A stretch of 64,000 bases of DNA, from NCBI RefSeq assembly GCF_024808665.1, contig NZ_JANUBZ010000008.1, positions 1 to 64,000 on the forward strand. Direction: 5' to 3'. The notes under the pieces are model-generated. The model did not search any database. It was given only the letters and a program-made list of their open reading frames with translations, and was not told where the DNA came from. Of this stretch, positions 1-64,000 are shown piece by piece (position 1 is the stretch's first letter; the number at the start of each line of letters is the position of its first letter). The stretch comes from Mucilaginibacter empetricola (GTDB lineage Bacteria; Bacteroidota; Bacteroidia; Sphingobacteriales; Sphingobacteriaceae). The translations under genes and the position numbers were made by a program.

Positions 1-87
1 AACTCATCCTTCGGATTTTTGCCTGTGTAAACCAAAACAGAGTCTATGAAAAAAATTATCAAAGATTGCTTGCTTGAATCATAGAAA

Positions 88-192
88 TCGAACGAGGGTA
101 CCGAGGAGAAATCTTCTTCGCTATGCTAACTATGCAGAACGGACTATGCACAACGCAAAAGTTTTCTCCTCGGTACCCTCGTTCGAAATGAC
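88..192. repeat. Dispersed palindromic element, copy 1
   Basis: Left arm (88-111) begins TCGAACGAGGGTACCGAGGA and the right arm (162-186) is its near-perfect reverse complement, ending in TCGAAATGAC. The interior holds a degenerate TATGCAGAAC/ACTATGCA segment shared with the other copies. Related copies lie at 5884-6005, 9139-9270 and 12069-12190, all between genes. This is the most symmetrical copy: both arms carry the GGTACC core. It resembles the MITE- or REP-like repeats common in Bacteroidota, but no transposase is seen nearby. Confidence 0.85.
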
Positions 193-221
193 AAGATGTA
201 GAAGAAATCTTGTCATTTTTT
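186..221 (+). terminator. Stem-loop with T run
   Basis: Perfect 12-bp stem (AAATGACAAGAT, 186-197, with 207-218), a 9-nt loop and a T run reading rightward. It overlaps the end of palindromic element copy 1. It would terminate plus-strand transcription entering from left of the window. Confidence 0.55.
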
Positions 222-264
222 AATCTTATAAATCTTGGTCTTGGTTCAGACAAAAAATGGCCAA

Positions 265-295
265 CAAAAAAGCCCCCGGAAACTAATCCGAAGGC
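265..295 (-). terminator. Rho-independent terminator of recQ
   Basis: Read on the minus strand, GCCTTCGG pairs with CCGGGGGC (two G-U pairs) around an 8-nt loop and is followed by six T. It lies 57 bases past the recQ stop codon. Confidence 0.75.
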
Positions 296-351
296 TCACA
301 AATATTCTCAGTTTTAAGCTTTGTGCTTTCAGCTCTAAGCTTCCTCCCCGC

Positions 352-2547
352 TTAGTTCCCCATTTCTGATAGGAACTTAATGCGCATCAGCTGTATTTCT
401 TCTCGTGTGTATTCGTCGCTGCCTAGTTCGGCAAGGGCTTCATCTATCGAGTCTACTTCAGCGGTGCGGAAATAATCAAATATCTCTTCCTGCTTGTCCT
501 CGTCAATTACCTCATCAATATAATAGTTAAGATTAAGCTTGGTGCCCGAGTTTACAATGGTTTCCACCTCTTTCAATATCTCATCGTATGATAAGCCTTT
601 TGAAGCGGCAATATCATCCAAATTTAAATGACGGTCAATATTCTGAATAATGAACACCTTAAGGGCCGATTTATTGGCGGCACTCTTAATTACCATATCC
701 ACCGGACGGTCGATATCATTATCATCTACATATTTCTGAATCAGATCGGTAAATGGCTTGCCAAATTTAAGCGCCTTGCCGGCACCTACGCCCGATATTT
801 GTTTCAGCTCATCGGTAGTAACCGGGTAATGCGTACACATTTCCTCTAACGATGGATCCTGGAAGATAACGAACGGGGGTAATCCCTTTTGCTTGGCCAG
901 CTTTTTACGCAGATCCTTTAGCATTTGCAGTAATGCCGTATCTAAGGCGCCTCCGCCTTGTTTAGGGCCATCTTCAGAGTCGTCATCATCCGTATTCTCA
1001 ATTGGCTTGTTGAGTAGGAAACGGATGCTGTATGGGTTATCAATAAAAGTGTTACCGGTTTTGGTTAAGTGAAGTAAGCCGTATTGGTCAATATCTTTTG
1101 CTAAAAAGTTATTAAGTAGTGCCTGGCGCAGCAGGGAGTTCCATAAGTTGCGACCCTCTTCTTTGCCCGATCCAAAGTACTCCAATGTATCGTGCTCGTA
1201 ATTTTTGATCTGGGCGCTCTCTTCGCCAATGAGTATGCTAATGATGTGGTGATCGTCAAACTTCTCGCCAATGGCCTTAATGAGGCTTAGTGCACGGTGC
1301 AGGTGTACTTCACCATCAAAATGTTCTTTAGGTCCGCAGCAGTTGTCGCACATGTTGTTGCAGCCTGCTTCGTTAAAGTTTTCGCCAAAGTAATGCAGCA
1401 GCTGCTTACGGCGGCATACCGATGATTCGGCATAATCTATCACTTCCTTCAGTATCTGGGTGCCAATTTCACGTTCTGCTACCGGCTTATCCTTCATAAA
1501 CTTCTGAAGCTTATCAATATCTTTTTCCGAGTAAAAGGCAACACAAACACCTTCGCCGCCATCTCTACCCGCTCTACCGGTTTCCTGATAGTAGCCTTCC
1601 ATGCTCTTGGGCACATCGTGGTGTATTACGTAACGTACATCGGGTTTATCAATACCCATACCAAAGGCTATGGTTGCTACAATAACATCCACATCCTCCA
1701 TCAAAAACTTATCCTGTGTATCGGCACGCACCTTAGGATCAAGACCAGCATGGTAGGGCAGGGCTTTTACGCCGTTAAGACTCAATGCTTCGGCCACTTC
1801 CTCCACCTTTTTACGGCTAAGGCAGTAAATAATGCCCGATTTGCCCTGGTTTTGTTTTACAAACTTTACAATCTCTTTAATCACATTACGCTTTGCACGT
1901 ACCTCGTAAAAAAGGTTGGAGCGGTTAAATGACGATTTGTAAATGGTTGCATTGTTCATTTGCAGGTTTTTCTGGATATCCTGCTGAACTTTTGGGGTAG
2001 CGGTTGCAGTTAGGGCGATGATTGGAATATTATCGCCTATGTTACTGATCACTTGTCTTATTTTACGATACTCCGGGCGGAAATCATGTCCCCACTCCGA
2101 AATACAATGCGCTTCATCAACAGCTACAAAAGAAACAACGTTGAGACGCAGAAAGTCGATATTTTCCTGCTTGGTAAGTGATTCGGGTGCTACGTAAAGT
2201 AATTTGGTTTTGCCGCCTAAAACGTCTTCTTTAACCCTGGCAATATCTGATTTTGTTAACGATGAATTTAAAAAATGTGCTATACTGTCTGATCCTCCGA
2301 AAGCCCTCAACTGGTCAACCTGATTTTTCATTAGTGCGATAAGCGGGGAAATCACAATCGCTGTGCCCTCGCTCATCAAAGCAGGCAACTGATAACACAT
2401 CGATTTGCCGCCTCCTGTGGGCATAATAACAAATGTATCGTTCCCCGCCAAAATGTTAGTTATAATCGCTTCTTGCTCCCCTTTGAAATTATCGAATCCG
2501 AAAAAGTTCTGAAGGTTATCAAATAGCGACTTCTTAGTTTCTATCAT
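352..2547 (-). CDS. recQ: ATP-dependent DNA helicase RecQ
   Basis: 3'-5' superfamily 2 DNA helicase acting in recombination repair and restart of stalled forks. At 731 residues it has the full bacterial layout: Walker A PTGGGKS (43-49), DEAH box (144-147) in a DEAHCISEW context, ALTATATP motif III, GRAGRDG motif VI, a four-cysteine zinc site (CRRKQ...CNNMCDNCC, about 375-405), a winged helix and an HRDC domain (about 530-610). A C-terminal tail of about 110 residues resembles the extra helical HTH segment of many Bacteroidota RecQ proteins. It starts at ATG 2547 and is transcribed alone, divergently from the sugar-nucleotide gene, with its own terminator. Confidence 0.97.
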   Translation of the reverse strand: MIETKKSLFDNLQNFFGFDNFKGEQEAIITNILAGNDTFVIMPTGGGKSMCYQLPALMSEGTAIVISPLIALMKNQVDQLRAFGGSDSIAHFLNSSLTKSDIARVKEDVLGGKTKLLYVAPESLTKQENIDFLRLNVVSFVAVDEAHCISEWGHDFRPEYRKIRQVISNIGDNIPIIALTATATPKVQQDIQKNLQMNNATIYKSSFNRSNLFYEVRAKRNVIKEIVKFVKQNQGKSGIIYCLSRKKVEEVAEALSLNGVKALPYHAGLDPKVRADTQDKFLMEDVDVIVATIAFGMGIDKPDVRYVIHHDVPKSMEGYYQETGRAGRDGGEGVCVAFYSEKDIDKLQKFMKDKPVAEREIGTQILKEVIDYAESSVCRRKQLLHYFGENFNEAGCNNMCDNCCGPKEHFDGEVHLHRALSLIKAIGEKFDDHHIISILIGEESAQIKNYEHDTLEYFGSGKEEGRNLWNSLLRQALLNNFLAKDIDQYGLLHLTKTGNTFIDNPYSIRFLLNKPIENTDDDDSEDGPKQGGGALDTALLQMLKDLRKKLAKQKGLPPFVIFQDPSLEEMCTHYPVTTDELKQISGVGAGKALKFGKPFTDLIQKYVDDNDIDRPVDMVIKSAANKSALKVFIIQNIDRHLNLDDIAASKGLSYDEILKEVETIVNSGTKLNLNYYIDEVIDEDKQEEIFDYFRTAEVDSIDEALAELGSDEYTREEIQLMRIKFLSEMGN

Positions 2548-2785
2548 TATCTATCCTTATGTTCTATTTAAAAGTTTAAAGTAACAAATTTTTATCAATA
2601 AACGCAGGATTTACTTTAAAATTTTATAGAAAAATGATTATTCTTTTAAAAACAATTTTGTTTATTTACGCATTTAAACAAGGATATTGCGCGGCTGTGA
2701 TTATTTAATTTTATTTGATACTTATTTTACAAATTATTGCCCAATTTTGCCCCGCGTTTACCAAATTAAAATTGTTTAGAAACAC

Positions 2786-3871
2786 ATGAATAAAAACTAC
2801 TATGCCATCATTATGGCGGGCGGTATTGGCAGCCGTTTTTGGCCCATTAGCCGTACTTCGCACCCAAAACAATTTATTGACATTTTGGGTACAGGCAAAA
2901 CTTTGATCCAAAATACTTACGACAGGTTTTTAAAGGTTTGCCCTAAGGAGAATATTTATGTTGTAACCAACGAGATTTATACCGACCTGGTAAAACAACA
3001 ATTGCCTGATATGGCCGACCATCAGATACTGACCGAGCCGGTGATGCGCAATACGGCACCATGTGTGGCCTATGGTTGTTTTAAAATAGAAAGCCTTAAT
3101 CCTGATGCTGCTATTGTTGTGGCCCCGTCAGATCACTTAATATTAAACGAGACGGCTTTTATTGCCGCTATCGAAAAATCGTTAAAAGCAGCTACCGATA
3201 ACGACTTGCTGATTACCCTGGGCATACAACCATCGCGCCCTGATACAGGTTATGGCTACATCCAGTACACCGGCCATACGCTGAAAAACGATTTTCATAA
3301 GGTAAAAACCTTTACCGAAAAACCAACGCTGGAAATTGCCAAAACCTTTATCCAAAGCGGCGATTTTTTATGGAATGCGGGGATATTTGTGTGGTCGGCA
3401 AAGTCAATTGTAAAAGCCTTTGCCCAGTATTTGCCGGATATGAATGAGATTTTTGCCGAGGCTAAGCCAGTTTACAATACCGCTAATGAAAAGCACCACA
3501 TTAACAAAGCTTACCTGCAATGTACCAATATATCAATAGATTACGGTATTATGGAAAAAGCCGATAATGTGTATGTGCTGCCATCGGAGTTTGGCTGGAG
3601 CGATTTAGGCACCTGGGCATCTATTTACGAACTGGCCGATAAAGATTACGTAGGGAATGCCGTTATTCCATCTGAAAAGGTAATTATGTACGATTCCAGC
3701 AATTGCATGGTAAACGTACCCGAAGAAAAACTGGTGATATTGCAGGGGCTGCATGATTACATTGTAGTAGAATCAAACAATACCCTGCTTATTTGTCCCC
3801 GCGATCAGGAGCAAAACGTTAAAAAGGTTGTTGCCGATGTGAAGCAGAAGTTTGGCACGAAGTATATTTAA
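2786..3871 (+). CDS. manC: Mannose-1-phosphate guanylyltransferase
   Basis: Makes GDP-mannose from mannose-1-phosphate and GTP, feeding capsule, LPS and glycoprotein synthesis in the cytoplasm. The nucleotidyltransferase signature GGIGSRFWP (12-20) followed by HPKQF is at the N-terminus. FTEKP and FLWNAGIFVW are the sugar-binding motifs of this family. Length 361 fits the short form without the isomerase domain found in bifunctional ManC/AlgA proteins. It is a single gene opposite recQ; the 238-bp gap between them must hold both promoters. The symbol follows family use and is less certain than the function. Confidence 0.93.
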   Translation: MNKNYYAIIMAGGIGSRFWPISRTSHPKQFIDILGTGKTLIQNTYDRFLKVCPKENIYVVTNEIYTDLVKQQLPDMADHQILTEPVMRNTAPCVAYGCFKIESLNPDAAIVVAPSDHLILNETAFIAAIEKSLKAATDNDLLITLGIQPSRPDTGYGYIQYTGHTLKNDFHKVKTFTEKPTLEIAKTFIQSGDFLWNAGIFVWSAKSIVKAFAQYLPDMNEIFAEAKPVYNTANEKHHINKAYLQCTNISIDYGIMEKADNVYVLPSEFGWSDLGTWASIYELADKDYVGNAVIPSEKVIMYDSSNCMVNVPEEKLVILQGLHDYIVVESNNTLLICPRDQEQNVKKVVADVKQKFGTKYI

Positions 3872-4203
3872 GGTTCATTAGTGTCATTTGGTTATTAGTT
3901 CATTGGGGCATTGGCGGGACAGTTCATGGTTGATGGTTCATAGATCATGGTAGGAAGGTAATCCTCTTTACGCGTCATTGCTGTAAGGGTTAGGTAATTC
4001 GGTCAAACATGCATGGTTTACGACTTTTCTCTTCGCCCTGTATTGCATAGAGATGGCTTCGTACCTCACAAGGACGTGCGGAGAGGAACAAAGCAACCCA
4101 ACCCAACCTTTCATCAACCTAATCAACTCAATCCAACCCAATCAACCAACAACCCCTTTGCATTTTCAGCTTTTTTCATTATACTTACTTCAAATTTAGC
4201 ATT
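3872..4203. repeat. Intergenic low-complexity repeat island
   Basis: No credible gene. Bases 3922-3948 are a 27-mer (GTTCATGGTTGATGGTTCAT and seven more bases) found unchanged at 5746-5772 and inverted with one mismatch at 6036-6062. Bases 4096-4160 are a C/A-rich tract built from AACCCAATCAACTCAATC-like words that recurs near 9284-9335, 12240-12298 and 19051-19090, and as its reverse complement at 8936-9055. Between them, CGTCATTGCTG and CTTCGTACCTCACAAGGACG look like the worn arms of another palindromic repeat. Confidence 0.75.
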
Positions 4204-4968
4204 ATGAAAAAACTATACTACCTCCTGCTGTTTTTCATAGTGCTTTGCTTTTCGTCCTGTGTTGATATTGAAGAAAAGTACGATTTTAAGGCCGATGGCT
4301 CATGCAACGTAGTGTATGGTTTTGATATGAGCAGCGCCGTATCTGTATTGATGAATCTGATGACCGATTCCATTAAATCAACTCCTCAATTCTCCATCGT
4401 AAAGGATACAACGCTTAATTTTTATTCGGCTTTGCCGGATAGTACGCAGCAAAAAATGACGGTTGAAGAAGCTGATATGGCTAAGAGCAGCAATCTGTCG
4501 GTAAAGATGAATCTGCCTAAAAACATCATGAAGATTGCCATTAATCACCATGCTAAAAGTCCGGCTGATTTGCAATATTATTTGCAGCACCTGTCAAAAA
4601 TATCCATGAGCAGTCAGCTTAGCGGCGTTACCAAAACCGATAAAAACCCCAAGGGCTTTGATGCCCAACAGCTATTAGCCGGCGAAGACTACTACCTTTA
4701 CGAGGTTACTCCGCATAAATTTTACCGCATAATTGATAAGGCTAAGTTTAATGCCTTTTTAAAAAGAACCTCATCGACCTTTGCCATGGCTAAGGCTATG
4801 CTGATTGATATGCCTTATAAAGTGGTACTCAATTTTGCCAAACCGATAAAAAAGGTAAATAACCCCAAAGCCATTCTATCAGCCGATAGAAAGCGCGTAA
4901 CACTCATTACCAATATGGACGATGTGATTAAAAATCCATCGGTAATGAACCTTAAGATTGACTATTAG
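4204..4968 (+). CDS. Lipoprotein of unknown function
   Basis: 254 residues with an N-terminal signal of about 15 hydrophobic residues ending in a lipobox (LCFSSC, Cys19), so it is exported and lipid-anchored. After it come acidic DIEEKYDFKADGSC and a mixed alpha/beta body with no motif I recognise. The DIEEKYDF-KADGSC start recalls small Bacteroidota lipoproteins that carry a beta-strand pair after the anchor. The stop (TAG, 4966-4968) is in the same frame as the Rieske open frame that follows at once, so the two genes are likely co-transcribed. No function is claimed. Confidence 0.85.
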   Translation: MKKLYYLLLFFIVLCFSSCVDIEEKYDFKADGSCNVVYGFDMSSAVSVLMNLMTDSIKSTPQFSIVKDTTLNFYSALPDSTQQKMTVEEADMAKSSNLSVKMNLPKNIMKIAINHHAKSPADLQYYLQHLSKISMSSQLSGVTKTDKNPKGFDAQQLLAGEDYYLYEVTPHKFYRIIDKAKFNAFLKRTSSTFAMAKAMLIDMPYKVVLNFAKPIKKVNNPKAILSADRKRVTLITNMDDVIKNPSVMNLKIDY

Positions 4969-4974
4969 CGTTTT

Positions 4975-5310
4975 AAGAAATGGTATAAAATACCTGACGT
5001 TGATCCCCAACAAACATTTATTAAAAAAATTAAAGCAGGCCGTAAAAGCATTTGTGTTGTTGGATACGAAGGTGATATATTTGCCCTATCAGCACGATGC
5101 CCGCATGCTGGCGGCGACCTGAGTTTGGGCTGGTGCAAAAATCAAAAACTTATTTGCCCTGTTCACCGTTATTCATATGATTTGCATAGTGGTAAGGGTA
5201 GCGAGGGACAGAACGACTATATTGACACTTTCCCGGTTAAGATACAGCATAACGGGATTTACATCGGCATCAGTAGTTTTTGGGATAAGTTAAAACAAGC
5301 ACTAAAATGA
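4975..5310 (+). CDS. Rieske [2Fe-2S] ferredoxin-like protein, start unclear
   Basis: The frame from 4969 to 5310 encodes a small soluble Rieske protein: CPHAGGDLSLGWC followed by CPVHRYSYDL gives the two Cys-His pairs of a Rieske cluster, then a typical SSFWDK C-terminus. It would carry electrons for an oxygenase or reductase; the partner is unknown. The frame has no ATG, GTG or TTG between the TAG at 4966 and the cluster motif. The position where relatives would start (M-K-W-Y-K-I-P) reads AAG AAA TGG here, one base from ATG. A TTG at 5125 would cut off the first Cys-His pair. The stop overlaps the next start (ATGA). Either a rare start is used or the gene is damaged. Confidence 0.7.
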   Translation, partial: KKWYKIPDVDPQQTFIKKIKAGRKSICVVGYEGDIFALSARCPHAGGDLSLGWCKNQKLICPVHRYSYDLHSGKGSEGQNDYIDTFPVKIQHNGIYIGISSFWDKLKQALK

Positions 5311-5741
5311 TGAACGTAAGAGCAATTGACTACATAACTGAAGATTTTTACGAATCGCTCAGCTTTCAGGACGGGGAAATGCCCGATTTGGATTCCGTTA
5401 AAATATTGTTTTTTGACGAAGGGGTGCTGATCAATAACAGCTTTGCCAAACCCATAATGTTTACTGCCGAAACATTTATACAAACGCTTGAAACGCAACT
5501 GGCCGACGGTACATTAAAACAATTTATGCAGCGCGAGCTATACTCAAAAACCGAAGTATTTGGCAAAATAGCCCAGCGCGTAAGCGTTTACGAATACAGC
5601 TTTTCTGATTATCAAACCGCCAATTTACCCCGTGGTATCAACTATATTCAATTTATACAGGTTGATGATAACTGGCAAATAACCTCCATGGCCTGGGCGG
5701 ACGAAAACGAAAATCACCAGATACCTGCGGAGTATTTGTAA
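5307..5741 (+). CDS. NTF2-like (SnoaL-type) protein
   Basis: 144 residues with the look of the NTF2-like cone fold: an N-terminal helix, a strand pair (SVKILFFDEGVLINN), a helix (ETFIQTLETQLADG), then long strands ending in GINYIQFIQVDDNWQITSMAWADE, where ...W-I-SMAW is typical of the SnoaL/DUF4440 group. Such proteins bind small ligands or act as isomerases or hydrolases; nothing here fixes the substrate. The start ATG overlaps the Rieske stop, implying translational coupling and a shared task. Confidence 0.7.
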   Translation: MMNVRAIDYITEDFYESLSFQDGEMPDLDSVKILFFDEGVLINNSFAKPIMFTAETFIQTLETQLADGTLKQFMQRELYSKTEVFGKIAQRVSVYEYSFSDYQTANLPRGINYIQFIQVDDNWQITSMAWADENENHQIPAEYL

Positions 5742-5745
5742 GTTA

Positions 5746-6062
5746 GTTCATGGTTGATGGTTCATAGATCATAGCCATTGGCGGACGATACAGAACTCAT
5801 TTAAACGTAATCTTATAACGGCTGCATCACTCCATAACAATCGTTACACGCATTACAAAAAGCGGTACACATTCTTCTACATCATGTCATCGAACGAGGG
5901 TACCGAGGAGAAAACTTTTACGACAGGCATTAACGCGGGCGTAACCCGTCCTGCATAGTTCGCGTAGTATATCGCAAAAGATTTCTCGTTATCACTCGAA
6001 ATGAGATGGTCGGTGAAGCTCCAACCCCTTCTACCATGATCAATGAACCATCAACCATGAAC
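5746..6062. repeat. MITE-like element with 27-bp terminal inverted repeats
   Basis: The whole gap between two convergent genes is one inverted-repeat unit of about 317 bp. Its ends (5746-5772 and 6036-6062) are inverted copies of a 27-mer with one mismatch. Inside lies palindromic element copy 2 (5884-6005). The right end reaches the stop codon of the OmpA-family gene. The dnaB/ABC gap (about 11,945-12,243) carries a diverged version of the same unit, including ATAACGGCTG on the left and GGTGAAGCTCCA on the right of the core. No gene lies inside. Confidence 0.75.
5884..6005. repeat. Dispersed palindromic element, copy 2
   Basis: Left arm CGAACGAGGGTACCGAGGAG matches the other copies; the right arm ends TTTCTCGTTATCACTCGAAA, a variant shared with copy 4 that lacks the GGTACC core. 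The interior shares CTGCATAGTTCGC and ATCGCAAAAG with copies 3 and 4. Confidence 0.8.
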
Positions 6063-7963
6063 TATTTCGCCACAATCTTCACCTCCGTGCGGCGGTTCTT
6101 TTGCCTGCCATCGTCGGTGGTATTGGGTGCTATGGGTTGGGTTTTGCCGTAGCCTTTGTAGGTTAGTCGGGTAGGGTCAACTTTGTTGGTTACCAGGTAT
6201 TGGTAAACCGCTTTTGCACGATTTTCGGATAACGTTTGGTTGGCGGCATCATTACCCACGTTATCGGTATGGCCGGATATTTCGATGTGAAGGGTAGGGT
6301 TAAGGCCCAAAAACTCCACCAGCTTTTGCAGCTCGGCTACCGATTCATCCTTCAGGTTAAACTTATTGGTATCAAAAAATACATTGTTCAGTATCACCTT
6401 ATCGCCAATTTCAATAGGTTGCAGCAGCACGGTAATGTTAAACGGATCGGCAGGTTCATGCCCTACCAGCGAGAAATGCTGCGAGTAAAACAGGTATCCC
6501 GTTTTTGAAATATTGAGGCCATAATCATTGCCTACTACAAGGGTAGCCAGGAAATCGCCCAGTTGCGGATCGCTGTAGTCCTGGTATACGGGCGTATTTT
6601 TTTGCAGGTTGATGATCTCTACCGCAGCTTCTAGTGGTTGCAGGGTTTTAGCATCGCTCACCTTGCCTTTTACATAGGTTACAGGCTTCGGTTTAAGGTT
6701 GGCGGGTAGCTCGAAGGTATAAATATCATAGCCGCCGGTACTATTAAGGTTGTTTGATGAGAAAAATGCATCCTTGCCGTTGGCACTTATTGTTAGTCCG
6801 CTTTCATCACCGTTGGAGTTGATGGGATAACCCAAATTCTCGGGCTTTTGCCATTTGCCATCCTTACCCATACGGCTCACAAATAAATCCATCCCACCTA
6901 AACCCGGCCACCCGTTTGAGCAAAAGTACAGTGTGCTATCATCAGCATGTATAAACGGCGATTGCTCGTTATAAGGCGTATTAATGTTAGGCCCAAGGTT
7001 CTCGGGCTCCCCCCAGCCTTTATCGGTAAGGGTCGATTTCCAGATGTCGTAACCACCATAACCACCGGCACGGTTGCTCACAAAGTACAGCGTGCGACCA
7101 TCGGCACTGATAGAGGGCTGAGCCTCCCATCCCGGCGTATTCACCGGCGGACTCAAATCAAATGGCTTGCCCCAATCATCCCCTTTCTTTTGGGCTACAT
7201 AAATATCACATCTACCTAAACCATCCGGGCGATTACAGCCGGTAAAGAACAAAAACTTACCATCCTGCGATAAGGATTGTGCCCCCTCGTTATACTCAGG
7301 CGTGTTGATACGGTCGCTCAGGTAGGTGGCTGTTTGCCATTTACCATCAACCTTAATACTCTTATAAAAATCTTCGTTATTGTTTATTTTGCGGGTAAAT
7401 ATTAGCGTAGTTTCATCGGCAGTGGTAACGGGCAGGTACTCGTCATCGGCAGTATTTATAGCAGGCCCCATGTTAACCGGCAAAAAGGGTACCGGGTGCT
7501 CCATAGCATTTAAGCTGAAGCTACAATCGGCAGCCAACAACTGCGCCAGCTGACTGCTTTTGGCTGCAAGCGCCGGATAGCTGAGGTATTTTTGTAGCAG
7601 CTTAAGGGCATTGTCATAATGAGCCTGGTTAACTTCATCTTCGCCGGCTTTAAGGTAAACCGACTGGTTAAATTCGGGGTTTAGCGCAACTACTTTAAGA
7701 TATTGCTCGGTAGCGGGTTGAAACAGCCTTTTGGAATGATAAATATCGGCCAGTAACAAGTGTGCCTCAATGAATTTACTATCCTCGTCAACAGCCTGTT
7801 TAAGCTCGTCAATGGCCTCATCGTACATATTATCATCTAAGGCATGGTTGGCCTCAACAAAATATTTAATGGCCGCTTTACTGTTGGTAGTGTACTGTTT
7901 TTGCTGGGCATTTACAAAAACCGATAAAAAAATGAGCAATATTGAGCAGGTAGTAACTCTCAT
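6062..7963 (-). CDS. OmpA-family protein with TPR and PD40 repeats
   Basis: 633-residue periplasm-facing envelope protein that should hold the outer membrane to peptidoglycan. Signal peptide at 1-19 (ends FVNAQ), two or three TPR units (about 28-125), then a PD40/WD40-like beta-propeller (about 150-420) with repeated blades such as LYFVSNRAGGYGGYDIW and LYFCSNGWPGLGGMDLF. A short carboxypeptidase-regulatory-like domain (about 430-510) follows, then a C-terminal OmpA domain with ISGHTDNVGNDAANQTLSENRA and NRRTEV. This order is standard for the Bacteroidota OmpA/PD40 family, some members of which sit beside gliding or type IX secretion genes. No such neighbours are here. Confidence 0.9.
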   Translation of the reverse strand: MRVTTCSILLIFLSVFVNAQQKQYTTNSKAAIKYFVEANHALDDNMYDEAIDELKQAVDEDSKFIEAHLLLADIYHSKRLFQPATEQYLKVVALNPEFNQSVYLKAGEDEVNQAHYDNALKLLQKYLSYPALAAKSSQLAQLLAADCSFSLNAMEHPVPFLPVNMGPAINTADDEYLPVTTADETTLIFTRKINNNEDFYKSIKVDGKWQTATYLSDRINTPEYNEGAQSLSQDGKFLFFTGCNRPDGLGRCDIYVAQKKGDDWGKPFDLSPPVNTPGWEAQPSISADGRTLYFVSNRAGGYGGYDIWKSTLTDKGWGEPENLGPNINTPYNEQSPFIHADDSTLYFCSNGWPGLGGMDLFVSRMGKDGKWQKPENLGYPINSNGDESGLTISANGKDAFFSSNNLNSTGGYDIYTFELPANLKPKPVTYVKGKVSDAKTLQPLEAAVEIINLQKNTPVYQDYSDPQLGDFLATLVVGNDYGLNISKTGYLFYSQHFSLVGHEPADPFNITVLLQPIEIGDKVILNNVFFDTNKFNLKDESVAELQKLVEFLGLNPTLHIEISGHTDNVGNDAANQTLSENRAKAVYQYLVTNKVDPTRLTYKGYGKTQPIAPNTTDDGRQKNRRTEVKIVAK

Positions 7964-7989
7964 TATAACTGGTAAAATATAAATCTAAG

Positions 7990-8236
7990 TTACACTTATT
8001 ATGGGTAGAGTCAAGATGTAAGAGTCAAGAATCGAGATGCAGGAGTTAGGATACGAAAGTTAAGATGCAAGGTGTCGGGAATCAAGATACAAGAATCAAT
8101 AGTCAATTACCAAGATGCGGAACAAAATTAGGAAACAAGAATTCGTTTAAATCCATATCCTGACTCTTGGTTCTTGCATCTTGAATCTTCCTTTTTTGGT
8201 TCTTGTATCTTGACTCTTCCTTCTTGCTTCTCAAAT
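7990..8236. repeat. Long imperfect inverted repeat, purine-rich to pyrimidine-rich
   Basis: Bases about 8010-8150 are tandem variants of AAGAGTCAAGATGCAAGAAT on the plus strand; bases about 8160-8230 are their reverse complement (TGACTCTTGGTTCTTGCATC and similar). The RNA would fold into a long, interrupted hairpin between the start of the OmpA gene and the end of queE. No gene lies inside. Confidence 0.7.
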
Positions 8237-8238
8237 CC

Positions 8239-8862
8239 TTACGGAATATTCAAATACTTATGTGTTTGTAATGATATTTCCCACTGAGGGTTATTCATTA
8301 CATAATCAACAATAAGCGGAATCATTTCTTTTGATTTTGACCACTCGGGTTGCATGTACAGCTTGCAGGTGTTGGATACCAGCTTGGCATTATACTCGGC
8401 AAATTCAAAGTCTGATTTATTGAAGATGATCACCTTTAGCTCGTCGGCTTTTTCGGCAACGGATGGCATTGGCGCCTTAAATTTTTTGGGCGATAGGCAG
8501 ATCCAATCCCAATTACCCGAAAGGGGATAAGCGCCCGATGTTTCTATAAATGTTTTGATGCCTTTTTGCTGTAAGCCGGCAGTAAGGTAATCCAAATTAT
8601 AAATTAAGGGCTCGCCACCAGTAACTACCACCGCTTTTGAGGGGTGGATAGATGCATGGGCAACAATCTGATCGGCAGCAGTAAGGGCATGCAGTTCGGC
8701 ATCCCAGCTTTCTTTTACATCGCACCAGTGACAGCCTACATCGCAGCCACCCAGGCGAATAAAATATGCAGCCTTGCCGGTGTTAAATCCTTCGCCCTGT
8801 ATCGTATAAAATTCTTCCATTAATGGAAGCAATGTGCCATCTTCCGGTATCTGGTGTGCCAT
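8239..8862 (-). CDS. queE: 7-carboxy-7-deazaguanine synthase (radical SAM)
   Basis: Radical SAM enzyme that contracts 6-carboxytetrahydropterin to 7-carboxy-7-deazaguanine in queuosine and preQ0 synthesis. The cluster motif is the short CxxxCxxC of QueE: GCDVGCHWCD (about 39-48). EEFYTIQGEGFNTGKAAYF is the diagnostic N-terminal segment, VVTGGEPL binds SAM, and WICLSPKKFKAP is typical of the family. Length 207 is normal. It starts at ATG 8862. The other queuosine genes are not in this window, so it stands apart from its pathway. Confidence 0.95.
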   Translation of the reverse strand: MAHQIPEDGTLLPLMEEFYTIQGEGFNTGKAAYFIRLGGCDVGCHWCDVKESWDAELHALTAADQIVAHASIHPSKAVVVTGGEPLIYNLDYLTAGLQQKGIKTFIETSGAYPLSGNWDWICLSPKKFKAPMPSVAEKADELKVIIFNKSDFEFAEYNAKLVSNTCKLYMQPEWSKSKEMIPLIVDYVMNNPQWEISLQTHKYLNIP

Positions 8863-9329
8863 AAGCCTGCAAAAGTACGGTTTTACGCTTAAACGTAAAA
8901 GCCCGAAGGTAAAAGGTGATATTGGGGTGATGGTTTAGTGGAGTAGTTGATTAGGTTGAGTAGGTTGATTAAGTTGGATTGGGTTGATTGGGTTGATTAG
9001 GTTGGATTGAGTAGGTTGATTAAGTTGGATTGGGTTGAGTAGGGTGATTGAGGCGATAGGATGAGCCATTGTTCGTAGTGTTGCGCTATACTTTGCGCTC
9101 CGCTTCAGACGGACGGTAAGGGAGAGCCTACTGCCCATGTCATTTCGAACGAGGGTACCGAGGAGAAAACTTTTGCGCTGTGCATTATCGCCTTGAATAG
9201 GTCGTTCTGCATAGTTCGCATGACATATCGAAAAAGATTTCTCTCCGCCAGTAGGCGGATCGAAATGACAAAGCGGTTTAATTCACCCAACTCAAACCAA
9301 CCTAATCAACTCAATCTAACCCAATCCAA
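8863..9329. repeat. Intergenic repeat island around palindromic element copy 3
   Basis: 467 bp without a gene. Bases 8936-9055 are tandem G/T-rich words (GGTTGATTAGGTTGGATT and variants). Bases 9284-9335 are the reverse-complement type (AACCTAATCAACTCAATC). Between these arms lies palindromic element copy 3. The whole gap is therefore a nested inverted repeat. Minus-strand frames of 60-67 codons here are by-products of the repeat. Confidence 0.75.
9139..9270. repeat. Dispersed palindromic element, copy 3
   Basis: Starts GTCATTTCGAACGAGGGTAC and ends GGATCGAAATGAC. The right arm is a third variant containing its own small palindrome CCGCCAGTAGGCGG. The interior shares TCTGCATAGTTCGCATGACA with copies 2 and 4. 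Confidence 0.8.
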
Positions 9330-10088
9330 CTACAACCTCTGCCTTATAGCTTCATAAACAATAATGCCTGTAGCTACAGATACGTTTAGCGATTCAATTT
9401 CGCCGTACATGGGTATTTTAGCCAGGTGATCGGCAATGCGGATAATTTCGTTGCGTACACCGTCTTCTTCCGATCCCATGATGATGGCGGTAGGGGCGGT
9501 ATAGTCGGGGGCGTAAATATCGTTGGTGGTTTTTTCGGTGCAGCAAACCAGCTGTAAGCCCGATTCTTGCAGAAACTTCACGGTTTGTACCAGGTTATCA
9601 TGCCTGCATACCGGTATTTTATACAAGGCACCTGCTGATGTTTTTATAGCATCGGGGTTTATTTGTGCCGATCCTTTGGCGGGTATTACAATGGCGTGTA
9701 CGCCGGCGCACTCGGCGGTACGGGCAATTGCACCCATGTTGCGCACGTCGGTAATTGAATCAAGCACCAAAATAAGCGGCACCTTTCCATCTTCAAATAC
9801 CTGCGGAATAATGTTTTCTATTTTATGATAAGTGATGGGCGATATAAAGGCTACTACCCCCTGGTGGTTTTTGGGAGTAAGGCGGTTAAGCTTTTCAACG
9901 GGCACTTGCTGACCGGTTAGCTGGTACTCGTTCATTAGCTCTTTTAGCTCGGTAAGCAGGCCGCCACCAAGACCGCGTTGCAGGTACAATGCCTCAATTT
10001 CTTTACCCGACCGGATAGCCTCAATAACAGCGCGAATGCCAAAAACCATTTGATTGCTTTCACGTGCGGGCCTTGAATTATAACTCAT
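9330..10088 (-). CDS. rlmB: 23S rRNA (guanosine-2'-O-)-methyltransferase RlmB
   Basis: SpoU/TrmH-family methyltransferase that methylates G2251 of 23S rRNA. It has the L30e-like substrate-binding N-domain (MVFGIRAVIEAI, about 14-90) and the knotted SPOUT domain. The three SpoU motifs are visible: DSITDVRNMGAIARTAECAG, IIMGSEEDGV and PMYGEIESLNVSVATGI near the C-terminus. Length 252 is typical. The gene is a close relative of trmH, but the N-domain and motif set fit RlmB. It starts at ATG 10088 and is divergent from dnaB across a 290-bp AT-rich gap. Confidence 0.92.
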   Translation of the reverse strand: MSYNSRPARESNQMVFGIRAVIEAIRSGKEIEALYLQRGLGGGLLTELKELMNEYQLTGQQVPVEKLNRLTPKNHQGVVAFISPITYHKIENIIPQVFEDGKVPLILVLDSITDVRNMGAIARTAECAGVHAIVIPAKGSAQINPDAIKTSAGALYKIPVCRHDNLVQTVKFLQESGLQLVCCTEKTTNDIYAPDYTAPTAIIMGSEEDGVRNEIIRIADHLAKIPMYGEIESLNVSVATGIIVYEAIRQRL

Positions 10089-10366
10089 TTTTGGATGTTT
10101 TACTAAAAAGCAAAAGTAGCTATATTAATTGATTTAGCACTAATTGAACCGATTAGCCACATTGGTTTTTTTTATAATAACTAACACTTTAAACTTATTA
10201 ACACCTTTTTTTGATATTGATAATCAGGTTGATGTAAAAGAACCAACAAGTTGTTAACATCGGCACAAAAACAATGTTATTAAAAAGCAGGGCGTTTGGA
10301 TAGATTTATTTTTTGTCTAAAATGCGATGTTTATAAAATCAAAAGCCTTACCAAGTTTCTTTTGTA

Positions 10367-10374
10367 TATTTTTG
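10367..10374 (+). promoter_or_regulatory. Candidate -7 element before dnaB
   Basis: TATTTTTG fits the Bacteroidota -7 consensus TAnnTTTG and ends six bases before the dnaB ATG. If used, the transcript would be leaderless or nearly so. No convincing TTTG -33 element was found, so this is weak. Confidence 0.3.
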
Positions 10375-10379
10375 TTACG

Positions 10380-11942
10380 ATGAATTTTGAGAACGATACT
10401 CCCTTAAATAAGCCTAACACCAACGAGCGCAGAAACCGAGTAACTAACCCGACTCCTTATAGTGGTTTAGGTAAGCTTCCACCCCAGGCAATAGATCTGG
10501 AAGAAGCAGTTTTGGGCGCTCTGATGCTGGAGAAAGATGCCCTTTCCTCCGTTATTGATATCATAAAACCTGAGGTGTTTTATAAAGATAACCACCAGAA
10601 AATATTTCAGGCTATACGATTGTTGTTCGAGAAATCGTCGCCGGTGGATATCCTTACGGTTACGGCGCAGCTACGCTCGCAAGGTGAGCTGGAAATGATT
10701 GGCGGTGCTTATTACATCACCGAGTTAACTAACCGTGTAGCATCGGCCGCTAATATTGAGTTCCATGCGCGTATCATCATCCAAAAATACATTCAGCGCG
10801 AACTGATCCGCATTTCAACTGAGGTGATCCAGAGCGCTTATGAAGATACTACGGACGTTTTGGATTTGCTGGATAAGGCAGAAAAGAACCTGTTCGACAT
10901 CGCCCAAAACAACTTGCGTCGTGATTCGCGTAAGATGGATGACCTGATGCATGAGGCCTTAAAGGAAATTGAATCTCTTAAAGATAAAAAGGATGGCCTA
11001 ACAGGTGTTGCATCCGGATTTACTGATCTGGACAGAATGACCTCGGGCTGGCAAAAATCAGATCTGGTAATTATAGCTGCCCGCCCTGCAATGGGTAAAA
11101 CAGCATTTGTACTAACTTGTGCACGTAATGCCGCGGTTGATTTTAATAAGCCGGTAGTAGTATTCTCGTTAGAGATGTCGTCGGTTCAGCTGGTTAATCG
11201 TTTAATATCAGGCGAGGCACAAATTGAGCAGGAAAAAATCCGTAAAGGGAGTTTGGAAGAGTGGGAGTGGCAACAAATACACTCTAAAATAAGCAGGTTG
11301 GAAGCCGCTCCGTTAATTATAGACGATACACCGGCGCTAAATATCTTTGAATTTAGAGCCAAATGCCGCCGTTTAAAGGCACAGCATGATATCCAGTTAA
11401 TCATCATCGATTACTTGCAGCTGATGCATGGTAAAGCGGCCGATGCCAAAGGTGGTGGTAACCGTGAACAGGAAATTGGTAGTATATCAAGAGCTTTAAA
11501 ATCGGTAGCGAAGGAGTTAAATGTGCCGGTAATTGCGCTATCGCAATTAAGTCGTGCGGTGGAAAGCAGGCCGGGTGGTTCAAAAAGGCCGATGCTATCA
11601 GATTTGCGTGAGTCGGGATCAATTGAGCAGGATGCAGATATGGTATTGTTCCTTTACCGACCTGAATATTATGGTTTGGAAGTTGATGAGGATAACAACC
11701 CTACACAAGGCGTAGGTGAGGTAATTATAGCCAAGCACCGTAATGGTGAAACGGGGAGGGTAAGGCTCAAATTCGTAGGTAAATACGTTAAATTTACCGA
11801 TTTGGATACCGGTATGGATGGCGGCTTCTCGCCGGGCAATGCCTTTGCAGGTTTAGCACCATCACAAGATTTTGAAAAGCCCAATAACTTTATCATCAGG
11901 CCATCGCGAATGGATGATATTGATGATGAGCAGCCGTTTTAG
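10380..11942 (+). CDS. dnaB: Replicative DNA helicase DnaB
   Basis: Hexameric 5'-3' helicase that unwinds DNA at the replication fork and loads primase. 520 residues from ATG 10380: low-complexity N-tail, DnaB N-domain (LPPQAIDLEEAVLGALM), linker, then the RecA-like domain with Walker A ARPAMGKT, Walker B IIIDYLQLM and the arginine-finger region KRPMLSDLRESGSIEQDADM. A longer frame from TTG 10296 adds 28 residues that do not look like DnaB; the ATG gives the usual Bacteroidota start MNFEND. No intein is present. It stands alone and convergent with the ABC exporter gene. Confidence 0.96.
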   Translation: MNFENDTPLNKPNTNERRNRVTNPTPYSGLGKLPPQAIDLEEAVLGALMLEKDALSSVIDIIKPEVFYKDNHQKIFQAIRLLFEKSSPVDILTVTAQLRSQGELEMIGGAYYITELTNRVASAANIEFHARIIIQKYIQRELIRISTEVIQSAYEDTTDVLDLLDKAEKNLFDIAQNNLRRDSRKMDDLMHEALKEIESLKDKKDGLTGVASGFTDLDRMTSGWQKSDLVIIAARPAMGKTAFVLTCARNAAVDFNKPVVVFSLEMSSVQLVNRLISGEAQIEQEKIRKGSLEEWEWQQIHSKISRLEAAPLIIDDTPALNIFEFRAKCRRLKAQHDIQLIIIDYLQLMHGKAADAKGGGNREQEIGSISRALKSVAKELNVPVIALSQLSRAVESRPGGSKRPMLSDLRESGSIEQDADMVLFLYRPEYYGLEVDEDNNPTQGVGEVIIAKHRNGETGRVRLKFVGKYVKFTDLDTGMDGGFSPGNAFAGLAPSQDFEKPNNFIIRPSRMDDIDDEQPF

Positions 11943-12291
11943 GGTTGGTCATTGAGTCATTAGTTCATTGGTCATTGGTTCGTTGGGGGTGGATGGTTTA
12001 TAACGGCTGTAATATGCCGTTACAATTGTTATAAGAAGGGTTATTTATCATCCATTTTTCTACATTTTGTCATTTCGAATGAGGGTACCGAGGAGAAATC
12101 TTTTGCGCCATGCATCACGTTTGGCATAATCCGCTCTGCATAGTTCGCATGGCATATCGCAAAAGTTTTCTCGTTATCACTCGAAATGACATAGTTGGTG
12201 AAGCTCCAGTCCTTCTGTGCCATAATCTATGAAACATCAACTACTGACACCCAATCAACTCAATCAACCCAATCGAACTAATTCAACCAAC
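11943..12291. repeat. Intergenic repeat island around palindromic element copy 4
   Basis: 349 bp between convergent genes. It starts with words such as GTCATTAGTTCATTGGTCAT, then ATAACGGCTGTAATATGCCG, palindromic copy 4, GGTGAAGCTCCAGTCCTTCT, and a C/A-rich AACTCAATCAACCCAATC tract (12,240-12,298). It matches the 5746-6062 unit piece by piece, though more diverged. No gene is seen. Confidence 0.7.
12069..12190. repeat. Dispersed palindromic element, copy 4
   Basis: Begins GTCATTTCGAATGAGGGTAC and ends GTTATCACTCGAAATGAC, with the terminal GTCATTTCGA/TCGAAATGAC inverted repeat intact. The interior TCTGCATAGTTCGCATGGCA matches copies 2 and 3. Confidence 0.85.
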
Positions 12292-14151
12292 TCACCCCAC
12301 CTCAAACTGTAAACTACTCAGATATCTGTACAAACCTTGTTCATTGTTGATCAGCTCCTGGTGATTGCCTGATTCTATAATTTGCCCTTTTTCCAGCACA
12401 ATGATCTTATCTGCTTCACGAATGGTTGACAGGCGGTGGGCGATGATGATGGAGGTACGGTTTTTCATCAGCTCTTCCAAAGCTTCCTGCACCAGGCGCT
12501 CAGATTCAGAATCGAGCGATGAGGTAGCTTCGTCCAGTATTAGTATAGCTGGGTTTTTAAGCAATGCCCTTGCTATGGCTATCCGCTGCCTTTGACCGCC
12601 AGATAACTTTACGCCACGCTCGCCAACTACGGTATCATACCCTTCGGGGAAGGAGGTGATAAACTGATGGGCATTGGCACGTTGGGCGGCCTGTATAATT
12701 TCTTCTTTTGAGGCGCTTAGTTTGCCGTAGGCGATGTTTTCCTGTATAGTGCCACCAAATAACATTACATCCTGGGGCACAATAGCCACCTGGTTGCGGA
12801 TATCGGTCAATGAGAAATACTCTGATGGTTTATCATCAAAATAAATGGTACCACTTTGCGGATGATAAAATTGCAATATCAGCGTAGCCATAGTTGATTT
12901 GCCCGAACCGCTTGGCCCCACAATAGCCACCTTTTGCCCGGCAGCGGCATCAAATGATATATCCTTTAACACGGTAAGCTCCGGTCGTGATGGGTAGGCG
13001 AAAACCACATTGCTGAATGATAAATTACCTTCTATTTTATGTTTGATGGCGTTATCGGCCTCGTTGATGGATACATCTTCACCGGCCTCGTCCAATATCT
13101 CCAGTACGCGCTCGCTGGCACCAACCGCCTTTTGTATATTGCCATAAAGCTCGGGGAAACTACCCATTGATGCTGCCACAAAGACCCCGTAAATAACAAA
13201 TTGAATGAGTTTACCGATCGTTAATTCGTGGTGACTAACCATTACCGATCCGTACCAAATTACGGCTACAATGGCGCCAAAAAGGCAAAAAACAACAAAT
13301 GAAGCAAATAAGCCCCTGAATTTGGCGCCTTTAACAGCGAGCTTGACTACATCGCGCAGGTTTCTGTTATAGCGGCCAGCTTCAAAAGCTTCGTTAACAA
13401 ATGCCTTTACGTTGGCGATGCCTTGCAGGGTTTCTTCAACTACAGTGTTTGATTCGGCCAGTTTATCTTGTGCCTGGCGCGATAGTTTACGTATAAACCT
13501 GCCAAAAACCACTGCAACTACCACCAATACCGGCATCATCATTAATAGCGTTAAAGTAAGTCGCGGCGATACAATAATCAGAAAAGTGATACCGCCGGTG
13601 AGCAATATCAACTGCCTTATCATTTCGGCAAGGGTAGTGGTAATGGCATCCTGTATTTGCGATAGATCAGCAGAGATTCGACTATTCAACTCGCCAACCC
13701 TGCGGTTAGAGAAGAAGTTCATGGGCAGGGTGATCAATTTAAAGTAAGTATCGCGCCTTATATCGGCTAATGATCGTTCTGCTACCTGCACAAACCAAAT
13801 CACTCTAAAAAATGATACAAATGCTTGTGCCAGTAAAACTACCAATGCTATCAGGCCAATACCATTAAGCGTGCCGGGTAAAAATGAAAACTTTTGCTTC
13901 CCCTGTGCAGCATCAATCAAAGCACCTAAAAACTGGGGAAATGCCAGCCCAACCAGGCTCGACAGAAACAAAAACAACATGGCCGCTATAAACCTGCCCC
14001 GGTATGGTTTAACATACGATAGCAGCCGGGCTACCTGTTTTAAACTTTTGCCGTTTATTTTTGCCTTTGGTAAATCTTTCTCCGCTGCGTTACCACTGTT
14101 TAGTCGTCCTCTTGCCATTTTTGTTTTGTGATGATGGGTGTTACTATCCAT
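12292..14151 (-). CDS. ABC exporter, fused permease-ATPase (MsbA type)
   Basis: About 619 residues: an N-terminal six-helix type IV exporter domain (about 45-345) and an ATPase domain with Walker A VGPSGSGKST, Q-loop, signature LSGGQRQRIAIARALL, Walker B ILILDEATSSLD and switch histidine IIAHRLST. It works as a homodimer in the inner membrane, likely flipping lipid or exporting an amphiphile; the substrate cannot be told from sequence. A TTG at 14154 precedes the chosen ATG at 14151; another ATG at 14118 (MARGRLNSG) is also possible. The first 40 residues are basic and cytoplasmic. Confidence 0.93.
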   Translation of the reverse strand: MDSNTHHHKTKMARGRLNSGNAAEKDLPKAKINGKSLKQVARLLSYVKPYRGRFIAAMLFLFLSSLVGLAFPQFLGALIDAAQGKQKFSFLPGTLNGIGLIALVVLLAQAFVSFFRVIWFVQVAERSLADIRRDTYFKLITLPMNFFSNRRVGELNSRISADLSQIQDAITTTLAEMIRQLILLTGGITFLIIVSPRLTLTLLMMMPVLVVVAVVFGRFIRKLSRQAQDKLAESNTVVEETLQGIANVKAFVNEAFEAGRYNRNLRDVVKLAVKGAKFRGLFASFVVFCLFGAIVAVIWYGSVMVSHHELTIGKLIQFVIYGVFVAASMGSFPELYGNIQKAVGASERVLEILDEAGEDVSINEADNAIKHKIEGNLSFSNVVFAYPSRPELTVLKDISFDAAAGQKVAIVGPSGSGKSTMATLILQFYHPQSGTIYFDDKPSEYFSLTDIRNQVAIVPQDVMLFGGTIQENIAYGKLSASKEEIIQAAQRANAHQFITSFPEGYDTVVGERGVKLSGGQRQRIAIARALLKNPAILILDEATSSLDSESERLVQEALEELMKNRTSIIIAHRLSTIREADKIIVLEKGQIIESGNHQELINNEQGLYRYLSSLQFEVG

Positions 14152-14205
14152 CAAGACGATTGATACGCCTTAACATTTTAAATATCCTGAAAAGAAATAT
14201 TAAAA

Positions 14206-14718
14206 TTAAGCTTTTCGTTTACGCGTAGCAAAATAGATGGTCGTAACCAGTAGGATAACTGTCAATAATATGAGCCAGCTTACCGTCTTATCATGCTCCT
14301 GTTGTCGTTTTGCAGCATCGACCTTCAATTGATCAACCTGATTGCGGAGCTTGTTAATGGTGGTCATAAAGCCGATGGTGTTATCCTCGGTTTCTTTAGA
14401 GTGGGTTTGCACCTGCGTTTGCTGAAAGGTGCGCAGATCGAGCAGTATTTTTAGCTCTTTGTAGATGTCATCATCAGTTTTAACAATATCCATTAAAATA
14501 TCGTTGGATCGACGGATATCTTTTTTAGTTTGAAAGCCGAATATGCCGGTATGCATGCTTAAACTCTGGTCGTACTGCCCAAATTTAACGGTACGCTGAG
14601 CCAGCATACTGTTGATCTTTTTCCGTTGAAGCTGGTAAGCCAATGAGTCGGTATTTGCCTGTGCAAAGGCAACTATGCATAAAAAGCAAAATGATATAAA
14701 CAGGGTCAGTTTCTTCAT
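14206..14718 (-). CDS. Exported coiled-coil protein with C-terminal anchor
   Basis: 170 residues of unknown family. A signal peptide (1-19, ends FCIVAFAQA), a charged helical middle with heptad-like spacing (MTTINKLRNQVDQLKVDAAKRQQEHD, about 115-140; quoted only to show its character, key residues L, V, L, V) and a C-terminal membrane helix (WLILLTVILLVTTIYFA) followed by RKRKA. Its start ATG overlaps the stop of the upstream SAM hydroxide adenosyltransferase gene, so the two are translated together. Function unknown; the topology suggests a periplasmic stalk anchored in the inner membrane. Confidence 0.75.
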   Translation of the reverse strand: MKKLTLFISFCFLCIVAFAQANTDSLAYQLQRKKINSMLAQRTVKFGQYDQSLSMHTGIFGFQTKKDIRRSNDILMDIVKTDDDIYKELKILLDLRTFQQTQVQTHSKETEDNTIGFMTTINKLRNQVDQLKVDAAKRQQEHDKTVSWLILLTVILLVTTIYFATRKRKA

Positions 14719-15497
14719 GCATCAAGAAAATCAATAATCACACTATCGCCTAAATTCAATCCTAATAAACCACTTGCATTGCCTTTGTTAATGGCTATTT
14801 CGAGGTGATCGCTAATGCCAAACAGGCAAAGTTTTTCGCCTTCGGGTACCTCGTTGTAATGCCAGCTCAGGTGGTTAATGGTTTCGTTACGTTTAAATGA
14901 AAGCATAAACCGGCGACCCTGCTGTACGGTATTAAAAAACTCCTTGGTTATATTAGTAATCACATTCTGGAAGGAATCGATATAAATCACCACACCTTTA
15001 ATCAGGTTTTTTTCTATTACCGGCTGCAAGGTCATTTTCTTTTCAATATCACTTACCGGGATACCAATTTGGGTTAGTTTGCCTCCTTTAGCTAAATGAC
15101 AGGCGGCTTTTACAAAAATATCGGCCAGCGGGAAGTGCAGAAATTTAAGATCCTGCATAATGTTTATTTCAACAATTTCATCAGCTTCCTGATCAAACAT
15201 TAACGAGAATATGCCATTATCGGCCCCTACAAAATAGTGATTTTTGTACCGGATAGCCAGGTAGCGGGTATCATCATTATAAACGGTATCAATGCCAATT
15301 AAGTGAACGGTATCATCCGGAAAATAGTAGAAACTATTTTTCAAAATGAATGCAGCCTGTTGTATATTGTACGCGGCAACACTATTGGTAATATCAACAA
15401 TATTTACTGTTGGCAATAATTTCAGGATGCTTCCTTTTAACGCCGCCTGATAAATATCTTTATCGCCCAAATCAGTAGTTAAAGTTATTATTGCCAT
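14715..15497 (-). CDS. SAM hydroxide adenosyltransferase (DUF62 family)
   Basis: 260 residues matching the fluorinase/chlorinase-like family, whose bacterial members mostly hydrolyse S-adenosylmethionine to adenosine and methionine with hydroxide as nucleophile. Typical marks are ITLTTDLGDKDIYQAALKG at the N-terminus, VDITNSV, and HYFVGADNGIFS, with Asp and His/Asn residues placed as in the family. FQNVITNITKEF lies in the C-domain. No halide-loop insertion is apparent, so halogenase activity is unlikely. Start ATG 15497; divergent from phoH. Confidence 0.88.
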   Translation of the reverse strand: MAIITLTTDLGDKDIYQAALKGSILKLLPTVNIVDITNSVAAYNIQQAAFILKNSFYYFPDDTVHLIGIDTVYNDDTRYLAIRYKNHYFVGADNGIFSLMFDQEADEIVEINIMQDLKFLHFPLADIFVKAACHLAKGGKLTQIGIPVSDIEKKMTLQPVIEKNLIKGVVIYIDSFQNVITNITKEFFNTVQQGRRFMLSFKRNETINHLSWHYNEVPEGEKLCLFGISDHLEIAINKGNASGLLGLNLGDSVIIDFLDA

Positions 15498-15597
15498 TAA
15501 TTTTTTAAATATTTATCACTAATCTTGTGGAAGCATTTAGAGCTACAAATATTCAATTTTTAATTCATAAAAATCTGCAACTATAAATCAAATTGTA

Positions 15598-16557
15598 TTG
15601 AACGAGCTTAAATTGTCAATTGAACAGATCAACCCGGCGGTATTGTGGGGACCTAATAATGATCATTTTGAGATCATTAAAAAACAATATCCAAAGCTGA
15701 AAATAGTAGCGCGGGGTAACGAGGTGAAGGTTTTGGGTGACGATAATGAACTCAATATTTTCCAGGAGAAATTCTCGCACCTGCTAGCGCATGTGGAGAA
15801 ATTTGAAAATCTCAACATAACCGATTTGGAGCGTATTTTAGGTTCAAAAGCTTCTGATACAACTACCGATAACGGCCCTACCGATAAATTTGCCAGTGGC
15901 GAGGTTATTGTGTTTGGACCGAATGGTGTAATGGTAAAGGCGCGTACAGCCAACCAACGTAAAATGGTTGATTGTATAAACAAAAGCGATATCCTTTTTG
16001 CCATTGGGCCTGCCGGTACCGGTAAAACCTACACTGCGGTTGCATTAGCGGTAAGGGCACTAAAAAATAAAGACATCAAACGTATTATACTAACCCGGCC
16101 GGCGGTTGAGGCAGGGGAGAACCTTGGTTTTTTACCCGGCGACCTGAAGGAAAAGATAGATCCTTATCTGCGTCCTTTGTATGATGCTTTGGATGATATG
16201 ATTCCGGCCGAAAAGTTGAAGTTGTATCTTGAAAACCGTACTATTGAAATCGCTCCGCTGGCGTTTATGCGTGGTAGAACACTGGATAATTGTTTTGTGA
16301 TATTGGATGAGGCCCAGAATGCTACAGACATGCAGTTGAAGATGTTTTTAACCCGTATGGGGCCATCGGCCAAGTTTATTGTAACCGGCGACGTAACGCA
16401 GATAGATTTACCTAAAAAGCAACAATCGGGCCTGCATACCGCATTACGGATACTGACCGACATTAAGGGAATTGAAATAGTTTACCTGAGCGGCGAAGAC
16501 GTTGTACGGCATAAGCTAGTACGCAAGATATTAGAGGCTTACGGCGATATACAATAG
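15598..16557 (+). CDS. phoH: PhoH-like ATPase
   Basis: Cytoplasmic P-loop ATPase of the PhoH group, linked to RNA metabolism. N-terminal KH-like region, then Walker A GPAGTGKTYTA, TRPAVEAGENLGFLPG, Walker B VILDEAQNAT and sensor TGDVTQIDLP. 319 residues is the normal length. The start is TTG (15598): there is no ATG in frame upstream, and MNELKLSIEQINPAVLWGPN is what relatives begin with. It may form an operon with purC 128 bp downstream. Confidence 0.93.
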   Translation: MNELKLSIEQINPAVLWGPNNDHFEIIKKQYPKLKIVARGNEVKVLGDDNELNIFQEKFSHLLAHVEKFENLNITDLERILGSKASDTTTDNGPTDKFASGEVIVFGPNGVMVKARTANQRKMVDCINKSDILFAIGPAGTGKTYTAVALAVRALKNKDIKRIILTRPAVEAGENLGFLPGDLKEKIDPYLRPLYDALDDMIPAEKLKLYLENRTIEIAPLAFMRGRTLDNCFVILDEAQNATDMQLKMFLTRMGPSAKFIVTGDVTQIDLPKKQQSGLHTALRILTDIKGIEIVYLSGEDVVRHKLVRKILEAYGDIQ

Positions 16558-16685
16558 AGATGTGAGATATTTGATGTGAGATATGAGATAGAAAGCTAAT
16601 TTTGCATCAGAAGTTAAGTAAGGATATAGATGATTCATGTTTTAAAGACAGTATCATAGATCTTATATCTCAGAACCTAAAAAGA
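16558..16685. repeat. Short degenerate repeat between phoH and purC
   Basis: GATGTGAGATATTTGATGTG (16,559 on) continues into GAGATATGAGATAG and is echoed inverted by ATCTTATATCTCAG near 16,656-16,670. It could form a weak hairpin. A 28-codon in-frame extension of purC crosses it but looks non-coding. Confidence 0.5.
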
Positions 16686-17630
16686 ATGAACGCAATAAAA
16701 GAAACGCACTTTAATTTTCCGGGCCAAACCAATTTTTACAAAGGTAAGGTAAGGGATGTATACACTATTGATAGCAAATATCTGGTAATGGTAGTTTCTG
16801 ACCGCATATCAGCATTTGATGTGGTTTTACCGGAAGCTATACCCTATAAAGGACAGGTTTTAAACCAGATAGCCGCCAAGTTTTTGCAGGCTACTGCCGA
16901 TATTGTGCCAAACTGGGTAGTAAATGTACCTGATCCAAGTGTTACTATTGGTCGTATTTGTGAGCCGTTTAAGGTAGAGATGGTAATACGTGGTTACCTG
17001 GCAGGTCATGCAGCGAGGGAGTATAGCGCGGGCAAAAGACAGGTTTGCGGTGTTAGCTTACTCGAAGGACTTAAAGAAAATGATAAGCTGCCTGAGCCTA
17101 TTATAACGCCAACCACCAAGGCATCGGTAGGGCACGATGAAGATATTTCAAAAGAGGAAATTTTAACGAGAGGAATAGTTTCGGCTGAGGATTACGCTGA
17201 ACTTGAAAAATATACCCACGCGCTGTTTGCCCGTGGTACTGAAATTGCTGCCAAACAAGGTTTAATACTGGTTGATACCAAATATGAATTTGGAAAAGCC
17301 GATGGAAAAATTTACCTGATAGATGAAATTCATACGCCCGATTCTTCGAGATATTTTTATAGCGAAGGATATGCAGAAAGGCAAAAGAATGACGAGCCTC
17401 AAAAGCAATTATCAAAAGAATTTGTACGGAAATGGTTAATTGAAAATGGTTTTCAGGGAAAAGACGGGCAAGTTGTACCGTTAATGACGGAAGAGATTGT
17501 AAAGTCCATTTCTGAACGCTATATTGAGCTGTTTGAGCAAATAACGGGCGAAAGTTTTGTTAAACCAGGCGATGATAACGTATTAAACCGCGTAGAAAAA
17601 GCTATAAATAATGCGCTTAAAGCGTTGTAA
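16686..17630 (+). CDS. purC: SAICAR synthetase PurC
   Basis: Joins CAIR and aspartate with ATP to give SAICAR in purine synthesis. 314 residues from ATG 16686, the longer eukaryote-like form common in Bacteroidota. Key segments: YKGKVRDVY and [20 protein letters not shown] near the N-terminus, [24 protein letters not shown], and [29 protein letters not shown]. The C-terminal extra 60 residues ([15 protein letters not shown] onward) belong to this form. A longer reading from 16602 crosses a repeat and is not supported. Confidence 0.96.
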
Positions 17631-17686
17631 AAAATTTAGTTAAACACAAAAATAATTATATCTTAGCTTTTTAATTAGAATAAACA

Positions 17687-18064
17687 ATGAAATTTACCGT
17701 TGACAAACACGAAAAATATATTTTATTGAAGCTGAATGAAGGTAAACTCAATTCAATTGTTTCACCTCAGCTTAAATCTGAGCTCATTCTGATCAATACG
17801 GAAGGACAGAGGAATATAATTTTTGATCTTTCACAGGTTAAATTTGCTGACTCATCCGGACTAAGCAGCCTGTTGGTTGGACACCGCTTATGTAAAAACG
17901 CAAGTGGTAACTTTATTTTAACCGGTTTAAATGATGCAGTGTCCCGTTTAATTACTATTTCTCAATTGGATAATGTGCTGTCTATTGTTCCTACCCCTGA
18001 GGAAGCCATTGACCTTATTTTTAGTGAAGAAATAGAAAAAGAATTAAAGAGAGAAGCAAAATAA
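17687..18064 (+). CDS. STAS-domain protein (anti-sigma factor antagonist type)
   Basis: 125 residues forming one STAS domain: strand/helix pattern with IIFDLSQVKFADSSGLSSLL, in which the DSSG serine (about 63) is the phosphorylation site of anti-anti-sigma factors, and GNFILTGLNDAVSRLITISQLDNVL after it. A short basic/acidic tail (EEIEKELKREAK) follows. No partner kinase (anti-sigma factor) is nearby, so it may act as a stand-alone switch or scaffold. It lies 22 bp before the RNase Z gene and is probably co-transcribed with it. Confidence 0.88.
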   Translation: MKFTVDKHEKYILLKLNEGKLNSIVSPQLKSELILINTEGQRNIIFDLSQVKFADSSGLSSLLVGHRLCKNASGNFILTGLNDAVSRLITISQLDNVLSIVPTPEEAIDLIFSEEIEKELKREAK

Positions 18065-18086
18065 ACCAACAGATGTTATTCCAAGT

Positions 18087-19001
18087 ATGAAATTTGAGCT
18101 AACAATACTTGGCAGCAGTTCCGCAACCCCCATATTTAACAGAAATCCTACATCGCAGGTACTCAATATTAATGAGCGCCTGTACATGATTGACTGTGCC
18201 GAAGGTACGCAGCAGCAAATGTTGCGGTTTGATGTAAAGGGCAGTCGTATCGACCATATTTTTATTAGCCATCTCCATGGCGACCATTATCTGGGACTGG
18301 TAGGTTTATTATCGTCCATGCATCTTAATGGCCGTTCAAAACCATTATATCTTTACGGGCCACCGCATTTAAAGGAAATAGTTGAGCTACAGCTAACCTA
18401 TTCGGATACTGTTTTGCAGTACAACCTTGAATTTAAACCCACTACCCCCGATAAAGAGGTGATATTGGACAACCATGATGTAACTGTTGAAACAATTCCC
18501 TTATTTCATGGCATAGCCTGTACCGGATTTTTATTCAGGGAAAAGAAAAGACTGAGAAAGTTGCTGAAAGAAAAACTGGAAAGACTAAAGATACCGGTAG
18601 AATATTATTCTGCCTTAAAAAAAGGAGCTGATTATACTACTGCCGATGGTACTGTGCTTAAAAATGATACTTTAACCGTAGATTCTGACGACCCTAAAAG
18701 CTATGCCTATTGTTCTGATACGATGTATAATGAGGCATATTTTAAGCAGATCAGTAACGTTACACTGTTATACCACGAGGCTACTTTTTTAAATAATATG
18801 CTCGAAAGAGCACTTGACACCCAACACACCACCGCCTTACAGGCTGCTGAAGTGGCGCTAAAAACAGGTGCACAAAAACTATTGATCGGTCATTTTTCTG
18901 CCCGCTATAAAACCCTCAATGAATTACTGGACGAAGCCCGAAGTGTTTTCCCCGAAACAGAATTGGCAATTGAAGGTAAGACATTTATTATTGGTGAGTA
19001 A
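18087..19001 (+). CDS. rnz: Ribonuclease Z
   Basis: Metallo-beta-lactamase-fold endonuclease that trims the 3' end of tRNA precursors. 304 residues. ELTILGSSSATP at the start, the zinc motif HLHGDH (about 63-68), SDTMYNEA (Asp ligand) and GHFSARY near the C-terminus are the family marks. The insertion at about 145-190 corresponds to the flexible arm that grips tRNA. Start ATG 18087. The 3' end is followed by a hairpin shared with the convergent mce gene. Confidence 0.94.
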   Translation: MKFELTILGSSSATPIFNRNPTSQVLNINERLYMIDCAEGTQQQMLRFDVKGSRIDHIFISHLHGDHYLGLVGLLSSMHLNGRSKPLYLYGPPHLKEIVELQLTYSDTVLQYNLEFKPTTPDKEVILDNHDVTVETIPLFHGIACTGFLFREKKRLRKLLKEKLERLKIPVEYYSALKKGADYTTADGTVLKNDTLTVDSDDPKSYAYCSDTMYNEAYFKQISNVTLLYHEATFLNNMLERALDTQHTTALQAAEVALKTGAQKLLIGHFSARYKTLNELLDEARSVFPETELAIEGKTFIIGE

Positions 19002-19071
19002 GTTGATTTAGTGAATGGTTGATTAGTTTGTTTATTTATCAGCTAACATAACAACCACTCACTAAATCAAC
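19002..19071. terminator. Bidirectional hairpin between rnz and mce
   Basis: GTTGATTTAGTGAATGGTTG (19,002-19,021) and CAACCACTCACTAAATCAAC (19,052-19,071) pair over 20 bases with one mismatch and a 30-nt loop. Being between two convergent stop codons it may end both transcripts, although no T run follows. The bases after it belong to the AACCCAATCAACT repeat family. Confidence 0.5.
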
Positions 19072-19096
19072 CCAATCAACTATTCACCAATTTCAA

Positions 19097-20041
19097 TCAA
19101 TCCTTCTTTCCCCCAAAAACTGAGAAGCTTACATAACGTTTTGGATGCGCTTTCAGGTCAATTAAAAGATTATTCAAGCTTGCAGAAGCGTCCTTCAGGT
19201 TATTGTACATTTTATCGTCGTTAATCAACAAACCGATACTGCCTTTGCCGCTGTTTATTTTGTCAATAGTTTGTTGTAAATCGGCCATTGCTTTATTGGC
19301 ATTGTCAAGCGTTTGTTTGATGTTGGCATTGGCCACATCATTGCTCACTTTTTCAAAATTGGTGGTAATGCCATTTAAATGATCTGTGCTGGTTTTTAAA
19401 TTGGCAGATACGGCATCGGCATTGGTTAAAATGCCATTAATGTGCTCGGTTTGACTTCCAATAAGGCCATCAATTTTTTTAGTAGTACCTTCCAGCGTTT
19501 GTAAAGAGTTGGCAATGCTCATAAAGCTTCTGTCAACATTTTTCTGAAAAGTAGGGTTCAATATCCTATTTACAGCACCCAGGGTTGAATCCAATTTACC
19601 AATAAGCGCTTCGGCCTTATTTTGGATTGGCTGCAGGCTTTCGGCCAGGCTTCCCTGTATATCAGCCCTAAGCGTGTCGTTATCTTCGGCAAAGGTATTG
19701 CTGTTGCCATATGCAAATACAATTGCCTTGCTGCCCAAAAGATCGGTACTTACCAATTTAGCAAGGGTATTTGAAGGTACGCTATATTGCTTTTCTATTT
19801 TAAATTCAACAATGGTGTGGCCGTCGGGGCGAAGGGTCATTTTAGAAATCCGGCCAATCTGAAATCCGTTTACCAATACCGGTTTGGAAACGGATAATCC
19901 GTCAACACTTCTATAAACGGCATAAAACTTATTTGAGCCGGAAAATATGTCATTTCCTCTTAAAAAGCTATATCCTAAAATTAATACGGTTATGGCAATG
20001 GCGGTTAGTGCGCCAATTTTTGTTTCGTTTGATATTTTCAA
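19097..20041 (-). CDS. MlaD/MCE-family protein
   Basis: 314 residues: one N-terminal membrane helix (IGALTAIAITVLILGYSFL, about 8-26), one MCE domain (about 38-118; FYAVYRSVDGLSVSKPVLVNG, GRISKMTLRPDG) and a long helical C-tail with repeated amphipathic turns (about 130-290). MCE proteins form hexameric rings or tubes that carry phospholipids between inner and outer membranes. The ATPase and permease of such a system are not in this window. It lies 12 bp after the amidase gene in the same direction, a pairing suggesting shared envelope work. Confidence 0.9.
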   Translation of the reverse strand: MKISNETKIGALTAIAITVLILGYSFLRGNDIFSGSNKFYAVYRSVDGLSVSKPVLVNGFQIGRISKMTLRPDGHTIVEFKIEKQYSVPSNTLAKLVSTDLLGSKAIVFAYGNSNTFAEDNDTLRADIQGSLAESLQPIQNKAEALIGKLDSTLGAVNRILNPTFQKNVDRSFMSIANSLQTLEGTTKKIDGLIGSQTEHINGILTNADAVSANLKTSTDHLNGITTNFEKVSNDVANANIKQTLDNANKAMADLQQTIDKINSGKGSIGLLINDDKMYNNLKDASASLNNLLIDLKAHPKRYVSFSVFGGKKD

Positions 20042-20053
20042 TTTGATAGATTT

Positions 20054-20974
20054 TTATTGCGGTTGTGTTACTGTTACTCCTTCAACTTCGTTCTTATAAC
20101 TCTGTACTGCTCTAACGATGGATGCCACTATTTCGTTTTGTCCTTGTTCCGAATTCAAATAGGCCTCATCATCAGCGTTATCAATATAACCGGTTTCAAC
20201 AAGTACTGCCGGCATAGCGCTGTGGCACAAAACATGCACTCCCTGTTCTCTTATGCCTTCAATTTTTCGTCCATCTGCACCAAATTCGGTAACAAGTAAC
20301 TCGGCGAGGTGGATGCTTTGTTTACGGTATTTGCGTTTATACTCATTCATTAAAATCATTGATGCCGGATCATTTGGATCAGGATTGGTGTCAAATTCCG
20401 AAGAATCACCACCTTCAATCAGGTTTTGTTTAATGGCGTTTTCTTCTTCTTTAGTACGGTGAAAACCATACACCAAAATTAAAACACCCCGGCCGGAATG
20501 ATCTGCAACTTCAATTGTTTTATAAATAGCTTTGTGGTGTTTATGACCAACTACTTCACGAACTCCCCTGTTGGGCAATGAATTGCAGTGAAGCGAAATA
20601 AACAAGTCGCCTTTATTTTCATTGGCAATTTCTGCACGCCTTTGTAAAGAAACGTCATCTTCTGTAGTGCGTGTTAATACTACTTTTACAGTTGATAACT
20701 GTTTTTCTAGTTCAGCCTGCAATTTAAATGCCAGGGCAAGCGTTACACTTCTTTCAGTAGAAAATGAACCAGATGCGCCATGAGAATAAGTACCAGTTGT
20801 ACCGGATGGACGGCCGCCATGCCCGGGATCAACTATTATGGTTTTAATTTTATAGCCTGTGCCAGTAACGGTATCTGTCTGTAAAGAGTTGCCTGATGCA
20901 AATGAAAAAGACGGTAAAGAACCCACTATTATCAACAAACCATAAATCAATCTTTTCAATGCCTTATTTTTCAT
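20054..20974 (-). CDS. N-acetylmuramoyl-L-alanine amidase (Amidase_3)
   Basis: 306 residues with a signal peptide (ends FSFASG, about 27). Zinc amidase of the AmiC type, cutting the glycan-peptide bond of peptidoglycan in the periplasm. Motifs in order: IIVDPGHGG (first His), E of STERSVTL, LTRTTEDDVSLQRRAEIAN, FISLHCNS (second His) and VLVETGYIDN with the catalytic Glu. An insertion at about 120-190 (KEEENAIKQNLIEGGDSSEF) is usual for this branch. It is divergent from lptD with only 46 bp between the starts, so the two promoters must overlap. Confidence 0.93.
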   Translation of the reverse strand: MKNKALKRLIYGLLIIVGSLPSFSFASGNSLQTDTVTGTGYKIKTIIVDPGHGGRPSGTTGTYSHGASGSFSTERSVTLALAFKLQAELEKQLSTVKVVLTRTTEDDVSLQRRAEIANENKGDLFISLHCNSLPNRGVREVVGHKHHKAIYKTIEVADHSGRGVLILVYGFHRTKEEENAIKQNLIEGGDSSEFDTNPDPNDPASMILMNEYKRKYRKQSIHLAELLVTEFGADGRKIEGIREQGVHVLCHSAMPAVLVETGYIDNADDEAYLNSEQGQNEIVASIVRAVQSYKNEVEGVTVTQPQ

Positions 20975-21020
20975 TATTTTTGAACGCTGTTAACTATATC
21001 TGCAAAAATACTATTCATAA

Positions 21021-23747
21021 TTGATTTTGAAATTCATAAGCATCTTTTTTCTTATTGCAATAATTTTAATGGCGCGTGCAAATGCTGCTAACTACACAAA
21101 TCATTTGGGATTTAAACCAATTAGAGATACTATTATACAGATAGATTCCACTAAAAATCAGAAAGTTATTAAAGGTAAAAAATCTAAGGGAACTTCTGCA
21201 ACAAAAAATACCGCTGCCAAAAACGATACCTCAAAAAATTCGGGCGATTTGAAAGAAGAGGTTACTTCACACGCCGAAGACTCCACTTTTGTAGATAATG
21301 TTCATGAAATTACCTATCTGTATGGTAAAGCACGGGTAACTTACGGCGATTTTGAGCTGGATGCTGATTACATCAGGCTCGATAAAAAAAATCACCTGCT
21401 CTTTGCCAAGGGAAGTATTGACCCTATAACCAAACGATATGTTGGCAGGCCAATATCTAAACAGGGGAAGGAAAAACCGCTTTTATCAGACTCGCTTCTT
21501 TTCGACTATAAATCAAAAAAAGGTAAACTCTACAATCCGGCATCAGATCAGGATGGAAGTTACCTTTCTGGCGGGCAGGCTAAAAAACTAAATGAAACAG
21601 AGATTGCTTACAGGAATGTTATTTTCAGTACCTGCGATTTGCCGTACCCGGATACCCACTTCGGTATTGTGATTACGAGGGGTATTGCCGAAAAGAATCG
21701 TATTATTTCGGGACCGGCTTATCTGGAAATTGAAGGTATTCCATTACCGCTCGCTATACCTTTTGGCTTTTTCCCGAAGCCTGATACCCGTACTTCTGGT
21801 GTAATTATTCCAACCTTTGGCGAAGATCAAAAACTGGGATTTTATTTGCGAAACTTTGGCTATTATGTTGGCATAAGCGATTATATGGACTTAACCAATA
21901 TGGGTACCATTTATTCAAAAGGATCGTACGAGTTAAATACCACCCTACATTATTTAAAGCGGTATAAATATGGCGGTACTTTATCCTTAAGTTATGGTTC
22001 ACATAATTATGGCCTGGAAGGCGACCCACCGACAAAGGATTTTAACATTACCTGGACGCATACGCAGGATCCCAACGCCAATCCCGGTAGTACATTAAGT
22101 GCTTCGGTTAACGCGGGTACGTCAACATTTTATCAGAATAACCCGTCTGCCAGTAATTATAACCTGCAGGCGCTTACTCAAAATAACTTACGATCAACCA
22201 TAAACTATAGCAAAACCTGGGCCGGAACACCCTTTAACTTAAGCGTTGGCCTTTCACATAGCCAGGATCTTACTGCCAAAACGGTAACGCTTGATTTGCC
22301 CACGCTTAGTTTCACCATGGCTTCATTAAGCCCATTTGATTCAAAAGAGAGGGTAGGAGATGCTAAATGGTATCAAAAAATAACCATTAGTTATAGTTTA
22401 CAGGCTAATAACGAAATAAATGCTATACCTGAATCTGAATTATTTCAGGGTAATACTTTGCTCAAAAGATTGCAAACCAGTATAGTGCACCAAATACCTG
22501 TTGGTTTGAGTTTAAACTTCTTAAAATACTTTCAATTCAGCAGTAGTGTTAATTACACCGAACACTGGTATTTACAAACTATACGGAAAAGCTTTGCTCG
22601 TGGTAGTAACTCCACCCAGGGGGATTCGATAGTAACTGATACCGTAAATGGTTTCCGAAGAGCGGGTACTTATTCATTAAGTACCGGTTTATCAACAAAG
22701 GTATATGGTGTTATCAACTTTAAGAATGGTAATGTAAAAGCCATCAGAGATGTAATGACGCCGACATTGAGTTTTAGCTACAATCCGGATTTTTCTGCGC
22801 CGGGTTATGGCTATTATAAAACTGCCATCAGCAATGCTACGGTACCTTATCCATACCAGAGTTTGAATTATTCGATTTTTGAGGACGGTTTCCCATCAGC
22901 AGGGCGCCAGGCAGGTATAGGATTTAATTTGGATAATACCATTCAAATGAAACTCAAAGCCAAGGCGACGGATACTTCGGGCAAAGACAGGAAAGTTTCG
23001 TTACTTGACGGTTTAACGTTTTCGACCTTTTACAATTTTGCCCAGGACTCACTTAATTTGCAGCCGATTTCTTTTTCGGCCCATACCGGGATATTAAACA
23101 ATAAATTAAACCTGAGTATTTTCGGGTCATTCAATCCCTACGAAACTCAGGTGCTTGATTCCATCTCCAACGGACAGATATTGCGCTATACCCGCGAAAT
23201 TAATAGATACACACTACAGGATGGCAGGCTGCCCCAACTTACCACCATCAATTTTTCCGTCAGCGGGAGCTTAAATTCAACAACCTTTAGTCCGCATGCG
23301 CCGGTGCAGCAGGGCTTAGGTACCAATACGCTACAAAATATGAACGCCCAGCAAGCTCAAAGGCTTGCGGTTATTAATAGCGATCCAAGTGCCTATGTTG
23401 ATTTCAATGTGCCGTGGAACCTCTCGTTTAATTATAGTTATAGCTATACCAATAATTTTACCAGCACCACGTCAACCAATACTATTATGTTGAGCGGCGA
23501 TGTAAACCTTACGTCCAAATGGAAAATACAGTATAACACCAACTACGATATCAGAGCTGAAAAGCTTGCCGTTACCTCCTTTTCTATTTACCGGGATTTG
23601 CATTGCTGGGACCTGAACTTTCAATGGGTGCCGTTTGGGCTCTACAAATCATACAATGTTACCTTAAAAGTAAAAGCAGCTATTCTGCAGGACTTAAAAC
23701 TGAGCAAAAGAAGCGACTACACCAGCAATCAAAACTTTACGGAATAA
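21021..23747 (+). CDS. lptD: LptD-like outer-membrane LPS assembly protein
   Basis: 908 residues. Signal peptide (ends ARANA, about 22), a linker rich in Lys/Thr/Ser, an OstA/LptA-like jellyroll (about 90-200; ITYLYGKARVTYGDFELDADYIRLD) and a long beta-barrel with many aromatic-terminated strands. This is the Bacteroidota form of LptD, which inserts lipopolysaccharide into the outer leaflet. The start is taken at TTG 21021; TTG 21027 is an alternative, and no ATG is available before the signal peptide core. cinA follows after 2 bp. Confidence 0.88.
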   Translation: MILKFISIFFLIAIILMARANAANYTNHLGFKPIRDTIIQIDSTKNQKVIKGKKSKGTSATKNTAAKNDTSKNSGDLKEEVTSHAEDSTFVDNVHEITYLYGKARVTYGDFELDADYIRLDKKNHLLFAKGSIDPITKRYVGRPISKQGKEKPLLSDSLLFDYKSKKGKLYNPASDQDGSYLSGGQAKKLNETEIAYRNVIFSTCDLPYPDTHFGIVITRGIAEKNRIISGPAYLEIEGIPLPLAIPFGFFPKPDTRTSGVIIPTFGEDQKLGFYLRNFGYYVGISDYMDLTNMGTIYSKGSYELNTTLHYLKRYKYGGTLSLSYGSHNYGLEGDPPTKDFNITWTHTQDPNANPGSTLSASVNAGTSTFYQNNPSASNYNLQALTQNNLRSTINYSKTWAGTPFNLSVGLSHSQDLTAKTVTLDLPTLSFTMASLSPFDSKERVGDAKWYQKITISYSLQANNEINAIPESELFQGNTLLKRLQTSIVHQIPVGLSLNFLKYFQFSSSVNYTEHWYLQTIRKSFARGSNSTQGDSIVTDTVNGFRRAGTYSLSTGLSTKVYGVINFKNGNVKAIRDVMTPTLSFSYNPDFSAPGYGYYKTAISNATVPYPYQSLNYSIFEDGFPSAGRQAGIGFNLDNTIQMKLKAKATDTSGKDRKVSLLDGLTFSTFYNFAQDSLNLQPISFSAHTGILNNKLNLSIFGSFNPYETQVLDSISNGQILRYTREINRYTLQDGRLPQLTTINFSVSGSLNSTTFSPHAPVQQGLGTNTLQNMNAQQAQRLAVINSDPSAYVDFNVPWNLSFNYSYSYTNNFTSTTSTNTIMLSGDVNLTSKWKIQYNTNYDIRAEKLAVTSFSIYRDLHCWDLNFQWVPFGLYKSYNVTLKVKAAILQDLKLSKRSDYTSNQNFTE

Positions 23748-23749
23748 AA

Positions 23750-24994
23750 ATGCTTGCAGAAATTATAACCATTGGCGATGAGATATTGATAGGGCAAATT
23801 GTTGATACTAATTCGGCATGGATAGCACGAGAGCTTAATAATATTGGTATTCGTGTTAAACAAATATCATCGGTATCTGATGATCGTAAACACATTTTAA
23901 CTGCGCTTAAGGAGGCAAGTCAGCGTGCTGATGTTGTTTTAATAACCGGAGGTCTCGGTCCGACAAAGGATGATATCACCAAGAAAACTTTGGCCGACTA
24001 TTTTGGTGTGCAACTGATAGAAAATAAAGATGCTTTAGATAATGTACTTAACATTTTTTCGCGCTATAACCAGCCAATGTTGGATGTTAATCGTTTGCAG
24101 GCTCAGGTGCCGGAGAATTGCGAGGTACTGTTAAATAAAAATGGCACCGCGCCGGGTATGTGGTTTAATGTTACCGGAACCATTTATGTGTCGATGCCTG
24201 GTGTACCGCACGAAATGATGTATATGATGGAAGGTTCGGTAATACCAAAGCTAAAATCGACCTTGAAACTGCCGTTCATCATTCATAAAACCATATTAAC
24301 CGTTGGGGAGGGTGAGTCGTACCTGGCCGAACGTATTGCAGATATTGAAGACGCATTGCCACCTTATATTAAACTGGCTTATTTACCAAAACTGGGGCAG
24401 GTAAGGCTAAGACTGAGCGCATACGGCGAGGATGAAGTACTGCTGAACGATAACATAAACGAATTTGCCGCAAGGATAGTGGAGCGTGTGAAAAATGTAG
24501 TTGCTGCGCAAGAGGATATTACTATTGAAAAGGCCATATTAAATTATATGGAGCAGAATCATCTTACGTTGTCAATAGCTGAAAGCTGTACGGGTGGCTA
24601 TATCTCGCACCTCATTACGCAGCATCCAGGTTCATCAAAAGTATTTTTTGGTGGAACGGTTTCTTATTCGAACGAGCTGAAGGAAGATATTTTGGGTGTA
24701 AAAGTTGAAACTATACAACAATTTGGTGCCGTAAGCAATGAAACGGTTGTTGAAATGGTTGAAGGTGCTTTGTTAAATTTTAAGTCGGATTATGCTATTG
24801 CAATAACGGGTATTGCAGGCCCGGATGGGGGTACACCAGACAAACCTGTTGGCACTGTTTGGATTGCCGTTGCAAATGCTGATAAAACGATTGCAAAGAA
24901 ATTAACATTTGGTAACAAACGCCAGCAAAACATCGAAAGAAGCGCAATATCGGCCTTAAATATGTTGAATACTTTACTTCACGAAAAGCAATAA
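23750..24994 (+). CDS. cinA: CinA family protein (nicotinamide-nucleotide amidase)
   Basis: 414 residues from ATG 23750. N-terminal MoaB-like domain (ITIGDEILIGQIVDTNSAWIA, ITGGLGPTKDD; about 1-170), a middle domain, and a C-terminal PncC-type amidase domain (about 255-410; SIAESCTGGYISHLIT, GTVSYSNELK, GIAGPDGGTPDKPVGTVWIA). The enzyme deamidates NMN, recycling NAD breakdown products, and has ADP-ribose pyrophosphatase activity in some species. A longer frame from 23603 overlaps lptD and is rejected. It lies 2 bp after lptD. Confidence 0.95.
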   Translation: MLAEIITIGDEILIGQIVDTNSAWIARELNNIGIRVKQISSVSDDRKHILTALKEASQRADVVLITGGLGPTKDDITKKTLADYFGVQLIENKDALDNVLNIFSRYNQPMLDVNRLQAQVPENCEVLLNKNGTAPGMWFNVTGTIYVSMPGVPHEMMYMMEGSVIPKLKSTLKLPFIIHKTILTVGEGESYLAERIADIEDALPPYIKLAYLPKLGQVRLRLSAYGEDEVLLNDNINEFAARIVERVKNVVAAQEDITIEKAILNYMEQNHLTLSIAESCTGGYISHLITQHPGSSKVFFGGTVSYSNELKEDILGVKVETIQQFGAVSNETVVEMVEGALLNFKSDYAIAITGIAGPDGGTPDKPVGTVWIAVANADKTIAKKLTFGNKRQQNIERSAISALNMLNTLLHEKQ

Positions 24995-25041
24995 ATAACA
25001 ATAAAAACCGCTAATTTTGGCCATTACGATAAATATTGTCT

Positions 25042-26619
25042 ATGGCTAAATATAAACTGTTACTGCCGAAAATGGGGGAAAGTGTTGCGGAGGCAACTGT
25101 AATTAAATGGACAAAAAATCCGGGAGATTACATAGAAGCCGATGAAACAGTAATGGAGATTGCTACCGATAAAGTCGACTCAGATGTTCCTTCGCCCGTT
25201 GCAGGAAAATTGCTTGAGCAATTTTATAAAGAAAATGATGTAGTTCAGGTAGGTGCTGTTATTGCAATAATAGAGACTGATGAACCTGAGGAAAAAGAAG
25301 CTCCGATAGCTACCCCTGTACATCAGGAAGTCGTGGCCGAAGCTCCAAAACCGGATGAAGAAGTACATCAGCCTGTTACTAATTTACAAGAGCCTGTAAT
25401 TGCTGAACAGCCTGCGCCTGTTGTTGAACAAGCCGCACCGCCTGTATTTGCGGAGCGTTCTGATATTGCACAAGCAGTTCCTTTTGTTGATCAATTGGTA
25501 AATACCGGTACCACCAATGCCGATGACGCAGCGAAAAATGGCGGACGTTTTTACTCGCCGCTGGTTAAAAATATTGCTGCACAAGAAGGTATAGGCAATG
25601 CCGAGCTGGATAAAATTCCTGGTACCGGCGCTGATGGCCGTTTAACTAAGGATGATTTGCTGGCTTATATTCAAAGCAGGTTTAAATCATCTTTGGGTAC
25701 CGAAAGTACACAGCCTGACGCAGAACCTCTTTTGAAGCCTGTTGTAGAAACTCATGAGCCGGCACCACAAGCAGTTCCTGCGGCCGAAGTAAAAGCTGCT
25801 GAACCTGTGATAGCCGCTTCGCAACCAGTTGTCGATATTCCAAAGCCCGCTCCAACAGCAGCGTCTCAACCACAAGTAACTCCTGTTGTTGCAGGTAAGT
25901 CAATGTCTGGCGAGGATGAAATTATTGAGATGGACCGGATGCGCCGCCTGATTGCCGACCATATGGTAATGAGCAAGCATACATCGCCGCATGTTACCTC
26001 ATTTGTTGAGGCCGATGTTACCAATATTGTTTTGTGGCGCGAAAAAATAAAAAACAGCTTTGAGAAACGCGAGGGTGAGAAAATAACCTTTACACCAATT
26101 TTTATTGAAGCCGTTGTAAGAGCCATTAAAGATTTACCGATGATTAACATCCAGGTAAATGGCACCCAGATCATCAAAAAGAAGGATATCAATATCAGCA
26201 TGGCAACAGCTTTGCCAAATGGTAACCTGATAGTACCTGTAATTAAAAAGGCTGATGAGTTAAGCCTGTTAGGCCTTACCAAAGCCGTTAATGACCTGGC
26301 AAGCCGTGCCCGCAATAATAAATTAAAGCCAGATGATGTGCAGGGTGGTACATTTACCATCACCAACGTAGGTTCGTTTGGTAATGTAATGGGTACGCCT
26401 ATTATTAATCAGCCGCAGGTAGCTATTTTGGCTGTTGGCGCTATCAAGAAGAAGCCCGCCGTTATTGAAACGTTGCAGGGCGACATGATTGGCATCCGTC
26501 ATCTGATGTTCCTGTCTTTATCTTATGACCATAGGGTGGTTGATGGTTCGTTAGGCGGATCGTTTGTAAGACGTGTTGCTGATTACCTTGAAAACTGGGA
26601 TCCAGGAAGAGAATTGTAA
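25042..26619 (+). CDS. 2-oxo acid dehydrogenase E2 (dihydrolipoyl acyltransferase)
   Basis: About 525 residues from ATG 25042. One lipoyl domain (1-80; EIATDKVDSDVPSP with the lipoylated Lys near 44), a long Pro/Ala/Val/Glu linker, a peripheral-subunit-binding domain (about 168-205; YSPLVKNIAAQEGI), a second linker, then the acyltransferase core (about 290-525) with SLSYDHRVVDG, the His-Asp active site. It is the core of a pyruvate, 2-oxoglutarate or branched-chain dehydrogenase complex; the branched-chain type is favoured by the single lipoyl domain and stand-alone gene, but this is inference. A strong terminator follows. Confidence 0.92.
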   Translation: MAKYKLLLPKMGESVAEATVIKWTKNPGDYIEADETVMEIATDKVDSDVPSPVAGKLLEQFYKENDVVQVGAVIAIIETDEPEEKEAPIATPVHQEVVAEAPKPDEEVHQPVTNLQEPVIAEQPAPVVEQAAPPVFAERSDIAQAVPFVDQLVNTGTTNADDAAKNGGRFYSPLVKNIAAQEGIGNAELDKIPGTGADGRLTKDDLLAYIQSRFKSSLGTESTQPDAEPLLKPVVETHEPAPQAVPAAEVKAAEPVIAASQPVVDIPKPAPTAASQPQVTPVVAGKSMSGEDEIIEMDRMRRLIADHMVMSKHTSPHVTSFVEADVTNIVLWREKIKNSFEKREGEKITFTPIFIEAVVRAIKDLPMINIQVNGTQIIKKKDINISMATALPNGNLIVPVIKKADELSLLGLTKAVNDLASRARNNKLKPDDVQGGTFTITNVGSFGNVMGTPIINQPQVAILAVGAIKKKPAVIETLQGDMIGIRHLMFLSLSYDHRVVDGSLGGSFVRRVADYLENWDPGREL

Positions 26620-26631
26620 ACCTAAATACCC

Positions 26632-26663
26632 ATCCCGCTTTTTTCTTAAAGCGGGATTTTTTG
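26632..26663 (+). terminator. Rho-independent terminator of the E2 gene
   Basis: Perfect 10-bp stem ATCCCGCTTT/AAAGCGGGAT (26,632-26,641 and 26,648-26,657) with a 6-nt loop and a run of T. Confidence 0.92.
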
Positions 26664-26700
26664 TTTTATCAGTATAGTTTAAAGTGTTGTTTATTAGCCT

Positions 26701-26725
26701 TGTACAATTTTGTACCAACATGTAC
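26701..26725 (+). promoter_or_regulatory. Three TGTAC boxes at 10-bp spacing (candidate operator)
   Basis: TGTAC occurs at 26,701, 26,711 and 26,721, exactly one helical turn apart. The outer two also form an inverted repeat (CTTGTACA ... TGTACAAG). The array lies 64 bp before the DoxX-like gene and just upstream of a possible promoter (TTGA near 26,734, TAATTTG near 26,762). It looks like a binding site for a regulator sitting on one face of the DNA; no regulator gene is adjacent. Confidence 0.5.
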
Positions 26726-26788
26726 AAGCCGTGAATTGACTGCTATTTAATTCATTCCGTAATTTGAAAGAATCACAAATTACATTGA

Positions 26789-27577
26789 ATGAAAAACCTC
26801 ATCAAGCCTGCTCGTATTTCTTATGGTATTATGATAGCTGCACTGGCTATTCAACAAATTTTTTATAAAGGTTTCAGGCCGGTAATTCTGCCACCGTTTC
26901 ATTTGTCGGTTGCGGGTTATGCACTTTACGTTTATGTTATAAGCGCCGTACTTATTGCTGCGGGCGTGGCCATTATTTTTGAAATAGGATCAAGACCCGT
27001 ATCACTTATTTTAGGAGGCGTGTTGCTTTTGGTGTTTTGCGTTTGTCAAATCCCTTATGAGCTGATTTCTGACCCGTATTATAAGCACTTTGGGGTTTGG
27101 GTAAATGCATTAAAAGAATTGGCTATTGCTGGCGGCGCATTTGTTGTGGCCGGATCTTTTATGACAATAGATGAAGGCAAAGAAAACTCATTAATCATGC
27201 TGCTAGAGAGACTGATTCCTTTGGGAAGCGTTTTCTTTTGTATAACAATGATCAGCTTTGGCATCGATCATTTTTTATATGCTGATGGTATTTCAACACT
27301 GGTACCCAATTGGATGCCATGGCACCTGTTTTGGACGTACTTTGCTGGGACAGCCCTTATTTGTTCGGGATTGGCCATTATTTTGCGGGTAAAACTCAAA
27401 TTAAGCTCCTTGCTGCTTGCGCTGATGATATTTTTATGGCTCATTTTGCTGCATATTCCACGAGCAGTTGCTGATCCTCATTCTTTACAGGGTAATGAAG
27501 TGTCCAGCGTGTTTGAAGCTTTTGGCTTTAGCGGCATCGCATTTTTGATGGCTTATGGATATCACACTAAAAAATAG
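26789..27577 (+). CDS. DoxX-like integral membrane protein
   Basis: 262 residues with about eight membrane helices spread over two similar halves (for example IMIAALAIQQIFY, SAVLIAAGVAIIF, GSVFFCITMISFGIDHFLY, LFWTYFAGTALICSGLAIIL). The FGIDHFLY...VPNWMPWHLFWTYFAGTAL segment is typical of the DoxX/DoxD superfamily. Members have been tied to quinol or thiosulfate metabolism and stress resistance, but the role of this one is unknown. Its stop codon directly touches that of the convergent gene (27,577/27,578). Confidence 0.75.
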   Translation: MKNLIKPARISYGIMIAALAIQQIFYKGFRPVILPPFHLSVAGYALYVYVISAVLIAAGVAIIFEIGSRPVSLILGGVLLLVFCVCQIPYELISDPYYKHFGVWVNALKELAIAGGAFVVAGSFMTIDEGKENSLIMLLERLIPLGSVFFCITMISFGIDHFLYADGISTLVPNWMPWHLFWTYFAGTALICSGLAIILRVKLKLSSLLLALMIFLWLILLHIPRAVADPHSLQGNEVSSVFEAFGFSGIAFLMAYGYHTKK

Positions 27578-28750
27578 TTAAGCAACTACCTTCTGTACAG
27601 TTTGTTCCTTGTTGAATTTGCGGAACAAGGTTTCATAAATAAGCTTTAGCCAAATCAATACAATTGGCAGGGCTTTCAGTTTATACGGCACCACGTAATG
27701 CATTTTGATGTATCGTGGAAATAAGTCTGATGGCGACATCACCGTTAATATCAAGGCAAAAACCAATAAACCAATTTCGAAACCGGTAACCGGCCTATCC
27801 AGGTTCATAAACCATATGCCTGCACCTGCAACAGCAATAATATAGGTTGGTGATTCGGACGAACTGCTGAAAATAATAACAAATATTAAGGTTGATGCCA
27901 GCAATAACAGCTGGTAGGGGATAGTGCTGTACTCTTTTACCCTTAAATACCAAAGTGCAAATAGAACGATGCCGGGTGCTATTACGGTAATGTTTGATAA
28001 TTGCCTGTAGTTAAATATATTACGGATAAGCCCCATGGCAGAAATATCCTGCAGACTTGGACCGATATTGGCCGTATTTTTTTGCAGGAGGTCGCCATAC
28101 CAATCATGATAGGTTTGAATGATATAATGTGGCGAAGAAATAGCCATCGGTAATAAAAACAATACTACAGCCCAAAATAACAGGCTTAAAATAAACTTTG
28201 GTTTGTGTTTTGAAAAGAAGAAGAAGGCTAGCCCAACTATAGGATAAAGCTTGATAAAAGTACCTGCAACAATCATCAGGGCTGCCCAAAAATCCTTTTC
28301 GTTTTTTATAAAAACATAAGTTAGTATAATCAGTGCACCTATAAAAGGATTGATCTCCACGTTTGATGATGAGGTCATCAACTCATGGGCGCAGATCAAT
28401 AAAATAGCAAGGTATTGATATTCTGTTATCGGCAGCGACTTAATTGCTTTGTATAATATCCAGGCATTAAACATCACCCATAATATTACCCCTAAACCGT
28501 CGGGCAATAGCGCAAATGGAGCCATCAACAAGGCAAATACCGGGCCGTAGTGGTTTAAATCCTGAAATTGAGGTTGATAACCGAAAATGGTATGTTGATG
28601 TATAACATTGATGAAGTTATACTTATATACAAAATAGTTGTTGTGGATATGATTAACCAGTACGCTTTTACCAACTGCAAAAAAGCTGAGGCCAAAGTAC
28701 AAAGTAAATACAAAAGGTTTGTTTTTTACAAGATTGGCAAGTTTGTTCAT
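27578..28750 (-). CDS. GT87-family (DUF2029) membrane glycosyltransferase
   Basis: About 390 residues with roughly ten membrane helices. The pattern LNHYGPVFALLMAPFALLPDGLGVILWVMFNAW, with an early Asp/Tyr-Pro-P loop, and the long GTFIKLYPIVGLAFF segment are typical of polyprenol-phosphate-mannose-dependent GT87 transferases (GT-C fold). It would add a sugar to a lipid or glycan on the outer face of the inner membrane. ATG 28750 (MNKLANLV) is preferred over TTG 28801, which adds an unlikely 17-residue tail. Confidence 0.78.
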   Translation of the reverse strand: MNKLANLVKNKPFVFTLYFGLSFFAVGKSVLVNHIHNNYFVYKYNFINVIHQHTIFGYQPQFQDLNHYGPVFALLMAPFALLPDGLGVILWVMFNAWILYKAIKSLPITEYQYLAILLICAHELMTSSSNVEINPFIGALIILTYVFIKNEKDFWAALMIVAGTFIKLYPIVGLAFFFFSKHKPKFILSLLFWAVVLFLLPMAISSPHYIIQTYHDWYGDLLQKNTANIGPSLQDISAMGLIRNIFNYRQLSNITVIAPGIVLFALWYLRVKEYSTIPYQLLLLASTLIFVIIFSSSSESPTYIIAVAGAGIWFMNLDRPVTGFEIGLLVFALILTVMSPSDLFPRYIKMHYVVPYKLKALPIVLIWLKLIYETLFRKFNKEQTVQKVVA

Positions 28751-28807
28751 CAGCTTAAATTGATAGCGGTACGCCTGCAAAGATAATAATCCGGCTAACA
28801 ATTGAAC

Positions 28808-29410
28808 TTATTGCTGTTCTGCTTTTAGTAATATTCCTTTGTCAACGCTTTCGTCGATCAGTACTTTGGCAAAGTCCCATAGTTTTTGCGAGCCTTCTTT
28901 AATGATGCTTTTCTTTTGTACTACCTGATTGTATTTTACGTTAAACTCTTTCCAGGTACCACCGTTGTTGGATACATTTTGCAATAACGGCTCAAACCGA
29001 TCCATTGACCGGGCAAATTTGGCTTCGGGGGTTATGCCAGCTTCAAATTCTTCCCAAATAGCAATAAATTCATCAGCTTGCGCCTGCGGCAACAGACCGA
29101 AAATGCGTTTAGCCGCCTTTAGCTCGGCATCCGTATTGGTATGGCTTCGGATAGTATCATATAAGAAAATGTCATCGGCATCTATTTCAACTACATCATG
29201 TATTAAAAGCATTTTGATCACTTTTAATAAATCAATTTGGTCATTGGCGTGCCCGCTTAAAATAATAGCCATAACAGCCAGGTGCCAGCTATGTTCGGCA
29301 TCATTTTCATTGCGGTTACTATTAAAAAGCTTGGTTTTGCGTTGGATGTATTTGACTTTGTCAATTTCGTGGATGAAATCCACTTGTTGTTGAAGTTGCT
29401 CAAAACTCAT
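28808..29410 (-). CDS. HD-domain phosphohydrolase (YfbR/HDDC2 type)
   Basis: 200 residues. HD-superfamily metal ligands: His of AEHSWHLAVMA (about 38), the HD pair in MLLIHDVVEIDADD (about 68-69) and a later Asp (ARSMDRFEPLL). Close in layout to 5'-nucleotidases YfbR and HDDC2, which remove phosphate from deoxynucleoside monophosphates. EIDADDIFLYD is typical of this branch. The gene is downstream of the hom terminator, so it likely has its own promoter in the 133-bp gap. Confidence 0.85.
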   Translation of the reverse strand: MSFEQLQQQVDFIHEIDKVKYIQRKTKLFNSNRNENDAEHSWHLAVMAIILSGHANDQIDLLKVIKMLLIHDVVEIDADDIFLYDTIRSHTNTDAELKAAKRIFGLLPQAQADEFIAIWEEFEAGITPEAKFARSMDRFEPLLQNVSNNGGTWKEFNVKYNQVVQKKSIIKEGSQKLWDFAKVLIDESVDKGILLKAEQQ

Positions 29411-29478
29411 GGTTTGTTATGTTTAAGCGTTACAAAGATACAATTGTGGCAGAATTAACCTAATTATTAGATGTTAAT

Positions 29479-29507
29479 AACAAAAGGCCCCTTTGCAGGA
29501 GCCTTTT
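29479..29507 (-). terminator. Terminator of the metY-metX-hom operon
   Basis: On the minus strand AAAAGGCTCC pairs with GGGGCCTTTT (one G-T pair) around a short loop, followed by GTT-rich sequence. It lies about 37 bp past the hom stop codon and would work in both directions. Confidence 0.75.
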
Positions 29508-29543
29508 AAACTAATTAAACCTAAATAAGAAAATATAAAATCT

Positions 29544-30779
29544 TTAAAATGCCTCAGCGACTATAGCTGTTTCGGTGGCTAAGTTTACACCGGCAAGCTG
29601 ATCGGCAAAGGCAACAAATGCTTTGTTGTTGGCTATCAGTTGTTGATTATCAATCAGGTTTTGAAGGTTGATTTTGCCTATAACGAACTTGTAACCTCCT
29701 GAATAATAACGCTCATGTATATGGGTGAAGTTCAGTGTTTCAACCAAAGCTTCATCCTCATAGCGCAAATAAATATTCAATTCAATATTATTGGTGAAGT
29801 TAAGGCTGGTGCGCTCCTTGGCTTTTTTGTATTCATAACCATAATCATAACGCAGTGCAGCAATATCTGATAATACAGCTGAACCGGTTGGATGACCACC
29901 GGCACCTTTACCAAAGAAGAATTGCTGATCGGCAAAAGCGGCTTGCACAATTACGCCATTGTATTCGTATTCTACGTTGTATAAAAACTCTTTGTCGTTA
30001 ACAAACTTAGGGAGTACAAATAGTGCTACGTGATTATCGTCCAACTCTTTAGCTACCGGAACCAGTTTTATTTTCAGGTTCTTTTCGCGTGCATATTGAA
30101 GATCATGAGCAGCAAGGTTTTGTATACCAAGGTTAAATACGTCATCCGGATTAACAATTACGCCGTAAGCATGCGCAGCAGCTATTACCAACTTGTATTT
30201 TGCGTCAAAACCACCCACATCACTGGTAGGGTCAGTTTCGGCAAAGCCCAGATCCTGCGCCTGTTTTAAAGCGGTATCGTAGTCCATGTTCTCGTTAAAT
30301 CCTTTTGACAGGATATAATTAGAGGACCCGTTAAAAATACCACTTATAGAGTGCAGCAGTTCGTTATCATAGTACTCTTCCAGGTTACGGATAATGGGAA
30401 TACTGCCGCAAACCGCACCTTCGTATAGTAACGATGTGCCATGTTTTTGTTGCAGGTCAATCAGCTCCTTTAAATGCAAGGCAATCATTTTTTTACTGGC
30501 CGATACTACATTTTTACCTGAACTTAACGCCCGTGATACAATTTCAAAAGCAGCTTCGGTATCATTTATCAGCTCAACAATAGTGTTTATTTCCGGGTTG
30601 TTCAGCAGTTCGTCGCGCTCAGTAGTGAATAGGTGAGCAGGAAGTGAACGCTGTTTGTGTGCATCTTTAATGGCGATCTTTTTGATCTCCAGGTTCAGAT
30701 GTTTGGTTTTAATAATGTCATACAAGCCCTGGCCAACTACGCCAAAGCCAAATAGTCCGATGTTTAATTTTTTACTCAT
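29544..30779 (-). CDS. hom: Homoserine dehydrogenase
   Basis: Reduces aspartate semialdehyde to homoserine with NAD(P)H. 411 residues, stand-alone (not fused to aspartokinase). Rossmann motif GLFGFGVVGQGLYD at the start, then EGAVCGSIPIIRNLEEYYDNELL and AETDPTSDVGGFDAKYKLVI, the conserved substrate region with the catalytic Lys. A C-terminal 70-residue tail may be a degenerate regulatory domain. Its ATG overlaps the metX stop by one base (TAATG), indicating coupling. It is third in the SAM-regulated operon. Confidence 0.95.
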   Translation of the reverse strand: MSKKLNIGLFGFGVVGQGLYDIIKTKHLNLEIKKIAIKDAHKQRSLPAHLFTTERDELLNNPEINTIVELINDTEAAFEIVSRALSSGKNVVSASKKMIALHLKELIDLQQKHGTSLLYEGAVCGSIPIIRNLEEYYDNELLHSISGIFNGSSNYILSKGFNENMDYDTALKQAQDLGFAETDPTSDVGGFDAKYKLVIAAAHAYGVIVNPDDVFNLGIQNLAAHDLQYAREKNLKIKLVPVAKELDDNHVALFVLPKFVNDKEFLYNVEYEYNGVIVQAAFADQQFFFGKGAGGHPTGSAVLSDIAALRYDYGYEYKKAKERTSLNFTNNIELNIYLRYEDEALVETLNFTHIHERYYSGGYKFVIGKINLQNLIDNQQLIANNKAFVAFADQLAGVNLATETAIVAEAF

Positions 30780-31834
30780 TATGCAGTGCGTTGCAATTCA
30801 ATAATTTTCCCCTTTACGTCTGTTTTAAAAAAGGAAGTGATGATATTTGTTAATACTCCGGTTTCAATTAAAAAACCATCGTGTCCGTAAAACGAATCTA
30901 ATTCGGCAAAAACCGATTTGGGGATATGCTGAAACAGGTATTGCTGCTCCTCAATAGGAAACAACACGTCCGACTTAATGCCAATAACCAGCGTGCGCGC
31001 TTTTATCAGGCTTAAGGCCTTTTCAACGCCATGTCTGTTGCGCCCCACATTGTGCGAATCCATCGTTTTTGACAGATACCAGTAGCTGTGGGCATTAAAC
31101 CTGTTTACCAGTTTTTCGCCCTGGTAATTTTGGTATGATGCGGCCTTGTAGTCGTCTAAATGATTGTCTTTTTCTTCCTGCTGGGTAACGCCGTAGGTTT
31201 TGTAGTTGCGGTAGGAGAGCAGGGCAATGCTGCGCGCGGCCTTTAAACCTTTTGCACCACCATTAGGAGCGTTAGCGTAAAAAGTACGATCAGCACTAAT
31301 CGCCAGGCGCTGCGACTCGTTAAAAGCTATTCCCCAGGGTGAATGGCGGGCGTTAGTAGCTATCAGTATCAGGTTTTTGATACGTTCGGGTTCCATAATG
31401 GCCCATTCAGCTGCTTGCTGACCACCTAAAGATCCACCCAGTAAAATGCCTATTTCTTTTATGCCCAAATGTTCGGACAGTAACTGATGTGCTTTTACAA
31501 TATCCCTGATAGTGAATTGCGGGAAAGCTAAATAGTAAGGATGCCCCGTAATCGGGTTGATGCTTAAAGGATTAGTAGTGCCATACGGCGAGCCCAATAT
31601 GTTGGCACAAACCACAAAGTGATCCTTTGGATTAAAATAATCGTTTTCGCCAAAAAAGCCTTTCCACCAGTCAAAAACATCCGAATTTGCGGTAAGGGCA
31701 TGACACACCCATACTACATTATCACGGTTTTTGTTTAATGTTCCGTAAGTGTTAAAGCCAATTTCGAGCTCAGTCAATTGCTTGCCTGATTCCAATTTGA
31801 AAGGCTTTTCGTATTTAAAAATCTCTGTACTCAT
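30779..31834 (-). CDS. metX: Homoserine O-acetyltransferase
   Basis: Alpha/beta-hydrolase that acetylates homoserine with acetyl-CoA. 351 residues. CHALTANSDVFDWW and the nucleophile elbow LLGGSLGGQQAAEWA (Ser about 140) are the MetX marks; the catalytic Asp (IKSDVLFPIEEQ) and His (GHDGFLIET) complete the triad. The group that acylates with succinate cannot be excluded from sequence, but downstream MetY uses O-acetylhomoserine. Second gene of the operon, 67 bp after metY with a hairpin between. Confidence 0.95.
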   Translation of the reverse strand: MSTEIFKYEKPFKLESGKQLTELEIGFNTYGTLNKNRDNVVWVCHALTANSDVFDWWKGFFGENDYFNPKDHFVVCANILGSPYGTTNPLSINPITGHPYYLAFPQFTIRDIVKAHQLLSEHLGIKEIGILLGGSLGGQQAAEWAIMEPERIKNLILIATNARHSPWGIAFNESQRLAISADRTFYANAPNGGAKGLKAARSIALLSYRNYKTYGVTQQEEKDNHLDDYKAASYQNYQGEKLVNRFNAHSYWYLSKTMDSHNVGRNRHGVEKALSLIKARTLVIGIKSDVLFPIEEQQYLFQHIPKSVFAELDSFYGHDGFLIETGVLTNIITSFFKTDVKGKIIELQRTA

Positions 31835-31855
31835 TCTCTCTCTATGCTGTTTATT

Positions 31856-31886
31856 AAGCCGGAAGGTCTCTCAGGTCTTCCGGCTT
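31856..31886. other. Intercistronic stem-loop between metY and metX
   Basis: AAGCCGGAAG (31,856-31,865) pairs perfectly with CTTCCGGCTT (31,877-31,886). The T run lies on the plus strand, where there is no gene, so for the leftward operon it is more likely a processing or stability hairpin than a terminator. Confidence 0.6.
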
Positions 31887-31901
31887 TTTGGTCTTATGGC
31901 C

Positions 31902-33251
<1,350 letters not shown>

Positions 33252-33274
33252 TTAATGGTTTGAGTTAATAGGGG

Positions 33275-33308
33275 TCACAACAGAGATGATTAAGATCACC
33301 TTTTGTGA
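33275..33308 (-). promoter_or_regulatory. Stem-loop 2 in the metY leader
   Basis: TCACAA (33,275-33,280) pairs with TTGTGA (33,303-33,308), with an inner TGAT/ATCA pair. It sits between the first leader hairpin and metY. No T run follows. Confidence 0.45.
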
Positions 33309-33312
33309 GCGT

Positions 33313-33351
33313 ACACGTATTTTTTCGGGAAAGGGAAAAATTAAAACGTGT
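33313..33351 (-). promoter_or_regulatory. Stem-loop 1 just after the leader frame
   Basis: ACACGT pairs with ACGTGT and, inside it, ATTTTTTC with GAAAAAT, an interrupted 13-bp helix with an 8-nt loop. It begins 6 nt past the stop of the 38-codon frame, close enough for a ribosome at the stop or stalled in the Cys/Met codons to change its folding. Confidence 0.55.
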
Positions 33352-33357
33352 TAAGGC

Positions 33358-33474
33358 TCAACAACAGCTGCGCATACACATGGCATTGTTAGCATAGCTA
33401 TAACAATACACAGGTGTAACAGTAGGTTGTGCCTTAAAAATGTTTTGCAGAATGTAATTAATCAGACTTTTCAT
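33358..33474 (-). CDS. 38-residue Cys/Met-rich leader peptide or microprotein
   Basis: Frame from ATG 33474 to TGA 33358. It starts MKSLINYILQNIFKAQPTVT and ends PVYCYSYANNAMCMRSCC, with four Cys and two Met in the last 15 residues. The start codon is 5 nt from the edge of the SAM riboswitch P1 helix, so the riboswitch controls this frame first and metY only at a distance. It precedes sulfur-assimilation genes, as expected of a cysteine/methionine-sensing leader. An independent metal-binding or redox microprotein cannot be excluded. I do not recognise a named family; coding status rests on the start, placement and composition. Confidence 0.55.
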   Translation of the reverse strand: MKSLINYILQNIFKAQPTVTPVYCYSYANNAMCMRSCC

Positions 33475-33479
33475 GGTTG

Positions 33480-33594
33480 TTAATTTATATTCCCCGGTGT
33501 TATTTGCCGGGACAGGAATTGGCACCTTCTTCAATATTGAAGGGTTGCCAGCGGGTCATTGAGCCTGATCTCTCGCCGCTTCTTTATAAATCAA
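33480..33594 (-). ncRNA. SAM-I (S-box) riboswitch
   Basis: On the minus strand the conserved core is clear: GAGAGATCAGGCTC, ATGACCCGC, GGCAACC, a TTCAATATTGAA hairpin (P3/P4 region) and GGTGCCAATTCC. P1 closes perfectly: TTGATTTATA (33,585-33,594) with TATAAATTAA (33,480-33,489), ten pairs including one G-U. SAM binding would lock P1 right beside the start of the short frame. There is no terminator directly behind it, so control is likely at translation, or through the leader frame and hairpins. It regulates the metY-metX-hom operon. Confidence 0.93.
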
Positions 33595-33643
33595 AACCTG
33601 TTTGGGAGGTAATGATCATTGGTATTGCTACCAAATTTTGTTT

Positions 33644-33676
33644 CAAAGATAGGGTGTTAGGAATGTAAATTCCAAA
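33644..33676 (-). promoter_or_regulatory. Promoter of the metY operon
   Basis: On the minus strand TTTG (33,673-33,676) is followed after 21 bp by TATCTTTG (33,644-33,651), a match to the Bacteroidota TTTG/TAnnTTTG promoter. It starts transcription about 40 bases before the riboswitch. Confidence 0.6.
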
Positions 33677-33890
33677 TAAAATTTTTATTTGTTGATTTAT
33701 TGTGAGCTGAGAGCTTAAAGCAGAAAGGAAAAAGCTCTATTTACAGGTTAATATTGAACTCACTAATCAAATAACCCTATGATAAAGTTTTCGATTATAG
33801 AATCTCCAATTATCAACATGAATTATGTTTTAAAGTACTTTATAAGAAGTGTTTGTGAAATATAGGCGTAACGGCAGCAGAAATATATTG
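33677..33890. other. AT-rich intergenic segment, nothing recognised
   Basis: 214 bp between the metY promoter and the GIY-YIG gene end. No frame, repeat or strong hairpin was found; both neighbours run leftward. Confidence 0.5.
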
Positions 33891-34748
33891 TTAAATTTGG
33901 GATTCGATTTTTTTTAATGTAATGCCTTTTTCAGTTGCCCATTCTCCAGGGCCTGTTGCAGACCTTCCTAAAATCATTGATGCAGCCCGGGATGAAGAAT
34001 TGAAAGTGTAAGATTTATTTAATAAGAGTAGATTTCCATTTTCTATTAACACATTATCTATTAACATTTTTGCCTTTTCATTTCTAATGCTTTCTGTTAG
34101 AGATGCTTGGTGGTCTTTTATAAATAAACTTTTTTCGAATACGATAAATCCTTCTGTTGATGGACTTCCTTGTGCATATGCTCCAGCATTATTTTTGCAG
34201 ATGAAAGTTGTATTTTTATTCTCATCCTTTTCAATTGTTTCGCTTATATTTTCAAAAATTTTATGACCTAAAGTTGAGGTTAGTAGCTTAATATTTGATA
34301 GAAATTCTTCTAACTCCGCCTGTTCAGCTTCCGAAACTCCCGACATTGTCGGCGTGTTGTTATTATAAATATAATATCTGTTGGCGGTTTCGCCTAAGCT
34401 ATGTAATCTGTTTTCTAAATATTTTATACTTGCTTTATTTAGATATTTGTCTTTACTGACAAATAATATAACCTCATTCCAAAACTCTTTTTTTGTTAAA
34501 TGATCTTTAATCCTGTCAATAACAGGCTCTCCCTCACCAATATAAGCCGCATCTTCATTTCTTTCATTTTTTCCTAATAGAATATAAATTCCGGGGCTTT
34601 TAAATTCATCTCGGGACAAGTATTCTTTTACTTTTATCCGAGGAACTTTAAATGCCTTTCCTGTCCAGTTAGATAGCTCCGCTGATATCAGCCCATTTGT
34701 ATTTCCTTCAACCAAGAATAGTCTAATAGTTTTACCGAATCCCGACAT
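33891..34748 (-). CDS. GIY-YIG nuclease-like protein with DUF4357
   Basis: 285 residues. The GIY-YIG domain lies at about 50-135: GIYILLGKNERNEDAAYIGEGE has both triplets and R (IDRIKDHL), and E of YLENRLH is the metal-binding Glu. The C-terminus (about 215-280) is a DUF4357 domain with SSSRAASMILGRSATGPGEW. This combination is found in bacteria and phages near restriction or mobile genes; its substrate is unknown. The gene is AT-richer than its neighbours. It lies 44 bp after the nucleoid-associated gene and may share its transcript. Confidence 0.85.
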   Translation of the reverse strand: MSGFGKTIRLFLVEGNTNGLISAELSNWTGKAFKVPRIKVKEYLSRDEFKSPGIYILLGKNERNEDAAYIGEGEPVIDRIKDHLTKKEFWNEVILFVSKDKYLNKASIKYLENRLHSLGETANRYYIYNNNTPTMSGVSEAEQAELEEFLSNIKLLTSTLGHKIFENISETIEKDENKNTTFICKNNAGAYAQGSPSTEGFIVFEKSLFIKDHQASLTESIRNEKAKMLIDNVLIENGNLLLLNKSYTFNSSSRAASMILGRSATGPGEWATEKGITLKKIESQI

Positions 34749-34792
34749 GTGGTTGGTTTTATGTTTAAAGGTAAAAAATATAATAATGAACC

Positions 34793-35851
34793 CTACGCTT
34801 CTTCCTTAAAATAAACTTTGTAATAGTTCATGTGTTTGTCATCGTCAAAGCCCTTTTCAATGAGTTTATTATCGCCATGAATATAGATGTGGAAGTTTTT
34901 ATCGAGCTTTAAAACGCTTTTGTATACGCGGGCCTGTTTCTTTACGGCATTATCCGAAATTTCAAAAGTATCGGCAATTGGTGTGTCAAACTCCTGCTCG
35001 TACTGACTTTTAAAGTTTTTGAATGATTCGATGGCTTTCTCATTGCCAATTACTTCGCCGGTAAACTCATCCATATCAAAAGTATCTTTCTCTTTAAAAT
35101 ACTTCATACTACGGTTTAGCAAGTCTATTTTATCAGCCTTGCTCATTTCAAACTCGTCATCCAGTTTTTGGGTTACAAAGTTTTTGTAGATGCCGAGGGT
35201 ATTGCTGGTTTGGTTAAAGCTGTCATTACGAATTTTAAGTTGTAGAAACTGGTCTTTCCAGTAAATAGCGGCATCCTGGCCGCCATTGGTTTTATCAACC
35301 ACAACCACTTTATAGCCATTTTCTTTCTCGATATTAAATATCAGTACGCCTTTATCCAGTTTGTTAATGTTGATGGCATCCTGCTCATAATCTACCTGAA
35401 AACCGCCTGTATCAGGGTATACTTTGAGGTAGGTTTCTTTGTTCTCTGATTTGAAAATGCCGATAGCATCTAAGGGGTTACCTTCAATTTGCACCTGGTT
35501 AAAATACACTACGTATAGTTCGCCACCTTTTATGTTGGGATGATTAGCCACCTTGAATAAATGTTTGGCAATTTGTTCCGAAGCTTCATGAAACTTTTCC
35601 TTGTCATCAAACACCTGCGTGGCAAAATGATGTAGCTCGTTAAGACTTAAATCGCCACTGCTATGGGTTAAATGATACACTTCGTTAGCCTTTTCAAAAG
35701 GTTTCAGGAAGTATTGCATCAATAAATTAGGAATAATATCATCTTTTAAAGTGATCGGACGATCGGACAAGGAATAGAGCTCATTTAGGGCTTGATTGCC
35801 AACATGATGCACAGAAATAGTATCGAGCGAAGCTTCAAAAAAGGTTACCAT
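34793..35851 (-). CDS. Nucleoid-associated protein (NdpA/YejK family)
   Basis: 352 residues of the 37-kDa nucleoid-associated family: GNQALNELYSLSDRPI near the start, ELYVVYFNQVQIEGNPLDAIGIFKSENKETYLKV in the middle and a C-terminal SDNAVKKQARVYKSVLKLDKNFHIYIHG. YejK relatives bind DNA and possibly topoisomerase IV; in Bacteroidota they are often stand-alone genes. Start ATG 35851. The pairing with a GIY-YIG protein downstream suggests a DNA-related role. Confidence 0.85.
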   Translation of the reverse strand: MVTFFEASLDTISVHHVGNQALNELYSLSDRPITLKDDIIPNLLMQYFLKPFEKANEVYHLTHSSGDLSLNELHHFATQVFDDKEKFHEASEQIAKHLFKVANHPNIKGGELYVVYFNQVQIEGNPLDAIGIFKSENKETYLKVYPDTGGFQVDYEQDAININKLDKGVLIFNIEKENGYKVVVVDKTNGGQDAAIYWKDQFLQLKIRNDSFNQTSNTLGIYKNFVTQKLDDEFEMSKADKIDLLNRSMKYFKEKDTFDMDEFTGEVIGNEKAIESFKNFKSQYEQEFDTPIADTFEISDNAVKKQARVYKSVLKLDKNFHIYIHGDNKLIEKGFDDDKHMNYYKVYFKEEA

Positions 35852-36026
35852 AATTAGGGGCGAAGGTAGGGTTTTTGGATCATAGTCGATAGTTTATAGA
35901 TCATAGTTTGTGGTGATTTGTAGCTGACAAAAAGATGACCTAGGAAGATTGAGCCTAAATGACGATTTTTGCGCTTGAAGGTCCACGGAGCATTGAAAAA
36001 TAATGACCCAATGACCCAATGACTCA
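35852..36026. repeat. Short low-complexity repeats before mnmE
   Basis: Holds TCATAGTCGATAGTTTATAG (35,880 on) and TAATGACCCAATGACCCAAT (36,000 on), members of the same low-complexity families seen near 3,900, 5,750 and 11,950. The mnmE start codon follows directly. Confidence 0.5.
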
Positions 36027-37388
36027 ATGACAAACAGCGAAACCATAGTTGCCCTTGCTACCCCGAATGGAATTGGGGCTTTAGGAATTATCCGCCTTTC
36101 GGGCCCGGATGCCGTCACCATTGCCAACAGCGTTTTTAAAGGCAGGGATTTAACCAAACAGGCATCGCACACCATTCACTTTGGTAATATTGTTGATGGC
36201 GATGTTATTTTGGACGAGGTACTGGTTTCCTTGTTCATAGCCCCGCGATCATACACCCGCGAGAATGTGGTGGAGATCAGTTGTCATGGTTCGGCTTATA
36301 TTATTGAGAGTATTATTAAGTTGCTGATAAAAAAAGGAGCACGATCTGCAAAAGCAGGTGAGTTTACGCTGAGGGCTTTTTTAAATGGTCAACTTGATCT
36401 TTCGCAAGCCGAAGCAGTGGCCGATTTAATTGCCTCAAACTCCAAAGCATCGCAACAGGTGGCATTGCGGCAATTGAGAGGTGGTTTTAGCAGTCAGCTG
36501 CAATCATTACGCGATCAATTGGTTCAATTTGCATCCCTAATTGAGCTGGAGCTTGATTTTGCCGAAGAAGATGTAGAATTTGCTAACCGCGATCAGCTTA
36601 AAAATTTAATTATACAAATAAACAAGGTTATTGTAAACCTGATCAATTCGTTTGAACTCGGCAATGCCATTAAACAAGGCGTAAATACCGTTATTGCCGG
36701 GCGTCCTAATGCCGGAAAATCAACCTTATTAAATGCCTTATTGAACGAAGAGCGGGCGATTGTGAGCCATATACCCGGTACTACGCGCGATACTATTGAA
36801 GAAGTACTGAACATTCATGGTATTAATTTCAGGCTAATTGATACTGCTGGCATCCGCGAGGCTACCGACGCTATTGAGCAAATAGGGGTACAACGTACTA
36901 TGGAAAAAATCAGCCAGTCGGCCCTGTTGATTTATGTTTATGATGCCTCACAAATAACGCTCGAAGAGCTTAACCAGGATATTGAAAGTTTACAGGGTCC
37001 CGGTATCGCCATGATGGTGGTGGCCAATAAAATTGACCTTCTAAACAACGAAGAAATAGCCGCGCTGCCGCATACCCAAAGGGAAGTGATCATATCGGCA
37101 AAAGAGAAATTCCATATCGACGACCTAAAGACCAAAATTTATCACGCCGCCATAAAAGACAAGTTAACCGGCGACGAAACCCTGGTAACCAATATCCGCC
37201 ACCTGGAAGCACTGCAAAAAACAGAAGAGGCATTATCAAGAGTGCTTGGCGGTATGGATACGGTAACATCCGATTTTTTATCAATGGATATTAAGCAGGC
37301 CTTACACTACTTAGGTGAGATTACGGGAGCGGTGACTACAGATGACTTGCTGGAGAATATTTTTAGTAAGTTTTGTATCGGCAAATAA
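36027..37388 (+). CDS. mnmE: tRNA modification GTPase MnmE
   Basis: GTPase that, with MnmG, modifies the wobble uridine of certain tRNAs (cmnm5U). 453 residues: N-terminal tetrahydrofolate-binding domain (ALATPNGIGALGIIRLSG), helical domain, and inserted G domain with GRPNAGKSTLLNALL (G1, about 227), DTAGIRE (G3) and NKID (G4). The C-terminal FCIGK carries the conserved Cys. A terminator follows 52 bp later, and the mobile element begins just beyond. Confidence 0.97.
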   Translation: MTNSETIVALATPNGIGALGIIRLSGPDAVTIANSVFKGRDLTKQASHTIHFGNIVDGDVILDEVLVSLFIAPRSYTRENVVEISCHGSAYIIESIIKLLIKKGARSAKAGEFTLRAFLNGQLDLSQAEAVADLIASNSKASQQVALRQLRGGFSSQLQSLRDQLVQFASLIELELDFAEEDVEFANRDQLKNLIIQINKVIVNLINSFELGNAIKQGVNTVIAGRPNAGKSTLLNALLNEERAIVSHIPGTTRDTIEEVLNIHGINFRLIDTAGIREATDAIEQIGVQRTMEKISQSALLIYVYDASQITLEELNQDIESLQGPGIAMMVVANKIDLLNNEEIAALPHTQREVIISAKEKFHIDDLKTKIYHAAIKDKLTGDETLVTNIRHLEALQKTEEALSRVLGGMDTVTSDFLSMDIKQALHYLGEITGAVTTDDLLENIFSKFCIGK

Positions 37389-37439
37389 TCGGTTAAAATC
37401 ACCCCATTTTCACACAAAATCATAGCAATTAAATGCCTT

Positions 37440-37470
37440 GAAATCAACATTTTATGTTGATTTCTTTTTT
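37440..37470 (+). terminator. Rho-independent terminator of mnmE
   Basis: GAAATCAACA (37,440-37,449) pairs perfectly with TGTTGATTTC (37,455-37,464), followed by six T. It marks the last clearly chromosomal feature before the mobile element. Confidence 0.92.
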
Positions 37471-37473
37471 GCG

Positions 37474-37629
37474 CTCATATTTTGAAATTTGCCATGATTT
37501 TGAGCATTTTTGCCTACGGTTTGTACCCGAAATATGAGTTTGTACCTCATGTCCAAAATGAAGGAGAAATTACTGGACAAAATTAAACACTTTGGAACAA
37601 ACCTAAACAACAGAAGATAACAACACCAT
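37474..37629. other. Candidate left edge of the mobile element
   Basis: CTCATATTT (37,474-37,482) and AAATATGAG (37,530-37,538) are a 9-bp inverted repeat, and TTTGTACC occurs twice about 22 bp apart near 37,520-37,546. These lie between the mnmE terminator and the first element gene, where an attachment or integrase-binding site would be expected. No matching right-hand copy was found. Confidence 0.35.
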
Positions 37630-38196
37630 ATGAGTTCCAACATAAAAGTTTCGAGGATATGCCAGCATTGCGGGCAGGAATTTGAAGCGAAAACCACCGT
37701 GACAAAATATTGCTCGCTTGTCTGTGCCCGGCGTGCTTACAAAGCAGCACTCAGAAACAACAAGATCGAAACGAGCAACAGAGAGGTGCAGGCAGTTAAA
37801 TCGATCGCGCATGAGCAGCTAAAAGGTAAAGAGTTCCTGACCGTACGTGACGCAGCCATATTACTAAACAGCTCCAGGCAAACCATTTACACGTTGATCA
37901 ACGAAGGCAAAATCAATGCATCCAACATCAAGCTGAAAAAGACACTGATCAAACGAACGGAAATTGATAAATTATTTTTACCAACCACCACGGTCCCAAT
38001 TGTACCCGATATTCAAAAAGAATTAAAAGTCGAGGCCTGTTATCATATGGCTGAGATACAGGAAAAGTTCGGTATTTCTGAAAAAGCATTGTTCGATTTG
38101 ATCAAGCGCAACAATATCCCCAAGTTGAAAATGGGCAAGTTCGCTTTTGTGCCGAAATCTAGGATCGACACTTTATTGAAGGCAAAAAATGAATAG
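37630..38196 (+). CDS. Zinc-finger protein with two excisionase-type HTH domains
   Basis: 188 residues. Four cysteines (CQHCGQEF ... KYCSLVC, about 11-33) form a likely zinc knuckle. Two MerR/excisionase-like helix-turn-helix units follow: [22 protein letters not shown] (about 74-95) and [21 protein letters not shown] (about 138-158). It is two bases before the integrase start, so it is probably its directionality factor or regulator. Proteins of this layout often precede integrases in Bacteroidota elements. Its exact role is not shown by sequence. Confidence 0.82.
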
Positions 38197-38198
38197 TT

Positions 38199-39314
38199 AT
38201 GGCAAGAGTGACGTTAAGGAAAAAGAAAATTACAAAAGACCGGTCATCATTGTACCTTGATTTTTATCCACCGATCCCGCATCCGGATAAAGGAACGCTA
38301 ACCAGGCGTGAATTTTTAGGGATCTATTTATTTGATAAGCCTAAATCCGAACTGGACAGGCGGCATAATAAAGAAACACAAAAGCTAGCTGAACATGTCC
38401 GTGCTACCAGGCAACTGGAGATCCAGAACCATGATTACGGCTTCCTTTCGGACGAGAAAAGAAATGGAAATTTTGTTGAGTTATTCCGGGGAGTAGCGGC
38501 ACAGAAAATGGGCAGCAACTCGGATAACTGGAATATGGCCCTTCGATATTTCATGGAGTTTGCCGGAACTTATTTACGATATGCCGATTTAAACGAAGTT
38601 TTTTGCGAAGACTATAAAGCCTACCTCCTCCGCGGCCCCGCGATCGGCCCCAGAAGCCAAAAGATCGCGGTCAATACGGCTGTAAGTTATTTTGGTAAAT
38701 TCAGAAACGTATTGCTCAAAGCCTATAAAAGCGGATTTACCAATAGAAATCTTTACGATCTGACGCCGGCGATCAAGGATGAAGAAACGCACCGCGAATT
38801 TCTTACCATCGAAGAATTCCAGAAATTGGCAGCAACACCTGTATCCAATGACTTAATTAAAAAGGCGGCCTTGTTTTCGGGACTAACCGGTTTACGTTTT
38901 TCTGACGTGCAGACACTCCGTTGGTCGGAAGTAAGAGGCGAAGAAGGTGGCTACTATATCCAGTTTCGCCAGGAAAAAACAGCAGGGGCAGAGGTCTTAC
39001 CTGTTTCCGACCTGGCCTGTTCCCTGCTGGGCGTTCGCGGCGAGGGCCCCGAGAAGGTTTTTAAGGGCCTGAAATATTCTGCTTTGAAAGTCTTTTTCCT
39101 GAAATGGCTGGCCAAAGCGGGCATCAGCAAAAACATAACATTCCACAGTTTTAGGCATACCTATGCCACCTTACAGCTGGCATCAGGTACTGACATCTTT
39201 ACGGTCTCAAAAATGCTGGGGCACCGACACGTCAAAACAACGCAAATCTATACCAAGGTGATCGACTCCAAGAAGCGGGAGGCCGCCAACCGGATCATCA
39301 TTAAGTTAGATTAG
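38199..39314 (+). CDS. Tyrosine recombinase (element integrase)
   Basis: 371 residues. N-terminal Arm-type and SAM-like core-binding domains, then the catalytic domain with Arg233 (TGLRFSD), Lys260, His316 and Arg319 (HSFRH), His342 (LGHRH) and Tyr351 (TQIYTKV), a full active-site set, so it should be active. It is of the Bacteroidota ICE/transposon integrase type and would integrate or excise the element carrying it. The last 14 bases overlap the end of the convergent HTH gene. Confidence 0.94.
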   Translation: MARVTLRKKKITKDRSSLYLDFYPPIPHPDKGTLTRREFLGIYLFDKPKSELDRRHNKETQKLAEHVRATRQLEIQNHDYGFLSDEKRNGNFVELFRGVAAQKMGSNSDNWNMALRYFMEFAGTYLRYADLNEVFCEDYKAYLLRGPAIGPRSQKIAVNTAVSYFGKFRNVLLKAYKSGFTNRNLYDLTPAIKDEETHREFLTIEEFQKLAATPVSNDLIKKAALFSGLTGLRFSDVQTLRWSEVRGEEGGYYIQFRQEKTAGAEVLPVSDLACSLLGVRGEGPEKVFKGLKYSALKVFFLKWLAKAGISKNITFHSFRHTYATLQLASGTDIFTVSKMLGHRHVKTTQIYTKVIDSKKREAANRIIIKLD

Positions 39315-39672
39315 ACCGTACGGCTCTTCTTTTAGGATAACGGGTATTGGTCCTGGTATAAATATCCCTGGCGGTCAGGGCAATATCCGCATTGCTGGGA
39401 TGCCTGGCACTTTTGATCCATTCGACCAGCGCCTTTTTATCGAAATATAGCCTCCTGCCCGGCTTCAGCGCTGGAATTTCCCCACGGCAAACTTTGGTGT
39501 AGATCGTCGACACCGACAAATTCAAAAAAGCGGCAGCCTGGGTCACATCGAGTAAGTCGCTTGGATCCTCCTCCCGTTGCTGCCCGTTTTGCAGGATCTT
39601 TTCCATTTGCAATACAATGGACAGGATCTTTTCCACGGCTTGCGGTAATTGTTCAAATGTTAACTGCTCCAT
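39301..39672 (-). CDS. Excisionase-family HTH protein
   Basis: 123 residues from ATG 39672 (MEQLTFEQLP); a TTG 39708 start adds 12 residues and is less likely. The HTH_17 excisionase domain is LLDVTQAAAFLNLSVSTIYTKVCRGEIPALKPGRRLYFDKKALVEW (about 38-85; key residues V, A, L, Y, R, W). An amphipathic helix precedes it. Such proteins bend DNA to allow integrase to cut the element out. It runs against the integrase gene and overlaps its 3' end by 14 bp, so the two transcripts are mutually antisense. Confidence 0.85.
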   Translation of the reverse strand: MEQLTFEQLPQAVEKILSIVLQMEKILQNGQQREEDPSDLLDVTQAAAFLNLSVSTIYTKVCRGEIPALKPGRRLYFDKKALVEWIKSARHPSNADIALTARDIYTRTNTRYPKRRAVRSNLT

Positions 39673-39766
39673 CGCATTCCTTTTTGCAAAATTGGCTCCC
39701 CCGGTCAAATCCGCTTGACAATCACCTGAGGATAGCCGGTAAAATAAAATTATTTTAATTGCTGAA

Positions 39767-39790
39767 AAGTATTTGTAAATACTTGTAAAT
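39767..39790. promoter_or_regulatory. Palindrome AAGTATTTGTAAATACTT (candidate operator)
   Basis: Perfect 8-bp inverted repeat with a 2-bp centre (39,767-39,784) in the divergent gap between the HTH gene and the PHP gene. TTGTAAAT is also repeated directly at 39,773 and 39,783, one turn apart. A binding site for the HTH protein is a reasonable guess. Confidence 0.45.
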
Positions 39791-39860
39791 TAGTGCAAAA
39801 CCTTATTTTATCGCATCGAATAGAAATACCCCTTTATCCATACGATCAATTGTCTGTTGG

Positions 39861-41726
39861 TTGCTGGCTTTAGTATGTTTTTTGTTGGTGAGTTGCCAGA
39901 CCGTTCGGGGGCAATACCATTACTATTACGGGAATTTACATGCACATTCCCATTTTTCCGATGGCACTCAGGATTGGCATCATTCGCATGTCCGAACACC
40001 GGCAGAATGTTATGCTTTTGCCAAACAATCCCAACATTTTGATTTCCTGGGTATTTCCGATCATAACCATCTCCGCGCGCATATGCATCTCGCAGATTTT
40101 GCCAGGGGTATGAATGAAGCAGATGCCGCTAACGAAGATGGCAAATTTGTGTGCCTTTATGGGATGGAATATGGTTTACTGGGCAAAACACTTGGGCATG
40201 TGTTGATTTACGGTTACCCCAAACTCATCGGCTGGGATGCCGGAAATTTCGGCACGTTTTCGCCGAGGAATAATTATGCCGCGGTATTTGGGTTGTTAGC
40301 CCTAGACCCTAATGCGGTCGTTACGCTGGCTCATCCGGGCAACGCTGATTTTAACGATCTGTTAGACCAGCCCTATAACCCAATGTTTGACCGGGTAATT
40401 GATGGTGTAGCGGTAGCCAGTGGCCCGCACAAAGCGCCCGCCACTAATTACCCCGATCGCCAGGAATTGCAGTTTTATAGTTATTATCGAAAATTACTGG
40501 CATTGGGTTATCATGTCGGCCCCACGATAGACGAGGACAATCACCTGACTACTTTTGGACGGATGTCAGCATCAAGGACCGTTGTGCTGGCAACCTCCCT
40601 TACCCGGCAAGCCATCATGGACGCCTATCGTCACCAGCGGTTTTACGCCTCCACCGATTGGAATGCCCAGGTGACATTTACGATAGATGGAAAGGTGATG
40701 GGCAGCCGTGTGGCGGCTGGTAAGGAGTGCCGCGTTGTCGCAAACGTGAGCGACACCGACCGGGGAGATAACGTCGCCATCATAAAGTTATATCGCGGTA
40801 CGCTTGGCCTTCCCGCTCCACCAACGGTCATTTTTTCCTCAGAAGGCGTTCCGGTACTGGAGATTATGCAAACCCTATCGCCAAAGACCACCTATTACTT
40901 TTACCTCGACATTACGCAGCAGGACGGCGACCGGATCATCACTGCGCCGATATGGGTAACCGGCAGCAGCAAAAAGGACAGTATAGAAAACAACAACCAG
41001 GTAAACGGGAACAGCACCGGCACTACCAGCCCAGTCCTTACGGCATTCCGGCACCAGTATTGGTTTAACACCGCGCAGTTGTTCCTGGCTAAAAGCACTC
41101 GGTATTCCTGCCATTTTCTGTGGTTTAAGTTCGAAACAGCAGCAGCCCCATTATTTATTGGCCTGCTGTTCGTTTTCACCATGTTCTATTTCGCACTGGT
41201 CAGCCTTGCGTTCAATCGCTACCCGGAAACTTTTCTGCCTTTTGGCTGGACCGCGCTTGTTTTACCATGGTGGGGAGCCCTTATTGGTGGAGCCTATGTG
41301 ACCATGATGCTAATCGGGCAACCCATTGGCGACAGCATGGCAAACGCCAATTTATTGATAAGCCTTTCCGTTTTAACAATGGTTATTCACCACCGCATTC
41401 TTGCAAAGTACATGCGCTCAGACCGACCAATTAACCGCACGGTGAAAGCCGTGCTGCACTGGCAGTATCCATTCGTGAATTTTATTTTCTGGATCGTGGA
41501 CGGGCTAAAAACCATTGCCCATTTTCACGCCCTTGGCCAATTTCATTTAAACAACCTCGTTGGCATATCCCGGCTTCAACTAGCCATCCTGGCCGGCAGC
41601 GCCATTTTGTTTTTGATCGCGCGTTTTTTCGATTCACCGGATGACCGCGATTTGGTGATGGGAAATTATGTTAGCCCAGTCGATTTGTGGGATGTCATAA
41701 GTCCACAGCGGACGTTAAACGCCTGA
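39861..41726 (+). CDS. PHP-domain phosphoesterase fused to a membrane domain
   Basis: 621 residues. A hydrophobic N-terminus ending LLVSC is a signal or lipobox, so the enzyme part faces outward. The PHP (CehA/McbA-like) domain spans about 20-340: GNLHAHSHFSDG, LGISDHNH, AHPG and a late acidic/His pair (TIDEDNH) supply metal ligands. The C-terminal third has about five membrane helices (for example PLFIGLLFVFTMFYFALVSLAF). Related PHP proteins cleave phosphate esters or carbamates. The start is a TTG (39861); no ATG is available in frame. It appears to be element cargo. Function is not known. Confidence 0.8.
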   Translation: MLALVCFLLVSCQTVRGQYHYYYGNLHAHSHFSDGTQDWHHSHVRTPAECYAFAKQSQHFDFLGISDHNHLRAHMHLADFARGMNEADAANEDGKFVCLYGMEYGLLGKTLGHVLIYGYPKLIGWDAGNFGTFSPRNNYAAVFGLLALDPNAVVTLAHPGNADFNDLLDQPYNPMFDRVIDGVAVASGPHKAPATNYPDRQELQFYSYYRKLLALGYHVGPTIDEDNHLTTFGRMSASRTVVLATSLTRQAIMDAYRHQRFYASTDWNAQVTFTIDGKVMGSRVAAGKECRVVANVSDTDRGDNVAIIKLYRGTLGLPAPPTVIFSSEGVPVLEIMQTLSPKTTYYFYLDITQQDGDRIITAPIWVTGSSKKDSIENNNQVNGNSTGTTSPVLTAFRHQYWFNTAQLFLAKSTRYSCHFLWFKFETAAAPLFIGLLFVFTMFYFALVSLAFNRYPETFLPFGWTALVLPWWGALIGGAYVTMMLIGQPIGDSMANANLLISLSVLTMVIHHRILAKYMRSDRPINRTVKAVLHWQYPFVNFIFWIVDGLKTIAHFHALGQFHLNNLVGISRLQLAILAGSAILFLIARFFDSPDDRDLVMGNYVSPVDLWDVISPQRTLNA

Positions 41727-41843
41727 TAACTCAACAAACTAAAAAAGCGTACCTATCCAATTGCTATAAATCTTTGACAAGGTCCATGGTGCTTGTTAAA
41801 GGCGCGATAACCTGCACTCCATATTTGAAAAAAAATAGCGCAC

Positions 41844-42005
41844 ATGGATACTTCATCGCAACAAATGCCGGATAGCCAGGACACCAACCACCAGCCGTAT
41901 ATACCCCGCCGAAAGCGGCAGGCCAGAACCAAAATCCGGCAACTGCTGCGATCGTTCGAACCCTTGGGAGACTGTTTAAAAACCAACAGTAAACCAAAAT
42001 CATAA
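41844..42005 (+). CDS. 53-residue basic protein of the mobile element
   Basis: From ATG 41844 to TAA 42005. Hydrophilic and basic in the middle (PRRKRQARTKIRQLL), with a Gln/Asp/Pro-rich start. It sits upstream of the oriT-like hairpins and the mobilization gene, in the place where small accessory genes of Bacteroidota mobilizable elements occur. Function unknown; coding status is moderately supported by position and composition only. Confidence 0.5.
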   Translation: MDTSSQQMPDSQDTNHQPYIPRRKRQARTKIRQLLRSFEPLGDCLKTNSKPKS

Positions 42006-42045
42006 CCAAAAAAAACCAGTTTAAAATTTGGTTTACGGCCCTTAG

Positions 42046-42098
42046 GCTGCATGCCCCTGCATGCAGCAAGATGGATTTTTGTCCACAAAAATCATCTT
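42046..42098 (+). other. oriT-like hairpin cluster before the mobilization gene
   Basis: Two adjoining inverted repeats: GCTGCATG/CATGCAGC (42,046-42,053 with 42,060-42,067, 6-nt loop) and a 13-bp arm pair with one bulged G (42,068-42,081 with 42,086-42,098, loop TCCA). Such paired palindromes next to a ribbon-helix-helix mob gene are usual at transfer origins. The relaxase gene itself is missing here, so the site could only work in trans. Confidence 0.5.
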
Positions 42099-42167
42099 GC
42101 CGTCCTTGAGGCCGGGGCGTTTGCTCGGAACTCGCAACGCCTGGAAGCCCATAAAAAACAGATAACC

Positions 42168-42509
42168 ATGCCACGGAAAAAAGCCAGTGACCAGGAAACT
42201 TTATTAAGCTATCCCATCCGCACCCGCGTCACCCAAAAGACCGGCGAAAGGTTGGAAAAACTACAACAGGAAAGCGCCTGCCAAAGCGTCGGCGAAGTAG
42301 CGCGCATGATCTTATCAGGCGAGACCATCCTATGCTTTTACCGGGATGTCTCGCTGAACGCCCCTATGGAAGAAATGGCTTGCGCCGAAATGGTGTGGTC
42401 ACATTCATCAGAATCTCCACATTTGTCCTTCAGCATCGCGGGTGTCGGCACAATAAGTGTACTCATCAATCAGCTCCCGTATAGCAATCCGGTCTTCCAG
42501 GTCCTGTAA
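42168..42509 (+). pseudogene. Truncated MobC-like mobilization protein
   Basis: The first 75 or so residues from ATG 42168 (MPRKKASDQETLLSYPIRTR, then VGEVARMILSGETILCFYRD and LNAPMEE) are a ribbon-helix-helix relaxosome accessory protein of the Bacteroidota MobA/MobC kind. After MEE the frame continues into sequence that is the reverse strand of a SnoaL-like gene, so the C-terminal half of the real protein is lost. An N-terminal extension to 42051 crosses the hairpins and is rejected. Likely non-functional. Confidence 0.65.
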
Positions 42510-42527
42510 TCTTTGTTCAATGTTCAT
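42408..42527 (-). pseudogene. Truncated SnoaL-like protein, N-terminal fragment
   Basis: ATG 42527 to TGA 42408, 39 residues: MNIEQRLQDLEDRIAIRELI, then DEYTYCADTRDAEGQMWRF and a stop. This is the usual N-terminal helix and DEYxYCADTRD motif of SnoaL-like (NTF2-fold) proteins, which normally run to about 130 residues. It starts 5 bp after the araC-type gene ends, so it was the second gene of that operon. It breaks off where the mobile element ends. Confidence 0.65.
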
Positions 42528-42532
42528 GTCAA

Positions 42533-43348
42533 TTAGTTTTGAAGTTTAATTTTTGCGGGGGTATGCCCATATTTTTGCTTAAAGGCAGTATAAAAGTGAG
42601 ATAGGTTTTCAAAACCCAGGTCCAGGTAAATATCTCTTGGGTTTTGGCTCTTTTTTTTGATGAGATAGTAGGCTTCGGAGAGTCTTTTGTCTTTAAGCCA
42701 GGTAGCTGGCGATGTCTTAAAAGTTTCCGAAAAATCCCGTTTAAAGCTAGTGAGACTTCTTCCGCTAAGCCTGGCAAAATGTTTGATGGGCGCATTATGA
42801 TGAAAATTCTTCAGCATAAATTCTTCCAGGTTCTGCTTATGCGGGTCGCTGAAATCAAAAAGAAAGGATTCCAGGTCAGTCCGCATTTCCAATAGCAATT
42901 GGATAGCTTCATTCACCTTTATCGATGTCAGCTTTTTACTTACATTTTTCCCCGATTGAATGTATGGTAATACCGAAAGGAAATAATCCTTAAGTGTGGT
43001 ATTGGGTTCAAGTAAAATATTCTTGATTCCATGATACTTGTCCTCGCAAAGAATATCATTATCCAGCGCAAACTGCTGCAACCGATCATTAGTCAACAAC
43101 ACCGAAATACATTGATACACTTTGTCTTTTGCAGGAACTTTTATGCTCTTGGCGAACTGATTTCTTCTGGCAAGCAGAATTTGCCCTTCTTCAAGCACCA
43201 TTTCACCCCGCTGATGATAGATCTGTGTTTCTCCCGAAATCTGGTAGACCAGGACATTCTCCGGCACGAACTGTTCATACGCATGTGTTTTATCAAACGA
43301 ACAGGAATAGAGGAAAGACTCTCCAAACATCTGTATAACAGGTTTCAT
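42533..43348 (-). CDS. AraC-family transcriptional regulator
   Basis: About 271 residues from ATG 43348 (GTG 43354 is possible). N-terminal cupin-like sensing half (about 20-130; NVLVYQISGETQIYHQRGEMVLEEGQILLARRNQ) and a C-terminal double HTH (about 185-270; HFARLSGRSLTSFKRDFSETFKTSPATWL and DLGFENLSHFYTAFKQKYGHTPAKIK). The cupin half would bind a small effector. Its gene is preceded by two 14-bp direct repeats that could be its own operator. Its downstream partner gene is truncated. Confidence 0.92.
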   Translation of the reverse strand: MKPVIQMFGESFLYSCSFDKTHAYEQFVPENVLVYQISGETQIYHQRGEMVLEEGQILLARRNQFAKSIKVPAKDKVYQCISVLLTNDRLQQFALDNDILCEDKYHGIKNILLEPNTTLKDYFLSVLPYIQSGKNVSKKLTSIKVNEAIQLLLEMRTDLESFLFDFSDPHKQNLEEFMLKNFHHNAPIKHFARLSGRSLTSFKRDFSETFKTSPATWLKDKRLSEAYYLIKKKSQNPRDIYLDLGFENLSHFYTAFKQKYGHTPAKIKLQN

Positions 43349-43377
43349 GGTCACAAAGCTAAGCCATTATCTGCTGG

Positions 43378-43414
43378 TTTTATTTGCTGTGCGGACCAAA
43401 TTTTATTTGCTGTG
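43378..43414 (-). promoter_or_regulatory. Two 14-bp direct repeats before the AraC gene
   Basis: TTTTATTTGCTGTG occurs at 43,378-43,391 and again at 43,401-43,414, spacing 23 bp (about two turns), 30 bp before the regulator start. Directly repeated half-sites on the same face are the usual pattern for AraC-type proteins. Confidence 0.6.
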
Positions 43415-43442
43415 AGGTTGATATAACGTTGCACGGATCTCC

Positions 43443-43474
43443 AAAAAAAAACGGCCGTGGTACCAGTCGTTTTT
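43443..43474 (-). terminator. Terminator of the START-domain pseudogene
   Basis: On the minus strand AAAAACGACTGG pairs in part with CCGGCCGTTTTT-like sequence (9 pairs) and is followed by a run of T. It lies just past the 43,492 stop. Confidence 0.55.
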
Positions 43475-43491
43475 AGAGGCATGTGAAAATA

Positions 43492-44141
43492 TTATTTTGC
43501 ACTGGTGAGCATAGGTGTTGTGTTTCGTTGGGCACTGTGCTTTAATTCCTGCCGAAGGTTTTCAAATATCTGCATAGGAGTCTCGCCCGAAAACATATTA
43601 ACTAACCATGAGGGAAATGATCCGGCAGGATCCACGTGTAAAGCGTACTCAACTCTAACCTGGTTGTTATCAACGGGTGTAATAATCCATTCTCCAACTG
43701 AATTATTGATCCTTACAGTACTTTTTTTTCGGGGACAAAACCTGCAACTGCGGGACCGTCGATGGTTATCGTCCTGGTTTGTGCGTTTTCGTTTCAGGTT
43801 AAATGAGCAACAAAGTCCCGGTTTGAAGCCGGCCACGGAAGGTTCACTTCTGCATAATAATAGAGCTCATTTTGCGATACACGTTTTATCAGGTAACATG
43901 ATTTTAAATGAGAAACCCATTCGGTTGCTGTATTGATATCCATAACAATATCAGCAACCTCTTCGGGTGAGGCATCATAATTGGCAACAACTTTAATAGC
44001 ACGAATCTTGGAATCCGGAACCTGGGCCGAATAGACCTGAATTCCATCTTTGTCCTTTTGCAACTTCCAATCTTCCTGTGCTGAAACCGAGATGGCTTGA
44101 ACGATCATCATTAATGTGATGAAAAATATTTTGCGTTTCAT
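43492..44141 (-). pseudogene. START-domain (polyketide cyclase-like) protein, broken
   Basis: Signal peptide (ends SVSAQ) and a START/SRPBCC lipid-binding fold: VVANYDASPEEVADIVMDI and ATEWVSHLKSCYLIKRV in the first part, VEYALHVDPAGSFPSWLVNMF near the end. The first frame (from 44,141) stops at a TGA within ...RDFVAHLT. The same frame resumes as NENAQTRTITIDGPAVAGFV and then slips by one base at a run of eight A (43,722-43,729) into the frame that ends at 43,492. So one nonsense and one single-base deletion separate the pieces. Read through, the protein would be about 216 residues. Confidence 0.8.
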
Positions 44142-44537
44142 AATACTTTGAGTTTAATGTTTAAACATATGTCAAAAGTATAAAGCAATAGATTGTTGCC
44201 CTTTGATAAGTGTCATTAAATGCACTTGATAAAAGTCAAGACACTGTATGACCACATTGTTCGGCTCAACGGATTACGTCGTTTAAAAACCCTTATCAAT
44301 CCTTATTGATGCTTAATGATTCTTAATAGATTTAGCTCAAAGGCAATTAAACATTGAAGACTGCGATGATAAAATAATAAAATAAAATTATTTTCAAATT
44401 AGAGATTATTAGTGTTAATTTGACATGTATAGCCAATTGCAAGTATAAATTTAGTTAAAAATTAAGTCAATGTTACTAATGAAGTAGCGTTATTAAGCTA
44501 AATAACTGTTTTATTTACACTTAAAACTTAAATACCG
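44142..44537. other. AT-rich intergenic region before the GH27 gene
   Basis: 396 bp. AAGTG/CACTT form a small inverted repeat with a 10-bp centre (near 44,204-44,223), and AT-rich palindromic sequence lies near 44,370-44,395. It must hold promoters for the START pseudogene (leftward) and the GH27 gene. No small gene is convincing. Confidence 0.45.
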
Positions 44538-45911
44538 GTGGTCAATTCGAGATTATTTTTTATCGTTTTATTAGTTTGCTTTATTAACGCTTCTGTTAAA
44601 GCACAGGATAATAATGTGGCATTAACGCCTCCCATGGGCTGGAATAGCTATAATTGCTATGGTTCGGCTGTTCACGAGGATGAAGTGAAGGCAAATGCTG
44701 ACTATGTTGCACAAAATTTAAAGCAGTATGGCTGGCAATACATTGTAGTTGACTTTTTGTGGGATTTTGATAACCCACCCGGCAGTAATATAGGGAACCC
44801 TTTTCAAAAAAGGCTTGAAGATGGTTCATATATCCCCTGGCTGGCAATGGATCAGTTTGGGAGGCTAACACCCAATGTAAATAAGTTTCCGTCGGCGTTT
44901 GGTGGTAATGGATTTAAGCCGCTGGCCGATTATGTCCATTCATTGGGCTTAAGATTCGGTATCCATGTTATGCGTGGTATTCCCAGGCAAGCAGTATGGG
45001 CTAAATCGCCTATTAAAGGAACGAATGGCATTACCGCTGATATGGTAGCGGATACTAACTCGAAATGCCCCTGGATGAACCATATGTATGGGCTGGATAT
45101 GACGAGGCCGGGCGCACAGGAATATTTGAATTCGATATTGAATTTATATGCTAGTTGGGGAGTTGATTTTATTAAGGTTGATGATTTGTCGAGACCCTAT
45201 AGCACTGCGGAGGTGGAGGGTTACCGTAAAGCTATAGACCAATGTGGCCGGGCGATAGTTTTTAGCACTTCGCCGGGAGCTACGCCTGTTGATAAAGCAG
45301 ACAACCTAAAACGGAATGCCAATATGTGGCGTATGGCAGATGATTTTTGGGATGAGTGGAAAGCCGTTTTGCAAATGTTTAATTACGGGCAACAATGGGA
45401 AGGAATAGGCGGGCCGGGCCATTGGCCGGATTGCGATATGATTCAGATAGGAAAGCTATCAAAACGCGGGCCTGTTGGCCAGGAGCGGTATAGTCGTTTA
45501 ACCCTTGATGAAGAATACTCCCATATGACGTTCTGGACAATATTTCGCTCACCATTAATTTTAGGCGGAAACTTGCCAGAAAACAGGGAGCAGGAATTAA
45601 AATTATTTACAAATGACGAGGTGCTGGCCGTAAATCAACATGGAACCGATCCGCGCCAGTTATATAAAAATGATAACGCAATGGTATGGTACTCACATGT
45701 ACCCAACAGCAAAGCCATTTATGTAGCTTTATTTAACCTGGATGAACAGCAAGAGGCATTGAGCGTTGACTTTGCTTCGCTTGGATTAAAGGGAAAAGTA
45801 GCTGTTAGAGATCTTTGGGAAAAAAGAGATGTTGGGACGTTTAAAAAGGGATATAAAAAAGTGATTAACAGGCACGGGGCTACATTGTTGAAATTAACAC
45901 TTCTTAATTAG
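44538..45911 (+). CDS. GH27 alpha-galactosidase
   Basis: 457 residues: signal peptide (ends SVKAQ, 23), (beta/alpha)8 barrel and C-terminal beta-sandwich. TPPMGWNSYNCYG is the family opening; VDFIKVDDLS holds the nucleophile Asp (about 215), and WRMADDFWDEW the acid/base Asp. It removes terminal alpha-galactose (GH27 also contains beta-L-arabinopyranosidases and alpha-N-acetylgalactosaminidases). The start is GTG 44538; an in-frame TAA is 9 bases before it. It sits before the sensor gene of the utilization locus and is likely part of it. Confidence 0.93.
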   Translation: MVNSRLFFIVLLVCFINASVKAQDNNVALTPPMGWNSYNCYGSAVHEDEVKANADYVAQNLKQYGWQYIVVDFLWDFDNPPGSNIGNPFQKRLEDGSYIPWLAMDQFGRLTPNVNKFPSAFGGNGFKPLADYVHSLGLRFGIHVMRGIPRQAVWAKSPIKGTNGITADMVADTNSKCPWMNHMYGLDMTRPGAQEYLNSILNLYASWGVDFIKVDDLSRPYSTAEVEGYRKAIDQCGRAIVFSTSPGATPVDKADNLKRNANMWRMADDFWDEWKAVLQMFNYGQQWEGIGGPGHWPDCDMIQIGKLSKRGPVGQERYSRLTLDEEYSHMTFWTIFRSPLILGGNLPENREQELKLFTNDEVLAVNQHGTDPRQLYKNDNAMVWYSHVPNSKAIYVALFNLDEQQEALSVDFASLGLKGKVAVRDLWEKRDVGTFKKGYKKVINRHGATLLKLTLLN

Positions 45912-46058
45912 TTTTATTAACTGTTGCCATATTGGCGTTGTTATTTGGATGATAATGTGTAAGTAGATACCTATTCAATTCGTTTAGATTTGGATCTATT
46001 TATACAGATCATAATTCCACTCGCTGTTATAACCTGAATAAAACAATAAAAATTGTCG

Positions 46059-49000
46059 ATGAAGATTTCAAATATCGTTTTTTTCTTGTTTATACTTTTA
46101 TTTGCGCCAGCAGCATATGGTCAATTTAACAGATCCCATATCAATGATATTCCCGAACTTAAAAGCTATGCGATAAAAACCTATGATATCAATAGCGGCC
46201 TTCCCTCAAACAGTACTACCTGCGCCATTAAGGATAAAAATGGTTTTCTTTGGGTTGGTACAGAAAATGGCCTTTGCCGGTTTGATGGTTATATATTCAA
46301 AGTATTTATAAATACTCCTGGCGATAGCACCAGTCTTACCAATAATTATATTAACACCCTGGTTGAGGATAAAAAGGGAAGGATTTGGGTGGGCACACTT
46401 GACGGGCTAAATTTATTTGATCCGCTTACCGAAAAATTTAAAAGGTTTAATCATCAGGACAAGATTGCTGGCTCATTAAGCAATAATAAAATATGGTCGT
46501 TATTTGCCGACAGTGACAATAACATATGGATCGGCACAGATGATGGGTTTGATCGGTTTATTGAGAAAACCAGGAACTTTGAAATCTTTCAGCCTAACGC
46601 ATCTGATGTGAATGCCATGAGAGGCAAATCAGTCAACTCAATAATTGAAGATCATGAGCATAATCTTTGGTTGGGTAACTGGGGTGGCGGCTTAAATAGA
46701 TTTAATACACACACCAAAAAGTTTGTTAGTTTTCCTCAAGCTCAAAAAGCAAATGAAAAAAACCCGAATGACGTTTGGAATCTTTGCATGGATGAAGATG
46801 GAGATATTTGGGTAGGTACTTATTGGAAAGGGCTATTTAAATTTGAAGTCAAAACAAATAAGTTCACCTCTTATACTTCCCCCAATAACCAAAATAAAGG
46901 TGTTTTCAGAATTTTAAATTTGGGCCATCACTTAATGGTTTTGGGCGGCGATAATGGTTTCTACTGGTTTAATTCATCAAACAATACCTGGCAAAAGATT
47001 AATAATTTAACATGCTTTCAGCAGGCAGGCGTATTTCGTGATAACAATGGTATTATCTGGATCTGTTCGATGGAAGGCTTAACCAAATTAGACAGTAAAC
47101 AATACAAATTCGCGTTCTACCCATTTTCAAATGACGATCGACTTGTCAAAAGTATTGTGGTTAAAAACCATGTTGTTTGGGTAGGAACAAACAACGGGCT
47201 AACAGCTATTCAATTAAATACAAATGTATCCAAAACCCTTTTTCACTCCAATAATGCCAATAGTATTGGTAATAACGCCATAAATAGGTTGTATTTGGAT
47301 AGTAAAGATAAGTTATGGGATTTAACAGAGTTTGGGTTTGATGAGTATGATGATCAAGCGGAGCAATTTACCCGTCACTCCCATCATTCGAGCTTAGGCG
47401 CTTTTTTTAACGAAGATGTGTTTAGGGATATTTTAGAAGTAACGCCGGGCAATTATTGGCTCGCTACTGATGCCGGGCTGAAAATTTATCATAGTCAAAC
47501 GAACACCTTTAGTCACTATTTTAATCAAAAAGATAAGCTATATACATTGAGTAATAATCATTTGTATTGCCTGTTAAAAGATGCGGATAACGATATCTGG
47601 ATTGGTACCGAAGGCGGCGGTTTAAACCGGTTTGTACAACCCTCTCAAAGGTTTTATAATTATCTGGCAAATGACAAAAAAAGCGGAAGCATCAGTAATA
47701 ATGATATCCATAGCATATTTCTGGATGCTCATAAAAACGTTTGGATTTGTACACAGGATGGATTAAATAAATATGTTAAGCACACTAACTCTTTCCGGGT
47801 TTTTTCAAAAAAGGATGGATTTGCCAGTAACGTATTTAAGCAAATGGTTGAAGACGCAAAGGGCAATTTGTGGATTGTAACTGAAACAGGTGTGTCGTGT
47901 ATGGATCCACGAACGATGAATATCATAAACTTTGACGAAGGTGATGGTGTGTTTGCCAACTCAGTAATATGTAAAGTAAACGATCATCAAATATTGTTAG
48001 GTGGCAATAAGGGATTGGTATCTTTTGATCCGCTAAGTATTAATTATAACAAGGTTGCGCCAACGGTATATTTTTCTGATTTGCAGGTATTCAATAAATC
48101 TGTTATTCCGGATAGTAACGGTCCGCTTAAGGAGCCTATTCAAAATGCAAAAAAAATAACTTTGAGCTATAATCAGAGTGTTTTTTCAATTGAATTTGTC
48201 GCGCTTAATTATACCCATACAGAAAAGAATAGTTATGCGTATAAACTGGAAGGTTTTGATAAAAGGTGGAATTATATCGGCGAGCAGCGTAAAGCAACCT
48301 ATACTAACCTAAACCCGGGTAAATATGTTTTTCGCGTTAAGGCATCAAATAACGATGGCGTATGGAATGACCAGGGTAAATCGCTGATTCTTATTATAAC
48401 CCCGCCATGGTACCTAACCTGGTGGGCCTATATTATTTATGCTTTGTTATTTGGGGCGGCGGTTTATGGTTACATTTTTTATAATGAACGACAGGCCAAA
48501 CTAAAATACGAGATTAAGCTGGCCCATATTGAAACGGAAAAAGAGAAAGAATTGCATGAAAAAAAGCTGTCATTCTTCACCAATATCTCCCATGAGTTCA
48601 GGACCCCGCTAACCATGATCATTAACCCATTAAAAGAAATTTTATACACTGGGGGGAACGATGTTGATCAGCAAAATCTTAATACCATAAATCGAAATGC
48701 CAGGCGCCTGTTGAGCTTGGTGGATCAGTTATTATTATTCAGAAAGGCTGATGTAGATGCGGATGAACTGAAGTTGGCAAAGATTAATATTGCTGATTTA
48801 AGCAAGGAAGTTTTTTTATGCTTTTCACATCAAACACGTATAAAGAAACTTGAGTTTGAATACACTTGCACACAGGAAAATATAGAACTGATAGCAGATC
48901 GCGAAAAAATTGAGATCGTCCTCTTTAATCTGCTTTCCAACGCTGTTAAATTCACTGAGCCTGGCGGGAGAGTGGAGATGAATGTAAGCCAAACAGATAA

Positions 49001-50198
49001 TTATGTTAATATACAGGTGAGCGATACAGGGTGCGGTATAATACAAACAACCGGGGATAAGCTTTACCATAAATACTATCAGGAATATCAGGAGAATACA
49101 TTGTCAAAGGGCGGCTTGGGCATAGGGCTATTCCTGGTTAAAAATTATACCACACAACATGGCGGCAAAATAACTTATGAAAGCGAGGTAGGGAAAGGAA
49201 CAATTTTTAGCCTCGAACTACCAAAAGGAGGGGCACATCTAAAATCGATAGCGATAGTAGGGGAATCCGATCAAAGATCTGTGTTTTTTAATGAGCTGAT
49301 GGAAGAAGAAGCCGAAAATGACTTATCCATTGTACCTGATAATACTCAGCCTCTTGCAACAGAAATTACCTCCAATTTTAAATCAATACTTATTATTGAA
49401 GATAATAAGGAAATAAGCGACTATATAAAGCAGGTTTTTGTAGTAGAATACACTGTATATGAAGCTGATAATGGCGAGTCTGGTTTTAAAATGGCGGCCG
49501 AATTGATGCCCGATATTATTATCAGTGATGTAATGATGCCCGGCATTAGCGGGATAGAGTTATGCACCCGTATAAAGGAAGATTCGGAGCTTAACCATAT
49601 ACCCGTTATCCTGCTTACGGCAATAACTTCGCCAGAAATAAAATTGAAGGGTGTTGAGGGAGGTGCTGACGATTATATCAGCAAGCCGTTCGAAAAGGAA
49701 ATGCTGATAGCACGGGTAAAGGCGCTATTAAAAACAAGAAATAATTTGCAGCGATATTTCTTCAATGAGATTACTTTAAAACCCAATAATCTTAAAATTT
49801 CACAGGAGTATAAAGAGTTTCTACAAAAATGCCTTGATATAGTAGAGCAGCATTTAAGTGACTCAGACTTTAGTATTAAAACCCTGGCTAATGAGATCGG
49901 CATGAGCCACTCTAACATATACCGAAAAATTAAGTCCATTTCGGGACAGTCGGCTAATGGCTTTATTCGTTTTATTCGTTTACGAAAAGCAGCCGAACTA
50001 TTTTTAATTACAGATAGTACAGTTGCCGAAGCGGCCTACAAAGTAGGGTTTAATGACCTTAAATATTTCAGGGAGCAGTTTAGCAAGCTGTTTGGTTTAA
50101 ACCCATCCGATTATATTAAGAAATTCCGGAATCCTTTCCATAAAGACCAAACGATAAATCGTGATATCCTGAAAAAGGATAAAAGCAATCAAATTTAA
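46059..50198 (+). CDS. Hybrid two-component system sensor-regulator (HTCS)
   Basis: About 1379 residues from ATG 46059. Signal peptide, two seven-bladed Reg_prop propellers in the periplasm (repeated motifs such as GFLWVGTENGLCRFDG and DIWIGTEGGGLNRF), Y_Y_Y domain (about 680-755), one membrane helix (about 785-805), histidine kinase with FFTNISHEFRTPL (His about 845) and ATPase motifs NLLSNAVKFT and GLGIGLFL, receiver domain with SDVMMPG (Asp about 1150), and a C-terminal AraC HTH. The protein senses a glycan fragment and activates the neighbouring SusC-type genes. It is the local switch of this locus. Confidence 0.97.
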   Translation: MKISNIVFFLFILLFAPAAYGQFNRSHINDIPELKSYAIKTYDINSGLPSNSTTCAIKDKNGFLWVGTENGLCRFDGYIFKVFINTPGDSTSLTNNYINTLVEDKKGRIWVGTLDGLNLFDPLTEKFKRFNHQDKIAGSLSNNKIWSLFADSDNNIWIGTDDGFDRFIEKTRNFEIFQPNASDVNAMRGKSVNSIIEDHEHNLWLGNWGGGLNRFNTHTKKFVSFPQAQKANEKNPNDVWNLCMDEDGDIWVGTYWKGLFKFEVKTNKFTSYTSPNNQNKGVFRILNLGHHLMVLGGDNGFYWFNSSNNTWQKINNLTCFQQAGVFRDNNGIIWICSMEGLTKLDSKQYKFAFYPFSNDDRLVKSIVVKNHVVWVGTNNGLTAIQLNTNVSKTLFHSNNANSIGNNAINRLYLDSKDKLWDLTEFGFDEYDDQAEQFTRHSHHSSLGAFFNEDVFRDILEVTPGNYWLATDAGLKIYHSQTNTFSHYFNQKDKLYTLSNNHLYCLLKDADNDIWIGTEGGGLNRFVQPSQRFYNYLANDKKSGSISNNDIHSIFLDAHKNVWICTQDGLNKYVKHTNSFRVFSKKDGFASNVFKQMVEDAKGNLWIVTETGVSCMDPRTMNIINFDEGDGVFANSVICKVNDHQILLGGNKGLVSFDPLSINYNKVAPTVYFSDLQVFNKSVIPDSNGPLKEPIQNAKKITLSYNQSVFSIEFVALNYTHTEKNSYAYKLEGFDKRWNYIGEQRKATYTNLNPGKYVFRVKASNNDGVWNDQGKSLILIITPPWYLTWWAYIIYALLFGAAVYGYIFYNERQAKLKYEIKLAHIETEKEKELHEKKLSFFTNISHEFRTPLTMIINPLKEILYTGGNDVDQQNLNTINRNARRLLSLVDQLLLFRKADVDADELKLAKINIADLSKEVFLCFSHQTRIKKLEFEYTCTQENIELIADREKIEIVLFNLLSNAVKFTEPGGRVEMNVSQTDNYVNIQVSDTGCGIIQTTGDKLYHKYYQEYQENTLSKGGLGIGLFLVKNYTTQHGGKITYESEVGKGTIFSLELPKGGAHLKSIAIVGESDQRSVFFNELMEEEAENDLSIVPDNTQPLATEITSNFKSILIIEDNKEISDYIKQVFVVEYTVYEADNGESGFKMAAELMPDIIISDVMMPGISGIELCTRIKEDSELNHIPVILLTAITSPEIKLKGVEGGADDYISKPFEKEMLIARVKALLKTRNNLQRYFFNEITLKPNNLKISQEYKEFLQKCLDIVEQHLSDSDFSIKTLANEIGMSHSNIYRKIKSISGQSANGFIRFIRLRKAAELFLITDSTVAEAAYKVGFNDLKYFREQFSKLFGLNPSDYIKKFRNPFHKDQTINRDILKKDKSNQI

Positions 50199-50239
50199 TA
50201 AAAAGCCCCAAAAAGGTGATTTAGGTGTTTTTTGCTGAA

Positions 50240-50269
50240 TTACCCCCGGTCAATTGCAGAGTTTACCCC
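50240..50269 (+). promoter_or_regulatory. TTACCCC direct repeats before susC
   Basis: TTACCCC occurs at 50,240-50,246 and 50,263-50,269, 23 bp apart, in the gap between the sensor gene and susC, 172 bp before the susC ATG. Position and spacing fit a binding site for the AraC domain of the HTCS. Confidence 0.45.
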
Positions 50270-50441
50270 TCATGCATCTCTTTAAAATCTTTCAATTTAG
50301 CATACCAATTAACCAGTTAAAGCCGCTTACATTTTAAAACATCTAAACAATTGCAGCAAAAAGATGAATTCTTTTTTGCCGATTGATGGAGACATTATAT
50401 TGCTAACCGGCGGAAGATTATAAACCAATTAATAATAAATT

Positions 50442-53400
50442 ATGAAATCAAATTTACAAATTACGTACTCTCCGCACAGGAAAAAGTTCCCCGGCCGTTT
50501 ACGCTTGTTTACCGGTTTGGCAATTGCCTGCTGTGTTACCTGTGTACAACCGGCATTAACCTTTGCCGCTAACAAAACTTTAAAGGAGGTTGCCAGCGTT
50601 CGCGTAAGCGGGCAGGTAACCGATGAGAAAGGCGCTCCGCTAGCCGGTGTAAGTATAGCCCTTAAGGGCACAACCATTGGCGCAAATTCTGATGCAAACG
50701 GTAACTTTTCCATCAACGTACCGGATGCGTCCGCAGGTACATTGGTATTTAGCTATATAGGCTACCTGAATAAAGAGGTTGCCTTAAACGGTCAAACTAC
50801 CATTAAGGTAAGTTTGCAGGCTGATCCTAAATCGCTTAATGAGGTAGTTGTAGTGGGCTATGGTACGCAGAAAAAAGTAACCTTAACGGGTTCTATCTCT
50901 GTAATTAAAGGAGCTGATATGGTGAAAAGCCCCGAAGTAGACTTATCCAATTCATTTGCCGGACGCGTGTCGGGTGTTGTTGCCAATAACACTTCGGGTG
51001 AACCCGGTTATGATGGTTCGAGCATCTTTATCAGAGGGCTTGCAACTACCGGCAATAACAGCGTATTGGTGGTTGTGGATGGGGTACCGGGGCAGATCGG
51101 AGGGTTGGAACGTCTTGATCCGAATGATATAGAAAGTGTGTCTGTATTAAAAGATGGAACTGCGGCTATTTATGGTAGCAGGGCTGCAAACGGTGTTATC
51201 TTAATTACTACCAAACACGGTAAAACAGGCAAGCCAAACATTTCATATAGTTTTAACCAGGGATTTGTTTCGCCTACGCGCTTGCCAAAAATGGCCGACG
51301 CTGCTACTTATGCGCAGATTGTTAACGATATCAGTTACTACGACTCGCCAACGGGTGGTATGAACCAGGTATATAGTGATGCCCAAATACAAAAATTCAG
51401 AGATGGTTCTGATCCTGTTAATTACCCGAACACCAATTGGGAAAAACTAACATTGAAAAATGTAACGCTTCAAAATCAGAATAGTCTGACATTGTCGGGT
51501 GGGTCTGATGATGTGAAATATTTTACGTCGGTAGGAACGGTATATCAGGATGGCCTTTATGTAAATGGTGCAACCAATTATCATCAATATAACTTCAGGT
51601 CAAATATTGATGCTAATGTTTCCAAGGGATTTAAAATCGGGCTATCGCTGTCGGGCAGGGAAGAAGACCGTCAGTACCCCATCACCAGCTCAGCTAACAT
51701 TTTTCGTGGAATCTACAGGTCATATCCAACTTCCGCAGGTTTTTACCCTAATGGTTTGCCTACTACCGGAATTGACCAGGTGAATCCGGCGCTTGTTGGA
51801 ACTAGTATTGGTGGAACAAACGTAAACCCCATATTAACCTTTAATGGTATTTTAAAGGCCAGTTATGATATACCCGGAGTAGCCGGCCTTTCACTTGACG
51901 GTTTTTATGCTGTAGATAAATCGGGGAATTCTGACAAAGCTTTTTCTATTCCTTATACCGTTTACAGCTATAATAGTGCTACTGATACTTATACACCGAG
52001 TATTGAAGGCGGCGGCCCAAATGGTTTGGCCTCTCTTTATCAATCTCAGCTTAATCAATCTTTAATAACCTCAAATATAAAGCTGAATTATGTGAGGCAA
52101 TTGGGAAAGCATAATGTAAATGCCTTTGTGGGGTATGAACAAAGTAAAACTACTTACAGTTTCTTTTGGGCCCAAAGGAATGATTTCCCAACAACTCAAA
52201 CTCCTGAATTATCAGAAGGTGGAACTTTAGCTTCTGATGCCACAAATGGCGGGAGCAGCAGCGATAATAATGGAAATTTCGATTATAACCGCCGGAGTGT
52301 AATTAGCAGGCTTGCTTATAATTACGATGAAAAGTATTTGTTAGAAGGACAGTTTCGTGCTGACGGATCTTCTTTATTTGGGCCAGGGCATCAATGGGGA
52401 TACTTCCCTTCAGTATCTGCCGGTTACAGAATTTCCAAGGAAAACTGGTTTGCTAGCAGTGTTAAATTTATAAATGACCTGAAGATTAGAGCATCTTATG
52501 GTGTTTTAGGTGATGACCTTGTTGGGCCTTACCAATATTTTGATAACTTCTCCTTAAGTAATTATGTTGTAACAGATAATGGTACGGGGCCAGCCATACA
52601 GCCAGGTATTAACTTAACCAAACTGGCAAACCCTAATATTACATGGGAAACTGCTAAGAAAACAGATATCGGTATCAATACGGTTTTCTTAGACAATTTT
52701 ACACTGGAAGCTATCTATTTTAAACAGGTCAGGTCAAATATACTCGGTTATCAAAATGGTTCTCTTCCAGCAACATCCGGTATTGTAAATCCATACAATG
52801 GTGATATAGTTCCTGCTGTAAATATTGACAAGGTAAACAGCAGCGGTTTTGAAGGTACATTAGGCTATACCCATCCGGGGAAATTTAGCTGGGGTGCATC
52901 TGGAAATTTTACCTATTCTAAAAGTAAGATTATTTATATAGATGAAGCGGCCGGTACATTGCCCTATCAATCGCAAATAGGCACTCCTTTAAATACTTAT
53001 CCCCTAACTAATAATTTATATTATAATGCAATTGGAATTTTCAGATCACAAGCACAGTTAAATAGTACCCCGCATGTACCCGGCGCACAGGTTGGTGATT
53101 TAATATTCCAGGATTATAATCATGATGGGCAAATTACAGCTGCCGATGAAATAAGGAGTAAATATGGAAATATACCACAAATTGTATATGGCATTAGTTT
53201 AAATGCCGGTTATAAGGGTTTTGATTTGTCGGTATTGTTTGCAGGCCAGGCAGAAGTAAGCCAGTATATATTGCCTGAATCTGGTACAATTGGTAACTAT
53301 TATAGCACCTGGGCCGATAATGCCTGGAGCCCAACCAATCCTAACGGAACTTACCCCCGGGTTTCTGACAGAGCCTCTGACGCTGTTAGCGGTGGGGCGT

Positions 53401-53645
53401 TTCCAAATACTTTCTGGTTGCAGAACGCTGCATTTTTAAGGCTTAAAAATGCCCAATTGGGATATACGTTTCCATCATCTTTAACTTCAAGACTTCACGT
53501 TGCAGGGCTTAGGGCATTTGTTGGCGGGTTCAACCTGTTCACACTTACCAAAATGAAAGACTATGATCCGGAAGGAACCAGTAGCTCTGGAGAGTTTTAT
53601 CCCCAGGAAAAAATTATCAACGTAGGCGTAAATGTTAAACTATAA
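50442..53645 (+). CDS. SusC-like TonB-dependent outer-membrane transporter
   Basis: 1067 residues. Signal peptide (about 45), carboxypeptidase-D-like regulatory domain (about 53-130; VRVSGQVTDEKGAPLAGVSI), plug domain (EVVVVGYGTQKKVTLTGSIS, then IFIRGLATTGNN and VLVVVDGVPG) and a long beta-barrel ending ...VGVNVKL. No STN domain, so it is not tied to an anti-sigma factor. It imports oligosaccharides with energy from TonB. The following SusD gene starts 10 bp later. Substrate is inferred only from nearby enzymes. Confidence 0.97.
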   Translation: MKSNLQITYSPHRKKFPGRLRLFTGLAIACCVTCVQPALTFAANKTLKEVASVRVSGQVTDEKGAPLAGVSIALKGTTIGANSDANGNFSINVPDASAGTLVFSYIGYLNKEVALNGQTTIKVSLQADPKSLNEVVVVGYGTQKKVTLTGSISVIKGADMVKSPEVDLSNSFAGRVSGVVANNTSGEPGYDGSSIFIRGLATTGNNSVLVVVDGVPGQIGGLERLDPNDIESVSVLKDGTAAIYGSRAANGVILITTKHGKTGKPNISYSFNQGFVSPTRLPKMADAATYAQIVNDISYYDSPTGGMNQVYSDAQIQKFRDGSDPVNYPNTNWEKLTLKNVTLQNQNSLTLSGGSDDVKYFTSVGTVYQDGLYVNGATNYHQYNFRSNIDANVSKGFKIGLSLSGREEDRQYPITSSANIFRGIYRSYPTSAGFYPNGLPTTGIDQVNPALVGTSIGGTNVNPILTFNGILKASYDIPGVAGLSLDGFYAVDKSGNSDKAFSIPYTVYSYNSATDTYTPSIEGGGPNGLASLYQSQLNQSLITSNIKLNYVRQLGKHNVNAFVGYEQSKTTYSFFWAQRNDFPTTQTPELSEGGTLASDATNGGSSSDNNGNFDYNRRSVISRLAYNYDEKYLLEGQFRADGSSLFGPGHQWGYFPSVSAGYRISKENWFASSVKFINDLKIRASYGVLGDDLVGPYQYFDNFSLSNYVVTDNGTGPAIQPGINLTKLANPNITWETAKKTDIGINTVFLDNFTLEAIYFKQVRSNILGYQNGSLPATSGIVNPYNGDIVPAVNIDKVNSSGFEGTLGYTHPGKFSWGASGNFTYSKSKIIYIDEAAGTLPYQSQIGTPLNTYPLTNNLYYNAIGIFRSQAQLNSTPHVPGAQVGDLIFQDYNHDGQITAADEIRSKYGNIPQIVYGISLNAGYKGFDLSVLFAGQAEVSQYILPESGTIGNYYSTWADNAWSPTNPNGTYPRVSDRASDAVSGGAFPNTFWLQNAAFLRLKNAQLGYTFPSSLTSRLHVAGLRAFVGGFNLFTLTKMKDYDPEGTSSSGEFYPQEKIINVGVNVKL

Positions 53646-53655
53646 AATCGACACA

Positions 53656-55341
53656 ATGAAACCGATAAAACAAATATCCTGCTGTTTAGTCCTTGTGGGA
53701 CTATTGTTTTCAGCTTGTAAAAAGAATTTCCTCAATTTAAATCCAACAGACAGATTAACAGGTACATCCATAAAAAATGATACATCGTTATTTGAAGCTT
53801 ATGTAATAAACAGGTATATTGGCGAAAATATAGGATCTAATGAAGGTGCGGGATCGCCTCCCGGCTTTGGAAGAGGCTTTGAATATGCAATGGCCAGTTC
53901 GGTTACCGATGAGTCAATGTATAATACCGACAATGGTTCATGGTTAATTGAACAGGGGCAAATGGCGCCAAATAATACAGGCTTTTTAGGTACCATATGG
54001 GCCCGCAGTTACGCAGGCATACGCGATTGTAATTATGCACTGAGCCTTATTGGTGGCATTAATATGAGTACGGGTCACAAAAATATTCTGATAGGCGAAC
54101 TTGAATTTATACGTGCCTACAGGTATCAGGATTTGATCCGTAACTATGGCGGGGTGGTGCTGATAGGTGATCAGGTTAGTCAGTTAACTGATAATTTACA
54201 AAACCCGGCACTTTTTAAACGTGCAACTATTCAGGAATCTATTTCATATGCTACTGCCCAGCTTGATGATGCGGCAACGAAGTTGCCTTTGGATAATAGC
54301 AGCACGTGGGCGCTCGGAAGAGCTACAAAAGGCGCCGCGCTGGCGCTCAAGTCAAGGTTGTTGTTATATGCAGCGAGTCCTTTATATAATGCCGGTACCT
54401 GGCAGGATGCTGCGGCGGCCGCTAAAGTGGTAATGGATTTAGGGAAATATACATTATCACAAAACGGATACTCGCAGTTGTTTTTATCACCTAATGATAA
54501 TGAGATCATCTTCGAGCGGTTATTTATACCAAACACTGCCCCGCATGTTTGCATGGAAATAGCAAATGGCCCCAATGGCTATGATGGTTGGGCCGGGAAT
54601 ACGCCGTTTCAAAACATTGTAGACGCTTATCAGATGAGCAACGGAAAAGCTATTACTGACCCTACATCGGGCTATGATCCTCAAAACCCTTATGTTAACC
54701 GCGATCCGCGTTTTTATGCCACCATACTTTATAATGGGGCGCCGTACAGGAATAGTACAGTACAGGTATTTATTCCGGGTGGAAAGGATAGCAATCAGGG
54801 GCCATCAAATTGGAATGCCAGCCAAACAGGATATTACCTGAAAAAATTCATGAATGACAGCTATCCTATTGATAATCCGTGGAGTGTAGCGGGAGGGCAG
54901 CCGTGGATTTATATGAGATATGCCGAAATATTGCTCAATTATGCGGAAGCACAAAATGAAGCTTCGGGGCCGGATGGAACTGTTTACGCCGCGATTAATA
55001 GCATCAGGGCAAGGGCATCTGTGAATATGCCTCCTTTACCCGGCGGATTATCACAAACTGATATGCGGACAGCTATTCAAAATGAAAGACAAATTGAACT
55101 TGCTTTTGAAGAACATCGTTTTTACGATGTCCGCAGATGGAAAATTGCCATGCAAACTGAAAATGTACCGGCCTATGGCATTAGCGTAACCGTTAACGCT
55201 GCAAACCCATCAGGTTATACTTATACAAGGAAAATAGCTTTGGCTAACCGTTCTTTTCTGCCGCAACATTACTGGTTGCCTATACCATTAACTGAAATAC
55301 AGGCATCAGGCGGACAGCTTCAACAAAATGCCGGCTATTAA
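53656..55341 (+). CDS. SusD-like surface glycan-binding lipoprotein
   Basis: 561 residues from ATG 53656 (MKPIKQIS); a TTG-type extension to 53,632 overlaps susC and is rejected. Lipobox VGLLFSAC (Cys about 21). RagB/SusD family: KNFLNLNPTD at the start, tetratricopeptide-like helices, YAEILLNYAEAQNEA, and the RQIELAFEEHRFYDVRRWK segment before the C-terminus. It caps the SusC channel and binds glycan at the cell surface. Forms a pair with the SusC gene just upstream. Confidence 0.96.
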   Translation: MKPIKQISCCLVLVGLLFSACKKNFLNLNPTDRLTGTSIKNDTSLFEAYVINRYIGENIGSNEGAGSPPGFGRGFEYAMASSVTDESMYNTDNGSWLIEQGQMAPNNTGFLGTIWARSYAGIRDCNYALSLIGGINMSTGHKNILIGELEFIRAYRYQDLIRNYGGVVLIGDQVSQLTDNLQNPALFKRATIQESISYATAQLDDAATKLPLDNSSTWALGRATKGAALALKSRLLLYAASPLYNAGTWQDAAAAAKVVMDLGKYTLSQNGYSQLFLSPNDNEIIFERLFIPNTAPHVCMEIANGPNGYDGWAGNTPFQNIVDAYQMSNGKAITDPTSGYDPQNPYVNRDPRFYATILYNGAPYRNSTVQVFIPGGKDSNQGPSNWNASQTGYYLKKFMNDSYPIDNPWSVAGGQPWIYMRYAEILLNYAEAQNEASGPDGTVYAAINSIRARASVNMPPLPGGLSQTDMRTAIQNERQIELAFEEHRFYDVRRWKIAMQTENVPAYGISVTVNAANPSGYTYTRKIALANRSFLPQHYWLPIPLTEIQASGGQLQQNAGY

Positions 55342-55347
55342 TATCAC

Positions 55348-55377
55348 TAAGCGGACTGTTTCCATACAGTCCGCTTA
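55348..55377 (+). other. Perfect stem-loop after susD
   Basis: TAAGCGGACTGT pairs with ACAGTCCGCTTA (12 bp, loop TTCCAT) starting six bases after the susD stop. There is no T run. It may protect the susCD mRNA end or weaken read-through to the GH genes, consistent with SusCD being made in excess over the enzymes. Confidence 0.6.
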
Positions 55378-55423
55378 ATACTATAAGGTTTAACCAAGTA
55401 TCAAAATTTAAAAAATAAACACC

Positions 55424-56920
55424 ATGAGAAGAATTATTTTTTTGATTTTAGCAGTGGCATTATTCATGGTATCCTGTAAAAAAGATACCATGAATAAACA
55501 AAACCCTGAAACGGTGACAAACAAAAAGGTAACTGGTAGCTCGTTAAGTTCAACACCCGGCAACGCGCTGATAGGGGTTAACTGGGCCTGTACAGCCGAT
55601 AATTTTAGCGATACAATTTTAGTATTAAGCGGCCTTTTATCAACTGATAGTTATGCAACCGTATCTGCAAAAACAAACGCAATTGTTTCAGGTATACAAG
55701 CAAATACGGGGGCTAATACCATACGTATTCCTGCTAATTATTCAACAACGTCACAAGCCTGGTGGAACTCTTATACAGCAGTAATAGATGAGGCCACCAG
55801 TAAGGGTATGAATGTGATTATAGGATATTGGGAAGGAGCTTCATCCGAAGATGGTACAATTGATAACACTACGCAGTTTTGGGCTATGTGGCAAACAATT
55901 GTAAACAAATATGTGAGTAACCCCAGGGTGTATTTTGAAATTTTTAATGAACCGCATGGTTATACCTTAGCCGCCTGGACAACCATCTGCGCGCAATGGT
56001 TAAGTACTTATCCTTCTGTACCCCAGGGGCGGATTTTGATTGACGGGACTTCCTATGCACAGGATATTACCGGAGTGGGAGCGGATAGCCGTTTTACGAA
56101 CTGTTTGTTATCCATACACGATTATACTTTTTTTAGTAATGGAACCTTAACTACCGCTGCACAATGGGAAAGCAGATTAAGTGGAAATGTAGGCAGTTAT
56201 GGCAATCGTGCTGTGTTAACCGAGTTTGGCGATACCATGAATAGCGGCATAAATTACACTGGCGCTATTGGCGGTAGTGTTGATATAGCCTACCTACAAG
56301 GACTAACCAACGAGGTACGCACTTTAGGAATGGGCAGTATTTACTGGCCGGGCATACGTACAGGGGATAGTTACGCCATGGAACAACTTGGCGGCTCGGG
56401 TACCAGCCTTACCGTTTCAAACACTAATGCTTCGGGCCTAAGCCGTTTGCAATATGGTTGGGGCGTAGGCACGGGGGGCACCGACGTTTTTTACACCGGT
56501 GCTTATTACCGCTTTTTGAATCATAACAGCGGAGAAGTGCTGGATGTAAACGGTGCATCTACAGCCAGCGGGGCAGGCATTATTCAGTGGCCGCAAAACG
56601 GCGGCAATAATCAACAATGGGTAATTACTGATAATGGGGGCGGTTATTACAAGATAACTAACCGCAATAGTGGAGATGCACTTGATGTAAACAGTGCATC
56701 AACAGCAAGCGGTGCAGGTGTAATTCAATGGCCGTGGAATGGTGGTAACAACCAGCAATGGCAACTCACTTCCGTATCAACAGGTATTTATAAGATAACT
56801 AACCGTAACAGCGGAGATGCACTTGATGTAAACGGCGCGTCAACATTAAACGGTGCAGGTGTAATTCAATGGCCGTGGAATGGTGGTAACAACCAGCAAT
56901 GGCAAATAGTACAACAATAA
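55424..56920 (+). CDS. GH5 family glycoside hydrolase with ricin-type lectin repeats
   Basis: 498 residues. Lipobox FMVSC (Cys18), Thr/Ser linker, GH5-like barrel (about 45-340) with acid/base Glu in FEIFNEPHG and nucleophile Glu in VLTEFGD, then a C-terminal ricin-type (CBM13/RICIN-like) domain of three about 47-residue repeats (about 365-498; GDALDVN, GAGVIQWPWNGGNNQQW). Repeats two and three are nearly identical at the DNA level. GH5 enzymes act on beta-mannans, glucans or galactans; this subfamily is not assigned here. Surface lipoprotein, fourth gene of the locus after the sensor. Confidence 0.88.
   Translation: MRRIIFLILAVALFMVSCKKDTMNKQNPETVTNKKVTGSSLSSTPGNALIGVNWACTADNFSDTILVLSGLLSTDSYATVSAKTNAIVSGIQANTGANTIRIPANYSTTSQAWWNSYTAVIDEATSKGMNVIIGYWEGASSEDGTIDNTTQFWAMWQTIVNKYVSNPRVYFEIFNEPHGYTLAAWTTICAQWLSTYPSVPQGRILIDGTSYAQDITGVGADSRFTNCLLSIHDYTFFSNGTLTTAAQWESRLSGNVGSYGNRAVLTEFGDTMNSGINYTGAIGGSVDIAYLQGLTNEVRTLGMGSIYWPGIRTGDSYAMEQLGGSGTSLTVSNTNASGLSRLQYGWGVGTGGTDVFYTGAYYRFLNHNSGEVLDVNGASTASGAGIIQWPQNGGNNQQWVITDNGGGYYKITNRNSGDALDVNSASTASGAGVIQWPWNGGNNQQWQLTSVSTGIYKITNRNSGDALDVNGASTLNGAGVIQWPWNGGNNQQWQIVQQ
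56652..56904 (+). repeat. 141-bp tandem repeat inside the GH5 lectin domain
   Basis: The segment from AAGATAACTAACCGCAATAG (56,651 on) recurs at 56,792 on with a period of 141 bp (47 codons). The second half, GGTGCAGGTGTAATTCAATG to CAGCAATGGCAA, is unchanged. The first lectin repeat (about 56,512) is clearly more diverged. Confidence 0.8.
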
Positions 56921-56929
56921 ATTAAGCAG

Positions 56930-56965
56930 GCGGGCATTGCAACAGTATGTGATGCCCGCTTTTTA
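56930..56965 (+). terminator. Terminator after the GH5 gene
   Basis: GCGGGCAT (56,930-56,937) pairs with ATGCCCGC (56,952-56,959), followed by five T. It lies seven bases before the GH30 start, so part of the transcripts likely ends here and part reads through. Confidence 0.75.
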
Positions 56966-56971
56966 AGCACG

Positions 56972-58513
56972 ATGATAAACATTACTATAAAAAAATATAT
57001 CCCGGCAATTATATTGTTCATATTGTATAGTGGTTTTGCAAAAGGCCAGGATAGTGTGATTTCTGTAAACATCGACCTGACAAAAACCTATCAACGTATA
57101 GATAATTTCGGAGCCTCAGATGCGTGGTCGTGCCAGTTTATTGGTAACTGGCCAAAACAAAAAAAGAATAAGATAGCAGATCTACTTTTTAGCAACGATA
57201 CCCTTGCCGATGGTTCACCCAAAGGCATTGCATTATCCTTGTGGCGGTTCAATATTGGTGCGGGCAGTTTAGCCCAGGCCGATAAAAGCGGCATTAAAAA
57301 TGAATGGCGCCGGGCCGGATCGTTTTTAAATATAGATGGCACCTACAACTGGAAAAACCAGGCAGGGCAGGTGTGGTTTTTAAAAGCCGCTAAAGAGCGG
57401 GGCGTTAAGCAATTTCTTGGCTTTGTAAACAGTCCCCCGGTAAATTTTACATCAAATGGTAAAGCATACGCTACTGAGGGCAAAACTAATCTTAGTGCTG
57501 CTCAATACGATGCATTTGCAAACTATCTGTCATCTGTAATAAAAGGAGTTCGCAAAAATAGCGGAGTGCAATTTAATTATATCAGCCCTGTAAATGAACC
57601 TCAGTGGGATTGGAGCGATGGTGGCCAGGAAGGCTGTCCGTATACCAACGCCGAAATAGCAGGTTTGGTACGATCGATCGATAAAAGTTTTATTCAAAAT
57701 AATGTTCAATCAAAAATATTAGTTTCGGAGGCGGGTAGTATCAATTACCTGTTTTCAGCTGCAGATAAACCGGGTAAGGGAAATCAGATCAATGATTTCT
57801 TTAACCAGACTTCACCTGACTATATCGGCGGTTTAAAAAATGTAGCTCATGTTATTGCAGGACATAGCTATTTTACCACTTCGCCCATTTCATCGGCCAT
57901 AAAATTGCGGCAGCAGCTTGCTCAAAGCGTAAACGATGTGGCGGGGCTATCTTTTTGGGAATCGGAATATTGCATATTGGGTAACAATGGCGGTGAAATT
58001 GATGGTAATAAACGCGACCTGGGAATTGATGCGGCACTATATCTCGCAAGAGTTATCCATACTGATCTCACTGTAGCCAATGCATCGGCCTGGCAGTGGT
58101 GGATGGCCATTTCTCCTTTTGATTATAAGGACGGACTTGTTTATGTAGATAAGAACAAAACCGATGGGAATTACTACACCAGTAAAATGCTTTGGGCCTT
58201 AGGAAATTACAGCAGGTTTATTAGGCCCGGAGCAATAAGGGTTGATGCAAATATTGCCGGCGAGCAGGTGATAAAAAGTCCATTGCTTATTTCTGCTTTT
58301 AAAGAAGATAAAAAGCTTACTGTGGTTATTATTAACAACAACGCCGAAAATATAGCTATCCATTTAAATACAAGCGGTAAAAGGATCACAAACCTTAAGG
58401 TATTTATTACATCTGCATCGACAGACTTGCATGCGGAAACACCGACTGATACGGAAAATGCTATTCCGTTAATTGGCAGATCAATTACCACCATAACCGG
58501 AATTATTCAGTAG
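56972..58513 (+). CDS. GH30 family glycoside hydrolase
   Basis: 513 residues. Signal peptide (ends AKGQ), barrel plus side beta-structure typical of GH30. TYQRIDNFGASDAWSCQFIG near the start, SPVNEPQWDW with acid/base Glu, SFWESEYC with nucleophile Glu, and a C-terminal strand domain ending RSITTITG. GH30 covers beta-glucosidases, beta-1,6-glucanases, beta-xylosidases and beta-1,6-galactanases. The NEPQWDW context and a neighbouring beta-galactosidase make beta-1,6-galactan a reasonable guess, no more. Start ATG 56972. Confidence 0.88.
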   Translation: MINITIKKYIPAIILFILYSGFAKGQDSVISVNIDLTKTYQRIDNFGASDAWSCQFIGNWPKQKKNKIADLLFSNDTLADGSPKGIALSLWRFNIGAGSLAQADKSGIKNEWRRAGSFLNIDGTYNWKNQAGQVWFLKAAKERGVKQFLGFVNSPPVNFTSNGKAYATEGKTNLSAAQYDAFANYLSSVIKGVRKNSGVQFNYISPVNEPQWDWSDGGQEGCPYTNAEIAGLVRSIDKSFIQNNVQSKILVSEAGSINYLFSAADKPGKGNQINDFFNQTSPDYIGGLKNVAHVIAGHSYFTTSPISSAIKLRQQLAQSVNDVAGLSFWESEYCILGNNGGEIDGNKRDLGIDAALYLARVIHTDLTVANASAWQWWMAISPFDYKDGLVYVDKNKTDGNYYTSKMLWALGNYSRFIRPGAIRVDANIAGEQVIKSPLLISAFKEDKKLTVVIINNNAENIAIHLNTSGKRITNLKVFITSASTDLHAETPTDTENAIPLIGRSITTITGIIQ

Positions 58514-58522
58514 TATATCCAC

Positions 58523-58639
58523 ATGTTTATGGAAAGTAAACTTGAATGTGTGCAAACTACTGGTAACCAGGGTAAAATACAGGTAAATATCAGTTTGAAA
58601 AATCTTAAACCCGTAACTGTTTCATTAACGGTTCGATAA
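58523..58639 (+). pseudogene. 38-codon fragment in frame after GH30
   Basis: ATG 58523 to TAA 58639, in the same frame as GH30 and only ten bases past its stop. The last 20 residues (GKIQVNISLKNLKPVTVSLTVR, strand-turn-strand, positions 17-38) look like the end of a beta-sandwich domain. It could be the tail of a deleted gene or of a longer GH30-like protein; GH30 itself looks complete without it. May not be translated. Confidence 0.35.
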
Positions 58640-58683
58640 AATAATACCAACGCAATAATTATTAATATATAGTATCCTTCCAC

Positions 58684-60510
58684 ATGATCTTTAAAAAATT
58701 GCTCATTTTATCCTTTATACTTCTTTTAAGTTTTAGTCTCAAAGCTCAAAAAGCAACACATACATTTACTTTGGGCGATTCCACGTTCTTGCTTGATGGA
58801 AAGCCTTTCCAGATGATATCCGGTGAGATGCATTATCCCCGTGTACCCCGTGAGGCCTGGCGGGCGCGAATGAAAATGGCAAAAGCTATGGGCTTAAACA
58901 CCATAGGCACCTATGTATTCTGGAATTTGCATGAACCTCAGGAAGGAAAGTTTGATTTCAGCGGAAATAATGATGTGGCAGAATTTGTTAAGATAGCTAA
59001 AGAGGAGGGTTTATGGGTGATACTAAGACCCAGCCCTTATGTGTGTGCCGAATGGGAATTTGGAGGCTACCCTTACTGGCTACAGAATAAAAAAGGATTA
59101 GTAGTACGCAGTAAGGAAGAAAAGTATCTGAAGGAATATGAAACCTATATAAAGGAAGTAGGTAAACAATTGGCTCCGCTACAGGTAAACCATGGTGGTA
59201 ACATTTTAATGGTGCAAATTGAAAATGAATATGGCTCTTATGGCAACGACAAGGAGTACCTGGCAATTAATCAACGCTTATTTAAGGAGGCTGGTTTTGA
59301 TGGATTATTATATACCTGCGATCCTCCGGCAGCAATAGTAAACGGTCACCTGCCCGGATTGCTACCCGCTATAAATGGTATTGATGATGCGACAAGGGTG
59401 AAGAAAATGATCAGTGAAAATCATGATGGCAAAGGGCCATTTTATATTGCCGAGTGGTACCCGGCCTGGTTTGACTGGTGGGGCACTGCTCATCATACCA
59501 TATCAGCCGAAAGTTATACAGGAAGATTGGATAATGTTTTATCGGCAGGTATATCCATCAATATGTATATGTTTCATGGTGGTACAACAAGAGGCTTTAT
59601 GAATGGTGCTAATTATGATGATAGTCACCCTTACGAGCCGCAGATTAGCAGTTATGATTATGATGCACCTTTGGACGAAGCCGGTAACGCTACAAAAAAG
59701 TTTATGCTGTTCAGGCAAGTGATTGCTAAGCATTTACCTGCGGGGCAAACGCTGCCGCCGGTGCCTGCCGCCAAACCAACTATCGCTATAAATGATATTA
59801 AACTGAACAGCTCGGCTGGGATATTGGATATTTTACCGAAACCCGTTTTAAATAAAACACCTTTAACTTTTGAAGATTTAAACCAGGCTTATGGGTTCGT
59901 TTTATACCATACTGTTATAAGCGGTGGTAAAACCGGCATCCTAAAGCTAAATGAATTGCGGGATTATGCTGTAATAATGATAAATGGAAAAAAAGCAGGA
60001 GTGCTTGATCGCAGACATAACCAGGATAGTATTAAATTGATACTACCCCCGGGCGAGGTAAAATTGGATATTTTGGTTGAAAATCTCGGTCGTATAAATT
60101 TCGGATCATATCTGCTTAAAAACAAAAAAGGAATAACAGAAAACGTAAAGTTTAATGGCGAGGAGATCTATGATTGGAAAATGTACAGTTTACCATTTAG
60201 CCATGTAAATAGCGGAACAATTTATAAAACAAAAATATCAGTGAATACACCCGTTTTGAGAAAAGGGACATTCCGTCTTTCAAAAGTTGCAGATACCTAC
60301 CTGGATATGCGCAAATGGGGTAAAGGTGTGGTTTGGGTTAACGGGCACAACTTAGGAAGATACTGGTCTGTAGGCCCTCAGCAAACCCTTTATTTACCGG
60401 CAGAATGGCTGAAAGAAGGTAATAATGATATTGTTGTATTTGAATTACTAAAAAGCCATGTAAGCAGCTTATGCAGTAGAAAAACAGCGATACTAAGTGA
60501 ATTACAATAA
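58684..60510 (+). CDS. GH35 beta-galactosidase
   Basis: 608 residues. Signal peptide (ends SLKAQ, 22), then the GH35 barrel: GKPFQMISGEMHYPRVPREAW, GLNTIGTYVFWNLHEPQEG, RPSPYVCAEWEFGG, acid/base Glu in VQIENEYGSYG and nucleophile Glu in FYIAEWYPAW. Two beta-sandwich domains follow, ending GVVWVNGHNLGRYWSVGPQQTLYLP. It frees terminal beta-galactose from oligosaccharides in the periplasm. Last enzyme of the locus. Confidence 0.96.
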   Translation: MIFKKLLILSFILLLSFSLKAQKATHTFTLGDSTFLLDGKPFQMISGEMHYPRVPREAWRARMKMAKAMGLNTIGTYVFWNLHEPQEGKFDFSGNNDVAEFVKIAKEEGLWVILRPSPYVCAEWEFGGYPYWLQNKKGLVVRSKEEKYLKEYETYIKEVGKQLAPLQVNHGGNILMVQIENEYGSYGNDKEYLAINQRLFKEAGFDGLLYTCDPPAAIVNGHLPGLLPAINGIDDATRVKKMISENHDGKGPFYIAEWYPAWFDWWGTAHHTISAESYTGRLDNVLSAGISINMYMFHGGTTRGFMNGANYDDSHPYEPQISSYDYDAPLDEAGNATKKFMLFRQVIAKHLPAGQTLPPVPAAKPTIAINDIKLNSSAGILDILPKPVLNKTPLTFEDLNQAYGFVLYHTVISGGKTGILKLNELRDYAVIMINGKKAGVLDRRHNQDSIKLILPPGEVKLDILVENLGRINFGSYLLKNKKGITENVKFNGEEIYDWKMYSLPFSHVNSGTIYKTKISVNTPVLRKGTFRLSKVADTYLDMRKWGKGVVWVNGHNLGRYWSVGPQQTLYLPAEWLKEGNNDIVVFELLKSHVSSLCSRKTAILSELQ

Positions 60511-60849
60511 ACTAATATAGTGATCAATACTTTTGAAGAAGCACTTCTAGTATACCTGCCTTGTAATAATAGGCAGGCAACTTATGTCTCGTCCTAAAAT
60601 AAGTTTATCGTAGGTTTATTCCAGAACAAGGCAAGTATATTAATCCGCAGACAGACAGCTGGGTTTTCATTCGATATTTCGGCGGCCGAACAGTAATATT
60701 ATTTAAGCCCTGCATTATTTAAAGCTTATTATCTATTTTGTAATTATTGGATTTTTAATGTTTTAGGCAGATATTAAAAAAAATAACAAATATTTTATAA
60801 TTCACTTTTGTAATAAAGTTTTTATAAATTCGTTTTCTCCAATTTTTTA
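60511..60849. other. Intergenic region between the two uptake loci
   Basis: 339 bp. CCTGCC/GGCAGG (near 60,557-60,578) form a small hairpin about 45 bp after the GH35 stop and may be a weak terminator. TATGTCTCGTCCTAAAATAA (60,582 on) resembles the end of some IS elements of Bacteroidota, but no transposase fragment is seen. The last 100 bp are strongly AT-rich and should hold the sigma-factor promoter. Confidence 0.45.
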
Positions 60850-61437
60850 ATGGGCGCCATAAAAACCTCTTCTGATGCTGAATTGGTTGACTTGTTAAAG
60901 TCGGGCGATAGGGCTGCGTATACAGAAATTTACGATCGTTATATCCTTATTCTGCTCAATCATGCCTACAATAAAACCCGTAATCGCGAGGAAGCAAAAG
61001 ATGTGGTACATGAGGTTTTTGCTAAACTATGGGCCAAACGTGAAGACTTTAATTGCCATACTAACCTTTCGGGCTACCTTTATACCGCTGTACGAAACAA
61101 TATCTTAAACCAGGCGGTGCACCAAACTGTTTTGAATAAGTATATGTCGTCAATTACGCAATTTATAAATGACGCCGAGAGTTATATCATAACAGATCAT
61201 TTGGTAAGGGAACGCGAGCTATCATCCATTATTGAAAAAGAGATAGCCAATCTTCCGCCAAAAATGCGGCAAGTGTTTGAATTGAGCCGCAAACAACACT
61301 TCACCCACAAAGAAATAGCAGAACAGCTTGATATTTCTGAACAAACAGTAAGCAAGCACGTAACCAATGCCTTACGCATCCTAAGGGTACGTTTAGGTGT
61401 TTTTGTTTACCTGCTTTGGCTCATCCATCCCAAATAA
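60850..61437 (+). CDS. ECF-type RNA polymerase sigma factor
   Basis: 195 residues. Sigma-70 region 2 (about 25-90; YTEIYDRYILILLNHAYNKT, AKDVVHEVFAKLW) and region 4 (about 130-180; LPPKMRQVFELSRKQHFTHKE and AEQLDISEQTVSKHVTNALRIL). It belongs to the group paired with FecR anti-sigma factors for polysaccharide or siderophore uptake. The FecR gene follows after 78 bp and the receptor after that. A C-terminal hydrophobic stretch (VFVYLLWLI) is common in this subgroup. Confidence 0.94.
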   Translation: MGAIKTSSDAELVDLLKSGDRAAYTEIYDRYILILLNHAYNKTRNREEAKDVVHEVFAKLWAKREDFNCHTNLSGYLYTAVRNNILNQAVHQTVLNKYMSSITQFINDAESYIITDHLVRERELSSIIEKEIANLPPKMRQVFELSRKQHFTHKEIAEQLDISEQTVSKHVTNALRILRVRLGVFVYLLWLIHPK

Positions 61438-61515
61438 AGAAAAAATCATTTTCTTTTACCTGTTGCCGCTTTGCTTCTTGTCTTACTATTAACAAACAAA
61501 TAACATTCAATTAAT

Positions 61516-62673
61516 ATGGACGAACAAGAACTCAAAGAGTTGTTGTACAGGTACGAAAACAATGCCGTAACCGAACAGGAACGTGCATTGATAGAGAGCT
61601 GGTATCTTCAGCATCGTGAAAACGATTTGCCTGAATATACGATGGAAGAACGCATGGAAGATGCCGAAGCGGTTTGGGCTGGTTTGCATCAACCCAATAA
61701 TAACAAAAAAATAGTACGTCTTTTATTGCGTATAGCGGCAGCAGCTTCGTTGCTGATCATATGCACCTTTGGTGGATACCGGATATTGCATAATAAGTCT
61801 ACTGCAATAAAAGTAGCCAAAAACAGAACTAATGATGTAGCTCCGGGAGGCAACAAGGCAATATTGACCCTTGCTAATGGCCAAAAAATATACATTAATG
61901 ATGCTAAAAAAGGCGTGATCACTCACCAGGCCGGGATAAAAGTCACAAAAAATAAAAACGGACAGATTGTTTACCTGGTAAGCCACGCAAATGATGCTGA
62001 TGGTACGTCTGATGATGTTAATGTTGCACTGGCTTATAACACGCTTTCTACTCCAAGGGGCGGCCAATCATCAGTTACCCTGTCCGACGGAACAGTTGCT
62101 TACCTGGATGCAGGCTCATCTATAAAATTCCCTGTTTTATTTCATGGTAACGAGCGCCGGGTTGCTGTAACCGGGCAGGTTTATTTCGATGTAGTTCATA
62201 ATGCGGCCAAACCGTTCAGGGTTGATGTTAAGGGGCAAACCATTGAAGATATCGGCACCAGCTTTAATATTAATGCTTATGATGATGAACCGGTTATTAA
62301 AACCACTCTATTATCAGGCAGTATAAAAATATCTAAAGGCAACAAATCGGCCACGTTAGTGCCCGGTCAACAGGCAGTAACGCTTTTGAGCATGGATGCC
62401 ATACACGTAAAAGATGTAGATACTGAAGAAGCCAAAGCATGGAAAGAGGGCTACTTTCTTTTCAACAATGAAAAATTGGAAAGCGTAATGCGGAAAATAT
62501 CGCGCTGGTATGATGTAGATGTAGTTTATCCCGATGACCAGAAACTGGATGTTGAATATTGGGGCAGTATAACCAGGTATGGCAATGTATCAAAGGTATT
62601 AAACATGCTGCAAATAACAGGCGATGTGAGGTTTAGGATTGATGGGAAGAAGATAATAGTGTCAAAAAAATAA
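61516..62673 (+). CDS. FecR-family anti-sigma factor
   Basis: 385 residues. N-terminal cytoplasmic DUF4880-like part (ELLYRYENNAVTEQERALIESWY), one membrane helix (LLLRIAAAASLLIICTFGGY, about 72-92), periplasmic FecR domain (about 170-270; NTLSTPRGGQSSVTLSDGTVAYLDAGS; VYFDVVHNAAKPFRVDV) and C-terminal DUF4974-like domain (YFLFNNEKLESVMRKISRWYDVDVVY). It holds the sigma factor until the receptor with bound ligand signals. Sits between the sigma gene and the STN receptor. Confidence 0.95.
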   Translation: MDEQELKELLYRYENNAVTEQERALIESWYLQHRENDLPEYTMEERMEDAEAVWAGLHQPNNNKKIVRLLLRIAAAASLLIICTFGGYRILHNKSTAIKVAKNRTNDVAPGGNKAILTLANGQKIYINDAKKGVITHQAGIKVTKNKNGQIVYLVSHANDADGTSDDVNVALAYNTLSTPRGGQSSVTLSDGTVAYLDAGSSIKFPVLFHGNERRVAVTGQVYFDVVHNAAKPFRVDVKGQTIEDIGTSFNINAYDDEPVIKTTLLSGSIKISKGNKSATLVPGQQAVTLLSMDAIHVKDVDTEEAKAWKEGYFLFNNEKLESVMRKISRWYDVDVVYPDDQKLDVEYWGSITRYGNVSKVLNMLQITGDVRFRIDGKKIIVSKK

Positions 62674-62803
62674 CGAATCAATTAGCATAATCACTTACTT
62701 AACACTTAACCCCGGAAAAATATGGATAAACAAAGACTATAACCCCTCTGACGAAATTAACCGAAAAAAATAGCGGAAGCGTTCGTACCGCCCCCGCTTA
62801 AAT

Positions 62804-62830
62804 GCCGGTTAACTCCGTTTGCCAACCGGC
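62804..62830 (+). other. Hairpin in the FecR-to-SusC gap
   Basis: GCCGGTT pairs with AACCGGC (62,804-62,810 and 62,824-62,830). It lies in the 208-bp leader of the receptor gene with no T run; a stability or regulatory hairpin is possible. Confidence 0.4.
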
Positions 62831-62881
62831 GAACGGGAAAATTGCTTTGAGACAAATATTTCACGTTAAACAGACTTTCAA

Positions 62882-64000
62882 ATGTATAAAAAATTAAAAA
62901 GATTTTTTTGTACCCCCGTGGGCTACATTCACAAATTCTTGCTGATTATGAAATTAACTACTATTATACTGATAGTTACATTCTTACACGTTAGTGCAGC
63001 GGGCATTGCTCAGAAAATTACCTATAAAAATAATTCTGCCTCGTTAGAGCAGATCTTTAAAGAGATCAGGAAACAAACGGGCTATAATGTGCTGGTGTCA
63101 TCAAATAAAATTAAAGATGTACAGCCGCAGGCCGTTAATTTTGAAGATGCTTCGCTAAAGGAAGTATTGGACATGGCTTTAAAAGGTCAGCCATTAACCT
63201 ATAACATTGAGGACAAAACAATTCTGATCCGGTACCAGCCGGCACCCAACGTTTCAGCTAATGTACAACCACCGCTTACCGGTAAGGTTGTTGATTCAAC
63301 GGGTGTACCACTGCCAGGTGCATCGGTAAAGATAAAAGGTACCAACATTGGCCAGGTGACAGATGTAAACGGCAAATTCAGCCTGGAAGCACCTGTAAAC
63401 AGTGTTTTAATAGTAAGTTACATCGGTTTTGAAACCAGGGAAATTACGGTTAAGAGTAATGCTGAACTTACTATTGTGCTTTCATCATCAAACAGTTTAC
63501 AAACAGTTGTTGTAACGGCCTTGGGTATAAAGAAAGAAGAAAGAAGGGTAGGCTATTCTATTACGCAAGTGAGTGGTGAAGAAGTTTCGACAACCCGCGA
63601 GCCAACTTTTGTTAATGCGCTGGCAGGTAAGGTTGCGGGTTTGGTAGTGCAGACTCCACCTAACGGACCGGGTGGTTCATCAAGGGTGATTTTACGTGGA
63701 TATTCATCTTTTTCGGGATCAAATCAGCCATTATACGTCATTGACGGAGTGCCAATTAATAGCGATACCCGCGAAAATAGCAATGATCAAGGCAAAATAT
63801 ACGGCGGCTCGGACCCCGGCGATGGCCTGAACTCTATTAATCCTGATGATATCGAATCAATAAGCGTATTAAAAGGTGCTTCTGCTGCCGCACTTTATGG
63901 CGGTGGCGCACAGGCCGGTGTTATATTGATTACTACAAAAAAAGGCAAAAAAGGCGCCGGAGTTGGTATATCATTTAACAGCAATATGGTTTTTGAAAAA
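62882..64000 (+). CDS. SusC/TonB-dependent receptor with STN domain, partial
   Basis: The open frame from ATG 62882 runs off the window edge (373 codons seen; full proteins are about 1,100). N-terminal signal with the common MKLTTIILIVTFLHVSAAG core, an STN domain (about 45-120; KNNSASLEQIFKEIRKQTGY), a carboxypeptidase-D-like domain (GKVVDSTGVPLPGASVKIKG, about 140-215), and the start of the plug (QTVVVTALGIKKEERRVGYS, LRGYSSFSG, PLYVIDGVPINS). The STN domain contacts the FecR protein encoded upstream, so transport is tied to sigma release. A SusD gene is expected beyond the edge. Confidence 0.96.
   Translation, partial: MYKKLKRFFCTPVGYIHKFLLIMKLTTIILIVTFLHVSAAGIAQKITYKNNSASLEQIFKEIRKQTGYNVLVSSNKIKDVQPQAVNFEDASLKEVLDMALKGQPLTYNIEDKTILIRYQPAPNVSANVQPPLTGKVVDSTGVPLPGASVKIKGTNIGQVTDVNGKFSLEAPVNSVLIVSYIGFETREITVKSNAELTIVLSSSNSLQTVVVTALGIKKEERRVGYSITQVSGEEVSTTREPTFVNALAGKVAGLVVQTPPNGPGGSSRVILRGYSSFSGSNQPLYVIDGVPINSDTRENSNDQGKIYGGSDPGDGLNSINPDDIESISVLKGASAAALYGGGAQAGVILITTKKGKKGAGVGISFNSNMVFEK

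Follow-up and report, generated by a model that had tools for sequence, protein, structure and literature searches.

The leader of Salmonella mgtA unites a Mg2+ riboswitch with MgtL, a leader peptide read through its proline codons, and MgtL overlaps the sensor. For mycobacteria, Canestrari is said to have described in 2020 a Cys-responsive attenuation by leaderless short open reading frames. Short frames with runs of Cys codons near their stop codon precede sulphur genes in the Actinobacteria, where they were described for mycobacterial cys operons; in the accessible part of that report conserved terminators are absent and Rho is suspected (PMC1262725). The uORFC-8-2 motif, found before cysS in Rhodobacterales, carries tandem Cys codons in a first stem which is followed by a U-run terminator, and stalling on these codons was proposed to permit read-through (PMC8632094). 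In Mycobacterium tuberculosis, a B12 riboswitch controls a translated uORF in front of ppe2, and translation of this uORF governs the downstream gene (PMC11260477). Upstream of amino-acid operons of Flavobacterium psychrophilum, signs of leader peptide attenuation were noted (PMC9723704). Those SAM-I riboswitches which bury a ribosome binding site have it in the 3' side of helix P1 (Barrick and Breaker, 2007; PMC2258182).

The window, a stretch of 64 000 nucleotides from Mucilaginibacter empetricola, contains a leader upstream of metY, the features of which are listed in Table 1. The core and the four-helix fold of a SAM-I aptamer are present (RF00162, 80.8 versus 44.4 bits). As claimed in a preliminary description made from the nucleotide sequence alone, this aptamer is located directly before a frame of 38 codons and not before metY, which starts at position 33212, 145 nt past the stop codon of the short frame. 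The gap between aptamer and ATG had been given as 5 nt; the close spacing holds, while the Rfam boundary gives 7 nt and an extension of P1 pairs through this spacer. The predicted peptide, MKSLINYILQNIFKAQPTVTPVYCYSYANNAMCMRSCC, has 38 residues, ends with YCYSYANNAMCMRSCC directly before the stop codon and does not match any Pfam family. Three Cys are found among its last 13 residues and four among the last 16, fewer than in most of the related leaders described below. It had been called Cys/Met-rich, of which the Cys part applies; Met is only a minor partner, the last four codons being mostly Cys in the genus. Behind the leader follow metY, a metX-like gene and the gene for homoserine dehydrogenase. 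The closest named metY, from a Mucilaginibacter MAG, is 91% identical to that of the window. At the search cut-off, the genome contains three SAM-I aptamers, which precede the metY leader, a tRNA-Cys gene and a metH-like gene (judged from its translation); no Cys-rich frame was found behind the latter two. Elsewhere in the window, the region 37630-39708 behind mnmE (36027-37388) contains two HTH-like frames and a tyrosine recombinase-like frame (38199-39314), as seen from translations only, and is possibly an integrated element.

Table 1. Features of the metY leader and the genes behind it (positions in the window).
Feature	Position	Strand	Evidence
SAM-I riboswitch aptamer (RF00162)	33482..33592	-	cmscan 80.8 bits, E 2e-17, model 1-108 full length
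P1 extension, 3' strand (the 7-nt spacer between aptamer and leader start)	33475..33481	-	fold, genus covariation
P1 extension, 5' strand	33593..33598	-	fold, genus covariation
Leader peptide frame, 38 codons plus stop, ATG at 33474	33358..33474	-	start, Cys tail and stop kept in relatives
Terminal codons M-C-M-R-S-C-C, candidate stall codons	33361..33381	-	codon positions; position-wise codon conservation in the genus
Hairpin A, with terminal Cys/Met codons and stop codon within the 3' arm	33352..33436	-	-31.4 kcal/mol, z -3.0
Hairpin H2 (ACACGU...ACGUGU), starting 6 nt past the stop codon	33313..33351	-	fold; post-stop hairpins in the genus
Hairpin H3	33275..33308	-	fold only
metY, O-acetylhomoserine sulfhydrylase	31902..33212	-	NCBIfam TIGR01326, 663.6 bits (cut-off 495.1); PF01053
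metX-like homoserine O-acetyltransferase	30779..31834	-	best NCBIfam matches are MetX, below their cut-offs
Homoserine dehydrogenase (hom)	29544..30779	-	PF00742, PF03447; NF004976 over cut-off

For comparison, 218 metY loci were collected. They comprise 80 named loci (L034-L113; Mucilaginibacter, Pedobacter, Daejeonella, Sphingobacterium, Hymenobacter, Chryseolinea, Cyclobacteriaceae and others), 30 taken from the window's genus (149 genomes, metY at cut-off in 134), another 28 taken from the class (247 genomes, metY at cut-off in 61), and 80 fetched stretches, 20 at class level and 60 from the genus. This covers the class-level metY matches except for the 11 of 61 with the lowest scores, and the genus matches except for 41 of 134. 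Two loci (L071, L105) are cut at a contig end. Since some genomes occur twice among the 218 loci, counts were made on distinct peptides. As a comparison set we used 31 of the 32 SAM-I loci L002-L033 which had not been picked by metY (one was missed by the aptamer pattern); judged from translations, the genes behind them include those for cysteine desulfurase, peroxiredoxin and outer membrane proteins.

The aptamer core was found by pattern within 900 nt of metY in 191 of the 218 loci, and two loci missed by the pattern (L174, L182) are positive by Rfam. All 191 have an ATG frame of at least eight codons which starts 27-57 nt past the GGTGC[CT]A of the core. Some such frame also occurs in 1671 of 3480 shuffled leaders, about half of them, so that the evidential weight rests on the Cys tail and not on the frame. 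At least four Cys among the last 13 residues are present in 150 of 174 distinct metY leaders, compared with 2 of 3480 dinucleotide shuffles and none of the 31 other SAM-I loci; the values for at least three Cys are 164 of 174, 19 of 3480 and 0 of 31. One identical procedure was used for the three sets, and the shuffles keep no account of shared ancestry.

Within the genus, 81 distinct tails have Cys at the last codon (75 tails) and at codons -2 (78), -3 (71) and -4 (66). Both TGT and TGC are common, with an entropy of about 1 bit at the third codon positions and of 0 to 0.6 at the second. Comparison of closely similar pairs of genus leaders over the ten-codon tail gives 179 replacement against 102 silent changes, and therefore a clear constraint at the protein level is confined to the Cys run. 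Between lineages, it is mainly the C-terminal Cys run that is kept; the N-terminal parts, the length (19 to more than 50 residues) and the number of Cys vary. As expected for an attenuator, the frame is short and conserved and has a run of codons for a product of the pathway. An alignment of Sphingobacteriaceae, suggested in the preliminary description as a check for a real peptide and here extended beyond the family, bears the peptide out: most relatives share the start position, the Cys codons and the stop, with synonymous TGT/TGC changes. Taken together, the comparison makes it almost certain that the leader is real and under selection for Cys.

The Cys sensor appears dispensable, as a full Cys run is lacking in several relatives. 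Three loci of one genus (L158, L160, L162) have kept the aptamer and an ATG frame at the usual place and are devoid of the Cys run, two Sphingobacterium leaders (L090, L107) end with ...TRMR and have a single Cys in the tail, and L153 has two. One Pedobacter locus (L061) has neither aptamer nor Cys frame. A class-wide pattern for Met-Cys4-stop gave matches in seven of 149 genomes. Two of them (L253, L258) represent metY leaders, while L252 and L254-L257 are probably matches by chance.

Rfam boundaries are available for 36 loci, and in 28 of these the ATG follows the aptamer at a distance of 6-11 nt (one of the 36, L170, was mispicked). In the window, positions 33598-33593 pair with 33475-33481, up to the base before the ATG, and six of the seven spacer bases are paired. 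This pairing covaries in the genus. Of 48 distinct flank pairs, 40 allow the base two before the ATG to pair with the 5' flank (G-C 27, A-U 9, U-A 4; 8 unpaired), while shuffles have a mean of 27.8 paired and none of 5000 reach 40. Over the four pairs of the extension, 153 of 192 cells are paired, compared with at most 150 of 192 in 2000 shuffles. The analysis used 115 of 116 genus loci, and its statistics ignore kinship. P1 extensions are modestly longer at metY than at other SAM-I loci (3.95 vs 2.91 bp; n = 37 and 32; p 0.023). P1 formation, which links SAM-I aptamers to their expression platform, is thus tied here to the leader ATG, which the covarying extension reaches. Bacteroidota rarely use Shine-Dalgarno sequences and favour A/U-rich starts; P1 closing over the A/U-rich stretch should for this reason block initiation. 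That SAM, the predicted ligand, gates the start of the leader is very probable and is supported structurally. The kept start, Cys codons and stop, together with compensatory changes in the helix that reaches the start, lend support to the proposal in the preliminary description that a SAM sensor gates a Cys-sensing leader.

The leader of the window as a whole folds better than shuffled sequences (z -4.0; none of 200 shuffles as good). In the genus, the Cys codons show stronger pairing than shuffles with the preceding part of the frame (n = 102, p 2e-10), and a smaller excess with the part behind the stop codon (n = 101, p 4.5e-4). A post-stop hairpin H2 of at least 5 bp is present in 93 of 101 distinct genus leaders and starts 4-8 nt past the stop in 76 of the 93. 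It shows paired exchanges, for example CACGU/ACGUG to CACGC/GCGUG, and its free energy is only moderately below that of shuffles (mean z -1.65; 36 of 102 below -2). Randomization of synonymous TGT/TGC codons in the genus had the expected sign in long windows and the opposite one in short windows, which lack the upstream part and in which the natural folds were if anything less stable than the randomized ones. As RNAalifold did not return any structure for a MAFFT alignment of 103 genus tails, structures in the genus were judged from per-sequence folds and pair counts.

Other lineages form other helices. In Cytophagales-type leaders (our own grouping), a CAGCAACA-like stretch further downstream is the partner of the Cys codons (n = 17, p 0.008); upstream pairing has p 0.023. 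Duplex tests gave no signal of Cys-codon pairing for Pedobacter, in which a local hairpin is indicated by the synonymous-codon test (n = 19, p 0.001). The eight Hymenobacter leaders pair their Cys codons with upstream sequence less well than shuffles do (p 0.016) and with downstream sequence no better; the synonymous-codon test is mixed for them. Regulatory codons within a helix arm, as typical for an attenuator, are thus found in the window, the genus and the Cytophagales-type leaders and not in Hymenobacter. The helix shapes differ by lineage, and the Cys codons stay and form one helix arm in most groups; the helices presumably alternate. Separately, a hairpin behind the leader with a recurring YURCCNNGUGACRGGY was noticed by eye in eight loci (L064, L067, L070, L072, L073, L083, L088, L098) and in L149, for which Rfam at gathering cut-offs reports only SAM-I. 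Its conserved loop letters suggest more than a plain hairpin.

A U-tract terminator between leader and gene, as is usual in an attenuator, was not found in the window. Terminator-like sites occur in 32 of 101 aptamer loci and are mostly weak or implausible; the 25 loci scanned as 'no aptamer' include L174 and L182, which have the aptamer by Rfam. Two distant relatives have a U-tract terminator with the Cys codons as 5' arm, namely a Flavobacteriales MAG (L099, aptamer by pattern) and L171 (aptamer by Rfam). In L176, a weaker terminator is built on Cys codons. Direct occlusion of the metY ribosome binding site was considered and dropped, since masking of the Cys codons hardly shifts the openness of the metY start: it is mostly unpaired and almost unchanged by masking in five groups (genus, 0.69 vs 0.67 unpaired). 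As the start is accessible in any case and almost insensitive to the masking, control is more likely to be exerted on transcription. Rho sites are often rich in C and poor in G. The post-leader RNA has this composition, with C/G ratios of 1.66-1.92 in five groups; the ratio is 1.03 in the 120 nt behind the 31 other SAM-I aptamers, a region which is not strictly matched as it can hold coding sequence. The C-rich RNA is compatible with Rho, which we tentatively consider as a candidate for the window's lineage.

Relatives which lack the aptamer have leaders of a more classical kind, and the mechanism is clearest in them. Among the 48 class-level loci (L144-L191), 27 are positive for SAM-I by Rfam, and 21 of the 27 leaders have at least three Cys in their best 12-codon window. 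Of the 21 aptamer-less loci, 12 have a candidate leader (at least two Cys and at least four Cys plus Met in 12 codons), two of which (L184, L187) were regarded as spurious. Of 12 aptamer-less loci examined for terminators, eight hold 14 units of leader plus terminator, arranged as tandem Met and Cys leaders upstream of metY in six loci (L167, L168, L173, L178, L190, L191) and as single units in two (L172, L179). These leaders read Met and Cys together, e.g. MKNNNKMCCMMMMCMCAPP. An antiterminator (z below -1.5) which is complementary to the 5' side of the terminator and located 3-15 nt past the last Cys/Met codon was detected in nine of the 14 units; the remaining five lack a significant one. 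The nine have the classic arrangement, by which a stall on the codons would switch the gene on.

From these data we propose a two-input leader on the metY-metX-hom mRNA, in which the SAM-I aptamer is followed by a Cys-codon leader peptide. With SAM bound, P1 and its extension would hold the A/U-rich bases before the leader ATG, so that ribosomes could not start the leader; with little SAM, P1 would open and translation of the leader could begin. When Cys-tRNA is ample, the ribosome would run through the leader and leave, while scarce Cys-tRNA would make it stall on the Cys run. The stalled ribosome would keep the Cys-codon helix open and, if halted at the very end of the frame, would mask the 5' arm of H2 as well; transcription would continue into metY. 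A leader which is untranslated or quickly released would fold and give low metY expression, so that high expression of metY would require low SAM together with a shortage of Cys-tRNA. Transcription would be stopped by Rho or an unusual terminator in the window's lineage, and by the terminator containing the Cys codons in the two distant relatives. We infer that the frame is translated, as well as the sign of both responses and the step at which transcription stops. Cys sensing by ribosome stalling on the leader is highly probable. The preliminary description had proposed sensing of both Cys- and Met-tRNA charging, and its proposal ended at the stalled ribosome. The Cys part agrees with our results; for Met there is little sign in the majority of aptamer-preceded leaders, which have a mean of about 1.5 Met codons in the best 12-codon window. 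The explanation as a whole, with SAM gating the leader and Cys-tRNA stalling opening metY-metX-hom, seems reasonably probable.

The sign of the Cys response might be the opposite. Completion of the leader could be needed for metY expression, for instance by keeping Rho off, so that Cys shortage would stall the ribosome and shut metY; sulphide would then go to cysteine first, and homocysteine would be made only when SAM is low and Cys ample. The lack of a U-tract terminator in the window and the C-rich, G-poor RNA behind the leader would suit such a scheme, and translation of the uORF in the ppe2 leader is indeed essential for the downstream gene (PMC11260477). However, the aptamer-less loci and two aptamer-bearing relatives (L099, L171) have terminator/antiterminator layouts from which expression under shortage is predicted, and the Cys run abuts the stop codon, so that a ribosome stalled there exposes little untranslated leader. 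We regard the opposite sign as unlikely and consider that starvation probably turns metY on.

The number of Met codons bears on the role of the aptamer. In the best 12-codon window, a mean of 3.75 Met codons is found in leaders without an aptamer and of 1.48 in those behind one (n = 12 and 23; Mann-Whitney p 0.0004, kinship ignored). Four of the 27 aptamer loci (L158, L160, L162, L185), which have fewer than two Cys in these 12 codons, were left out of this comparison. Two aptamer loci run against the trend, L185 with five Met and one Cys in the 12 codons and L170 with four Met. We read this difference as a division of labour, with the aptamer reading SAM and the peptide then mainly Cys. Alternatively, only the Cys attenuator might matter, the aptamer being a relic or acting by another route; Cys/Met leaders without any aptamer do occur in relatives, as do Cys leaders without the aptamer pattern before other genes of the genus. 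Yet the aptamers match the Rfam model at full length and above the gathering score, their distance from the ATG is conserved, their P1 extension covaries, and the leaders behind them have on average fewer Met codons, all of which makes this alternative very improbable.

The frame might also encode a functional small Cys-rich protein, e.g. for metal or thiol binding, for which SAM control would be no more than co-regulation. In the tail, Cys is indeed conserved as an amino acid, but little except this C-terminal run is kept, the frame of the window has no Pfam match, and in six aptamer-less loci there are two leaders in tandem, each with its own terminator; a protein function is hardly credible. 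That the riboswitch acts directly on metY, with the frame carried along and its Cys codons preserved for RNA structure alone, is likewise hardly credible: the Cys codons do sit in helices, but their third positions vary between T and C while the second hardly vary, pairing partners and shapes change between lineages while the codons stay, and the metY start is 145 nt away and mostly unpaired.

In the window's own genome, a further SAM-I aptamer is separated by 51 nt from a tRNA-Cys(GCA) gene behind it (L002 1501-1805, corresponding to C3:148116-148420). The aptamer-tRNA stretch was searched in 60 genus genomes, and the 30 best-matching loci are biased towards such pairs. In 27 of these 30 (relatives L302-L330), tRNA-Cys is preceded on its own strand by a SAM-like core: immediately in 18 (81-90 nt), at about 290 nt in two, and with a peroxiredoxin-like (six) or a cysteine-desulfurase-like gene (one) in between. 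SAM-I was confirmed by Rfam in all 15 of the 27 that were submitted; L331 has no SAM-I either by pattern or by Rfam. Where aptamer and tRNA are directly linked, many loci share a stretch like ATAAGTGATT...TTTTT between the two, a possible competitor of P1. At least one more tRNA-Cys gene is present in the genome (C3:138070-138142, other strand). If SAM controls tRNA-Cys, the two inputs of the metY leader are coupled, and SAM could set the amount of the tRNA-Cys which that leader measures.

Cys-run leaders were also seen before other genes. On contig C9 of the same genome (L287 451-537), the leader MKTFNHNLHLNSASNCYPISMYCCMRCC stands 62 nt before an operon of Porin_O_P and PstS/C/A/B-like genes; the genome-wide search gave no SAM-I aptamer there, and no such leader was found in 13 relatives with a related binding protein, for which the 1500-nt flanks may miss it. 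The leader is a hint that this 'phosphate-type' Pst-like transporter may carry a sulphur compound. Seven of nine second-site genus loci fetched have Cys-run leaders without the aptamer pattern, which end with CMCCCC or CCMCCCC. As judged by eye, these leaders (L260, L262, L266, L267; L261, L263, L264) precede a peroxiredoxin-like protein of about 213-221 residues or SusC/TonB-like receptors.

If the proposal holds, the metY leader would be a natural compact circuit made of two known RNA devices, by which sulphur status is read at two points of one pathway. It would also offer a comparative case in which one sensor, the aptamer, seems to replace another, the Met codons. Many short leader peptides are predicted, and Cys leaders may give clues to the function of the genes behind them. 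It is conceivable, and we put it forward with reserve, that an amino-acid leader serving as the expression platform of a riboswitch is a natural two-input gate widespread in Bacteroidota, that lineages without the aptamer read Met and Cys by tandem leaders instead, and that in the genus the loop closes via the SAM-I aptamer before tRNA-Cys.

Among described systems, the mgtA leader likewise combines an RNA that senses an ion or metabolite with a codon-specific leader peptide, but MgtL reads proline, which is not the product of its own pathway. The leaderless mycobacterial attenuators share the Cys run near the stop and differ in that the frame described here stands behind a 111-nt aptamer. The Actinobacterial Cys leaders also have this run and also precede sulphur genes; here, in contrast, the phylum is Bacteroidota and a SAM aptamer precedes the frame, while the accessible part of that report mentions no riboswitch (PMC1262725). 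Compared with uORFC-8-2, which has no riboswitch, the metY leader belongs to another phylum and another gene. The ppe2 leader resembles it in having a riboswitch before a uORF, so that a riboswitch-controlled translated uORF is not unprecedented; its ligand is B12, and according to the accessible part of the report the uORF acts mainly by termination-reinitiation and not by amino-acid sensing (PMC11260477). For the Flavobacterium leaders, a combination with a SAM aptamer is not mentioned in the accessible text, and the supplements may list such leaders (PMC9723704). A search of the open literature, covering titles and the openings of abstracts and not subscription journals or supplements, gave no report of a SAM riboswitch before a Cys leader in Bacteroidota, nor did the literature searched describe a mode of action for SAM-I aptamers before metY in this phylum. 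Like known SAM-I riboswitches, the window has a full aptamer above the gathering score with the 3' side of P1 over a translation start, but this start is that of a leader peptide and not that of the enzyme gene, and no terminator/antiterminator platform was found in the window. Both parts of the metY leader are of known kinds, and their combination is apparently new.
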